From Cokeromyces recurvatus (taxonomy: Eukaryota; Mucoromycota; Mucoromycetes; Mucorales; Mucoraceae): 64,000 nt of DNA. Below, one piece after another: positions 1 through 64,000 of the stretch; position 1 is the stretch's first letter; the number at the start of each line of letters is the position of its first letter. Location: NCBI RefSeq assembly GCF_025118155.1, contig NW_026251388.1:248001-312000 (forward strand), in the 5' to 3' direction. Position numbers and translations under genes: made by a program. The notes under the pieces were generated by a model that did not search any database, had not been told where the DNA came from, and saw only the letters and a list, made by a program, of their open reading frames with translations.

Positions 1-2
1 GT

Positions 3-441
3 ATTCAATTTCCTGTTTATGAATATTTAAAAAGAAAATACAGCGATCATAAAGGCGATAATGTAGAACCTCTTGAAGCTGCTGTTATGGGTTCTTTAGC
101 AGGTGGATTTGGTGCGGCTATTACAACACCATTAGATGTTTGTAAGACTAGAATTATGCTTTCATCCAAGGTTTGTAAATAGTATGAATTATGGAAATAG
201 ATGACTTGAGGAAATTTAATTATTATTTATATCATAATAATAGACAACAGAATTTGGTATCAAGCCATATACAGGCATTATAGAAACGATTAAGAGAATA
301 GTTCAAGAAGAAGGCGCAAAGAAATTATTTGCAGGTCTTGGACCTCGTGTTTTATGGATATCTATTGGCGGCGGTATTTTCTTAGGTGTATATGAAAAGG
401 GATTAAAGACTTTTACACAATTACAATTATTGGAGAAATAA
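3..441 (+). CDS. PET8: Mitochondrial S-adenosylmethionine carrier, 3' end (SLC25A26/PET8 type)
   Basis: Partial gene, cut by the window start. It is the C-terminal part of a mitochondrial carrier of the inner membrane. Two exons join in frame: 3-170 and 244-441, with a 73-nt GT-AG intron (171-243). Exon 1 carries the carrier signature PLDVCKTRI of the third repeat (P-x-D-x-x-K) preceded by a glycine-rich helix. Exon 2 carries [18 protein letters not shown], which matches the C-terminal helix of the SAM carrier family. SAM carriers import S-adenosylmethionine into the matrix for methylation, biotin and lipoate synthesis. The fragment has about 121 residues. The choice of SAM carrier over other SLC25 members rests on the IS-x-GGGIFLG end and is fairly secure; the N-terminal two repeats lie outside the window. 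Confidence 0.82.
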
Positions 442-2613
442 TATAGAGTTGAATTATTTACACATGTAACCATTAGAGGAAGAGGAAGAAGGAGAAGAAG
501 AAAAACTATATATATAGCACACAATCACTTTTTGTACATATACATATACATTGTAATATTTAATAAAACCTGTAGTATGCATCTTTATAAGAAAATCGTG
601 ATGCTTTTTTCTAACAGGCTTAAGAAAAACTGGTGCAACACTGAGAAGAGATTGAACTAATATGAATCTATTTCAAAGCCATTGAGATCCTTGTAGCTGA
701 GACGATTTTTATTTTTTTCTTCAATTCATTTTAACTTTATTAAACAATATCGACTTAATAATGTCATTTATCCCATACTGACCAGACCAGCAAGAGCAAT
801 TTGTAGATGAATACATTACTTCCGATAAAGAAATGGAAAAAAGAGACTTGTGATTGTAAACATACATTCTCATATACTTACATACGACATATTATTTATT
901 TTATACAAATTGTTAAATCCAATAATATGAATAAAAGTAAGTAGAGAGACAAAATAAGTGAACCGTCTAAACAAAGTATGATTTTTGATTATGGTTGGCT
1001 CTACAGGCCAGTATCTAACCAGGTTAACCATCAGGCTAACCTCTATGTCGTGTATATAATGATGTATTACACAGTATCTTATAATATACAGATTAGAGTC
1101 ATGAATATTATTTGATTTCAGTTTATAAGACATTCTTGTAATGAGAAAAATAATAATATTATAATAAATACTAACGTTACGAAATAATGACAAGCCAAAC
1201 AATAGTATAAAGAGTTATAAATGATAAAGACATATATGAATTATAGACTGTACCTATTAGTCATATATACACATTATTGTTATAATATTATCTAGTATAC
1301 TATCTATACAATATACAATATAATGACATTCATTCAAGTAGTACATTGAAGAATGAATATAGAACACAAAGAAATCTATATCAAAAAGCATCTTTCCTAT
1401 ATCATTCACAGGTATGAACAAATGAGATCTCATTATTTCATTTCAAGGAAAATAACCAAACCTGCTAGATCGAGCACGAATAATTTAATATTTATTAGAG
1501 TGAGTTAACTGAGATTAATTCTTCATTCTGTTCCTGTTGCAAAGTAACCCGTTCTCCACAAGTTATAAATAAGCACTCCTTTTTTAGAGCTTAGCTTTTT
1601 TAATTTATTCTTATTTAATTTCTTCATAAAAAATCATTTAGCATTTATAATAAATTTAGAGATGTTATCTTAGTTCTTTTTAGAACTGTCATGAGCTGAT
1701 TTATAATGTCATGTTTCTTGATTAAACATTCGGATCAAGAAATTCATCATCTATAACATAACTTATTCGATCGTAACTAACACTTTTCTGACTCACATCT
1801 TATGTCAGGCCTCTTTAACAATTCTTATAAATACTCTCATCAATTTAAATTCATAAATAAAATCATTGACACTAGAACCATTGTTCAGTCTCGTTGACTT
1901 TCTCTTGTCTTTTTATTATTTTTATTTGATATTTTACAAGTAATATCACACATATTTCGATGTTAGAACAGTATATAGAATAAAATGCATTGTATACTAT
2001 ATAAAGGGGGAGGGGAAAGATTACTGTGAATGCAAGTCAAAGATACTTAAACTGGTTTTCATAGCATGCATCAACGAAGCTAAAATCGTTAATCTTTACA
2101 ACATCATTTTGGCAAAAGAATGATTTTAAGCACAACACAAGAGAGACTAGACTTATCAAATACCCCTTGTTAGAAAATAGTAGTATATTGTACAAATGAG
2201 ATGCAAATTAGTTGCCTAAATAGGAAAAAGAAAGTTGATGAGAATATAAACAAAAAAGTGAAAACAAAAGACATTTATTTTATTTACTTTTCTTTTCTTT
2301 AGCATAAACACATTTCATATAGTCATAAAGAAGATATAAAATTGACAACATTTTACTATTTTACACATTGTTACTTTTTATAAGAAAGAAAGAAAATTAA
2401 ATAATGTAACTGTGTGTATTAAATGTGGGGTAACACATATTCTTATCGATTTCATATGATTGTGACTGTAATTTACAACAACGACCTCCTTATTCTTATA
2501 AAAAAGTAGATATTCAAAGTTATTTTTTCTTCTTTTTCTTCTTTATTATTACTATTTCTTTTGTAGGTAAGTCATTAAATAATACTATTTTATTCTTCTT
2601 CTTCTTCCCTGCC

Positions 2614-2779
2614 CTAGGAGGAAATTCTTTTTCTCATAGTTACCACTTATGTAACGCCTTGTGAATCAACAAGACACCCTATCTTGCCCTCCTTGAATTA
2701 GGAGGACATTGTAGGGTATCTTGTTGATTCAGAGGGCATTACATATTGTGCTAGCTATGGGTTTTTTCTAACCTCCTAG
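2614..2779. repeat. Foldback (imperfect inverted repeat), MITE-like
   Basis: Inner arms of about 44 bp lie at 2650-2694 and 2700-2743 and read as imperfect reverse complements; both contain the core GAATCAACAAGA or its complement, with a loop of only a few bases. An outer pair, CTAGGAGG at 2614-2621 and CCTCCTAG at 2772-2779, extends the palindrome. No coding sequence lies inside. It could be a miniature inverted-repeat element or a transcribed hairpin. Confidence 0.7.
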
Positions 2780-3025
2780 TAAAAATAAAAAATACAAGAA
2801 CAAAGAAGGTGCAACGAATCCTAGCCTCCACGCGGCCACCTTTGGACTGCAGTAAATATTATTATTTTTACTGTTGACGAATTGGGGATTCACTTTTTTA
2901 TATATGAAATAAAAATGAAAATAAAATACAATAAATATCTTTTTTTTTACGCGTCTTTTAATAATCTTGTGCCTTTTCTTTTTTCTCTAAGAAAAAATAT
3001 CTATTTTTCTTTAACTAAATTGTCT

Positions 3026-3074
3026 TGGCCAATTTTTCATTTCGTCTCAACTAGATTCACTGAAAATTTGGCCA
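3026..3074. repeat. Short inverted repeat
   Basis: Arms 3026-3039 (TGGCCAATTTTTCA) and 3061-3074 (TGAAAATTTGGCCA) are reverse complements at 13 of 14 positions, with a 21-nt loop. It sits 240 bp from the larger foldback and may be another remnant of a small mobile element. Confidence 0.55.
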
Positions 3075-3217
3075 TCCCACTAGAAAGAAATTGTGTCCAA
3101 ATATTTATTCAAAACCCAATATATTAAATAATTATTATTATTATTATTATTTTCTTTTTGGTATAGAAAGAAAAGCTATAAAGTCTTGTTATTGATTATA
3201 CATTTACAAATTTCTAA

Positions 3218-4818
3218 TTATGATGAACTCTTCTTGGTAATACGCTTTTTATTAAGACGTTTATCATCGTGTAATTCCTATTTCAAGAAGTTAGTCATGT
3301 TTATTTAAGGAAAAAAAACACTCATTTCATAATTTACCATGCTAGCTGCACGTTTTGCTGCAGTGACTTCACCTAATTCATCAATAATATCATTTTCATT
3401 CACTTCATATTTTTCCATTTGTTTATCTGAAAAAAATCATATGTCAATCAAACCTTCACTATGAACAAATTGATAATAACTTACTTATACGTGCTTCAAT
3501 GTTTTGAATAAGTTGAATATCTCTTTCAGTCACAATCGAAATAGCTTTACCTCCTCTACCAGCACGAGCTGTACGACCTACACGATGAATATAATCTGTA
3601 GGATCTCGAGGAATATCGTAATTTAATACACATTCCACTGAGGGAATATCTAAACCACTATATAATACAATCATGGTTAAATATCATAATAAAATTTATT
3701 TAATTTAATTTTTTTTTTGTATCTTACCGAGAACCAACATCAGTTGAAATTAGGATCTTTATAACTTCAGCTCTAAATTTACCGAGTGAATTTAAACGTT
3801 CCTGTTGTGTCATTTTGGAGTGAAGTCCTGTACATCGAATACCCAATTCTTTTAACATATTTGTTATTAATTCAGCTGTTGAGCATCTTCCACAGAAAAT
3901 AATAATAGACTTGTCATTTAAATCATCTGAACGTAATAAATGTGTTAAATAGACTATTTTTACTTGTGATGGTACAAACAAATAGAATTGATCCAAAGTA
4001 CTGACAGTAGAGATAGACATATCGCAAACATGAACAAAGGGACGTTTTTTAGGATCTTCTTCAGCATCACGTAACGCTAAAATCGAATCTGTCATTGTAG
4101 CTGTGAAAAGAAGGGTATGTCTGTCTTTGGGTAGTAAAGGTAAAATGACTTCAAGTTCAGGTGCAAAAGTGGAAGATAACATTCGATCAGCTTCATCCAT
4201 AACTAAAAATTTACAACGTCTCAAATCTACTGCGCCTGAACTGCTTCTGATATGATCTCGAAGTCGACCTGGTGTTGCAATAATAACATGTGGTTTTTTT
4301 GAAAGTTCAATAGCTTGTTTCATCATATCTAATCATGTTTAAATTAAGATAAAAGATGAGTGTTAACTTGAATATAATATGTATATATATATATATATAA
4401 TAAGCTTACCCATGCCACCAACAACAACACATTCTTTTAGGCCAACTCCTTTACCAAGAACTCGAAATTGTTCCGCAATTTGAAATGCAAGTTCTCTTGT
4501 AGGTGTTAAAACGAGAGCAAATACACCGTAAGGATCTTCTGATAATTTTTGTAAAATCGGAAGTGCAAATGCAGCAGTTTTACCTGAACCTGTCTTTGCT
4601 CCACCAATAACATCTTTACCAGCAAGAATAGGTGGTATACAAGCTCTTTGAATCTCTGTAGGCTCTTTGATTGACATGGCTTTTAAAGTTTCACAAAGCC
4701 AATCATCAATTCCAAGATCAGCAAAGGTGGAGCCTTGAGGCGCAATTGTTTGTTTCTTTTTCTCGACTGCTTTTTTTTGTGAGGCAGCAACTCTACTTAA
4801 TGTTCTACTTTCTGTCAT
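3218..4818 (-). CDS. DBP8: ATP-dependent DEAD-box RNA helicase Dbp8 (DDX49)
   Basis: Nucleolar DEAD-box helicase needed for 18S rRNA maturation in the small-subunit processome. Five exons join in frame to 443 residues: 4410-4818, 3728-4328, 3485-3657, 3338-3426 and 3218-3277. Visible motifs in order: Q motif with the [11 protein letters not shown] leader and EPTEIQ, motif [11 protein letters not shown], Ia PTRELAFQ, Ib [40 protein letters not shown], and [12 protein letters not shown]. The tail [18 protein letters not shown] followed by TAAKRAASM is typical of Dbp8 rather than of other DEAD-box proteins. The start at 4818 gives a short basic N-terminus of family-like length. Its promoter lies in the gap upstream of 4818, which also holds long T and A tracts. 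Introns are 58-81 nt. Confidence 0.93.
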
Positions 4819-4860
4819 TACTTGATATATACAAATTAAGGGAAAAAAAAAGCTATGTAA

Positions 4861-4897
<37 letters not shown>

Positions 4898-5176
4898 GAA
4901 TTGAAATGAAATGAAAAAAAAAGAGAACTATATGACGATGGTCACAAACCGAGTCACAATAGTCACCTTTGATTTTTATTGTGTTTGTTCCTGGAATATA
5001 GAAGCGGAGTTTTATTCAAAAAAGAATTGCCAGATTATTATGTAAATGTATTTTTATTTTATCAAATTTTTGTTGTATAATATTTATAAAATCTCATAAC
5101 AAATAAAGTAAAGGGGGGAAAAGTAAACAGCGAAATACATGATACAAATATATTATTATTCTTGACTGTTCCCTCC

Positions 5177-6995
5177 TTAATAATTCTTCATCGAATTCTC
5201 AAAGATAGAAGCAAGTTGTTCACGAGCTGGCTCACGAGTGGGGGCAAGTTTAGTAACACGATGCTGAGGTAAAGCACCTTCAACCAAAGCAGGAATATAA
5301 GATGAATCATAGCCAAGTGCACTCAAACCATTTGGAACTCCTAAATCTTCAAGGAATCGAGTTAATCTTTCGGCAAGAACCTCACCAGCCATAGCTTCCT
5401 TAATTTGAGTAGGATCGGCACCAAAGGCGGTAGCAGCATCAATATGACGATCGGGGCATGCAGCAGATGTAAAGCGGAAAACGGATGGTGCAGTTAAAGC
5501 AACAGAGACACCATGAGGCTAAGTAGAAACAATGTTAATTAGTGTGTGTGTGTGTGTGCATTTTTCACATTAAAAAAAAAAAGAGGGGGGAGAGGGGAGC
5601 GTTGAAAAATTAAACTTACAACAATAGCATGATCGACATTATAGCCAGGATGCTTATAGTTCTTGTTCAAACCACTAATAGGATAACTCAAACCATGACA
5701 AAGATGTACACCAGCATTACCAAAACCAATACCAGCAAAAGTAGCAGCTAAAAGCATCTGGCCTTGTGCTTCATGATCCTCAGGGTCCTTAACGGCTCGG
5801 GGTAAATAATCAACAACCATCTTCAAAGCATGAAGAGACCAAACATCACTAATAGGGTTAGAACCTTGATAAGCAGGTCTCTCAATAGGATCTTTAGGAC
5901 GAGGAGAACGTTGGTTATATGGCAAGGCAGTATAGGATTCGAGAGCATGACTTTATATTAAAAAAAAAAGATGAGTTTTATGTTCCTTTTTTTTTCCCAA
6001 AGTATAATTACCATAAAACATCTAAACCACTAGCCAAATGAACTTGAGAAGGCATACTACGAGTATTTAAAGGGTCAACAATACCAAGTAAAGGCTTGAG
6101 TGCACGATGAGCAATACCAGTTTTTGTGTGAAGGGGCTCATAATCAAAAATGGCAGTACCAGTTGTTTCTGAACCAGTACCAGCAGTAGTAGGAACTATT
6201 ATAAATTAATAAGAAAAAAAAGAAAGTAAGATATAATAGTACGCCAAAAAAAAAATTATGTATTGATGACTCTTACCAGCAATTAAAGGATTTAACTTCT
6301 TTCTGATAGGTAAGCCTTTACCAATAGGAGCATTGACGAAATCTAAAAAGTCAGCTTCTGGATGAGCGCTGTAAAGACTTGCAGCCTTCGTAGTATCAAT
6401 AACAGAACCACCACCAACAGCAACAAATGCATCAGGATTATGCTTACGTGCAAAATCAATAGCAGATTTAAAACTTCCATCTGTAGGCTCTACACGACAT
6501 GTATCATAAAGAACATAATTGACCTTATGTCTTTCTAGTGATTCAATAACTGCTTTAACTGGATGAAGCTTGGCAATCTGAACGAGACAAATAAATAAAT
6601 AAAGTTGTATAACACTCATATTTAAGATTAAACTTACATTGCTATCAGTATAAACAGCAACTTTCTTTGCTTTAATGTTATTTAAATCCATACCGATTTC
6701 ACTTGTAATAATAAAAATATTTGAATTGACAGTTTTTTTTTAACATAATATTTTTTTTTTATTTTTACCTAGTAACACCAGGACCAAAACGAATATTACT
6801 AGCAGCCATTTCAAAGGCATAGTCTGTAGTTTCTTTGGCACTGGCATAGTTACGACCATATTTTAACAAACTGGAAAAGGCACCCAGATTAGCATTATGG
6901 GAGTGTGCGTGAGAGTGACAAGGACAACTGCTAGCCCCAGATTGAATTAAGCTTAAAAGACGTGTAGCGTTTGTACGTGAAGCTGCTGCTGCCAT
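5177..6995 (-). CDS. Mitochondrial hydroxyacid-oxoacid transhydrogenase (iron-dependent alcohol dehydrogenase family, ADHFE1 type)
   Basis: Matrix enzyme of the group III iron-containing alcohol dehydrogenases; the animal homologue couples 4-hydroxybutyrate oxidation to 2-oxoglutarate reduction. Six exons give 482 residues in frame: 6769-6995, 6638-6701, 6277-6577, 6012-6195, 5620-5950 and 5177-5518. The N-terminus holds a presequence-like stretch and the [10 protein letters not shown] cluster, then [19 protein letters not shown], which is diagnostic for ADHFE1. Further motifs are [13 protein letters not shown] (nucleotide binding), [14 protein letters not shown], and SGLDVLCHALES with the metal-ligand histidines, followed by HAIV and [13 protein letters not shown]. 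Length is close to the human enzyme (467). The intron at 5519-5619 contains a TG repeat. Substrate is inferred from family only. Confidence 0.92.
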
Positions 6996-7564
6996 TGCAA
7001 CTATATTATTGAAATAAGTTATAGAGAAAAGAAAAGGTGAGCATATAAGTGTGTGTATTTTTTTTTCTTTTTTGTACACAATAATACACTTCTTTTTTGG
7101 AAAGTAAGGTTTCTATTTCACCACGGTCACATGATTCATACTATGTTTAACCGACTCATCATCTTCTAGCAAGTAGGACAGAATTGTCAAGGAGGTATTT
7201 ATAGAGCAGTATATTTATCAAACTAAACAACCTATAAAAAGGTTTTTAATAGCATATTGATATTGGCCTTAAAAAAAAACACATGAATATAAACAAAAAA
7301 TCAAAGAACAATTTCACAGTTTCATTAAACGCATAAAGCATTTACCGTTCATTTTCGAGCTTTATTTTCTCAAGGTTTTATAGTGTGGGACTAAAAAAAA
7401 ATAAAAAAAAAATATCCTTAAATTAACATTAATTATAAAATAAAAAGTCTATTGTTAGCGTATTATTTTAAATCAAAGGAGAAGGAAGTGTGAATAGTGC
7501 GGGGCGGGGAAATAGAGTAATAATATATTGAGGAGACGATTTATATTCTTATGTTTTTTTTTCT
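6996..7564. other. Intergenic gap between transhydrogenase start and ITC1 end
   Basis: 570 bp that should hold the promoter of the transhydrogenase (minus strand, start 6995) and the 3' UTR of the ITC1-like gene (stop at 7565). Several A tracts; no other element recognised. Confidence 0.5.
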
Positions 7565-10500
7565 TTAGGCAAGTTTGTTTGTATAAGCAAGCCAAGAACC
7601 TGGTGGATATTGATAAGTGGTTCTACTACGTGTGGTACGACGACTCATTTCATATTTATTTAAGTTTTGTTGATCCTATTATTACATAAAGGCATAAACA
7701 TATAACCTAAAAAGTTACACTAAAATGTATTCTTGCTTACCAAGGTACGCTTTTTCATTCCATTTAACAAATTATGAAACTGCTTTTCTAATTCTCGTTT
7801 TAGTCTAAATTCACGAACACCTTTAGGATTTAACCAGTCTAATAACCGTTGTATCTACAAAATAAATGAAAATGTAAGTTTTTTCTTTTTTTCTTTCTTT
7901 CTTTCATATAAAAGCTTTACATCTTCTGGCTCATCATAAGATTGCCACCATTCTTCACTCGTATAAGAATCATCTTTCTTTGTCAATGCTTCAATACGCT
8001 TTTCAAAAAATTCCACTTCTTTGATTAAGCCTTGCTCCTTCATTAACTGAGATACAAACTTAACACCTCCTCCACGCCCGCATGGTAGAGATACATCCAA
8101 ATCTATTGATTCAATCGAATCACGCTCTTGCAAAACCATCAAATCTGTATCACTAGGACTTTGAACAAATAACCTTCCAGAACCATGCAATAATGTGCCT
8201 CCAATATCATCCAAGTAATAATAACGATTATAAAATTTATCTCGACCAAGAGGTTTAATACGATGATTATTATATTTACGCATATCACGTTCAATCTGTT
8301 CTTCCTTTTTGTGCATAACTCGTTCCTCTTCATCAAGTCGTTTACGAGTTGCATTTCGAATTTTAAGCTCTTGATTTCGTATACGTGCTTCCTCACGTTG
8401 AAGATGATGTAATTTCAATCGTTTAGCTTCTCTTTCTTCTCGTTCTTGTTGGCGTCGTTTCAGGGCTTCCAGTCTTAATTCATGACGAGAAAGCTGTTCT
8501 GCTTTACGTTGTGCTTTTAGAAGTTCATTATCCTCATTATCACTCGTGTCATCATCAGATTCACTTTCTTCAGTTTCATGTATTTCCGGTAATTGGTTAT
8601 TTTCTTCATTTTGTTTATTTTCCAATTCACGTCTTTCAGCATGACTTTAATATAAATAAATGCATTAATATTCTTGTAAGCTGTATGTATCGATATACTT
8701 ACATTCTTCTACGCTCACGACTCAAGTCAATTTTTTGTTTACGAAGTTCAGTTAATTGATCTTGGCATTCATCCATATAATTCCTAAGTTTTAGATGTAA
8801 GTATATACATAAAAGAATTATTATCAACATTAGTTTACTTGATAACATAGGATTCATTGGCAACATTGAGTAAAAGTTCAAAGACGATAAGCTTATCACG
8901 TAAACTTAAAGATATATATGCTTGTTCACGCTCTTGTAAAGTAGATGTTGCACTTGGTACAAGATGACTTAAAATACGATCAATATCAGGTAAAAGTTCT
9001 AATGGTGCAAGCTACATAAAAGAGTAAAATTTGAATATACAAATGTAAGCTACTGACTTTACATACGATGCCACTTTCTTATTGTCATTATTGATATATA
9101 CCTGATTAATAAAACCTATTAATATATCTTCCCATCCTATTCGTTCTTCTTCTGTATCAACAGTACCATTATCCCAATTATGACCAATAGCTTCGACCTC
9201 TGCACTACCACATCCTCTCTCAACTACTAACTCTCTTCGTTGAACTGGTGGTCGTACTTTCCAAATGTGTTCATCATCTTCATTTTCATTATCACTACTA
9301 TACTGACTACGCGATTCTTGTTGAAGGAGTTGTTGTGGAAGTGGTGCAATTGTTCTAGAAGCTTGATAACCAGATCCATATAACGAAATTGCAGCAGCCA
9401 TAGCAGTTGACCCATGTCCTAAACTTTCTTTTTTTAAACGCTCTCTTTGTTTAATGATTGCATTCAGTAGGGCAACATTGCTCTCTGTCATGATAGTTGA
9501 AGATGCATGATGATGTAAAGCACTTTCAAAGTCATTCAAACTAAAAGGGGATAATTTTAAGGGCTGTGAGAAAACACTTAAGAAGGACCAGACCATTAAA
9601 AATGTTCCAAAGCTATCATTTGGAATTGTATGTTGATAATTAGGTTGGGGTCGTAAAGGCATACCACCTGTAGGGTTTTCTGCTTCTGTGTTTGCCCCTT
9701 TTGTGCCTGGTGTCATATCAACTATTTGACCTGAACCATCTGGATCTCTTCTATAGACAGGTACATTTAAATCTTCCATTGGGTACTTTAAGGTACTTTC
9801 GATTCTCCTAGCATCCAACATGATCTGCTTTGGTTCTTCATTAGAATTAACATCTGCAGCTGCTTCAGCAACTGCTGCTGCTACAGCGGCAGCGGCTTCA
9901 CTTCTCTTCTTCCGAGATTTTGAATATGCAAGGTCTTTTGCTGCTTGTAAATCTTTTGGTAGCTTGGTATCGATACTAAACTTTTTAGCAATATCTCCCT
10001 ATATAAAAACAAACAAACAAACAAACAAAAAATAAAATAATAATAATAATTAAATAATGAATAGCTTGTAAAAAAAAAATTATATTTAATAGCTTACACG
10101 AACAACCCAAGGGGCACCAATATATGTATCCTTTTCTGTATATTCTTTAATAAATTTCTTGAGCAAATTCTTAGAGAACGCATATCGCTCACGTCTAATT
10201 AGACCCCTTGTTAGTATAAAATAATAATATACCTTTAAAATTTACCTTAATTTAGTTCCGGGTACAATCTTGACAGTATCTTTTTTAATAAATCCTTTAG
10301 GGGATATAACTCGAATCTTATAATATTCCTGATCTTCCTTATCATTGTTCTCCTTCTGATCCTCCAAATCTTCATTAAAATCAGGTTTTTTAATGATATT
10401 TAAAACTTTAACGGCAACTCTGTACAATAGTTATAGTGAATAATAATGTATTAATATAAATCCCTTTAACAGTATAATAATAATAAATACTTTACGTGTG

Positions 10501-10998
10501 ACGATTGTCCCAATTACAATAAAGAATTTCTCCTTCAACATAGTGACTAGCAAAACGTTGATATGTATTATCCACAATAGTATCCAGACGTGCAGTTTCT
10601 AGCAAATTTACTTAGGTCTGCATACCCCCTTTCCCTTTTTGTTTTTTGTTTTTTTGTGGATATTAAATTACTTACGAAATTGAACATGAAGTAAAACATT
10701 CTTTTGAAGTTGTTCTGGAAATTTATCTTGAACACGTTCTTTTTCAGTCTTTTCACTTTCTAATGCTTGTTTATAAGTTAAGTTTGATTTGCCAGTAGAT
10801 TCACACTGCCAAATGGGTTTTCTGTACAGTGAAATTCGTTTGATATATTCTCTATTTTCAATATATAAAAAAAAGAAAGAGGATGAAGTTAAGGAATAAC
10901 ATATGCTATTTGAGGACATAAATATTTTTTTTAAAAAAAAAAACGTATGCAGATACGCGAGCACTTTATGATTGAATGTTAATAGTGCGCGCGTTTTA

Positions 10999-11035
<37 letters not shown>

Positions 11036-11165
11036 ACGAATAGTCTGTAAAAATTTCGTTTGTCAAAGTTGAATACCAAACTAAAGTATTTTTGGAATCT
11101 TTTTTGTGTTCATCGTATGGAGGTGGTTTAATGAGCTCAAGTTTTTTACGTCTAAGTAAAGGCAT
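7565..11165 (-). CDS. ITC1: ITC1/ACF1-like ISWI remodelling complex subunit (WAC-DDT-WHIM)
   Basis: Non-catalytic subunit of an ISWI chromatin remodeller. Eleven exons join in frame to 925 residues: 11038-11165, 10676-10851, 10496-10598, 10246-10419, 10098-10194, 9102-9998, 8839-9011, 8703-8783, 7921-8644, 7741-7854 and 7565-7675. The N-terminus MPLLRRKKLELIKPPP and the following 130 residues are a WAC domain (FTDYSEYIKRISLYRKPIW). A DDT-like segment follows in the large exon (SFGTFLMVWSFLSVFSQPL, residues about 310-370, through LLPDIDRILSHLV). The C-terminal half is a charged coiled coil (about 610-720) followed by a WHIM-like segment (GRDKFYNRYYYLDD, then YDEPEDIQRLLDWLNPKG). Intron 1 (10852-11037) has U12-type signals and is listed separately. 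I cannot separate Itc1 from other WAC-DDT-WHIM proteins of the same clade, but no PHD finger or bromodomain is present, as in fungal Itc1. Confidence 0.85.
10852..11037 (-). other. U12-type GT-AG intron in the ITC1-like gene
   Basis: Read on the minus strand, the 186-nt intron starts GTATCCTTTT, the minor-spliceosome donor consensus, and contains a perfect TTCCTTAAC branch element at 10888-10896. It ends AATAG before codons for EYIKRISLY, and splicing keeps the WAC domain in frame. The distance from branch adenosine to the acceptor (about 37 nt) is longer than usual for U12 introns. A run of about 30 T (minus-strand reading) lies just inside the donor. Confidence 0.72.
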
Positions 11166-13917
11166 ATTGATCTAAATCTATGGTAGTTGCTAAAGGTCCA
11201 ATATAAAAAGTAAATAAAAAGTCATAATAATACTACACATGAATAAGAAGAAAAAAAAAATCTCTTCCCCCTTCTTAAGAAGCTCATACGTGGCTTATCT
11301 TTTCTTGGGCATATTTTTTTCAGTTAGATCGTACCTTTTATGCTACTGTGGAATTCAAAGAAAGATATTTGAAATCAATAAAGGTTAAGCCTGATTAAAG
11401 AATGAAATCGTAAGTATTTCTCTTGAAATTCCTTTTTATGTGATAAAAGAAAGAGATGTCTATTTTACAATCTAGTCTGTTATTTCAGATTTAAGCAAAG
11501 AGATTTGAGAAACAAACACAGAGAGTCAGATAGAGCAAATAAAGAATGATTTTTTTTTAAAAAAAAAAATTGTAAATCGACTCATCCTAAAATGGGAAGT
11601 ATTTGACTGTCTTTTATTTATTTTTTTCATTTTATTTTTTTTTTAATTTTTGCTTGTCAAGTAGCATCATTATGCCTTAGAAGTTATAGGTATAGATATG
11701 TGATAGTGAATATATTCTTAACATAGATGATGCAAACAAAGTATAACACGGGTTAAGGTTATTATAAGAAAAGAAGTACATAAATATGCTATTTTCATGA
11801 GAATATGAACTGACTTTTATTTTACACTTTTCAGTTTATACGATGTACATGATAACAGCTTTAGTAAAGGATAGGGAAAATAAATAATGATTACTTAAAT
11901 CAAAGTTGATTTGCAAACACTATAGTATTATAAATTATAATCTATTTATAATATTTAAAGCTTCTAGAATGACAGATTAATAAAATAAAATAGATAGAAG
12001 CTAAACTTGCTATTAAATTATTGGTTGAGGCTCAATAAGTTAATGAAAAAAAAAAAAGTCCTTATAGAGGATTTATAGATAAAGAGAATTAGTATTAATT
12101 TAAGCTTGTTAGTTCATCAAAGTTTGGGACTTGAAGTAGCTGAAGCCACAAGTAAACATGTTATAACTCTACAGACCACTCAGGGATGGCGCAATATAGA
12201 TAAGAAAGACTTATATAGCATTATCAATGAAACTTATTTTTTATAATGGTTAAGAAAAAAAAGGAACATTCACTTAGTTTAAGAGTAACAATTGCATCGT
12301 ATTACTTTGTTGATTTGGGAGGTGATAAAGTTAAAAGCTATTAATCAAAATTAGAATAGAAAGATGAAAGACAGTAGAAGCAATAACTGCCACAGGTTAT
12401 CGCTTCAATTTTATATGCAGCACCATAGATGTCTTAGACAAACATAAGAGCTTTAAGGTTTTTTACCTAGTAATAAAGAAAAAAAACAAAAGATGCTTTT
12501 AATTAACATGATCTAGCAAAAGAAAGTTACTGATGAGTACTGAAAATAATGTGTTTCTACGATTCATGCACTTGTATCTAGTTCCCTTTCTTAAACACTG
12601 TTTTCACCTATGTTTCTATATTTATGACTACTCCGAGCGAAAAGCAAAATTAAACAGCACGTGCTCATTTGAGAGTTAAGATATTTATAAATGATATATA
12701 TATGAGTGTAGCATAGGAAAGGGAAAAAAATAGATTATCAGACTACAAAGTTCTATTCGAATAAAGAAAAATCCCTTAAGGGGACTATGTTGATCAGAAA
12801 GTACTGAACTGGCCATGTTTAAATAAACAAATATATAAACTGTTCATAACAAACAAATCCTTTATTACACATTATTTTCCTGATTGCTTTATATTATATT
12901 CGTCAATAAATAAAGATCATTGTTCGGGTCAAACCTTATTAGTAACAATGAACATTCCCAAAGTCAAGCATTTCGGAGAAATTCCGGAAGATACATAATA
13001 ATGCAAATATATGGATCTGCAGAATGATTTGCAGTAAATTCCTTTTTTGAATTAATTTGATTTAAAGATATAGCGTATTGAAGCAATACAGCAGTAAACT
13101 CGATCAGCATCTAATAGATAAAGAAGTATATCAAATCTTTTACAAGAGTCCTAAAAATACGAAAGCTCTGATGAACATAGTGAATATTGGATCGAAGAAC
13201 ACCGTATAAGATGTACAATTTGGATGTAAAAACGTGAATTAAAAGCTATTCTAAAGAACCTGACACATTTAATCATATGTTTATCATTCAACTGTACAAT
13301 GTCCTCTAGTAATGTAATAAATAGTTTTCTTTTTGGAAATGCTTTCTTTGTGTAATATTCAATGTATTCTAGCTGTTGGATTAGTATGTATCCTCTTAAA
13401 TATGCTCTTATTTTAGATTAGTAAGAATGTATGATAAACGTTACAAATATAACTCTATGAAGATAAATATCAATTTATTTAGAAGAATATAAACGTATAA
13501 AACTATATTTTGATACATAATATGGAATTAAATAAATTAAAGTATAAATTTGTGCTATCATATTAAGATCCACTTTATACGTAAAGAGTATCAGAGTATA
13601 AGAATAAGATATCTTTTTATATGTATATCATTAGAAGTTATTCTTCTATACAAACACCTACATATATACATACGCATCTCTATGTATACTACAATAAACC
13701 ACACTATAATTCAGTCTGTAAACTATATTTCATAATTTATTTTTATATTGCTAATAATACGTTTATTTATTTATTCCTACAGTTCATTTATTATCAAAGT
13801 ATAAAGTCTACAAACCTCAGTTTATTACAAAGTGCTTTCTATAGAATACTCTTTTTGAAAAGAAAATGACGTGATGTGAAAAAAAAAGTCGTTAAAACGC
13901 ATAGCGCATGCTTGGTG
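11166..13917. other. Long AT-rich region with no supported gene
   Basis: About 2.75 kb upstream of ITC1. The ITC1 promoter must lie at the low end. Overlapping short frames near 13550-13870 have the skewed Ile/Tyr/Ser composition of random AT-rich DNA. I see no repeat, RNA gene or family motif. Confidence 0.55.
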
Positions 13918-14373
13918 TCAATTCTTTGCGCCATCGATGAGAGTATAAAGGAAGGTATGAGTTGACCGACATTTGTCGCTCAGGGTATCGACATTCTGGA
14001 CAGAAGCAGTCTTACACATGCGCCAAAACATTTCAGAGATCCGCATCAGCGTGTTCAAGTTTTTTAAAGAGATAAAGCCAGGCAATTCCTCCAGAGAACG
14101 AGGGAATGTTAACTTGCCAAGTTCAGATAAACATTATATTCCATCATGACGCAACCGTATTAAGAAAAAGACCACTGAAAATCCATTTATTTGAAAGGCC
14201 AACGAAGTATTCAACTGATTATTGTCAATAGTTTCTTTGCAAAATAATGCCAAGCAAAGCAGGTCATGGCAGAGGTTAAACTTGTCAAGTGTGGGTTGAG
14301 TAACCTTTGCTTGTCCAAATCCTAGACTGTGCCCAAACACCAACTGATTCAGCTTAGTAATCGTTGCGTCGGA

Positions 14374-14416
<43 letters not shown>

Positions 14417-15496
14417 GTTACTATCGGTTTCAATATTTCTCCACCCTAAAAGAACATGTTTTTCGGGGTTGGATAATATACTGGACAATATAGGATGGAA
14501 ATAGGTGGTGGTAAGTTCGTACTCAGCAATTGATGTTTTGTCCTTAATAGCTTGCAGAGGCAGCTCATTCATGGCTTTGATTATCCCACAAACCACTGAG
14601 GAAGCGTGTTCATCTAAATTAATACAAAGTTGTGATAATAGGGTAGTTGCCTCATCTTTAGATTGAACCTTCTGCTCAACTGAATCGATAATACGGGCAA
14701 CATTTGCGCAGATTCCATCCGTAATGTCTATATTTTTGTCTATCGATTATTGTATAAAGTTCTGATGAATGCCACATAATGTTTCCTTGGAGAAGACATC
14801 GACCATTTTTTCACTATGCTGGCTAAGGTATGACAGAAAAATGTGTGATAAAGCGAGGATCTCATGAATGGATGTTTCAATTTGGAGTAAGTTTGCTCTT
14901 GATAATGCCACTACATTTTATTGGAATATTTGAAATAATTTGGCCACATTTGGATCATTAAACATACAGGGGACAACTGGTATGGCGTTGATATCTATTG
15001 ATGGGGAAGTAAAAGCTGCTGGTGAAGGTGGATAGAGGATATCATCTTCCCTCTCTACGGTCGGTGTTCGAAGAGTGGTTATAGGTAAAGGCATGAATTC
15101 TACACTATTAGAAGCAACAGATTGTGTATCAACTGTATGCGTCAGAGCTGTTGACCGGAAGTTGGTGGTTAGGGTTGTTGTTTGTTCCTTTAATATATTT
15201 TCTGCGTAGTCTGAGCAAGACTCTTGTGTGTCTAATTGGGTTCTAAGCTGCTTCCTTTCCAACCAATATAGCGTAAAATCACTTGTTCGTTTCCAATTGT
15301 TGAAGCCTTCCATTAAACTGATTTTGTATTGCGGAATGTAATGAGAAATGATGCTCTGGTATCAACTTATGGTATACTGTTTGTCCAGTAAAGTATGATG
15401 CTCAGCAAATGTCTTGCATATGAGATTATCTTTGTTATCAATACACCATTGGACATCATTCAAGATGGTCCTTTGTCGTTTTTGTCGTCTGCTCAT
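13918..15496 (-). pseudogene. Decayed Mucorales multicopy-family gene, PD-(D/E)XK-like by inference
   Basis: Starting at an ATG at 15496 (MSRRQKRQRT), one reading frame runs to a stop at 13918, about 525 codons, with four in-frame stops and one frameshift. Stops fall after QYTIS (TGA), after KLFQIFQ (TAA), after IHQNFIQ (TAA) and after RLRHDGI (TAA). A 39-base T run (14376-14414) sits where lysine codons are expected and shifts the frame. The conserved block after it, SDATITKLNQLVFGHSLGFG then QAKV, resembles a family I know from Mucorales genomes in which the same place reads P-D ... G-E-V-K, the spacing of a PD-(D/E)XK nuclease core; here both key positions look altered. The continuation LSELGKLTFPRSLEELPGF also fits that family. 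Function of the family is not established; the nuclease reading is my inference. Confidence 0.68.
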
Positions 15497-15980
15497 CAGA
15501 TCAATAGGAAAAGTAGTGAAAGAACTTGAGTGTGGTATGAGCTCTGTTACGCAGTGGTAGAGTTTAAACAGTTATTTTATTAAATAGAACCACCTTTATT
15601 AAAGCGAGCAATTGAATTTATAGATACAATAGTAAGAAAGTATACTTATTATGTTGGCTTTGGTAATTTAACAATATAATATGTTTTACATGAAGAGAGT
15701 GGAAAGAGGGGATAAACAAATATAAGTAAAATAATACGATTAAATAATACATTTATTAAAGAAAAAAAAAGTGATCATAATGAGCACAATAGTTTAAATA
15801 ACTGCATTGTCCGAACCAGTTCGCGAAGTTAAGAGTAAAAAAAAAAAAATCTCTTAAGAGTCAAGAGGGAAAATGAAAAAAGTATTGAAGAATAATGAAA
15901 AATAAAAGGGAAGAAAGTAAAACGAAAGAAAGATAGAGAAAAAATTCAGAAACAAGATAGAGACATCAGCATTTTTATCA
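15497..15980. other. Gap between two relics
   Basis: Purine-rich, low-complexity DNA between the decayed gene ending upstream at 15496 and the retrotransposon fragment. On the minus strand it would be the 3' flank of the retrotransposon piece, but no clear poly(A) tail or target-site duplication is visible. Confidence 0.45.
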
Positions 15981-16336
15981 TTACAACCATCTCATCAAAC
16001 TAGCACCGATATCAGCTGGAGGAGGAGGGAGATCTTCACCATGGAAAATATGATCCAATTCATGTAGGATCAGGCAAATTTCAGGCCAACGTACAGACCA
16101 GGAAGAGACAGATAGGACTTTTTTTTTGGTTTTTTTTGCGGTAATGAATTTAGTAAGAAAGAAAGAGGGTCTTTGATGGATCTGGGCATTTGTAGATGAC
16201 GGTGTATGTGCAGACATTCGGTAGCATGAATACGAGAATAATTAACTGCAGGATGGAAAAGACAGGTACAAGGTTTTCCACCAGGGAGCCAACCAAGATG
16301 CCAGCGGACCATTTGGCTGCGTTCTGCATTTGACAT
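15981..16336 (-). mobile_element. 3' end of a non-LTR retrotransposon polyprotein (truncated, frameshifted)
   Basis: Two overlapping frames make one degenerate peptide of about 118 residues. The first (from 16336) reads MSNAERSQMVRWHLGWLPGG then C-x-C ... HP ... H-ATECLHIHRHLQMP and DPLSFLLNSLP; the second, after an A/T-run slippage near 16120-16135, reads WSVRWPEICLILHELDHIF and ends GASLMRWL at 15981. This C-H-x-C-type tail with GWLPGG and a downstream WP-x-ILxELD matches the end of reverse-transcriptase proteins of Mucorales LINE-like elements, from memory. The catalytic reverse-transcriptase domain is absent, so this is a 5'-truncated copy, the usual fate of LINE insertions. Confidence 0.62.
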
Positions 16337-16366
16337 AGGTAACTAGAGGATAGGATCGATACCTAG

Positions 16367-17045
16367 GGTAGGGCAGCAGCCCAGGTCTTAACACATGTTC
16401 TCTCAATATTTATTAATGGCCCACCAGACTACTCTACCGAAGGCAGCTATGTCCATGGTTATCTTTCACCATTATTGACCACTGTCTTTGGTTCTGATCC
16501 CCTGTTGAATATGAAATGGGCTAATGGCCAATTAAAAACAATGATTCCAAAGCATACAAACCAGACTTTTTGGTTTGCAATCTTTCAGGTAGTGTGAAGC
16601 ATGTTGTGTTGAATTCCGTATTTAAATCTGTAGATCAAAATTCTTATGTAGAATCTGACTTGGTAAAGCTTGCCAAGCAAATGAGATTTACTATGACAAT
16701 TTGGTTTCGAGCGGTATTGTTGAACCAAAGGTGTACGGTATTCATTGTGAAGGCAATGATTTACATACGTATGTCATGAATCTCGATTCTCCCAAGGTCT
16801 ACAGAATGATCAGTATTACCAAGTTGAAGCTCTTTGGAAAATTGGACCAGATCACTTTCCTCCATAGCATCCTTACACATTTGATTTGTCTAAAGAACGT
16901 TGCTCATGAAAGTGCGCTAAAAATTGAAACTGCTGTTATATCTAGCTGCGCTACTTTGAAACGCCCTGCTCCCTGCCCACTTTTGCATTGGTTGTTCAAC
17001 GATTCTTTTGTTCTGTCCCGTGCAACCAAGATACAGAAGAAATGA
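16367..17045 (+). pseudogene. Decayed PD-(D/E)XK-like gene of a Mucorales multicopy family
   Basis: Three frame segments join into one peptide. From 16367 the frame reads GRAAAQVLTHVLSIFINGPP to KTMIPKHT (about 16553). A frameshift leads into YKPDFLVCNLSGSVKHVVLN then SVFKS and QNSYVESDLVKLAKQMRF. A second shift near 16690 leads to LVSSGIVEPKVYGIHCEGND through KLKLFGKLDQITFLH and ends at 17045. PDF followed 14 residues on by x-F-K has the spacing of a PD-(D/E)XK nuclease motif; the position where related copies have glutamate (E-F-K) is valine here. It lies head to head with the retrotransposon fragment, 30 bp away. The family is a common one of unknown function in Mucorales; the nuclease assignment is inference. 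Confidence 0.66.
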
Positions 17046-17059
17046 ATGCTCTTGTTTTT

Positions 17060-17359
17060 TTATTCACGGCCATTATTCAAAACTGACTTTTTGTATGGAT
17101 ACTGCTCACTCTCCTTATACTCTCTTCACCATCGTTATACAACACGTTCATTTACTCCAAGTTTTCTACCGACTTTGGCTGTAATCCCCCTTTGTCTTCC
17201 ACTTTCAATCAGAATATTGATAAACTTCTCCCTTAAACTGTCATCGTAATGATTGTATTGCAACTTAGGTTCTGCAACCACAAATCTTGCAGAGGTCCTT
17301 TTATTATTTGTTGAATATTTGGGCTGCCCATTACCGTCAAGTTTTCCGGCATGTACCGT
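17060..17359 (-). mobile_element. N-terminal fragment of a DNA transposase
   Basis: On the minus strand a frame open from 17359 reads GKLDGNGQPKYSTNNKRTSA, then FVVAEPKLQYNHYDDSLREK, FINILIESGRQRGITAKVGR and KLGVNERVV, with a TAA and a TGA inside the following R-W motif, then REYKESEQYPYKKSVLNNGR before a stop at 17060. The helix-turn-helix pattern (GITAKVGRKLGVNERVV-x-RW) and the PYKKS linker are those of Tc1/mariner-like transposases found in Mucorales. The DDE catalytic domain is missing. The two internal stops replace an expected glutamine and tryptophan. Confidence 0.6.
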
Positions 17360-17551
17360 TTAACTCTGAACATATTTTATTATCTATTCACCGGCTCATA
17401 TCTAATTTATCCTCCCAACTTTCTTTTGACCCCACTAATTAACCCCTATATATCTCTCTATATATCATCTTCTTTTCCTCTCCCTCTATAAAAGGTGACG
17501 TTTTAAGGACATTAAATAAAAACTAGAGTTTACTCCCCTATAAAAAAAAAA

Positions 17552-17731
17552 TTATTTGTTGAATCGAATAGCTTCGATTTTAAGGTAGATATCTCGACTA
17601 GTTATTGTCTCCAAGACTATATTGGAGTCGGTCATATCTGTTAATACACCTTCCATCGGGTCATAAACTTCAGTTCCATTGTCATTGAAGATATTATCAT
17701 TTCCATCTTCATAGTAGAAAATAAATGTCAT
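17552..17731 (-). CDS. Small acidic ORF of unknown function (59 residues)
   Basis: An intact frame from ATG at 17731 to TAA at 17552 begins MTFIFYYEDGNDNIF and ends KIEAIRFNK. It is acidic and of better complexity than most short frames here, and it lies just upstream of, and on the same strand as, the transposase fragment, so it could be an upstream part of the same dead element. No family recognised; it may not be a gene. Confidence 0.25.
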   Translation of the reverse strand: MTFIFYYEDGNDNIFNDNGTEVYDPMEGVLTDMTDSNIVLETITSRDIYLKIEAIRFNK

Positions 17732-18039
17732 GGTAAAACTTTAGAAATAAAAGTGTAATAGTAAAAACTCGAAAAACCCGGACACTGTTTATCAGCCGGA
17801 CTGTAATATAAAACAAAAAAAAATAGATCGTGCTTGTGAAATAAATACAGTGCATAATAATATTGTATAAAGTTACAATATAAATAATTTATAATAGACT
17901 ATTTTGACGGGAAGTTTAATATAAAATGTAGCTTTAAAAGGGAATTCCGGAACTATTGTACATAACATATAAAATGCATCTATTTCTTTCTTCTTTCTTC
18001 TTCTCCTTGATACACATCTCTTCTTTATCTTTCCCCTCA

Positions 18040-18864
18040 ATGACACACAGTAGTAAAAAGAAACAAGATAGCCAAGTTCAACGTCTATATCAGTGTGACT
18101 TTTGTTTAAAATCATTTTATAGACTAGAACATAAAGTACGTCATGTTCGCACTCATACAGGAGAAAAGCCTCATGCATGTACCTTTGAGCACTGTGATAA
18201 AAGATTTGCTCGTTCTGACGAATTAAGTAGACATATTCGTGTTCATACTGCGTCACCTGCTATATTATTACAACGATGTAAAAAAGTACGTAGATTGAAT
18301 TATGCATCAAAGTCAAGATCCATAGATGATGAAGAGGCTTATTTAAAGCAACAACAATTTTGTTCCATTCTTCGTTTTGTTCATCCATCTAATACTACTA
18401 CAAGAAATAATAATAATAATAAACAACAAACTAGTTATAATAACAAAATTCGTGGAAGTCCGTATAAGCAATCAACTAATTCAAAATTAAATCATTGTCC
18501 CATTTCTAATTGCTATAAATCCTTTTGGAGAAAGGGTCAATTAGCACGTCATATTGAAAAGCAACATCAAGCTAGATTCACTTTTGAAGAATTAAATAAT
18601 TCAGAGAAATTGTCTGCTTTATTGAATTCACCCTCCTTACCTTACTCTAGTAGTAGTTCAGAGGAAGAATCAAATAGATGTATTTGGTCTTCTAAGGAAG
18701 AAGACAAAGGAAATACAACCGTTGTAGTGGATTTACCTCCTATTTTCATGAGTCATACTTCCTCATCATCTGTGATATGGGATAATGATAAACGCTGTCA
18801 ATTACCTTCTATAAAGTCATTATTATCACATTTATATCATCATACTAATAATCAAATAATGTAA
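18040..18864 (+). CDS. C2H2 zinc-finger transcription factor, CreA/Mig1-like fingers
   Basis: Single-exon gene of 274 residues from the ATG at 18040 ([12 protein letters not shown]). An in-frame upstream ATG at 17956 would add a hydrophobic stretch that does not suit a nuclear protein, so I prefer 18040. Two tandem fingers open the protein: C-x2-C ... H-x3-H in [20 protein letters not shown] and the second, [20 protein letters not shown], joined by the linker RTHTGEKP. The finger residues and the linker are very close to the CreA/Mig1 class that binds GC-rich repressor sites. A third, isolated finger ([20 protein letters not shown]) follows an asparagine-rich spacer. The C-terminus is serine-rich. 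A role in carbon-source repression is possible but unproven; Mucorales have many paralogues. Confidence 0.86.
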
Positions 18865-19245
18865 TTTCACCTTCATCATCTACACACTATATTTTCATTG
18901 TAACTATTTGAAATAAAGCATAAATGGTCATAAATGACAAAATTCTATTGAAGGAGATGCTTTCAGTGCGACCTTATTTTGAAGAAAATAAATAGCACTC
19001 CTTTATTTATATTGAATAAAATCACGATATTCGTTTCAATATGTATGCCTTCAACATTCTTTTACAATAAATAATATCTCTTTATTAGATACTTTTCCTA
19101 ATGACCAAGACACTAGTATCTATTGACGTACTTTAACAGCAAATATATTAAAGAAAACAACTACAATCTGTAGCAGAAAAATACAAAAAAAGTGAAGGCT
19201 CAATTACTTGCTGTAGCAGAGAAGAGGAAAGGAAATAATTCTATT

Positions 19246-19283
<38 letters not shown>

Positions 19284-19308
19284 TCTTTTACTTTTTTTTT
19301 TCTTAAGG
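18865..19308. other. Intergenic region between two 3' ends
   Basis: 444 bp between the stop codons of the convergent zinc-finger and RXT2-like genes. It contains a run of more than 30 T (about 19249-19280). Nothing else recognised. Confidence 0.5.
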
Positions 19309-20636
19309 TTAATAAACTGTACTATTGTTATTAGAAGAAGTAGAGTTGACTATATTCGAATTTGCATTCATAGAATTAGGCGAATTGTTACTATTCATGG
19401 ATATTTTGTTTCTATTGTCTTCTTCCCTTGCACTTGCTTTTAACTCTTTCCATAGAGTTTCTTTTTGCATACTTGCTTTACATAATTTATTGCGCGCTCC
19501 CTGAAGACGAGCTATATATTCATTGCTATGATTAATATTTTCCTATTTTTAACCGTATTAGATGAATGAATGATTCCTTGTTGTATCTTTAAAATGTACG
19601 TTACCAACAATAATTCTTTTACTCTTTTAACAACTTCTCTTGCTTCAACATCCGCGTCTATGTCTATATTTTTATTATTCTCATCGTCTTCTTCGTGATC
19701 ATGTTGCTCTTTAATTTTAGTTTCAACTTCTGAATCAAGTTCTTTTGGGTCTAAAGGTTCAACCGTACTAGATTGACATTTTTGACCTGATTCTTGTTTC
19801 ACTTTATTCACATTAGTAGTACTACCAGCAGCAGAGCTTAATGTTGTTGCTGCAGCTTTAGCAGCTTCCATATCTTCTTTATATTTTCGGCGTTGTTCTG
19901 CTGTACGTTCAAATGTCAAGTCAAGATAACGTGGATCATCTTGATGCATAATAGCTGATAAACGACATAAAATTTTATTAAAATTCTTCTCATTTTCAAT
20001 AAATTCCATGGATGTCTTTGCAAGTGCATCGATTTGATTAGATAATAAAATTCTTCTTAATGCTGGTCTACGTACAATATCGGTTGGGACCTCGATAGGA
20101 CTTAAAATATCTATTGAATCCTCCACACTTAATTACACTTATATATTATAATATGCGAATAACTTTACCTTCAATATTAATAAGTGTATACGGATCTTCA
20201 TCATCATCAGAAACTCCATCTTCCATTCTTCTACGTTTTCTTTTTACAATAGTGTGCTTTTTATCTCCTTTTGTAAACTAAATGAAAAAAAATAAAATAA
20301 ATTAGTAAAACATTAATCATCGTGTTTAATCTTATAATTTACCTCTGTTTCTTCAGCAATTGTTTTTGGTGCACGTAATTTATTTCCTCCAAATTGGGAA
20401 TCTGATGCTGCCCATCTCTTCAGTGTTTTATAGTTAAAGATAAATAGTAATAATAATAATAAAAATCAGTAGAATTTAAACGTGGTTAGCATTTATATTT
20501 ATATGTATATAAAAAGGATATATTTATAGCCTCTATTATGAGGAACTAAATCAACTTGATCAACGTCACTATCATCATTATCATTCTGTATCCATTTAGC
20601 TGCAGGAGGTTGTGCTGATGGAATAGGCTGTGACAT
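19309..20636 (-). CDS. RXT2-like subunit of the Sin3-Rpd3 histone deacetylase complex
   Basis: Five exons join in frame to 345 residues: 20522-20636, 20343-20422, 20192-20277, 19605-20127 and 19309-19542. The acidic N-terminus (SDDDEDP) leads into VEDSIDILSPIEVPTDIVRR and PALRRILLSNQIDALAKTSM, which fits the RXT2 N-terminal family; the C-terminal exon (ENINHSNEYIARLQGARNKL) fits the second conserved helix. The protein would act in the nucleus in a large Rpd3 complex. Intron 1 (20423-20521) is AT-AC with U12-type signals and is required to keep the frame. For intron 3 I chose donor GTATAC at 20191 because the stronger-looking GTAAAG at 20168 leaves the frame off by one. The RXT2 name is by motif resemblance only. 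Confidence 0.7.
20423..20521 (-). other. U12-type AT-AC intron in the RXT2-like gene
   Basis: No GT donor exists in the open part of exon 1. The minus strand instead shows ATATCCTTTT (first base 20521), the U12 AT-AC donor consensus, and the intron ends in AC at 20424-20423. A branch-like ATCTTTAAC (20433-20441, 7 of 9 to TTCCTTAAC) lies about 11 nt from the 3' end, the normal U12 spacing. Removal joins ...RGYK to LKRWAASDSQF in frame. Length is 99 nt. Confidence 0.8.
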
Positions 20637-20840
20637 GCTAAATAATAAATAATGAATTCAATAGAATAATTCACTCTTAAAAAGGAGAAGGGAAAAAAGG
20701 TTTCTCTCTTTCCCTCTCTCTCTTTTTTTTTTTCTATCCTCGTCTTTATATGTTTTAAATCACAGATTAAAGTCACGTGCTGTATAAAGAACTACGTAGT
20801 TGTAAATTTTTTTTTTATTATTATTTTTTTCTAAAAACTT

Positions 20841-23376
20841 ATGTTTACATCAAATCAAATGGACTATCAATGTCCAATTGACGATGAGGGATCGGACATG
20901 GATGTGTCTTCTGGTGATGAAGACTATACCACAAACAATGTAACTACAAATATTCAACCTGCTACAGTAAAGACAAAATATTTTTTATTTTTATTCTCCT
21001 AAATAATTAAATAAACATGTATATATTACTTTTTTTTTTTTTCTTTTCTTTTTAGATGAGTGGTGGAAGTTTATATGGAATTTCAAATAATCATCGCCAA
21101 CAAAGATCAGTACAAACCAGAAACACTACAGTTAACTCTTATAGTCAAAATTTCTCCCGTTCTGAGATTGATTCATCTCGTTTTATAAGTGTTGATGATT
21201 CAGATGATAGCGATGATTCCTATCACACTGCACCAAGCTCGCCCATGACTATTTCAGAAGAAATAGAAATGGAAACACCAAAGAAAATAAAACAGGCTGT
21301 AGAAAAAAGGGATGATCATGATGCCCTAGATAGAGAGTTTGCTCGATTAACAAAAATGTATGAAGACGTACTAAAACAAGAAGAAGAGATTAAAAATTTG
21401 ATTGAAGAGAAAAAGAAAAAATTGCAAGTACAGCAATTAGAGATTCAGGTCCGTAGATCTATCAAGCGCAATAGAGAAATACCAAAGAAATCGGAACAAG
21501 CTGAGTCATCTACATTAGCATTGAAGAAGAAAACAAAGTTGGATAATACTCCTTTAAAAAATGTTAATTCTTCTCCATTAGTAAATGCATCAGTTTCACA
21601 CACACCAAGTCCAATGGCCATTGTATTAGATGCGCACGCTTCAAATCCAATGGTGAGTACATCAACTGCATCTACGTCAAATCCGATGGTAAATACATCA
21701 ATTGCATCCATGTCAAACTCAATATCAAATTCTCTTAGAAGTGAAAACAAACAGAAATCTACTACTAGAAAAGAGAATTTAAATTGTATATATAAGCAAC
21801 AAAATGAGCATAGCAACAATGGACGGTCGAATGTATCCAATTCACAATCTACTAGTATAACCCAGAGCCCACTTATCGTTGATCTTACAAAGGATGATAT
21901 GGAAATAGACTCTAATAAGCCATACCGTTCGAGACTTGAAACAGCAAAAATTGATGTACCTTTTTCTGATGTGTATCAAGGAGAAAAATATAAAAATATC
22001 CAAAACCAACTTCCATCAACAAGCACTAGTGAATCTCAAAGAGGTCTCCAAAATAAACTTAAAAGAGGAAAAAGCCCTGATATCCAACAATTTAGTATGC
22101 GTGTCTTAGATGGAATGACAGAAAAGGAGATACGATCAATGATTCGTAGATCACATATTATTGGTCATGTAAGTCTTAAACAAATGCATATCCAATTATG
22201 TGATTTAAGACAAAGAGCCCTAGAGAGCCCTTTAACTTATGTGCAAAAGGTACATGCTGAAGTACTAGTTGCACTTATTATGTCACTCTGTCATGAGAAA
22301 GGGGAACATATACCTCGCAAAAATAAAGGCGTTGGTCGACACATGAGACCTTCATCTAAACTTGTTCTTGGTCCCGAATTTTATGGTCATCCAGATACAT
22401 TAGATTATGAAACATATCCTTTGTCTAAAGGAAAACTCAATGATGCTATTACTTATTTTAGAAATATGGAAGTTAATCCTTTTATGCCTCCAGCAAGACT
22501 TAATACTCTTCCAGATAATATTAAAAAAAAAGTCATGAAATATTTTGTAAGTACATACACATAAAAAAAAGTAGATGAATATATTAATATATCTTTTATA
22601 GGACAATGTAGGATATTGGAAAGACTCGGTAACAAAAAAGGATAAGAAAAAGATTAAGAAACTTGTTGAAAAACATCAGTGTGACCTTCTTGATGTAAGA
22701 AAGTAGAAATACTAATTTATGCTAGTTTGCTTATTTATTTATTTTTTTAAAGAAAAAGAAAAAAGTTTACTCTATCATATCATCTAATTCTAGTTCATCA
22801 ACAGAGTTTACTGCACAATCATCAAGTACAGCCTCTTCGACTTTGAATCATCAATTAGAAGGAACATCAACCGATTTTGCAACTGCTAATACCAATCCTG
22901 CTTCTCCTATTAAACCCAATGAACAAATATCTGAGGCAGCAGTAACATCAACGCGACAAGATACAGTCATCAATAGTCCTTTATCCTCCGTTAAAAATGC
23001 TTCTCATAATAAATCGAATGAAGCAGAGTCATCAAATAAAGTTGCATGTGCTAATCAGTCTTCATCTTCCATTACTCCTTATATTAAATCTCAAGAAACG
23101 GTATCTAAATCAGATGTAAATAAGGCAAGTAACTTTCAACCGTATCATTCTGCACTTTCTTCACTTGGTATATCTTTTAATCAACAGCAAGAAACACAAG
23201 CTTATAACAAAAATACCACAGAATTTAACCGGGAGTCTACTCATCAAAGAAACTCTTCCAAAGGCAAAAACAAACAAAAAATGATCACTACAGATATATT
23301 GTGTGAAGCCGAAAGTAGTGGTGGTATTTGCAGAGATAAAAATTGTATGTTTGTACACTTTTCAGACTTTATGTAA
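20841..23376 (+). CDS. Red1/ZFC3H1-like protein with C-terminal zf-C3H1-type finger
   Basis: Four exons in frame give 777 residues: 20841-20966, 21056-22546, 22602-22694 and 22753-23376. The N-terminus is acidic, followed by a coiled coil (about residues 125-165, many K/E/Q) and long Ser/Thr/Asn-rich segments with tandem STASTSNPMV-like repeats near residues 235-270. A more ordered region spans about 400-540 (GMTEKEIRSMIRRSHIIGHV onward). The extreme C-terminus reads LCEAESSGGICRDKNCMFVH, a C-x8-C-x4-C-x3-H finger of the zf-C3H1 type found in fission yeast Red1 and human ZFC3H1, which target RNAs to the nuclear exosome with the Mtr4-like helicase. It is divergent from the RXT2-like gene, with starts about 200 bp apart. 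The finger is visible; the Red1 role is inference. Confidence 0.6.
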
Positions 23377-23546
23377 TCCACAATATGTATTATTTTTTTT
23401 TCTTCTTTTTATAAAACATGATTTATATAAATATGTATATGAGTGTGTATGTGTTTGTATGTGTGTGTAAATATATAAATAAATAAAAAAGGAATTTATG
23501 TTAACTTATGCACAAAAAAAAAAAAAGCAATACTAGTATTCCTTTA

Positions 23547-25945
23547 TTATTTTTCTGTTCGCCATGCATTCTCTAATTGATTTAATTCCTTTAGATATTC
23601 AGGACTTGGTAATGACGTCGTTTGCCAATCTGATGATTCAAGAAAGCTACTAACTGAGCCATGTACTTTACCTTCCATTTTCATTAATTCAGTTATGAAA
23701 CCAATATTGGGTGACATATTGGGTCTAGCTTTTATCACATGTTGATAGGCTCTTTTTAACGTCCAGCGTTCTGACGTTACCAAATAAGCCAAAATAGCCG
23801 TAATTGAACGTGATTTCCCTGCTTTACAATGAACATATATAGGTTCATGATTCTTTTTAGCTTCCTCTAATAGTATAATATGTTATAGACACACACAAAA
23901 AAAAAAAAAAAAGATATAAGCATGCATATAAAGCTTTACGTTTTATATATTTATTTACCTATGAAGCTGACTGCTTCCATCATGACATGTTCAATGTTCT
24001 TCATTTCTAAAGTATCGCGAGCAGCAATTTTATGATATATTAAACGATCACGAACTAACATTAAACCTTTATCATCACATTCTTCTGCCATATTGAGGAC
24101 ACGTTTAATTTGACGTACTTGAACCAATTGATTTGCTTGCTCATCTGTCTCAATTTCAGGTCCCACAAACAAAAACCCTGGGATCACGTCTGAAATGACA
24201 AAATCAAAATCAGTTTCTGTACATGGGGAAATATCCGCTGTCAAAATCTCATCATCTTCTGCAACTTGATTAAGACTAGAATGAGCCCTTATCGAGTTCT
24301 TGTATACTTGACCTTCCTCTTGTTGTAAAAAAGAATAAGTCTGAGTTGTTGTTGTTGTTGTTGTTGGTTTGGTGATTGTTGAGTTTGTATGATAATTAGA
24401 AGAGGGAAGAAGACTATTGTTATTATTTAAAAGTAGTTTCTGGGACCTTCTTTTGGCTTTACGCGCCAGCGCGTTTGCATTATTAATACGAGCAGCTTGG
24501 GTATCTAACGTAAACAGACTTGCCCTTTTGTTATCTACATCATTTTTAGACTCACCAAGAGTATAGCTGATAGATCGTCTGGGTCCATAATTATTATCAG
24601 TGTTAGGTCTTAATGTTCCTGTAAGAGGCTCATGTAAATTGGAAGAGATAATCCAAGATTCATGAAGGGGAGCCTTCTGAAACTCCTGAAATCCACCATA
24701 TAAATAATAGACTTTACTTTTACCATCTAAACATAATCGTTCTAAAACACTCAACAAAGTCCAAGCCTGAGAAGACTGATCGTTTTCTGGCATGTCTTGA
24801 TCATAGACAACCCAAATTTTCATTCTATTATTGCTTTTATTTTTCTTTGTTTTCATCTGAAGCTCAGCTTCTAATGCCTTTTGTTCTAATAGAGTCGAAA
24901 ACGAATGTTCGTGAAGGGTAGACAGTAACGATGAGGTTATATCCTTTGTCTGTTGCTTATGCAGCTGATAAGTTTCTCTTCCCTCAACTGTCGTAATGAA
25001 GTTTTCAAGATTGAAATTCGACACTGTACCTCGTTGATATCGTTTGATAAGTAATGAAGGTAAATTGACGTTAATGGAATTTCGTATACGTTGCTTTTGA
25101 TAATCAACAAGATTTCGAACATCAATCAGGAGAACATTTTTGTTGCTGTCACTGTCACCGTCGTCTGATAACATCTGAATTAATTCCTCTGGTTTTAAAC
25201 GAATTTTATTCAAGTCTATCCGCTTTTTATGAGATTCTGAATGAGTACGATTTAACATTTTACGTTGAAAAGATGAGGATATTGACAAATGCTGATGACT
25301 TATTGATCGATGAGGCACAAGTGAGTTTTGGTTAGTTGTACTCCCGAGCCTAGCTAACAACTCCTCATCTGTTATACTTGAATGATTTGCAATGAGTTTT
25401 TCAAGTGTAGCAAGTTGTTCTAAAGGCAAGAATAAATTTTCCAATGTTAAGTTCTTTGTTGAAGGTAAATGACCGAAAGTGAATGAATGACGGTTTACTT
25501 CTTGTACGGATACCCATTGGTGACGATGCTGATGACGTTGCTCTGCTGAATAACGTTTTCTTTGTTTTATATTTAGTTGCGATGATGCTATATTATGTGG
25601 AGTAGATATAGAAGATGATATCGGAGCGCAAGCATGTTTATCAGGTGTAACTATTGGAGGACGATTTTCGGTATTCTTTGTGGAAACAATATTAGGTAAA
25701 GATATAGAACTTCTTGGAGGCTGGTGAGTACTTGTAATATTCTTTGTATCATACTTTTTTGATTGATACTTCTTTTTATCATGATTATTGTTGTTAGAAT
25801 TAAAAGTAGAATAGAAATTAAATGGAAGCCTTTTAAATAAACTATTTGCTAAACTTAATTTCTTTGTTGGAATAGATTTTTCATTCTTCGTTGACTTTGA
25901 TTTATTAGTGTTACTATTATTATTTTTATAACGGTCAAAAAGCAT
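23547..25945 (-). CDS. MAP-kinase-phosphatase-like protein: rhodanese domain plus dual-specificity phosphatase
   Basis: Two exons (23959-25945 and 23547-23866) give 768 residues. After a low-complexity, basic N-terminus comes a rhodanese-like domain (about residues 245-440; NVLLIDVRNLVDYQKQRIRN), where the active-site region reads WVVYDQDMPEND, so it is probably a non-catalytic docking module. A dual-specificity phosphatase domain fills the C-terminus (from about 590): the P-loop is HCKAGKSRS with Cys676, and the second exon begins a few residues before it. This arrangement is that of MAP kinase phosphatases such as yeast Msg5 and animal MKPs, which dephosphorylate Thr and Tyr of the activation loop. 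A polythreonine stretch precedes the catalytic domain. Which MAPK it acts on cannot be told. Confidence 0.85.
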
Positions 25946-26177
25946 TCTTTATTTTATAGTCTTTTTTTTTTATTTATTTATTTAAAGAAAAAGGAAGAAG
26001 ATAAGTTCTATTCCTTCTGTAAATACAAGAAGAAAGGAAGAAAGAAAGAAAGAAAGAAAAAGAATATAATAATAAAATACTTTATGTATAAAAATATATT
26101 TTAATAAACTTATTTTTATATTCTTTGTGAGACAATAATTATTTGCTTCCTTTGGTAGTAGTCAAAAATAGATACAA

Positions 26178-26217
<40 letters not shown>

Positions 26218-27769
26218 AAATTAGCATCTTTTCGCGTAAACAACTTTTTTTTTTTTTTTTAAATTAGCGCTAAATGATTTTCAAATTAGTACATTTTTCC
26301 ATTTAAGTTAGTGTATTAGCTTATTTAATTTGGCATATCATAAAAGGTATTTTGTGAAAATATATCCCCATAAATTAGAGTATTGGTTCCTGATTCATAC
26401 ATTTATAAATAACTATATAAAAAAAAAAGACTTTATAATTCATCTTTTGAAGTTGTTGAAAATAACTTTTTAAGCCAACACAAAAATTGTTGAAATTTAA
26501 ACGGACAATTAAACAGTCTCTTATAATACCGGCCTTCAACTTTGATCAAACCATTTTAATAGAGTAATATAAAAAATACAAAGGATAAAGATAAATAGAT
26601 ACTGTTTATAGCCTCAGCCCTTGATTTACTATTAAAATCCTATATTCCTTATAAACTGAAATACTATTCCTGATAAGATGACTAGCATTCATTTCATGAT
26701 AAGCATCCAATATATTCAAAACATCACATATAAAGTTCAAAGAATGCTCAAACTGAATAATAACTAATATATTCGCAGTCTCCTATTCATTGCTCCTTTT
26801 GTGTTTTTTTTTACATCTAAAATAGTTTCTAGTTAGCTTTTTTTTTATTTTTTATTTTCTTAGTGTCAAATTAACGTTTTCTTTATTCAAGATTAGTATC
26901 CATAATAGTAAATAGCGACCCCTCTATTTGAAGGAATTATTAATTTAGCTTAAGCTTCCCTTATTCGATATGCCAGAAAGAGGGTGAAAATGCTCACTAA
27001 AACTTGCTTCCTCTATAAAAAGAACGGAATCACGAGTCCAATGTATGTCCTCATCACTTTTTTAGTTAATTATTGTATTCTTATGAATATCTGAAATATC
27101 TTTACATAATCTTGCAGTTGCAAGTATCTATTTTTTTTCTTTTCAGCGTAAGTATGGCATACTAGATAAGATGATAATACAGTATAGAAGTATATTTCAA
27201 AAAAAAAAAAAATACTGAGTAAGGCTTCTCCTCCCTCTTCTACTTTTTAAAGAACTATAGCAGGACACTTTTCGTAATGATCATAAAGAAAGTTAGTATA
27301 GTTGCATTCCGGGAAGGTTTTTTTTTTCTTGTATCAATTATTACATTTAAATAATTCGATAAAATCGAATAAATCATCAAACGAAGATGCAAGTTGCTGT
27401 TTAAAATTTTGCTTCTATTATATACATTAACTCAATAAAGCAAAAAATATGCTAATCTCCCCCCCCCCTTTTTTTTTGAGACTCTGTATATATGAAGAAT
27501 TAAATAGCTTTACAATTCTTATTTTTTAAGAGTGGAACGTCTATAACTTAAATATTAATAAAAAAGGGGGGGATTTTTGTATATATCAAAAGAGTTAAAA
27601 TTCAGTTCATGTTGTTACAATAATTAAAAGTGAATATCGTTAATTACTTTTTACTGTTTAAATAGATTTTTATATATAAACTATATATGCATATACATCT
27701 ATATTTTTATCATTCTTTTGTACGGCCCTGTCCTTCTAATATATTTCATAACTTCCATGTATGTTGAAT
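25946..27769. other. Intergenic region with no gene recognised
   Basis: 1.8 kb between the phosphatase start (25945) and the ERJ5 end. Long T runs occur at 26181-26213 and 26247-26260. No protein or RNA gene is visible; it includes the phosphatase promoter. Confidence 0.5.
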
Positions 27770-28967
27770 TTAACTTCGAACAGCTCGTCTACGACCACCA
27801 ACTTTAGAGCCCATTACATTCATCTTTTCTCCACCACCTCTTTTACGAAGTGTCTTCTTTGTGGTACCAGTTGTTGTTTTCGTGTTGTCTTTTTCCCCTT
27901 CATTGTTGTCGCTACTCTCTTGTTCTTCATGAATAACCATTGTTTCTTCTTGTTTTTTATTCAAAATTTTGTATATCAAACGTTTTGGCCATTGAACGAT
28001 AAAAAGATTGCTAATAGTAGGTTTAGCTACCCATTCAGTATTTAAATGTACAGGCTCTTTTGTTTGTTCATCAGGATACACAATTATATAATGATCGTTC
28101 TTGACTTCACAGCGCATCGTTCTATCACCTACTTCGATAAAGCTACGACCTAAAGTAGGCGCACGACCCTTAGGCGCGTCTTGAAGCATTCCATTTCTAG
28201 CATCATTTACAAATTGGATAATTCTACGCTTTTCTTGATGATAATTTATTTGACCCGCAATATATTGCATGCCGGCACTAATTAATAAAAGTACAATTAC
28301 CACTGTACCTAATCCAGGTCTAAAACGACTATACAAATAGCCTGTACCACGCCAGCGAGGCACACCATTTTTATAGAAGAAGTTGTAACGTTCACGGCTT
28401 TTAGGATCACGCAAAATAGATGCTATAACACCTAAGCGTGCAAATTTTTCCTTGGCTTTAGGGTCATTTTTGTTTTTGTCAGGACTAGAAATAAATTTAT
28501 TTAAGAAAAAGAAATATTTACGAGAGAGGGAAATGTTTTTTTTTAAAAAACACACACACACACACACTTACTGCCATTTTAATGAGAGTTTACGATAAGC
28601 TTTACTAATTTCAGCCTGACTTGCAGATGGCTATATATGTCAATATTGTTAGTTATTTTTTTTTTTTAATTCATCAAGTATGTTCGAAAGTTAACACGAA
28701 AATAAATACTTACACTAACACCCAACCAGTTGTAAAAGTTTGTGTCCTTTCCTTCTGCTTTTTCCAAAGCATCAACAAGATCAAAAATTTCGAAGTCGGC
28801 TAATAATTATGATGAGATTCTAACATCTCTATTTTTTTAATGAGATTTGGCTAAATAGTACCTTCAGTCCAAGCCTTCACCTTAGGCACTATGGTTAAGA
28901 TGACAACCGTAAAAACTAATAGCAGACTGCAAATGCTTTGATTCCCAAAGAGTTTTACACGTACCAT
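27770..28967 (-). CDS. ERJ5: ER membrane J-protein Erj5-like
   Basis: DnaJ-domain protein of the endoplasmic reticulum that helps folding with BiP. Four exons in frame give 321 residues: 28862-28967, 28714-28799, 28572-28630 and 27770-28484. The first exon encodes a signal peptide (CSLLLVFTVVILTIVPKVKA) followed by WTEADFEIFDLVDALEKAEG, the Erj5 leader. The J domain runs from NFYNWLGVSPSASQAEISKA through YRKLSLKWHPDK to RERYNFFYKNGVP; the HPD motif is split by an intron. One membrane span follows (GTVVIVLLLISAGMQYIAG), and the tail is charged and basic, ending GGRRRAVRS. A CA repeat lies in the intron at about 28551-28568. Confidence 0.9.
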
Positions 28968-29374
28968 GTAAATGAGATTTATACAGTTAAGGAAAAAAAG
29001 TAAAAAATAAAAAAATCAAACAATTATTATTATTTTTTTTTTTTTAAATAATTATGATAAAAAATGAATGACCGCCGCCATAATGTCTTTACAATATTGA
29101 ATTGCTCTATTCAGTTTATGAAGATTGAATATTGTATTTAAAAGCCTTTTTAATGAATAAAAGAGAAAAGGGGGAAAGTAGAAGTTAAACTAACAGATTA
29201 TCAATTAAATAGCTGTCTTCCTGACACATATATCTCTGTGGAAAGTATCAACAGTAAAACAGTTAAACGTGCAAAGAACGATGTATCCTCTTATCGCTTA
29301 AAACAGTATTTTTGTCGGATTATTCTGTGATTTATACAGTGAGAAATAGAAAATATAATTTAATACATAAGTAT

Positions 29375-29415
<41 letters not shown>

Positions 29416-30550
29416 ACTACTAACTACTACTAACTACTAACTACTAACTACTACTAACTACTAACTACTAACTACTAACTACTAACTACTAACTACTAAC
29501 TACTAACTACTAACTACTAACTACTAACTACTACTAGCTACTACTACTACTAGCTACTACAATTGTTAATAATTACATTTCTTGGATATTATGTCTAATA
29601 TATAAAGAAGCTATGCTAAATAATTGTGTAAACACACATAAGCAGATTTTATTATCTGTATAAGAAAACACCAAGTTATTTACAGAATGCACAAAAAGTT
29701 AGTATCCACTAGCAAAGATAGTCATCTAGAAGATGATAATCGCTTTTAGAAATAATAAACTTTCAGGTACCTGCCATGAAGGAAGAACAGACAGCATCTA
29801 CAGTTTAATCCTGATACTTTCAAGTTTATAAGCACTAAAAACATTTATATATCTTTCTTATAACTAGAAGTACAAGATCATGTTACACATAAATAGTAGC
29901 TATCATAACAATATACACTATATCTTTGTTTATATAAATTCAACTTTCCCATCATGATAGATGAATATTATATATCAGAAACTAAGCTTTGATTCAAGTT
30001 TTCTTTACTTGATAATAAAGTAAAGATGTCGTTTTAAACTTGCTAAATAATTAATACCCATTTAACTACTTGTAATCTTTTTATTTCTGATGATACTCTG
30101 GAAGTCTATTATCTTCTTTGTTGTGATGCTCGAATACTCTAACAATGAATGTTGTATAATGAACATTATGCTGTGACGTACAATACACTAGTCTTATTTG
30201 AATAACCTCTTTATTATGTAAATAAATGATGGTTTATTTCCATTAACTTAGTTGTAAGGACGACTACAATCATAACAGATTCCACTCACAGTACACATAT
30301 TATTTATAAAATAAATAGATACAAAAGATCTATAATCATTCTCTTCCACGGTTACGTCATCAAATATAATGCATTATACTATTACTCATTATCCTTAACC
30401 ACAAAATATATAAATACTTTTACGTTATTAACTTTTATTTTATATTAATCCTTAACTCATAAAACTTATTGTCGACTCTCAACGTACTTCTTCTGTCTGT
30501 TTTCTTTTATTTCTCTTTTTATTCTTTTATTTTATTTATATTTATATTTT
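28968..30550. other. Intergenic region with a trinucleotide/heptanucleotide repeat
   Basis: 1.6 kb between the divergent ERJ5 and orphan-gene starts. The only clear feature is the tandem repeat at 29373-29560. Two TCCTTAAC-like words occur near 30391 and 30440 but no matching donor was found. Confidence 0.5.
29373..29560. repeat. (CTA)n microsatellite grading into a 7-bp unit
   Basis: The array starts as pure TAC/CTA trinucleotides (to about 29413), passes through mixed units, becomes a run of the heptamer CTAACTA (about 29450-29530), and returns to CTA with CTAGC interruptions. Confidence 0.92.
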
Positions 30551-31212
30551 ATGGCATTCTTACCAGTAAACCACAACATGCGGTTATACCATGGTTATTA
30601 TGACTGTGGTTACGGCTATGTTTTTTTTATGTTGAAACGAAAACTTACGTATTTTCATGCTCTTTTTTCTCTCTCTCCTCATAAAAAATCATGGTTTTCA
30701 TCAGTCGCAATCACGCGCTCTGTATCTACTACCCAACTAAAGTTCAACCAAGAAAACGTTGCTAAGGCTCTAGAAAAATTTCAGGCATTAAGCGATGAAC
30801 ACGAAGTGTGCTACTTGAATGATTCCACAGTTCCTGTACTTGTATTAAAACCAAGACTATATGGTAATTCTTTCTTTTTCAAGGAATATTTCACAGAAGA
30901 AAAACCAAAAGTAAATGTTCCAAATAAATCTGTCATAAAACTTGGTATGCTGTTGATTTTTTTTTTTTTAATTGTGGTAGTTTCACTAACTTGTAGTTTA
31001 AATTAATTAGAAACGAAAGCCCAAGTTTTAAAATTTATAAATGAAATATCCTCTACTGAACCTGCTCTTGATGATATGTATACGCTAAAAATAGTATTAC
31101 TCTCAGATATTTTCGTTAAAATGTTACATTATTCAACATTTTTCAACAAGAAAACATTGAACAGTTTCAGCTCGTTTTGTGGGAAAATCAAATTAAACTT
31201 TATGGCGGACGT

Positions 31213-31250
<38 letters not shown>

Positions 31251-31731
31251 AAAATGAAAAAAAAAAAGATCCAAGAATGAAACTGGCTCATACATATACG
31301 ATATTGGAATCTTTATGTTTTACAAGATAAATACCAAGGTAAAATGAAGGTGTTTTGTTCTGATTTCCTTATTGACTTTTCATTTGTAGTAAACGTGCTA
31401 AACAATATAGTGGAATACAAAGGATTTTTAGAGACACAAAAAGAATTAGGTTTAGATTCCACAAAAAAAGCAGTAATATGGGTCGTCCTGGATTATGCTG
31501 GTTTATCAACAAATGTTGAAGATTTAAAAGAGTTTCTCAGGTAAATACTAGATTAATTGACATATGATTAACCTATATGTTATCAGGCAAAGGAATATTA
31601 AAAAAATAATAATTGATAGACTCCCTATCACATCTGAAGTAGAAATTTATGAAACAGAGGTGTTGCTTCAAGACCAAAAGGCAATAAAGAAGTTCGATTG
31701 CAGAACACGACCTATACAAAGATCCTTATGA
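30551..31731 (+). CDS. Orphan protein, possible mitochondrial presequence; exon model partly unresolved
   Basis: Exon 1 starts at 30551 (ATG); its first 60 residues are rich in His, Tyr, Ser and Arg, and a presequence-like segment (SVAITRSVSTTQLKF) precedes NQENVAKALEKFQALSDEHE. It ends near 30944 (donor GTATGC). Exon 2 (from 31011) continues ETKAQVLKFINEISSTEPAL. Later exons read NVLNNIVEYKGFLETQKELG through DYAGLSTNVEDLKEFLR (to 31540) and, after a 46-nt intron, QRNIKKIIIDRLPITSEVEI to a stop at 31731. Between about 31095 and 31330, two competing frames, an A run (31218-31248) and no matching splice phase prevent a clean join; a plausible coding piece there is ENIEQFQLVLWENQIKLYGG. Either I miss an intron or the gene is damaged. 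No family recognised. Confidence 0.5.
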
Positions 31732-32355
31732 AAATATATCATTGCTCAATAAATTATTTTATAAATACTCTCTTGAATTAATATACTCCTTTTTTTATGA
31801 TAGTTTATCTTTACTCACAATATAATTGTTGTATATCGATCTGCAATTACATTAATAGCTTACTCTTTTATTGTATACAGGCTCTGGTTTAGCTACTACC
31901 ACCAAGTCCTCTCAGTTGGCTATCCGCAACATATTTAATTAAGTGCATCATGTTCTTACAAATAGACTTATAATAAATAAAACCATTTTAGTATTTCCTA
32001 ACTGCAGCATTAGTAATCGATTCATAACATTACATAATTATCTAGCTGACATCATATCTAAAAAGATATAATGAACAATGGCGTTGGTTCATAGTGGATT
32101 GGATAACAGAATAAGTTATTCCGAATGTCTTGCTGATTAGTTATTACTAAATGCAATCGACTACCTAATCTCAATGATTACTCGGTTTCGAAGCACATTA
32201 GAAAACTATATAAAGCCTAATGTGTGTTTTTTTTTTAGCTGTAAATAAAGATAACTTTTTTCAATAATCAGCTAGTCTGATCACATACTGGTTTTTATTT
32301 TATCCTTTTTTTTTTTTTTTTTGAAAAGCACGACGCTATTTTTCAACATTTTTCA
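31732..32355. other. Intergenic DNA 5' of the Fanzor relic
   Basis: About 620 bp, AT-rich, with a T run at 32307-32322. No gene seen. The last 30 bases contain ACGACGCTA (32330-32338), which may be an outer block of the element's inverted repeat. Confidence 0.45.
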
Positions 32356-32381
32356 GATGATTTGCTTACCTTTTTCGGATA
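32356..32381 (+). repeat. Left terminal inverted repeat
   Basis: 26 bp, reverse complement of 34275-34300 with one mismatch at the third base. Confidence 0.8.
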
Positions 32382-32451
32382 CAAATAAAGAAAACTTCTT
32401 CAAACACTTTAACAACATTTCTTTTTTTTCTTCAAGATTCTGTAGTATATA

Positions 32452-34083
32452 ATGAAGCAAAAGCGTGAAAAGAATCCAATTGACGATTTAACGATATCAA
32501 AAGGAAAGAAGGCTTTATCGAGTTAGTATCAAAAACATACATAGCGAGAGAGTATGTGCCATACTTTTTTTTTAAGATGTGGATCATGATACATCTACTT
32601 TGACGACGTTTGTTTCAACTTCACTTACTTTGACGCCACCTGCTTCTACTGATTTCACTTCGCTTACTTCTACTGCCTCTATATCACTTGCTTCTACAAG
32701 TTTTTCTTCTAGTAATTCACCTCATACTTCAAAGAAGATACAAAAAAAAAATAGAAAAAAAGCGTGCCTTGATCAATTTTAGAATGGAAACAGCAAGCAG
32801 TACAGTGGAAGAAACGGATACAGTAAAACATAAAGTAAAACAGTGTAAATGCGGCTCAACCACCCATCTAAGAGTAAACAGCAATGCATCCCCCCTAAAA
32901 AAGCAAAAAGAACCAACGCACGGTCCCAGACGAGAAAAAAGAGATCTTCGTGATCAAATGCTCTTTGAAAAATATTTGTAGAAACGCTAAGCTTGTTGAT
33001 CAAATATCTCTTGACACGGCACACACAACAAAAGTGATGTGGGTAAGATCGTTGTTTATCAACTATCTTTTTTTAAAGCTCTTAACGAAGGGTGAAGAAG
33101 TTCCGATTATGAGTCAGAATGATGTCTACTTCATCTTTACCGTAGTTACTGGTAAGGGCAAAAAGTCTCCCAGTTATATTCAACGATACTTTGTTGAGTT
33201 TTGCAATGAATGTGAAATTGATGACACAATCTTACGATCCCTCAAGAGTATTGGATGTTCTTCTATTTTATCCATTGTATATAAACAACACGATGTGCTC
33301 ATACGCAACCACGTATGTTAGAACCACGAAAGGAGAACAATTCGCTTCTTTATAGAATCCTTGTCCGATAAAGACTCCACATTTTTCGTTTGTAAGGGCT
33401 TATCTGTTAGCGAAAGAAAATCTCTAGCTAACTATATCTATTCGCTAAAGCTGAAGCAGAAATCCGTATGGCCGTCATCTGTCGAAAAAAATCAACATTT
33501 TGAAGAGATTGTACAAAAGATGGAGTCGTTATGGTCTAGCTATCAAGCATTAAGCTGTAACTCGGAAGATGGGTTCGTCTATAACAGCAGCAAATATCAT
33601 CAGAAGTCATCTACTGGTGAAAAGTCAGTTATTAATAATGTAAGCAAATTCTATCCACCTACCCCGACCGACCATAAAGAAAGGTCAGTAAAAACGATCA
33701 TTGCTTTGGGCAATGGTGTGTTTAATACTAGTTCACAAGGCAACAGGTCGTCGCCCGGTCAGAACTATTACACAAGCGTTGAAGAGGTATTGTGGGCAAC
33801 AGTTAGAAGTAGTAATGGTTGATGAATACCTCACCAGCTAAATCTGCAACAAGTTCAAGATCAGAAATATTAAGATTGTGGTGACCAAAAAATCAAAGCG
33901 AAGAGAACACACGATATTACAGTGTCAAAAAAAAACACTTGTAATATTATATGGAATCGCGACATTATGGCAACTCACAACATATTGGACTTGTTTTTAT
34001 TTGCTTTGAAAAATAATAATCAATGTCTGAGCCAATTCAAGCGTAAAGACGCAACCACCGATGAACCATCCCCGTGTGGCTGA
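32452..34083 (+). pseudogene. Decayed Fanzor (eukaryotic TnpB-like) nuclease gene, internally deleted
   Basis: Segments in order: a start MKQKREKNPIDDLTISKGKK at 32452 with an apparent intron; a Thr/Ser-rich linker; a Cys-knuckle region CKCGSTTHLR (about 32844); then IMSQNDVYFIFTVVTGKGKK and YFVEFCNECEIDD; then LSVSERKSLANYIYSLKLKQ with VWPSSVE; then IALGNGVF and RSSPGQNYYTSVEEVLWATV; then, in another frame, MVDEYLTS-stop-ICNK, a damaged zinc ribbon, and finally WNRDIMATHNILDLFLFALK, stop at 34083. NRD-x-MA-x-x-NI is the RuvC-III signature of TnpB/Fanzor proteins (Asp at 33961-33963). The expected RuvC-I D-P-G segment is absent, the ribbon has lost cysteines, and stops and frameshifts are present, so no active nuclease can be made. 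The family is recognised from memory of Mucorales Fanzor-like proteins. Confidence 0.7.
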
Positions 34084-34274
34084 TATGACTCTCTCATACG
34101 TCCGTACAGCGTAAGTTCTATATAAATATTTTTTTTTAAAAAAAAAAAAAGTTTACAAGTTTATTAATTATTATTTTTTTTTAACAGTCTTTACATTTTT
34201 AAAGGTTTGAATGATTTCTTGTTGGAACTCGTCTAAAACTAACTTTTTTTTTATCTGAATTTCCTTTTTTATTT

Positions 34275-34300
34275 TATCCGAAAAAGGTAAGCAAATCGTC
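34275..34300 (-). repeat. Right terminal inverted repeat
   Basis: 26 bp, reverse complement of 32356-32381 with one mismatch. Confidence 0.8.
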
Positions 34301-35226
34301 CAACTAACGTCGTTTGAATTCAAAGTGTAAAAACAGTATTCTTGTGACCTTGTTTTGGCAAAAGATGTAAAGAAAGAAAATTACAAATAAATCATCTGAG
34401 TTCATAAGTTGTATTCATTCAATATTGGTAATTGTAATAAAATATTTGGATAATTCAGTGTTCATGAAATATTATAGCAGTTACTACTACTACATTAAGA
34501 CTTTAATTATTTAAATTTGCACTATTTTGTTCTATATTTAGATATATAATTATCATTATTATTATATTATGCCCCTGAAACAATGGAACAGAAGTTTATT
34601 CTAAAAATAGTTAATGTTTGCTTTTTTTTCAAGTACGTATTATTCGTAATAACCAGCAATGAAATGACCGCATGTTCACTATCACTACTACTACTACTAC
34701 CACTACTACTACTATTATTATAACTTTCACTTGTATTATGTAATACACAGTAGTAATAATAAAAAGAAACTTTTTGTTAAACTCATTTAAAGAACAAATA
34801 TAATATCTTTATTTAAAAAAAAAATTTTTTTTTCATCTTGGAATATATTTCAACTTATCAAAAGTAAAGAAGAACCTTTCGTTACTTGTTGTATTTAAAT
34901 CCTTTAAATTATTAATTTAATATGATGAAATACACCAAAATAATTATTTCCTTTAAAGCAATACACTTTGTTTATTGGTCGTGAAATAATGAAAAGACTC
35001 TTTCTTTTTCCTTTTTTCGGAATCATAATCGATAAATTTAAAGTCAGTTTATAAAAAGAAAAAATAAGGGCAACAACAACAACCAATTTTTTTAATAATT
35101 TATTTTTTATTTTTATTTTCTATCTCCCCTTTTTTATTTTCAATATCATAAAGTAAATAGTTTTTCTTTTTCTTTTTTTTTTTTTTTTTTTTTTTTTTTT
35201 GATTAATCTAAATTACTTTAATAGTC
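34301..35226. other. RHO1 upstream region
   Basis: 925 bp between the Fanzor element and RHO1. Contains a CTA-type microsatellite (about 34677-34720), and a pyrimidine tract with about 30 T directly upstream of the RHO1 start (35172-35201), typical of promoter-proximal T tracts in this window. Confidence 0.5.
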
Positions 35227-36038
<812 letters not shown>

Positions 36039-36313
36039 GAGATGTGTACATGTAAAAAAGAAAGAAAGAAAAAAAAAGCAACTTTTTTGTTTTACTTTTA
36101 ATACTTTTATATACACACATATAAAGATTTATTATTATTATTATTATTATTATTACAACTTGAATTATATGTTTTAATATACAATGCTTTATGATATAAG
36201 TAAGAATACATGTGTTATTTAATACTATGCATATCTTAATATCATACATACTTTTTTTCTTTTCTGTACATCTTTTCTCGCATATTAAAAATTTATTACG
36301 CCACATCTTTTGG

Positions 36314-36353
<40 letters not shown>

Positions 36354-36517
36354 ATTCATGATTCCTGTCTCTTTTCTCCCCTTTTTTCAGTGAAGCGATC
36401 TATACTTACAACCTATTTGTATACTATACTTGGACATGAAAATAAAAAATAAGAAATATTAGTTGCTTAATCTTCTTTTTATTAATAAAGTCAATGATCT
36501 TTTCTTTTTCTTTTTTG

Positions 36518-36765
36518 TTAACTCTCGTCTGTAAATTTATCATCTACATCAAAATAAATATCCGAGTCAGTCTCGTCCAAAGAAGGAAGAATGAGTGTGT
36601 TGGTAAAGTCAAAATGAGGCAAGTGTTATCGGCGATAATGATGCTCAACGATACGAGGAGGCCTAATTACCGATTGTAATAATATCTTCCTTGAGGATTC
36701 CAGCCTGTTATGCAGGAGAAGAGGCAAATAGAACGTACAGAAACCCTTACTTCAGTAGTCGGTAA
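36518..36765 (-). pseudogene. Decayed coding fragment of a repeated family
   Basis: On the minus strand one frame reads SKGFCTFYLPLLLHNRLESS, RKILLQSVIRPPRIVEHHYR, a TAA, then HLPHFDFTNTLILPLDETDS and an acidic end with a stop at 36518. The composition is clearly protein-like and the acidic C-terminus is intact, but no start or splice context was found. It resembles sequence I associate with repeated Mucorales genes; the function is unknown. Confidence 0.35.
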
Positions 36766-37295
36766 ACGTAACAGTTTCGAAATCTAGGATAGAATTATAC
36801 AAATGCTAATAGGCTTATCAAGTTGCAAGGCGTTGACAAACATAGAAATAACCCTATAATTCAGGACTTTTAGTCAAGTAGTAGGATAAGGTTGACACTG
36901 AACATAAATGTGGATTTATATGAGCTCTAACTTTGAAAGTTTTAATAATAAAACGATGAGAACGTTTTTCTTTTTGAGTAGTGGACTTCAAAGAAAATAA
37001 ACCGAGCATCATCAAAATAATAATAATAATAATAATAATAATAAGGAAAAAATATGAAAGAAATTAATAAGACTAGGGCAAAAGAATTATATATAGAATC
37101 ATATTTAATAAACTCCTTTTTCTATTCTTTTGATTTTAAAAAGGATCATTTATACCATTATTCAATCAAATCATATCATTATATCCTCCATTAAAGTGAA
37201 TCAGGGGAAGATTTGAAACTATTCTTTCTTCCATTTTGTTCAGTTACAGTATTCATGATGGTTGTTATCTTATATAAAAAAAGAGTGTCCCCATT

Positions 37296-37535
37296 ATGAC
37301 AATGCTTATAAAAGTTTTCAAAAATGAAAACTACATGTTTTTTTTTCAAGCATATGACAAGCGCGTTACGCCACATCAGGCGAAAGCTCATTGTTTTGAT
37401 GCTCGCGTTTACAATTGTAGCAATAGAGAAAGATATACTCACGCTCAACCCAAATATGAGTGTACTTCTTATGTTGAATCCTTTGATATCAAAGAGAAAT
37501 TTGCTGAACATGCGGATAATATGCATCTATTGTAA
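37296..37535 (+). CDS. Isolated 79-residue ORF, doubtful
   Basis: The frame reads AYDKRVTPHQAKAHCFDARV and NCSNRERYTHAQPKYECTSY, with four Cys and several His, ending HADNMHLL. All three other long frames overlap it, and no promoter or partner exon is seen. It could be a piece of a dead mobile gene. Not recognised. Confidence 0.2.
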   Translation: MTMLIKVFKNENYMFFFQAYDKRVTPHQAKAHCFDARVYNCSNRERYTHAQPKYECTSYVESFDIKEKFAEHADNMHLL

Positions 37536-38749
37536 ATGATAGACCGCTTTACAATTGTAGCTTCTTTTTTATTTTTATTTTTTCGATCTAGTATTTATTT
37601 TTGTATAGTGTTGAAAGAGCCTCTGAGATCTCAGCAGAAGAATAGATGATAATGGCATCTCCAAGAAATTCAACAGCTTTTTTACTCCTTGCCAAGTACA
37701 AGAAAAAAATTGGATAAAAGTCAGATAGTAACTTTAGTGAGATTCTGTAGAATCCTCATTTATGATATTATCTAGAAAGTATTAATACTTCTCATCTAGT
37801 GTATTACCCGGTATCTTTATATTGCAGGAACGAAATAACTTCATAATTTTACTAGAGAATATTTTCCCCTTAGATCTATTTCAAAAAAAAAAAAAAATGT
37901 GGGCAAGACTTAACACAAAAGTATTATTCCCATGTCTCCTGTACAACTTTACTTTCCAAAATAGAAAGTGTTATGATTGTTATGATTGTAGTCGTCCTTA
38001 TAACTAGGTTAATAGAAATAAACCACTATTTATTAACTAATAAAGAGGTCATTCGAATAAAATTAGTATATTGTACTTTACAGCATAATATTCATTCTAT
38101 ATTCAGTTTTAACAATAGTTATTGTCAATGTATTCGAGCATTAACAACAATTATATACATCTTATTATGTAATAATAATAAGGATAAAAGAGCCTTAGTG
38201 TTTCATTTGTATTGCGTCTATGATAAAATCAATATCAGATATAGAAAAACTTCAATTTTGCAACGTTTTATTTCGGGAAAATGAAAACGGAAGAATTTCG
38301 GGGGCTACAATCCATTTTCGAGAATCTAAGGAAACACAATTAAAAACAATTCAATTTAAGAGTCTTACTGATTAAGAAATATATGCAGTAAAAACGTTAT
38401 TCACCCTTGCGGAAGCAACGAAGATTATTAGAGAGAAACTACATATGGATCACATGTTTTTTTTTCTAGCATACTTAAAAGAGGTTACTAAAACCAAATC
38501 AGTATAACCATCAACTATAGCTTTATGACTTAAGTGAATAATGTATGTAGAAAGAGCTGATTTGCAGATATACAAACCTCATTTCGTACGGATAACATCT
38601 AGTACAAAAACGATAGACATTAATCAAGTGAAACAACATGCAAACTGAAGTCTTGGTGCAAACATCTTTGAAACATACTATTATAAACCTCGATTACAAG
38701 AACATAACTCTGCTAGCATCATTAATTCAACTCATTGCTTTTCTGAGGA

Positions 38750-38837
38750 CTGTACCACATTGGATGCCGAAGGTGAGCCAACTAATGTGTCCAAACCAAT
38801 CCTTGTTGACTCGCCTTCGACATCCAATGTAGTACAG
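38750..38837. repeat. Hairpin: 33-nt inverted repeat with 22-nt loop
   Basis: Arms 38750-38782 and 38805-38837 are reverse complements at 29 of 33 positions; all four differences are transitions. Core of the left arm: ACATTGGATGCCGAAGG. No gene spans it. Confidence 0.75.
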
Positions 38838-39299
38838 ATCCACCATTCATATTCATCCAAACTATTTACAAGATATTAATCAAGATACACGGTAATTATC
38901 ATATTTCTCTTCATATCATACATCACTTTATTTTTTTTTTCCTCTTTTACAAACTATGTTTTTTTTTGTAAGAAGAGAATATTGAGGGGGAGTTCCTTTT
39001 AACAAAGCAAGTATCTCTTTTAAATATATAAATATCCTAGCGCATTTTATCTTATTCTTTATTAAGTAAAATTTAACCTTTAAGAGTAGAGAGACAATAG
39101 TATAAAACAAAACTCTTTGATTAGGATATGTAATTCTACTGTATGATTCATACCTTCTTTAGAAAGTCATTTTGTTGTTGATAAAAGTACAAAAATGAAT
39201 GCTGTAGAGTAAATAGTTTATTATCTGTAAATAAATAATAAGCCACCGTACATAAATATTTTCATTCCTGCAATAAAACAAAGTTTGTAGGAAATCACT

Positions 39300-39336
<37 letters not shown>

Positions 39337-39445
39337 TTGTTGTACATCATATGAATATATAAAAAGTAGAAAGGCATATATTAAATTTTCTTTTTCTCTT
39401 CTTCTCTTCTCTATTTATTATTATTATTATTATTCTAGTAAATCT

Positions 39446-41402
39446 ATGGTGAATAAAAGAAAACTAAGTTCATTACTTTCATTAAATAATGATGTTCAAA
39501 GATCTGTAAATTTCTTTTTTCTTTTATTATTATTTGATTCTTTTTAAACTTTAATTCGTATTTCAATTATAGAGTATTGAAAAGCTGATAAGTTTTTGGG
39601 ATATTGATAATAAAGGTTATGTTTCTCCATATGATTTAATTGCAGGTAAGAAAAAAAAAGAAAGAAAGATAGAGAGTGTATGTATGTATAGATAATTTAA
39701 TCCTTCCTTGCATGATAAAGGTTTTATGGAACTTGGCTATAACGTAGTATTTAGTGTTTTCTTTGGTGCTAGTATAGGAGTTCTCTTATCTACTCATGTT
39801 CATACTGGATGGAAGATAGACCCTCTATCGCGTACTAATTTGAAAGGTTTGATACGATATAAGAAAAGAACTCAAAATAACAGAGGTGCCTTTGATGAAG
39901 AGGGAATATTCAACCTTGAAAAGTTCAATACTTTCATTGACAAGTATGCAAAATATGATCCTTCTGGAAAAACAATTAGGGTGACTGAATTTATAAAAAT
40001 GACGAAAGAACAAGAACAATTGGAGAATAATATGAACTCCTGGTATAAATAGATCATCATGTATGAAATATTTATTTATATCTTACATTTTCATCAATAG
40101 GTTCAAGTTAATATTGGAAATAGGAATGGTTTATTTTTTTATAGGACATTATGGTTATTTTACAAGAGAAAACATCTGCTCTTTTTATGATGTAAGCATA
40201 TAGATAAATAGATAATAATCTTTTTTCTCCTCACCCCCCCTTTTTTTTTTAAAAAAAAAAAAAAAAAAAAAAACTTTAGGGTTCAATATTCTATCGTCTT
40301 AGAAATGACTATATAAGTACTCTGAAAGATAAAAGGCAAAGAGTCTATCTGTCTGAAATGGATGGATTAAGAGGCCCATATATTTCAAAATCTTATTTCG
40401 GATTAGATCCTAGAGAAATGGAATATAAAATACAAGCTATGTTTAATTCGTGGCAATCTAAAGTCCAAATTGTACAGAATTTAAATTTGGATAAATGGTC
40501 TAATCCAATTAAAAAAACTGCGCATAAGATGAAAGAGTATACAGTCTCACATGTATTCAAACAACCCACTTCTGTTATTAATGGTGTTCCTGAACCTACA
40601 CAAATTATTCATTCTCCTTCTGAAAGTCCCGATGAGGATGCTAATTTGGAAGAAAACTTGAATCTTACAGGAGTTGCTAGTAAACCTGCTTCAGAGACAT
40701 CGTTGACAGATGATGACTTCTTTAGTGCCCTCTTAAGTCCAGATCAAACTTCAGCATCAACAAGTTTGAATGGTAGTAGTCTCTTTGGTGAGCAATATAA
40801 TGGTGATACTCATATGAATCGAGAGGAACCCATCATTTTCAACTATGATTCAAATCATAGTACTGATATGCCTCTTGATGATTCTACCACATTTGAACGT
40901 GTACCTTCCCATTTGTCTTCAAAACCTGATTCTTCATTGGATACAACAACAGCTTCAATGAGTAGTTTTCTTCGATATGATGAAGTTGACTATAAGAATT
41001 GGCTTACTGAAACTTTAACAGGCGTTCAATACGATCATGTTGAAGACACGATCGAAAATACACCCAATTTATCTATTGATCAACAGCAACTTAAACTGGA
41101 TGAAGAAGTTAAACAAGAAAAAATTATGGATAAAGCTGAAGATAAAACAGAACTAATCGTTACAACTCCTCTTCCTGATGAAAAAATTATCTTCTGCTTT
41201 GAAGACCCTTTAAAAGAAGAACAACCTCCCATTATTCCTTCTCCCAAGGTCATTCATCATATAAATAAGCTATCTTCTGATAACAAGGTAAAAAGAAGAA
41301 AAAAAAAGGAAAAGGAAAAAAGAAATAATGCTAATTTATTTTATTTTATTTTATTTTTATCCTTTTTTTTCTTTTTTTTTTTCCTTTTTTTTTTTAAAGT
41401 AA
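39446..41402 (+). CDS. Caleosin-family protein with a 330-residue C-terminal extension
   Basis: Caleosins are Ca-binding, lipid-droplet or ER-associated proteins, some with haem peroxygenase activity. Exons 39446-39505, 39573-39645, 39721-40042, 40101-40191 and 40280-41287 join in frame. An EF-hand loop DIDNKGYVSPYD sits at residues 30-41, then a hydrophobic segment (VVFSVFFGASIGVLLS, about 55-70), FDEEGIFNLEKFNTFIDKYA and the caleosin end WFKLILEIGMVYFFIGHYGY with YDGSIFYRLRND. After this point the family normally stops; here the frame continues for about 330 residues, Ser/Asp-rich with a basic PFD-free start (SEMDGLRGPYISKSYFGLDP). I infer a last intron 41288-41399 leaving TAA at 41400-41402; without it the frame would run through low-complexity Phe codons to 41419. 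Total about 518 residues. Confidence 0.75.
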
Positions 41403-41794
41403 TTTCTACATTTGTTTGATATGGATATATACATCTTCAAATCTCATTTTACAATTCTTTTCCTTAAGGAAAAAAAAATAACATTTTTACATGCACTATC
41501 ACATTTATATAAAGCATATATAATGATAACAACAATAAAAATAAAATAATAATAAGAAAAAAGTTTTATAGTTTAATATAGCCATATATATATGTGCATG
41601 TGTGTCCATGGACATTATATATATTTATATAAATATATATAAACATATATGAAGTAATAGTATTCTCTATAAAATAAGTTACTTCTTAAGCTGACGAGAA
41701 GAAGGATAAAGATGAAAAAATAACTAATATAAAGAATTTGGATTAGACATACGTCTATCTATACAAAAGAGAATTTTATCTTCACAAGATAACA

Positions 41795-43588
41795 CTACAA
41801 TACCTTTTTCTTCACACTCTTAGATGATATCTCATAATCACCCGTATTAAGTGACTCTGACATAAGAGATGAATTATTAGATGTCAAGATTTTAGAAGGC
41901 GGAGGAGAAAGTTTAAGTTGAGTCTTTATTCCTTTAGATGGTTTCTTTAAATTGATTTTTTGCGCCATTTTCTCCAAGAAAGTAGGGGAGCGTTCAGAGG
42001 AATCGATTGTATTAGTAGGGTTAGGAGTATTCCTTCTTGAAGAACGAAGAAGATTGACATGATAAGCAAGTGATGAATGACGTTCCATCGGCTCTTCTGA
42101 TTGATGATGTAATTTTAAGGGGCCATGAGGAATGGTTGAATTTCGTTTGGCTTTATTAAATGGCATACGAGGAGATCGAACCTTGTGTATAGATAAAGAT
42201 GAAATATTGGGTATTTCAAGACTTGGTCTATTAGAGAATAAAGCAGATGCCGAATACCGATAATTGTCAAAGATACTTCTACGTTTCTTATCATAATGAT
42301 AGAAACTACTCCTGGCTCGAGCTTTCATAATAGGTGTTGTACAGACATCCTTAAACTTCATATCAACAACTTTACATCGTGCCTGATAGTTTTCAACATT
42401 AAAATTCGGTCTACTATAAGAAGCCATATCACTTGCCACGGACAAGGGGCGCTTCATGGATGATGTGAGACTGTGCAAGGAAGTATAGCTATTATCTGGT
42501 TTAATTTTATGAAAACTGAGAGGACTAAAAGAAGATCGGGATAAATACTTGTTTTGGTTTACAACACTATCGAGGAAGCTACTAGTCTGTGACGTAAAAG
42601 ATGTGGAATGACTACGATATTTTTCTTTTTTATGTTTTCTTTGTGCCATTAATTCAAAACTAGAAATAAATACATGTTCCAATTCATGTTGTTTTGTATC
42701 AGAAGATTGATTCACTGAATCCTTTTCCTTTGAATCTTTAATTGCTTTATCTAACTTTTCTATCCAAACTTTCTTTTCTGATTCGCAAATAGCACAAAAC
42801 TCTAATATATGTTGACTATTCTCTAATCGCCAAGGATAAAATAAAAAATCTATTATATAGGTTTTTAGATTTTAAGATATAAAAGAATGTATATATATAT
42901 ATATGTATGTATTCAAACCTTTATCATTTGGTAAATCAACCAAATTAAATTCAAATAAAGAAAACCAATGCTTTGGTATATATTGTTCGCGTTTCTTGGC
43001 TTCTGTGATAATCATATAATCTTTAAATAAAGCACATCCGACTCTATCACTTGTTTTACTTTCGATGTTAGGTCGAACTATTAAAGTGCCAATCAATAAG
43101 CAACTGCCTAAAGATTCAAACCATCGTTTATCCATATGATACTCAGGCACCAAACGTGATAAAAATAATTTACTCTTTCGATTTGTTTCCATAACTGATT
43201 TTGCTATATCAATCTTTTTAACTATGGCATGAATAATTTTCTGTGCCTCTAATAAAAGTAAATATTCCTCTGTATCCTTTAAGGTTGAATTTTCAATAGT
43301 CTGAAGAAGAACTTCATATTTAAAAATTCTTTGAAAAGGCTATACATACATATTAGTTAATAAATTAATATATATATATATATATATAATACAATTACTT
43401 TACAATAGCAAAATAGTCTTGGAATTTGAGTTTACTTAACCCAAGGGATTCACTATGAAAATGAAATATACTATCCATTTCTTCTTTAAATTTAGGGTTT
43501 GACTGGAGTAAACAACTAAATGCGGATACAGCATAATCGTATTTTACACAATAATCATGATAAATATCAAGTTTTGGTGCCTAAATAT

Positions 43589-43623
<35 letters not shown>

Positions 43624-45205
43624 TTAGAATTATATACATATGTACATACATATACATGCAATTTTACCCATTCAATAAAAGAAAGAAGAACACTTTTTAG
43701 TTTAGTTGAATAAGGAATTGTATTTTGTTGATTTTTATCGCCATCATGTGCCAAAAGTAATGCGTTTGTAAACTTGATGTGAAATGAAGCTATATCGAGT
43801 GCATTACAAACAATATTCATACGTTGTTCTTTTGTTATATCTGCCATTTTATAAATCTCTTGAAAGAAATACTAAAAGTGAATCCCATCCACAATATAAA
43901 TGGATAATTAATAAAATTATTTGAAAGAAAAAAAAAAAAAGAAAAGGCATGAGTGCAACTTACGGTACACAGCATACTAAGATTGGAACTATAACTCTTT
44001 TCAGTCATAATCAATTCATGAAGGGAACTCATCTGCTTGATAATTCTTTTTTCTTCTGATGAAAGGGATTCAAAATCTAATGGAAAATCAGGTTGCTCTT
44101 TTATTTCCATAGGAAGACAAATGGCATGTTGATTACCATTCACATATTCTTTATAGAGTTTACGAGATACAACAAGGTATAGATCATCCAAGTTGAGATT
44201 CCTAATAGTTTGTACCATGGAACGATGGGAGCTCATGATTGAAGGTGAAGGTAAAACATCAGGTTCTCTTTGTTCATTTTGCAAGGTCTTTTGACCAACA
44301 GTTAGCATAGTATCAGCACTAGCCAATGAGAGAGGTCTACTGGGGTCTTTTTGTTCTATCAAGGAAGATAGAACAACATCATCATCATTATCATCATTAT
44401 TGTCAAAGGAGTTTTGAACAGTTTCTTCTTCTTCTTCATCTTTTGATTCTCTTCGACGCTCATAATGTGCTGTTACTTTCTTTAGACGTGAAGGAGAGGG
44501 AGGTGATGGAGGATCATCATCAAAGGTAGTAATTTGTTTTGGAGAGAAATCATCGGACTCATAAGCAAAATAGGATTCCACTTTATGCCTTGCTGCTTGT
44601 CCTGCAGATAGACTTATATCCTCAGGTGTTTGAATATTTACCTTTAACACATCTTTTAAATCCTTATGAGATTTTGTATGATCTTTAAAATGGTCATAGT
44701 CAATTGCATGAAGTTTTGCCAGTTTATGTGTTATTCCCTTAAGTGAGGCACTCTCCTGAGGTATAGGTTCCGAAAAAACTTTTGTAAAGACATTCATGAC
44801 TGGGATAAGTGAAGAATCATCACCTGGTGGTGTTTTAGGACCATGAATCACTATCTTGTTTAATATACTCACTTTCTGACGATCAGAAAAAGCATCGCAA
44901 TTTAAACCAGCTGGGTCAGGAACAAATTCTAGATATTTCCCGGTATTTAATGTATTGTATTTCAAAGCTGCATTATTTAAAGCCTCAGCGATAGTAGCAA
45001 TGACTTGAAGATTAGAATCATAATCATCTTGCTTTTCTTTTGGAATATCGATGACTTCAGAAGTTGTTTCTATCACTGATTGAGACTCATTCTTTATATC
45101 ATCACTCATTGATTCTGGCGGAATATTATTCTTTTCATTCTCATCTGATACCAAATATCCAGCAGAATCATCCAAAAATGTATCTGCCATAATTATTCTA
45201 TCCAC
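41795..45205 (-). CDS. Rho guanine-nucleotide exchange factor (DH-PH)
   Basis: Activator of Rho-family GTPases. Five exons in frame give 1032 residues: 43964-45205, 43668-43871, 43404-43580, 42919-43339 and 41795-42849. The first 380 residues are acidic and disordered, with DDDPPSPPSPSR and a run of Glu/Asp. The DH domain starts near SSLHELIMTEKSYSSNLSML (about 385) and continues through PFQRIFKYEVLLQTIE (about 541), the conserved CR3 helix. A PH domain follows (about 590-720; LGSCLLIGTLIV, CALFKDYMIITEAKK, HWFSLFEFNLVDLP, LEFCAICESEKKVWIEKLDK). The C-terminal 300 residues are Ser/Arg-rich. A second Met at residue 6 is an alternative start. RHO1 lies nearby, but the substrate cannot be read from sequence. 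Confidence 0.87.
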
Positions 45206-46137
45206 TTGGTCTTTTAAAATTCAGTAAAAAAGAATAGAAAGAGAGAGAGAGAGAAAAGAATAATAAAATAATATGTATATCTATATATTAAGAAGAAAAA
45301 AAAATAATAAAATAAAATAAAAATCAAAATAAAATAATACGTTTTCGTACGTAACTATAATGTTTTATATTGCTATATTAACTGATTTAATATAGAACCA
45401 TTATCCTTAATTAGATCCCATTCTTTTGACTTATATTTCAATCAACTATAACAAAGTTATTATTATCTAATAATACTTCTTACTCTTTATATACTTGGTA
45501 CCAACTTATATTAAAGACTGTCATTCTATAACAGTTGTTGATCTAATAATAACATGCATAATTGAAATATGTTTAAATAAAACCCAGCAATAGGAATGAG
45601 ATCGACATTCAAATTTTAATTCATCTGTATTATGTAATCAAAGAAATCGATTTGTTCAAATATAAAAGCCAATTTTCTAGTAGCCTTTTTTTTTTATGAT
45701 ATAATTTCCTTTCCTTGTTCATAAGCAGTAAAGAAGTGACTAAGTAAAACTCATACTAAAAATTGTATTTTTTTTTTTTTTTATTTTTAGTTTAAACTAT
45801 ATTATTCATTACTAACAAATTAGTAGGTGCATAGGCTGTTGTTCAATAATAATTCGTTTCAATGACCGCCATATTTAAGAAAGATAGTTGGCCTCTTTTC
45901 CCTTTTCTTTTTCTTTTGTTTAAAGCATTCAAATGAGGTCAGAAATTCATATTTTAAATCAAGGTAGTAAATAAAAGATAAACCTGAATAAAGTCGTTTT
46001 TTTTTTAAAAAATTACTTGCTTTTATGTAATAGAGGATTGGGTTCAAAAGTTTCATCTTGAAAATAAAATTGATAGTAAAATGAAGAAGCTCTTTTATTA
46101 TGTTATATCAATAACCTTTTTTTTTTTTTTTTTTTGG
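45206..46137. other. Divergent intergenic region
   Basis: 930 bp between the RhoGEF start and the next plus-strand gene. Holds an AG-rich stretch just upstream of the RhoGEF start, and T runs near 45767-45782 and 46118-46134. An upstream exon of the following gene may lie here but is not identified. Confidence 0.45.
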
Positions 46138-47133
46138 CTTCATAGTAAATTTACAAGTCGTTGTAGAAAACGAATCTACTAAAATTGAAATAGATGAAAT
46201 TCCAAAGTAAGCATTATAAAAGAAACAAGTTGTACAACATATGATAATAATATGTATTGTGTAGCATGAATAATAGCAGTAATAAAAGGGATTCTTATTT
46301 ACAGTCTATCATGTTATCTTCAGAACCCGCAACAATATGCACGAGTCCAATTTCTTGTACGGGTATTGAGACATGTACTTGCTATAAATGTCAAAGACAG
46401 AAAAGACGAATAGTGAACCATTCTACAGCCATAAAATCATTACCAAATCCAAATTCTACTTTTGTCATTTCAGAGGCTTATACACCCTTAAAGAGAATAA
46501 CAAAAGATCAAAAGCCGATCGAAAGAAGGGAAACTGCTTCAGAGAGTATTTCTTACATACAGCAATCAAAACCTACAGTCCCATCACCGAAATCGACAAC
46601 GAAAAGATCGAATACGTTGAGAAAGAGACCTACATTAAAATCTTATGAGAAGCATTTACCAAAGCCTGCTTATTCACAAGATGATTGTATTTATAGAATG
46701 CAACAAAATGAAGAAGAACCAAAGGGGAAAAAAGTAAACGATAAGAATGAAAGGAAAGTCGATCAAAGTGTCGACAACTATCAAATTGCATGGAAAGATG
46801 ATCAAATGGGTCATGATATCTTGACTTCATTTGTCACTTTTCAAGCTATTTTTGAAGAAGAAGGAAATGATAATAAAGGGTTATCAGATTTGTTAGAACG
46901 ACGTACAAAGGAATTAAAATATCAAAAACAACAGCTACATGATGATAAATCCTTCCTAGAGAAAGAAATAGATTCATTGCCACCAAGATTACATGATTGT
47001 TTAACCATGAGTTATCGTCAAGGGCCCAAACATAATCCTTTGACTCTTTATCATACTATGAAAATGCGAAATGAAAAAGAAAGATTAGCTGCATATAGTA
47101 AATATTTTTTTTTCTTCTTCTTTGGAATATATC

Positions 47134-47171
<38 letters not shown>

Positions 47172-47688
47172 GAATGCTAGTTTTTAAGATTTATTTGCAT
47201 AATAGATCTTGCATTTGAACATTGTATCAATGCAAACAGTGGAATGAAAAAATGGGTTAAACGAACAAGAGTAGCACCTACAAGACAAGATTCAAAATTA
47301 ATTCGCCCTATTCGAGCTTCCACTATCAAACGAACTTTACTTAATCCACTATCCTCGAAAAGGAATAAAAGAGAGGAATTATCAAATAATGTATTATTAC
47401 CAGATACAACCGAAAATTATAAAAAGACTAAGAAATCAGCAAAAATAAGCATGAATACATATCATCTGCCATTTATTTCAGAATATCAAGATGATCCTAG
47501 TCATCCGCCCATGAGAGATGTTTTATCTGCTGCATATGCTTTTTTACCAACTACTAGTAATGATGATCATCCTTCTCTAAAGAATATATCCGATTATTCT
47601 AATAAAATACAATATGAGCATATAGATATACCAGGTCGTCCACGACACATATTGACCTCTGAAGTAAGTCTTTATCTTAGTGTGATAA

Positions 47689-47722
<34 letters not shown>

Positions 47723-47919
47723 ATATTGATATACATATATTGATATAATATATACATATGTTATAGGTTAATGATAATGCTAGTATTTCATCTTCAGATT
47801 CAGGACATGGTGAATCCTCATCTTTTAAATTGATAAAGAGTAGACCAGGTCGTTTACTGTACTCACTAGGAAGAAAGGCTTCCATTCGATCCTCTAATAA
47901 ATCAATTTCCATTTTGTAA
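46138..47919 (+). CDS. Uncharacterised basic protein, 5' end unresolved
   Basis: Exons read in frame from an acceptor at 46137: 46138-46207 (NLQVVVENESTKIEIDEIP), 46265-47097, 47206-47663 and 47767-47919. The start codon is not found; the exon before 46138 must supply one base of the codon. If that exon is missing, translation could begin at the internal ATG at 46266 (MNNSSNKRDS). The protein has a Cys cluster (CTGIETCTCYKCQRQKRR), Lys/Arg-rich linkers, a Glu-rich helical region (DLLERRTKELKYQKQQLHDD, likely coiled coil), a segment AFEHCINANSGMKKWVKRTR, and a Ser-rich basic C-terminus. The introns hold an A run and TA/TG repeats. I do not recognise the family. Confidence 0.6.
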
Positions 47920-48134
47920 CTAGGAAAAAGAGTATAATATTTGATTCTATCCTTCCACTATTCACATCTTTTATTATAAAGTAGATAAAAAGAAACAATG
48001 AGTAGAAATAATATACATCTAATCTTTATATTTATACAATTGATCAGTTTATTAATTATTAACTCGTTTTATCTTTTTTTTTCTTCTTCCCTTTTCTATA
48101 TAATATACTCTTTTATATCTATTATTTTTATAAT

Positions 48135-49239
48135 CTATCGTCTAATTAAGTTAAGGAATTCTTCTCTTGTTCTAGGGCTACTTCTAAATACACCCAACAT
48201 ACAACTTGTAACAGTTGAACTACCAGGTTTCTATTTTTTTTTTTTTTTTTTTTTTTTTAGATTAAATAAATTTAAAAATATGAATTGTACACAAAACATG
48301 TTACCTGTACACCTCTAATAATAATTAAAAAAAAAAAAAGGGTGAGAAAATAGGTCACTTAAAATTGATGAATGTATTTACCTTGAACACATACAAAGAT
48401 GTGAACATTCCATAACAACAGCTACACCTTGTGGTTGAAGTATTTCCATTAATGCAGTAGCTATTTGTTTTGTCATACGTTCCTGAACTTGCAATCTTTT
48501 TATTTTATTAATAATCATAATATAAAATCAAATTCCTTGGTTTACCTTCTAGCAAACATTTCTGCAATACGAGCAAGCTTACTAAGACCAACCACTCGGC
48601 GATTAGGAATATAAGCAATATTAATTTTACCCATAAAAGGCACCATATGATGTTCACATAATGAAAAAACATCCACGTCTTTAACTAAAACCATTTCATC
48701 ATGATCTATTTTTGTAATACGACAATTTTAATCGTAAGCATGCATCTCCGATCTTTTCTTTCCTTTTTTTTTTTTTCTACCTTCTTCAAATATAGCATCA
48801 TTGATCACCTCTAAAAACCATTCAAGTAAGTTATGAGAATATATATATATTATTGCATCCATTATAAAGGAAGGAAGTAGAAGAGGTGAAGATATTTACC
48901 ATAAATATTTCTTTCATAGCCTTGTGTAAAGAACATTAAAGCCTTTGCATAACGCTCTGGTGTTTTTAATAATCCTTCTCTATTAGGATCCTCACCAATA
49001 CATGTCAAAATTGTTTTAACGGCTTCAGCCAATTTATTTTCTCTTTCTTCCCTTTGTTCAGGTGTTTCATCTCGACGTTCCCGAGCACCTAAACCTTTTA
49101 TATGCTATTAGTATTCACTTGTACTTCAAAGTATGAAAGAAAAAAAAAAAAGGAACTTACTTGGCCAACTCATGCCATCATTTTCTACTGGTGTTGCTAC
49201 ACGGGGTATCTTTAATTTATCTTCTTTTAAATCTGACAT
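48135..49239 (-). CDS. FOL2: GTP cyclohydrolase I
   Basis: First enzyme of tetrahydrofolate/tetrahydrobiopterin synthesis: GTP to 7,8-dihydroneopterin triphosphate. Seven exons in frame give 225 residues: 49161-49239, 48900-49088, 48781-48810, 48546-48705, 48382-48495, 48305-48314 and 48135-48230. Catalytic motifs are present: [31 protein letters not shown] (zinc Cys and His residues), [40 protein letters not shown] and [19 protein letters not shown]. The RGVQ motif depends on a 10-nt exon. The introns contain long T runs. The N-terminus is short compared with yeast Fol2 (243). Confidence 0.95.
48305..48314 (-). other. 10-nt microexon of FOL2
   Basis: AGGTGTACAG on the minus strand, flanked by ATTATTAG and GTAACATG. 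It completes the Arg codon and encodes Gly-Val-Gln of the invariant RGVQ motif. Skipping it would shift the frame. Confidence 0.85.
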
Positions 49240-49327
49240 CTTGTACCTTTTTTTTTTTTTTTTTTTTTTTTCAAGGATACAATGAAAGAAAAAAAAAAAA
49301 GAAATAAATTATTACCATTCATAAAGT

Positions 49328-49699
49328 ATATGGGGCTTTTTTTTTTTGCAGATGTTGATATTTCATTAACCGAAAAACTTCGTGACTGCTGCCGTATTAC
49401 AGGATTTTTAAAAAAAAAATCGGGACCAGAGAATTTTATTGGACGAATTTCAATTTTATTAGAGATAATTGCAAACTTTGAAAACATTATTGAGAGATAT
49501 GTGGAGTCTAATAGAAACACATATTCCTTTATCTGAGACTGATTTCCTTGTTGATACAACTATACTAGTAATTCTCAGAATGTCTAATGCAATTTAAGTA
49601 ATAACCAATAGTAACTTTCTGGCAGACTTCCACAATACGAGGCATAAAAGCAAAATTCCCATCGAGAGAAATCTCCTTGGTATTGCTTTTGATTTTTGA
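49328..49699 (+). pseudogene. Decayed member of a multicopy Mucorales family
   Basis: Reads GLFFFADVDISLTEKLRDCC, RITGFLKKKSGPENFIGRIS and ILLEIIANFENIIERYVESN to a TGA at about 49533; shifting one frame continues TDFLVDTTILVILRMSNAI, TAA, VITNSNFLADFHNTRHKSKI and PIERNLLGIAFDF. The peptide looks coding but is broken by stops and a frameshift. I associate it with a repeated Mucorales family of unknown role. A 24-base T run separates it from FOL2, so the FOL2 promoter overlaps this relic. Confidence 0.45.
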
Positions 49700-51953
49700 C
49701 CAACATGATACAATTGAAGTTGAGGAAAAGGCAAATAAAGAGACATAACTAGTTGGTTATATCCCTTACTGCAGAAACGGTATGATACATTTTACAGTTA
49801 TTCAAGACAATATAAACTCTATTCTTATCATGCCTATTAAGTACATCCATGAAAACTTGGTCAAATTTAACAATATGATATAATATAGTGTTCTTCTTCA
49901 AATATTTCTTCTTGGTATCCGTTTTCTTTTTTTTATTTTTTTTTTTTTTACCTTGATTAAGGAAAATGTTTTTTCAAGTTTATCGACATCGTTTTGTTTA
50001 AGAGATTCAACGTCTGAGAAGTTAATGGTACTGAAATGTGAGATACATCCAGTAACACTAATATTGACACCCTCCCCCTTTTTTTTTTTTTTTTTTTTTT
50101 GCTATGAACTTACTTTGACTTTGACTAACTCACCAAGTCTTGACCAAGCTAAACCATGTATCATTTGAGTATTAAGGCCTGGTTTATTGATAAAAAAAAC
50201 ACTTTTTTTTTTCTCTGCAAGTCAGTGCTTGTATCTTTCTATTTGCTGACAAGTTTATGTCGAAGGTGAAGAGTTCATTTTGAGTCCCTCTTAGTATTAT
50301 ATTTGGAAGCTTGTTTTAAAGTAAAGAAATATTATTTTGATAAATGTTTACACAATGATGAAAGGAAAATTGTAAAGCCTTTGAGCTGACTAATAAGTAT
50401 CCCTTGTACTATCACCAGAGTAGATGAAGGATGTCTGTCAATGTAAGATACAAGGAATCGAGAATACTCGGGTAAAATCCCTTCTTTTTCTTTTTGTAGT
50501 TATCTTCAAAAAAAATAATTTGTAACTGTCTCTTTTTAGGATAAAATCCTGTAAGAAAAGAAGTGACCAATTTATATACATATATTTATTCCCTTTTTTA
50601 AGGAACAATAATAACAAACATTTCATTTTAATAATTTTGAAACCGAATCAATAAACTTATTGTCTATGATAATCAGATCTTTTTTTTTCTCACGTACATT
50701 TTCATTGGTCAATCAAATCTAAGATTTTACAAATTTTTTTTTATGGAGATTGAGATAACTATATACATAGATATATAAAAAAAAAGGCATTTTTTTTCAG
50801 TCCGTACAATGTATCATTTCTTTAATAGTGTTTAATAAATAAAAAGAGGTTTCTGTCTCAGATAAGATAAATAACACAGTTTAATTAAACTTGCATGTTT
50901 TAAGTATAGAACAAGAATATATATAATGAAATATGTATGCTATATATGCTTAAATAATAAATTAGATAGTCTACTTATTATTGCTACTTTACTTCTTAAT
51001 CAATAACTCCGTATTTGACATTGTTTCCTCTTTTTATATATGCTTTTTTGTTTTCTTCCAAATGTAATTACTTTTGAGACCTTTAAGCTATTACTTGAAT
51101 AATAGAAGACTTCAAGTATGTAAATTGAGTGAAATAAAGAGCATGCAATAGAAAGCACAATAGGGCTAAATGTTTGTAATTGATAAAAAAAAGCATTTAG
51201 GAGTTCTATATGGAATATACTTTTATACAAATGGTAGATACATGACTGAGGTTCTCTTTCAAAAAAAAAAAAAAAAGGAAGTAGTATAACAAAAGTAATT
51301 GTATCCTCTAATAGATTGAACGACATGAAAAAAGAGACTTCTCTTTATAAGATAGCATGTTAAGAATGAGTTATGTATTCAGTAGATGCTTCTTTCTATT
51401 CACTTTGTTATATAGACAATTACAATTATAACAGAATACACGATCATCTCATAAAAATGACTAAATATTTACGAGCAAATTCATACCATTTGTCCTAGAA
51501 AGGTAAATATACAAATACTATAAAATAATTCAGCTTTAAAATTGAAATTATGTTATTAATAGATAACGCTTGTATCAAGAAATCCATAGCTTGTGTAAAA
51601 ATGTTGAATTGAGTAGAATTTATACTTATAAAAGATATAAAGAATCGTAGTTTTTTTTTATAAAACATTATCCCTTTGTCTCCTATAAAGCTCTATATTA
51701 AACTATTGAACAACATTATATTCTTAAAGATCTATAGAATGCCTCCTTCTAGAGTGGAGTACAATTAGCTTCTATTTCATGCAACGTAGCATTCATTTTT
51801 ATTATTATTATAAACCTAAACATTGTACAAACAGTTCTGCCTCATACAAATATATGTGCGTATAAGTAAATACATGTATTATATATTGTGAAAAATGTGA
51901 ACAATCCTTTTTCTTTTTTCCCTTTTTTTTTTTTTTTTTTTTATTACTAACTA
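49700..51953. other. Gene-poor region
   Basis: 2.25 kb. Short frames near 49953-50168 and 51000-51326 contain T-run-encoded Phe and look random. May include more decayed copies downstream of the relic at 49328-49699. No RNA gene seen. Confidence 0.45.
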
Positions 51954-52432
51954 TTAAAAATTTCCTTCATAAAACTTTTCTAAAAAGGTTGTTGGCTTGG
52001 GTGGCATATTATCTTTAGCAAAGTAGTTCATAATATGGTTTGTTTGTTTCCAGACATTCATCACTTCCTGATATTCCATCTCTCCTTTTGCATATAAAAT
52101 ATCACGAGCTTCGAGTGTTTCAACATATCGATGTCTTTCGAATTCTTCACGAATTTTAGCACGAATTGCTGAAGAAGGTATACTGATCTCATGAAGCTTC
52201 ATCATTTCAGGAACCTACCAATATATAGAGTATAATTAGTTTATTTTATTTTTTTTTTTTTTGAATGTTTTGTGAATTTCAAATCCTTGAATTTTAATGT
52301 CGAAATTGTGGGGTAACATACAGATTTTTGCCATTTTCTATAGAGTGCTAATGCACGAGTTCTAGCTGCTTCAGCTGACGGAGCAGATGCTGTAGTAACA
52401 GCAAGGTGGGCAACGCCATAAACTTGAGACAT
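51954..52432 (-). CDS. Mitochondrial complex I accessory subunit NDUFA6/B14 (LYR protein)
   Basis: LYR-family subunit of NADH:ubiquinone oxidoreductase that binds the mitochondrial acyl carrier protein (LYRM6; NB4M in Yarrowia). Two exons (52322-52432 and 51954-52214) give 123 residues, the family's usual size. The LYR motif reads LALYRKWQKSVP, interrupted by the 107-nt intron just before VP. The downstream region IRAKIREEFERHRYVETLEA, EMEYQEVMNVWKQTNHIM is characteristic. Its presence implies the organism keeps respiratory complex I, unlike budding yeast. Confidence 0.93.
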
Positions 52433-54562
52433 TACAAATTAATAAAGAGTGCGGGGGAAGAAGTATAAGAGAACAATTATTTTTTTTTTTAATACACATA
52501 TAAAAAAAAAAAAAATAGGCACATCTTTAACCCCAGAAACCATGATAATTTGCGATTCCTTATGTAGCCTCCAGAATTATTTAATTGGATAAAGAGAAAT
52601 GACGTAAGCATATCATGTTCCTATCTTTACTATAATATTCATAGTGAAGTAATGCAAGCCAAAAAAAAAAAGAAGCTAATAAAGTATTATTATTATTTAA
52701 TGGTCTTCTTCTCATGTTTTACATAGTGTTGAATTAAAATTGAATTCACCTGTTGCAATATAGTTGACAGGGATCATTAGCAAGTAGGGAGTAGTTGTAT
52801 TTATATCCTAAGTTCTAATACGACTATGAATTTTTATGTCTTCAGTATATAACCGAAGGGTTTTTATAAATCATGAAGCACTAGAAAATTAACAGTCTGA
52901 TAGTTTCCATAGAAAGCAATTAATAAAGAAATATACATGTATTCATTTTATCCGGTAGAGATTAGTCTGTATCTTTCTCCCTCCTCTCTCTCTTTCTCTA
53001 TATATATATGTATATTCATATACATATACTAGTTTTATATAAAATATAATTTCATCATCAAGATACTTCAAATATAGCTAATTTTCTTCTTCTCTACCTA
53101 AAACTGTATTGAATAAATAATAAGCAATTTAGATTTCTAGATTTTAGTGCTTTTTTTTTCTTTATGAATCTAATGCAGATCCTTCTTTTCTTTAATATAT
53201 TTATATTACGTTTTTATTAAGCCCTAATGGAGTAGTAAAAAAAAAACCCCTACTTTAAGTGTAATCAAACAAAGTTGAACAGCACATAAATGCATTCAAA
53301 ACATATACATGTTATTAAAGCTATTAATAAGTACGCCAATATACATGCAAGTACCCATAACGCGTTTTTTTTTCATAGTATAAAACAGAGATATTTGTGC
53401 CTTATATTTTAGTATTATTAAAAAGTACTATATTGTTTCGATCAATTTATAATTAAGAGCGATTCATTACACTTTATATTATATGTATGTTATAAATCAC
53501 TTTTTAACCATTGAAATCTTTGTAGCATACAATTCAAAAAAAAAAGCATAATGTATGATACATTCAAGTCAACAAGTAAAGTAAGATCAAATAATAAAAT
53601 TAACCTGACTTGCGCTTTTGGTTAAAGAATGATAAAGTTCGCCTTCTATTTCTACTATATGCTCTATCAATGCAGTTTGAGCAGATATAATTCCAGACTC
53701 GGCTAAAAAGATAACATACTTAGCTGAAGACCATAATAACGTCAACTTTCAAGTGTCGTAATTGGATTACTAGGAATAATTATCATTGGTTTATTCGTGT
53801 TGGGCGGTGGTCTTGACTATAAACGTTATTACTTCAGGTGTAATTCTCACTACATCAGATAGAACTGTTCGTTACTTGAGGTACAGTTGCCGTAACTTCA
53901 AATATAATTGTCGTTCAATCAGTTGCAGTTGATAATACAGATGCAGCTGATGTAAGTACAGACAAAGCAGATAAAATAATTTTCATTCCTGAAGAAATTA
54001 TAGATTCTACAGATAAAATGATTGCCTCTTCTAAGGAAATAATAGAGTCAACAGATGATACTACTTAGTCAAATGATGATACTACTTCCCCCCTCCCCGC
54101 AATTGATGATTATAATACTGTTAAGCTCTTACTGTTGAGAAGGCGTTAAATCTAGAAGGGTAAGTAAATTATTAGAGTGGGTCCCCTTTTAGGAAGATTT
54201 GGCATGATGCTTTTAGAAATAGAGCTTAAAGTGGGATCACTACCAGTGTAAGGATTGGTATAATCAACATCAAAGTACAAGTAGAGACAGTATAATGACG
54301 TGTTTCTTTTCTATGACTGTGGGAAGATATTGTTCGTGTTACAGAATCTATTTTCTACCCAAGTTATTGTATACATCAATATTTATATATAAACAAAGCT
54401 TGTACAACTTCATTAAGCTAGATGTTTGTATACAATTAAACAAATTATATGTATAAAGTAATTAAAATGTCTATTGTAGTATAATGATTGATTAAATGAA
54501 TTTCTAATAAAAATTGTAAAGAAAAAAAAAAAGAAGCCACATATAGTGAAATGTAAAATAAA
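52433..54562. other. Gene-poor region with one possible relic
   Basis: 2.1 kb, mostly AT-rich noise. At 53757-54068 two frame pieces look coding: VIGLLGIIIIGLFVLGGGLD (a membrane segment) and, in another frame, ADVSTDKADKIIFIPEEIID with STDDTT before a TAG at 54066. It may be a dead membrane-protein gene; evidence is weak. Confidence 0.4.
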
Positions 54563-55676
54563 TTAGACTTGAGGAGCAGCAACTGCAGTAGTTGTAGTTG
54601 TAGTAGAGGTATTATTATTTGATTTTTTATCTTGAAGTAAATCATAATATAATTTAAATCGCTCAAGAACAACAAACGTAATGATTGTTTGAGGACCTAA
54701 ACGAATAAATGCTGGAGTCCAACCTTTAAAGAATGAAGAGATACCTTCTGCTTTAAACATTTGTTTCATTATTGTTATAGATGACATTCTACTATTACTA
54801 TGGTCAGCAGAAGCTGTTGCAGACATAATACGGGTTTTAATGACATCAACAGGAGAACATACAGTGGTAGCCACAAGTCCCTATAAAATAATAAGCATTA
54901 ATATAATAATAGTCATATTAATAGCAATCTTACAGCAAGTATACTAGATGCTAAATGAATAGGAACACCATCCTCCATCGAAGTGTGTTTTAGTAAAATA
55001 TGCTTAAACATATCATAAGAGACACATTGCGAGGAAGTCATTAAGATGGCTCTATTCATATTAGGACCTACGCCACGAAATAATGCTGAAACTCCCTCTT
55101 CTTTTGTGATACGAATAACACCATCAATAGCATGTTTGTAGTTACGACGTTGTTCATAAGGTAGTTGACCATCATTCTGCATACGAACATTGATTACATC
55201 TCCAGGGTTACCACATGCTCCTCCTAAAGCACCAGCAATACTGGAACAAATTAATAACTGACCAAGGCTGGCTTCTATTAATAATTTAATTGGATGAGTC
55301 ATTTTACGTTATAGTTTTATAATCTCCTTTTTTTTTTTTTTTTTTTTTTTTTCTCCCCAAACTTTTTTTTTTTTTTTTAATAATTACTTTGATGAGTGGT
55401 AGAAGTAATAAAATCTTTTAATTTTTCATAGACGCCAAAACGAACAGTTGAATAAGTAGCTTGTCTAAGTATAGATGCAGATAAGCCTGCATAAAGTCTA
55501 AAAAATCCCTCATTTTTGGCAATCTTGACCATTGTTGAGAACATGCCTAGCTTCAGATTACCTTTCGTAGTTTGAAGTCGAACTTTAGTTAAATCAAATG
55601 GATGAACAACGATGGCAGCAACGCAAGAAGCAGTTCCACCAAAATAGAATGGGTATGTTTTCTTTACCGTTGCCAT
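54563..55676 (-). CDS. DIC1: Mitochondrial dicarboxylate carrier
   Basis: Inner-membrane SLC25 carrier exchanging malate or succinate for phosphate. Three exons in frame give 315 residues: 55388-55676, 54934-55274 and 54563-54880. The three carrier repeats show HPFDLTKVRLQ, NPGDVINVRMQNDGQLP and SPVDVIKTRIM. The glycine-rich FYFGGTASCVAAIVVHPFDL start, the NPGDVINVRMQND stretch and GPNMNRAILMTSSQCVSYD are features of the dicarboxylate carrier Dic1. The C-terminal tail is Thr/Ala-rich. The MTHPIKLL frame beginning at 55302 is intron sequence; exon 2 begins at 55274 with KASLGQLL. Intron 1 contains T runs. Confidence 0.92.
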
Positions 55677-55762
55677 GATATTATGTAATCAATGGATCGT
55701 TAATAGAAAGAAAAGTATGAACAACTTTGAGGAGAAAAAAAAAAGCTGGAGTATTTAAGACT

Positions 55763-55800
<38 letters not shown>

Positions 55801-56284
55801 AATCCAGTTCATTCACCTGATTTAAACAATAAGAGTATTGAAACTAACTTTTGTACTTTCTGTTTTTCATTTCAAATATGTGTAAATGGAGTCGAAAACT
55901 ATAAATATTATAGCACTTTAAATGATCAATTTACTACCTTAGTTTAGCATATAAGATGAATGTATAAAAAGAGTCTTTTTGAAATATATCTATTATATAT
56001 GATTGAGCATATATCAACAGATTAATCAATTCTTCTATAATACATATATACATGATTACATATAATGACAAACTATCAATAATTCATAAGAGCATAATAC
56101 AACATAGCTAATAACGGTAAAGAGCACAGAGTATAAGAAGTAGAGTGTCACACAGTTATTTGTTGATATGTCTCAATTAGGTATACTTTTAGTAATTATA
56201 TCAATTGAATGTATTATCTATCCTTCATGGATGTAGTAATAAATCCTTATTAACTGGGTTTAAAGCTTGATTCTCAAGAAGATG

Positions 56285-56343
<59 letters not shown>

Positions 56344-58616
56344 AAAAAAAAGTAAAATGTTTCAACTTCACTTTTAGTTAGTATTTTTATTCAACAAATT
56401 TGGCTTTCGTTTTCTTGTCAAATCAAAGACATATTGCAATCTTTATTCATTCTTTCTTTTTACATTTGAGCTTATATCTGTGTAAAGCAAATATATTTAT
56501 TATTTTGTGCTAAAGGATCGTTCAAGTATTGCTCATATAAACTATTTATTAAAAAAAAAACAAATATACATGAACCTAGAGCATTATTCATTGAAATAGA
56601 GTGAACTATAGGTTTGAGCTTCAGAAGAACTACTATTTTTTTTTAAAGAAAAAAAAAGAGCTTAGTTAGCTGATTAAATAAATGTTTTCTGCCTATATCG
56701 TTTGATATTTGCTGGCAAGATATTAATGATGATTGAATATTCATTACACAAAATATCAGCTATGAGTTAATGTTAAAGAGTAATAACTAAAGATATTTCT
56801 TACAAGTATTCATAAATTTAATTTATCCCCTCTCTTCTCCCTTTTTTTATAGCTTCTTATTTGTGCTAAACAACTATTTTATTAATTAGATACCAAGAGA
56901 TGCTGTTTTGAATATAGTCATTCCTATACAGTATTAGTTTATAAAACAATAAATTCAAGTCTACTAACTAACTATGTGAACTAAGAACTTATATATAAAC
57001 TCAAAAGTTATGTAGCTTACAGTGAATTAAAATCTTATTGATAAATAAGTAGTATCGATAACAAAAAAAAGATTACTGCCTAGAGATGATAATATAAAGT
57101 CTTTATCTAACAATTTTTAGTAAATAATTAAGATAATAATCATTCTATTTCTGAAATTAGTATATATTGTGAATAAAAGACTTAATGTTAATAAATTTAG
57201 GATCGCTTGTTCTATATTAAAATAAAAAATTTTACCGAAATTTTAAGGGCAATAACACATAATAGGATAGTAAACCTTTCATGTATTAATATCGTCTGTA
57301 TGTTTCAGGTAGTTAACTCGAAGAAAGATGCCGCAACAGCATTTAAAAGCATCAAAATTTATATTGAACCTCTAAGATAAAATAAATAAAATCACAATAT
57401 TAGATGTTATATAGGCAAAGAAAATGAGATAAATAAAATATATATAAATATATTTTTTTATTTACAATATTTGTCTTGGAGAGTTATATAATTTCCCTAA
57501 AGGCATTAAAGTTAATACGGCTTGTAAAACTAAAAATCATAGGATATTATTTGCTAATTCTATCATAGATAATAAATAAAGTACATATTCAATTAATAGT
57601 CTGTCGCTAGATGGATATTAAACTGTGGGCTAACTGCATTTTAAGCTTTAAAATAATTATGTAAACCCATTTGGTTATATTTCCAAACAGGATACATAAA
57701 TTAACTATTGTATTCGCTACTGTTCATGATACTGTTCCTCATGATCCTAGAAAAAAAAAAAAAAAGCCTTTTCTTGAATTTCATTAATTTATTATGTTAC
57801 CGATGTTAAGATGTTCAAGAAATAAGTAAATTTTTATAATAGCCTTAATTTTGTTATTATTATTATTATCCTACTAATCTTTCATACATATAACATATAA
57901 GAAATCGAGAATCTCTTTTTTATTATACAAACCAGTTGTCTTATAGTGTTCAAAATAAATTTAGGCAATAATAAGGAATAAAGTAGTTCTCAGTACAAAT
58001 AAGGATTTATAAAATGATGGTGAAGGAAGGAAATCAAGTGTATAAGTGATCATAAGAAATGTTCCTAGTTATATCTCTATATTCTAAAGAAAACTTTGAT
58101 GATGATATAATTGCTGTATTAGGGGATATTTAAATGAATTCAGTAGAGAATGCTACATTATATTAATAGTTTCCTTTTATTTTCATTCTTTTTTTTTATT
58201 ACGTCCACATACCTATTGATGATAAGGAAGAAAAGATTTATTGTATGTACATATACATTTATATTTTTACTATATATAACAAACTAAATTATCCTTATTT
58301 CTTCAGATAGCATTATATAAAGTAAAGAAACTTGGTATCTTATCTATGTATTTAGAATATTATTACAGAAATAAGATAAGTGATGTAACTAATAAACGAA
58401 ATGATGGGTATATAAATTATCCTATTCTTCATACCTTGCTTTTATTTTAATCTAAAAGTTGAGTGTAATACAGACGCGGTTTAATCTTTTAACCCAAGTG
58501 ACACTGATTATTTTAAATGCGGGGTAAATTAGGATGAAGGATTTGATACTTGATTTAAAAGTGTCATTGACTTATTCATTTTCTTTCTTTTTTTTTATTT
58601 TTAATAAAGAAAAAAT
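55677..58616. other. Long intergenic region
   Basis: 2.9 kb between the divergent DIC1 and IDH1 starts. Holds a T run of about 34 (55766-55799) and an A run of 54 (56288-56341), the longest homopolymer in the window. No gene, inverted repeat or family motif recognised. Confidence 0.55.
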
Positions 58617-60194
58617 ATGATCTCTCCTATCTTAATTCGTAAATCTGATAATATCTTTACTACTCAGAAAGTAAATTCAACTAAATAACTAAAATAAATA
58701 AATAAATAAATTCACTGTTAAATTCTATATGCTGTACAGTTAATTCCCTTTTTTTTTTAAAAAAAAAAATTAGATTAATACATGTTCACTTGCTACCACA
58801 GCTCCTATTATTCCTACTCCTGATGAGCAAAATACTGTAAGGTTTTCAACTATAAATCAATCAATCAATCAATAAAAATGATAAATAATCTTATATACAT
58901 ACATTTAGACTTTCCCTAGAAAATATGGAGATAAACTTATAATAACACTTATTCCTGGCGATGGTGTTGGACAAGAGGTCTCTGCCTCTGTAAAGGATGT
59001 TTTCAAAGCAGCAAATGTTCCTGTTGAATTTGAACAATTTAATATCACCGGATTGACTCCTCTAGATGATCCTCTCCTCCAAGAATCTATGAAATCTCTT
59101 CGTCGTAATAAAGTTGGTTTAAAAGGTGCTCTTTTCACTTCCACCTCTAGTTTAGATCATAAATCTCTCAATGTTAGCATACGTAAAGAACTTGATTTAT
59201 ATGCTTCTCTTTCTATTTGTAAGAATGTTCCTGGTGTCAAGTCCCGTTTGAATAATATTGATATAGCTATCATCCGTGAAGGTACCGAAGGTGAATATTT
59301 GGGATTAGAACATCAGGTTTGTATTTTTGTTTATTCAAACATGCAAAAATAAAAATAATAACATTTGCAATATTATACTCAAGTCTGTACCTGGTGTTGT
59401 TGAATCTCTTAAAGTTATTACTCGCACTAATACTAAACGCTTGGCCCATTTTGCATTTGATTTTGCTGTCAAGAATAATAGGAAAAAAGTTACAATTATT
59501 CACAAAGCTAATATTATGTAAACATAGATTTAAAGAGAAGAAATAATATGTAAGTAAAAAGTAAATATTAACTGCTTCCAATTATATAGGAAACTAGCTG
59601 ATGGACTCTTTTTAAAGACCTGCCGTGAAGTTGCCAAGGAATATGCTCATCATAATATTGAAGTGAATGACATGATTATTGATAATACGGCTATGCAACT
59701 TGTTTCTCGTCCTCAGCAATTTGATGTTATGGTTATGCCAAACTTGTATGGTAGTATTGTATCCAACATTGTAAGTAAATGTATATTATATACTCAAGAC
59801 ATCATATTATTTATTACTAATCTGCATATAGGGTGCTGGTTTGATTGGTAGTCCTAGTTTGGTTCCAGGTTGTAATATTGGTCCAGAATATGCTTTATTT
59901 GAACCTGTATGTTGCTATTATATAACTATTATTAATTATGACTCATTTATTCTACTTGTCTAGAGCTGTCATCATGTTGATCTTAATATTCAAAATCAAG
60001 ATATAGCTAACCCTACCGCTATGCTTTTATCTGCTGTTATGATGTTAAGATACTTAAAACTAGATGAATATGCCAATAGAATTTCGACTGCTATCTACGA
60101 AACAATCCGTAATGACAAGTTTAGGACTTTAGATATTGGTGGTAATAGCAGTACCAAGGAGTTTACGAATGCTGTTATCAGCTACCTCCTATAG
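58617..60194 (+). CDS. IDH1: NAD-dependent isocitrate dehydrogenase subunit 1, mitochondrial
   Basis: Subunit of the octameric TCA-cycle enzyme that oxidises isocitrate to 2-oxoglutarate. Seven exons in frame give 381 residues: 58617-58670, 58774-58836, 58909-59316, 59384-59517, 59590-59770, 59832-59906 and 59964-60194. The N-terminal exons form a presequence ([18 protein letters not shown]). Motifs: [65 protein letters not shown] and [17 protein letters not shown]. The regulatory-type sequence ([20 protein letters not shown]) fits the Idh1/gamma side rather than the catalytic Idh2. First introns are short and T/A-rich. Confidence 0.92.
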
Positions 60195-60314
60195 AAAGCA
60201 TATTAAATAAATTGTTTTTGTCTTTAATTTCACTTATTTTATTATATTTTATTTTATTTATTTTATTTTAATTTTAATTTTTTTTTTTTTTTTTTTTTTT
60301 TTAACTTGTATATA

Positions 60315-60512
60315 ATGGCAACTCTACCTCAATTTGCATCATCAGCTACGTCAACACCAAGATCAGTTTTACTACAAATAGAAGATCAATACAATAAACG
60401 TATTGATGATGATATTGCTAAGCTTGTCGATTGTTTTACAGATATTGTTAAAGTGGGAGAAGTACGTAAACATCGTTAATAGTCAAAATTCATCTGCAAG
60501 ACTAATTTCTTT

Positions 60513-60551
<39 letters not shown>

Positions 60552-60922
60552 CATTTGCAAAGAACAAAGATAAAGACAAGTTTAAAGTGGCCCAAGAAGG
60601 GTATCAAATAGAAAGTCAAGCTGCTCAAATTGTAAGTTATTATCCAAAGCATATATAACATGCCAACTCACTTTTCTCTCTCCCCCCTCCTTATTTTTAG
60701 GTTCGATCTTGTGAATCTTTATTATCATTAATTGGAGAATTAAAACAAAACTTGTTACTTAATGACACAAAGACATTGACCACTTTACGGCAAAAAAAAT
60801 CAGAACAATTAGTAGAAAATACTACAGCAATTAAAGAAAGATTAACACTTATGAAAAAAGAATTGGCAGACACCGTTTATGACTTGGAATCTGTCTACTA
60901 TCGCTCCTTATCAGACCCTTAA
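60315..60922 (+). CDS. MED22: Mediator complex subunit 22 (Med22/Srb6)
   Basis: Head-module Mediator subunit linking activators to RNA polymerase II. Three exons in frame give 145 residues: 60315-60461, 60563-60631 and 60701-60922. The Surf5/Med22 pattern is clear: a helical N-terminus ending KRIDDDIAKLVDCFTDIVKV, then FKVAQEGYQIESQAAQIVRS, CESLLSLIGELKQNLLLND. Length is near the family norm. It starts only 120 bp after the IDH1 stop; the gap is mostly a T run. Intron 1 carries a T run of more than 30. Confidence 0.92.
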
Positions 60923-61077
60923 CCAATATTTATATGTATTTGTATTTTTTTTTTACAAGATAATTAAAACAAATTTAATAAGAAAAAAAAATAGACATTT
61001 TATTTTTTAATTATTATATAATGTAATTTCTTAATTAAAAGAGAAGGGAAAAAGCATTATTATTTTATATATACATG

Positions 61078-61109
<32 letters not shown>

Positions 61110-61127
61110 AACTACAAGGGAATAAAA

Positions 61128-63378
61128 TTAATTTTCTAAAGGTTCCTCCAAGTCTTCTTCATTTTCATCTCTTTGACCAACAAATGACTGCAATTCAACC
61201 AACTTACGGAATACACCATTTTCTCTACTTAATAATTCATCATATGTTCCTAACTCGGCGACAATTCCATCACTTAAACATGCAACCAAATCAGCAGAAC
61301 GGATAGTAGAAAGACGGTGAGCAATAGTCAAAACAGTACGACCTTGCATCAAGCGATTTAAAGCATCTTGGACCAAGACTTCAGAAGCTGAATCAAGTGC
61401 ACTTGTAGCTTCATCCAAGATTAGAATCTTGGGATCTTTTAATAATGCACGAGCAATTGCAATCCTTTGCTTTTGACCACCACTTAAACTGACACCACGT
61501 TCACCAACGAGTGTATCATATTTATCAGCGAATGTATTAATAAAGGAAGCACAATTGGCTTTGATAGCAGCATCTTCAATTTCTTCCATCGTTGCATTCT
61601 CACGTCCGTAGGCGATATTTTCAGCAATTGTACCAGCAAATAAAGTAGGTTCTTGAGAGACAATACCTACTTGCTCGCGCCACCAATGTAAATTAATATC
61701 CTTCATATTTGTGTCGTCAATGAAGATATTACCAGCAATAGGATCATAATAACGAAGCAAAAGGGAACCAATCGTAGATTTGCCAGATCCAGAAGATCCA
61801 ACAACAGCAATAACTGTACCTGGCTCAACTGTCAAATTGAGGTTTTTAAAGATGTGTGAATGAGGACGAGTCGGATAACTAAAGTTGATATTCTCAAATT
61901 TGATCTTTCCTTTCACTTCACTTAGTATTTTACCACTGTCCAAGAGGATTGGACTTTGACGTTCCAATAAAGCAAAGATACGATCAGATGCGCCTACGCC
62001 CTTCATAATCTCAGAATAGAAAGATGTCAAACCGCCTAGGGATGTACCTACGTAGGCAGTATAGAGCATAAAGGAAGTCAATTGGCCAATAGAAATGACA
62101 TCTTCCATCACCATTTTGCCACCATACCAAAGAACGGCTAAAACGGCTAAATTGCCTGCTAAACCTGAACCACCAAAGAAGAGACCACTAGCGAGGGCTT
62201 CTTTTCTAGCCAATCTAAAGACATCCTGTACACGAATACTATATCGTTTTTGTTCCTCTTCTTCTTTTGCAAATGCTTGTACAGTACGTATATTACCAAT
62301 ACGCTCCTCTGCAACCTTTGTAACTTCACTTATTGCGCTTTGTGTCTTTCTGGATAAAGTTTTTACATAACGACCGTAGACGATACCAAATAAAGCAATA
62401 GGAGGAACAATCACCATCATAATACCAGTCAGTTTAGGACTAATGACTAACATCATTGTAGACCCTACAGAGGCCGTAGCTAAAGCTCTATCATGTATTT
62501 ATAATCAGATATACTCACTGATATATATATATAAAAATATCTAAACTAGTTCGCTTGTCTTTTTTTTGTGTTACCTTAATCCATCACTCACATTATTTGT
62601 CAAGCTTCTACCGACAATTGCTGTATCTGTTGATAATCTTGAAATCAATTCCCCAGTTCTGTTTTTATCAAAGAATGCCATATCTTGTCTTAAAACTGAT
62701 TTAAACAAGTTATTACGAAGTCTTTGAATAATTCTTTCACCAGAGATTCTAAAGAGCAATACACGTCCCATGTTTGCTGTTGCACCTACTGCAAATACCA
62801 ATGATAATACACCTGCAAACTGTGGCATAGTTAAACCTAAATAACCTTCCATAGATGGGTGTGTGACTATATCGATGATTTTACCCATTGAGAACGGGAT
62901 TGACTATGTATGTATATGTATATAAGTATATATATATAATCATCGGTAAATATACAAATGTATTTATTTTCTTTTACACAGGTATCTGCTTACCATTGTA
63001 ATTGCCGAGGATACTACTAGTAAGCCAGTAGCAGCTAGAAGCATATATATATATGTATAAATCAACTTAGACTTCTTTTATATATGTATATATATATATA
63101 TATATATAAAGGGTATAATTACCGGTTAAGTTCCTTAACTCGGGTCTAGCCAAACGAAACAACTTTTTTACTTCGCCCAAATCCTCAGGTTTTTTTGGTG
63201 ATTTAATCTCTTTATTAGCAGTCGTCTGTCGACAAATATGGGTTGTAGTAAACGAACGTCGTATGATTGGCCTTTTAAAGGCTAAAATCTGGGGATGAGA
63301 AATTAACAACGCAGGTGGTTTCCTTTTACATAAAGGTGTTAACTTAATATTTGAAGACAGACATCTAAACAATAGCAT
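61128..63378 (-). CDS. MDL1: Mitochondrial ABC half-transporter, MDL1/ABCB10 type
   Basis: Inner-membrane ATP-binding cassette half-transporter; Mdl1 exports peptides from the matrix and the ABCB10 relative acts in haem and oxidative-stress metabolism. Four exons in frame give 661 residues: 63123-63378, 62994-63034, 62575-62903 and 61128-62487. An Arg-rich presequence is followed by a six-helix membrane domain (TGLLVVSSAITMSIPFSMGK, FDKNRTGELISRLSTDTAIV). The nucleotide-binding domain shows Walker A GSSGSGKST, Q-loop QEPTLFAG, signature LSGGQKQR, Walker B ILILDEATSALD and the H-loop IAHRLST. Exon 2 is only 41 nt. It faces tail to tail with MED22. Confidence 0.93.
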
Positions 63379-63685
63379 ATTGTTTTATTTAACAAAAAAA
63401 AAAAAAAAAAAAAAAAAAAGGATAAAAGAGATGAATAATGATGGTAAATTAATATTCTATAAATTTTAATCTCAGGGGGGAAAGAATAAAAGGTTTTTTT
63501 TTTTTTTTTTTTTCAGCATTTGACAGTGTTGCGGCGTTTAGACAAAAAAAAAAAAAAAAAAAAAAATGACAGCAATAATTATACAGTCAAAAATTGTGTC
63601 TTTTTTTTTTTTTTTTTTTTTTCCTTTTTTTTTTTTTAATACATACTTTAGTTTTTTTATTCCCTTAAAATTAAATTATACATAA
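63379..63685. promoter_or_regulatory. Divergent promoter region, MDL1 and eIF4E-like gene
   Basis: 307 bp between two start codons on opposite strands, dominated by A and T runs of 20-25 bases (63391-63419, 63494-63514, 63543-63566, 63602-63638), as before other genes here. No specific factor site recognised. Confidence 0.45.
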
Positions 63686-64000
63686 ATGCATCAATCAGAA
63701 AATTTAGATTCGATACCACAACCTAATTTACGTTTAGTTGAGACAAAGTCACACGCGCTTCACTATGGCTGGGTATTTTGGTTCATGCATCGATCTCCAG
63801 GAGAGAAGATTGTAAATTATGAAGGCGCAATGAAAAAAATTGCCACTTTTAATACGGTATTTATAAAATAAAAAATAGGATACATTATTTAAAGTAGAAT
63901 CATATTATTCTAAATAAATTTCGGATTTTTTTTTTTAAAAAAAAAATAAATAAATAAAGATCGAAGAATTTTGGGCAGTTTATAGTCGTCTTCGTCGTCC
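63686..64000 (+). CDS. eIF4E-family cap-binding protein, 5' part (4EHP/eIF4E2-like)
   Basis: Runs off the window. Exon 1 (63686-63856) and exon 2 (63960 onward) are in frame and encode about 70 residues: NLRLVETKSHALHYGWVFWF, then EGAMKKIATFNTIEEFWAVY and SRLRRP. W-x-F-W-F and the EFW-x-x-Y motif are those of eIF4E; the R-S-P-G-E segment and YSRLRRP are closer to class II (4EHP/eIF4E2) than to canonical eIF4E. Cap-binding tryptophans further along are outside the window, so class is tentative. Confidence 0.8.

Follow-up and report, generated by a model that had tools for sequence, protein, structure and literature searches.

Fanzor proteins are eukaryotic RNA-guided DNA-cutting enzymes, and transposons built around Fanzor1 have been described before. 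The Spu-1 element of Spizellomyces punctatus, which carries SpuFz1, is reported with repeats of 30 nt and with 134 ghosts that lack the ORF (PMC10432273). Fanzor1 is also described within Tc/mariner elements (PUl-4 and others), where the TIRs are identical to those of confirmed mariner elements, and in the Mucorales within the families ROr-4, PBl-3 and MCi-4 (PMC3627910). In published Fanzor1 guide RNAs, the first stem consists of seven pairs; those of S. punctatus and Parasitella are described with one second stem before the guide and lengths of 90 and 75 nt (PMC11423790). For an ascovirus Fanzor1, the terminal repeat and the target-site duplication are predicted to lie within the scaffold (PMC10711439).

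Here, we analyzed a window of 64,000 nucleotides (C12:248001-312000) from the 28.05-Mb genome of Cokeromyces recurvatus (Mucorales, Mucoraceae), in which an initial annotation had noted an inverted repeat around a Fanzor relic. The window copy, hereafter W, is very likely the decayed and non-autonomous remnant of a DNA transposon that carried Fanzor1 and had long terminal inverted repeats at TA target sites, that is, Tc1/mariner-type ends. It is a fresh example of an already known sort of element and not a novel class, and it would add a Mucorales Fanzor1 transposon family with TA-type ends. As described for Spu-1, a Fanzor1 lies between inverted repeats with no transposase found between them and with many partial copies, and the right-end region is retained in gene-less copies, as in the Spu-1 ghosts (PMC10432273). 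Unlike those ghosts, W keeps both ends of its gene and has lost about 1.19 kb inside, and its repeats are longer (PMC10432273). With PUl-4 and its like it shares a Fanzor1 as the only gene, TA duplications and TIRs, whereas no cognate transposase with W-type repeats was found at the five transposase loci examined (PMC3627910). The Mucorales families come from the same order and likewise have TIRs and no internal transposase, but their TIRs are MuDr-like and flanked by 9-bp duplications, unlike those of W (PMC3627910).

The element spans 32288-34336 and has a TA on both sides, presumably the target-site duplication, at 32286-32287 (by alignment of the two ends) and 34337-34338 (from the sequence, the alignment and an end-pattern search). 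This copy has kept its two ends as well as the non-coding region on the right. The 26-bp inverted repeat of the initial annotation is real, its arms 32356-32381 (plus strand; seen in the sequence, the inverted-repeat listing and the pattern search) and 34275-34300 pairing at 25 of 26 positions. These arms lie within a 34-nt inverted repeat (32356-32389 and 34267-34300; 88% complementary), and no longer one is listed for 31800-34900. As element ends, they had been drawn too narrowly, and the 26 bp form the inner part of a terminal repeat of 70-100 bp. Under a terminal-repeat profile built from matches that include W, the left repeat (32288-32389) scores E 6.8e-8 and the right repeat (34265-34336) E 7.6e-11. 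The outer part of the left repeat is diverged and enlarged by a T run, while its inner part, 32356-32389, is nearly perfect. At the termini of the family, TA precedes YAGTTTTTACACTTTGAATTC...; the right end of W stops at 34336 before its TA, and the left end, placed by alignment at 32288 after a TA, is so diverged that the end-pattern search missed it.

The terminal repeat is not unique to this locus. Its 23-bp core, at up to three mismatches, has 22 matches in the genome, W's two arms counted, versus 1 for the reversed pattern, and a consensus of 100 bases has at least 41 (40 of 67 candidates scored). Because of this excess, and because the enclosed DNA matches 11 other loci, the inverted repeat is not a product of chance. 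A fortuitous inverted repeat that happens to enclose an unrelated pseudogene, or duplication of a genomic segment in place of transposition, is thus already contradicted and has next to no probability. One pair of g1 elements, at C18:85363 and C27:313645, does have 1.2 kb of right flank in common at 99.5% (93% in the left regions compared), as segmental duplication would give, but the flanks of W and of the copy L018, like those of all six pairs among the copies L011, L014, L015 and L016, share nothing at E 1e-3.

The nature of the ends was assessed by the end pattern. At up to one edit, it gave 28 termini of distinct flank, four repeats of a flank having been dropped, and TA precedes 22 of them; of the six well-matched termini without it, four have CA or TG. 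At up to three edits, a setting that admits spurious places and misplaces the left end of W, TA precedes 27 of 50. At the element pairs with both ends read, no 9-bp duplication was seen by eye. TA at the ends without a 9-bp duplication is the signature of Tc1/mariner transposition: by alignment, W carries on both sides the presumed TA duplication of that superfamily, and by eye it lacks the 9-bp duplication of MuDr/MULE elements. Long terminal repeats, and a host of the same order as the published MuDr-like Fanzor1 families (PMC3627910), would suit a MuDr-type (MULE) element, but the absence of a 9-bp direct repeat, the TA at most well-matched termini and a genome with a single MULE match make that assignment very unlikely.

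Between the repeats, the initial annotation had described a broken gene with a RuvC-III motif, a damaged zinc ribbon, no RuvC-I and no transposase frame, and our analysis agrees on each of these points. The gene, on the plus strand, is split into ORF pieces in several frames, with a start codon at 32452. Its N-terminal half, delimited by tblastn and ORFs, runs from there to a deletion junction (32452-33570), and the C-terminal remainder (33572-34083, by tblastn) holds the RuvC-II side, the zinc ribbon and RuvC-III. The last reads NRDIMATHNI at 33955-33984, in the sequence and its ORFs and in alignment with the family. Read by eye, the zinc ribbon contains a stop codon, has lost its second cysteine and is frameshifted near 33930. 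W is without the counterpart of bases 2206-3395 of the copy L009, which carry the RuvC-I block VWGVDPGVN. Since this aspartate block is absent through deletion, W is a Fanzor1 relic and not a working enzyme, and nothing in the sequence indicates that the copy functions at present. No transposase frame was seen by eye among the ORFs inside W.

Relatives of the protein were aligned to the locus by tblastn, P0001 and P0004 matching 32600-33654, P0008 matching 33523-34071 (E 5.4e-30) and P0009 matching 33574-34074 (E 2.3e-37). The N-terminal half of this Fanzor family is common to proteins of Rhizopus microsporus, Mucor flavus and Thamnidium elegans. The Pfam zinc-ribbon family PF07282 (TNB) was found in a fragment of the sibling copy L011 (E 1.2e-9; 38.6 bits versus a cut-off of 26.3), whereas a fragment of the sibling L012 scored 20.4 bits, below that cut-off, and the four ORF pieces of W itself had no TNB match in Pfam. 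The assignment through TNB is therefore carried by the siblings, at 85-95% DNA identity. The named relatives P0008, P0009 and P0010 also lie below the cut-off (25.5, 18.9 and 18.4 bits versus 26.3).

From 12 C-terminal pieces, including two from the ORFs of W, a profile was built and compared with the PDB. The top matches were the three solved Fanzor1 proteins, those of Guillardia theta (4.2e-9), Parasitella parasitica (6.4e-9) and S. punctatus (1.2e-8), followed at small margins by TranC (3.2e-7). Among the 19 sequences at E<=0.01, 17 are named Fanzor, TranC, TnpB/OrfB or Cas12/CRISPR, and two only 'Transposase'. With Fanzor1 first and the TnpB/Cas12 clan next, the protein falls inside the TnpB/Fanzor clan, as had been proposed, and by this profile the W family is nearer to Fanzor1 than to other members of the clan. 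The Parasitella protein (PDB 9cf0) is, like that of W, a Mucorales Fanzor1 (PMC11423790).

The DNA of 32300-34350 matches 11 other loci (L009-L019) across the gene body at approximately 85-95% identity, and further loci at the right end only, so that there are at least 12 dispersed copies including W; as the best candidates were scored, all copy counts are lower bounds. Full-length copies of about 3 kb are present elsewhere in the genome, in broken frames. They read as a Fanzor with RuvC-I (in L009, VWGVDPGVN) and with a zinc ribbon and RuvC-III (DEYLTSQICNKC...WNRDI, from pieces in several copies). This full-length parent shows only Fanzor1 and a 3' non-coding end.

Relative to L009, the deletion in W amounts to about 1190 bases and took RuvC-I and its neighbors. 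Its junction, at 33570-33572 (plus strand), recurs letter for letter in L018 (C12:965680-967446), some 0.7 Mb away, and the flanks of the two loci show no similarity at E 1e-3. This recurrence at a second, unrelated locus bears out the earlier view of W as a shortened non-autonomous derivative, and the W/L018 form was probably mobilized in trans. Two other deletions are likewise common to copies with unrelated flanks, one of 210 bases in L011, L014 and L015 and one of 359 bases in L014, L015 and L016; flank similarity at E 1e-3 is absent in all six pairs of these four loci. Deletions common to unrelated sites suggest that such elements can spread without an intact Fanzor in cis.

The combinations of these two deletions conflict, L011 having the 210-base deletion alone, L016 the 359-base deletion alone, and L014 and L015 both. 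Such a pattern conflicts with descent by simple branching; it points to recombination or conversion among dispersed copies and weakens the step from a shared deletion to movement after the deletion. Accordingly, the W/L018 deletion might have passed by gene conversion from one older insertion to another, with the shortened form itself never having moved. The conflicting combinations are what recombination between copies would give, but with W and L018 about 0.7 Mb apart in unrelated flanks, exactly this tract would have to be carried from one to the other, and we regard conversion as unlikely here, if worth keeping in mind. The well-aligned copies differ by roughly 7-10% pairwise in a star-like manner (L015, L016, L017 and L019, with distances inflated by misalignment, were left out), and among the copies compared there is no sign of movement today.

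In bacteria, TldR is the comparison case of a nuclease-dead protein having its own function. A similar fate for the shortened Fanzor, retained in frame as a nuclease-dead protein and decayed only later, would be in keeping with a junction that preserves the frame in both copies and with the 268-aa open frame of L018 that spans it. A frame is, however, kept by chance in one of three cases, both copies carry frameshifts, and the differences between W and L018 fall on codon positions 1/2/3 as 22/9/12 (of 308/308/306), with no third-position excess; retention of this kind is highly improbable. Among the copies as a whole, 208 of 763 coding sites are variable (78/71/59 of 254/254/255 by codon position), again with no third-position excess and no sign of protein constraint.

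The locus L021 (C9:271506-271700) is a miniature of about 190 bases that consists of both terminal repeats and the right-end non-coding module only, and it resembles the published ghost elements. In L019 (C40:9900-16200), a W-family copy, a reverse-transcriptase piece is joined to the Fanzor frame in the same orientation, and the family similarity stops there.

A source of transposase for W may be sought among the Tc1/mariner-type DDE_3 domains, of which the genome holds at least 194 matches (150 of 403 candidates scored). They form several groups of equal score, and their open frames are mostly 450-489 aa long. Four transposase loci were checked for repeats of their own; two were resolvable, and these were unlike those of W beyond a generic TA-CA start. 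Among the matches listed, comparison by eye placed three repeats within 6 kb of a DDE_3 position (on C20, and on C1 near 698 kb and 515 kb). The C20 match, 1.2 kb from a repeat, proved to be a neighboring transposase copy and not an occupant of the element. A stretch between repeats at C1 144.4-151.3 kb, considered as an autonomous copy, contains a Fanzor-like frame and no transposase by eye among its four frames of at least 110 aa.

In the scenario we favor, a single deletion of about 1190 bases would have removed RuvC-I from one copy of a Fanzor1 element, and the shortened form would then have moved in trans through a Tc1/mariner-class transposase encoded elsewhere. By analogy with known systems, intact relatives may use Fanzor1, guided by an RNA that derives from the right end and the adjoining flank, to cut the empty site and so help the element persist. 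If a guide RNA were still formed from W, the flank at 34339-34353 (plus strand) would, judging from published Fanzor1 loci, serve as its guide.

W stands in a genome rich in Fanzor genes. The TNB family has 105 matches at E<=0.1, 61 of them above the cut-off, and 18 of the 30 best have a match to the terminal-repeat profile downstream in the correct orientation; five of these 18 are weak (E 0.003-0.034), four of them at g3 loci, whose ends otherwise differ. In a tree of 24 C-terminal pieces (9 of the 12 g1 rows, three being left out), lineage g1 is separated from g2, g3 and the W family with support 100/100. Despite this deep separation, the W family and g1 have one terminal repeat in common, whereas g2 and g3 end in other sequences, by eye also before TA. 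Either repeats and Fanzor lineages have been reassorted, or the ancestral repeat was g1-like and g2 and g3 later acquired others in its place. Within the literature searched, no paper combined Fanzor with the name Mucoromycota. With 61 zinc-ribbon matches above the cut-off in 28 Mb, three terminal-repeat types and 3' RNA hairpins, the genome of C. recurvatus is a convenient setting in which to study the role that Fanzor plays for its transposon and the way its guide RNA arises.

In g1, two hairpins lie 3' of the stop codon. In a set of 12 distinct sequences (15 prepared, three duplicates left out), standard pairs fill 89.8% of the pair cells versus 72.3% in shuffled alignments, and the covariation score is 0.571 versus 0.221, with 0 of 500 shuffles as high in either measure; no slid version exceeds 0.146. 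At one pair, five types are seen. Of the five measures, two do not rise above the shuffles, namely double-change pairs (194/500) and further pair types (310/500). Consensus folding gave -1.47 for g1 (shuffled mean -0.03, lowest of 100 shuffles -1.54) and -9.59 for g3 (mean -3.82, lowest -12.11), and no signal for g2, in which one row was spoiled. Since shuffles reach lower energies than the g1 and g3 folds, we relied on the covariation test, from which the g1 hairpins are good candidates for the guide-RNA scaffold.

Covariation of this kind was seen in g1 only, and not in the W family, whose hairpin differs from those of g1 and comes from folding. In W, this hairpin is predicted over the stop codon at 34080-34109 (plus strand) as a candidate first stem of a guide-RNA scaffold. 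The Parasitella guide RNA is described with two stem loops before the guide (PMC11423790). The hairpin block shows no extra conservation in the W family, with 8.0% pairwise difference versus 7-8% for the element. An RNA model (R1) searched over 33 loci had one match, in L020 beside another Fanzor, and none in the W family, and Rfam gave 0 matches at E up to 0.5 over 31500-35300.

Behind the hairpin region, the motif TTACAGGTAAG follows in 28 of the 30 best loci at up to two substitutions, L063 and L066 needing three, and it lies 3' of the hairpins in three deep Fanzor lineages, in the W family shifted by one base. Several of its forms resemble a splice donor (GTAAG and GTACG, with GTATG and GTGAG in the W family and L024); the less donor-like forms GTAAA, GTAAC, GTATC and GTATA all occur in g1. 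Acceptor-like sites stand at or near the element end, as TACAG/TA in g2 and CCTAG/TTTC in g3. In W, an intron-like stretch (34111-34187, plus strand, from sequence and alignment) begins with GTAAGT and ends with a T-run and AACAG at 34187, and by eye the NCBI model P0006 seems to share this acceptor. At two g3 loci, folding the motif joined to CCTAG/TTTC gives a second stem, of which the target-site TA is a part.

These features would allow a guide RNA that is finished by splicing, in which the scaffold ends at UUACAG|GURNG, the right terminal repeat acts as an intron, and the joined sequence at or beyond the element end becomes the guide. We regard this as a speculative and rather unlikely idea, as the g1 acceptors are unconvincing and the second g1 hairpin already precedes the motif. 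Depletion of AG before the presumed acceptor, tested in four of the eight g3 loci and in none of g2, was weak (L056, L058, L060 and L061: p 0.010, 0.119, 0.072 and 0.148 over the whole stretch, and 0.036, 0.18, 0.058 and 0.073 over the last 100 bases). Among the papers listed by a literature search on Fanzor with introns and splicing, the titles concern other subjects.

Among the loci compared, several Fanzor elements have pieces of a non-LTR reverse-transcriptase frame downstream of their right ends, identically oriented and with varied start points in the frame. They lie 0-15 bases past the right end at L012 (from 4105), L070 (2007), L073 (~1953) and L044 (1603), and within about 220 bases downstream of it at L024 (from 1150), L069 and L021. 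At L012 and L070, TA is present at both ends and the left flank has no reverse-transcriptase match, an arrangement for which simple insertion into a retrotransposon does not account.

Of four neighboring ORFs of W scanned against Pfam, the two upstream had no match, and the other two represent fragments of a Ras-family GTPase gene that starts near 35227. W and several other copies contain long T/A runs inside coding parts, translated as poly-F or poly-K, which suggests frequent run expansion in the C. recurvatus genome. About 2.9 kb past the right end of the window, at C12:314932-318307, lies a g1 Fanzor element of 3.4 kb that is flanked by TA on each side, contains long open frames and is possibly intact.
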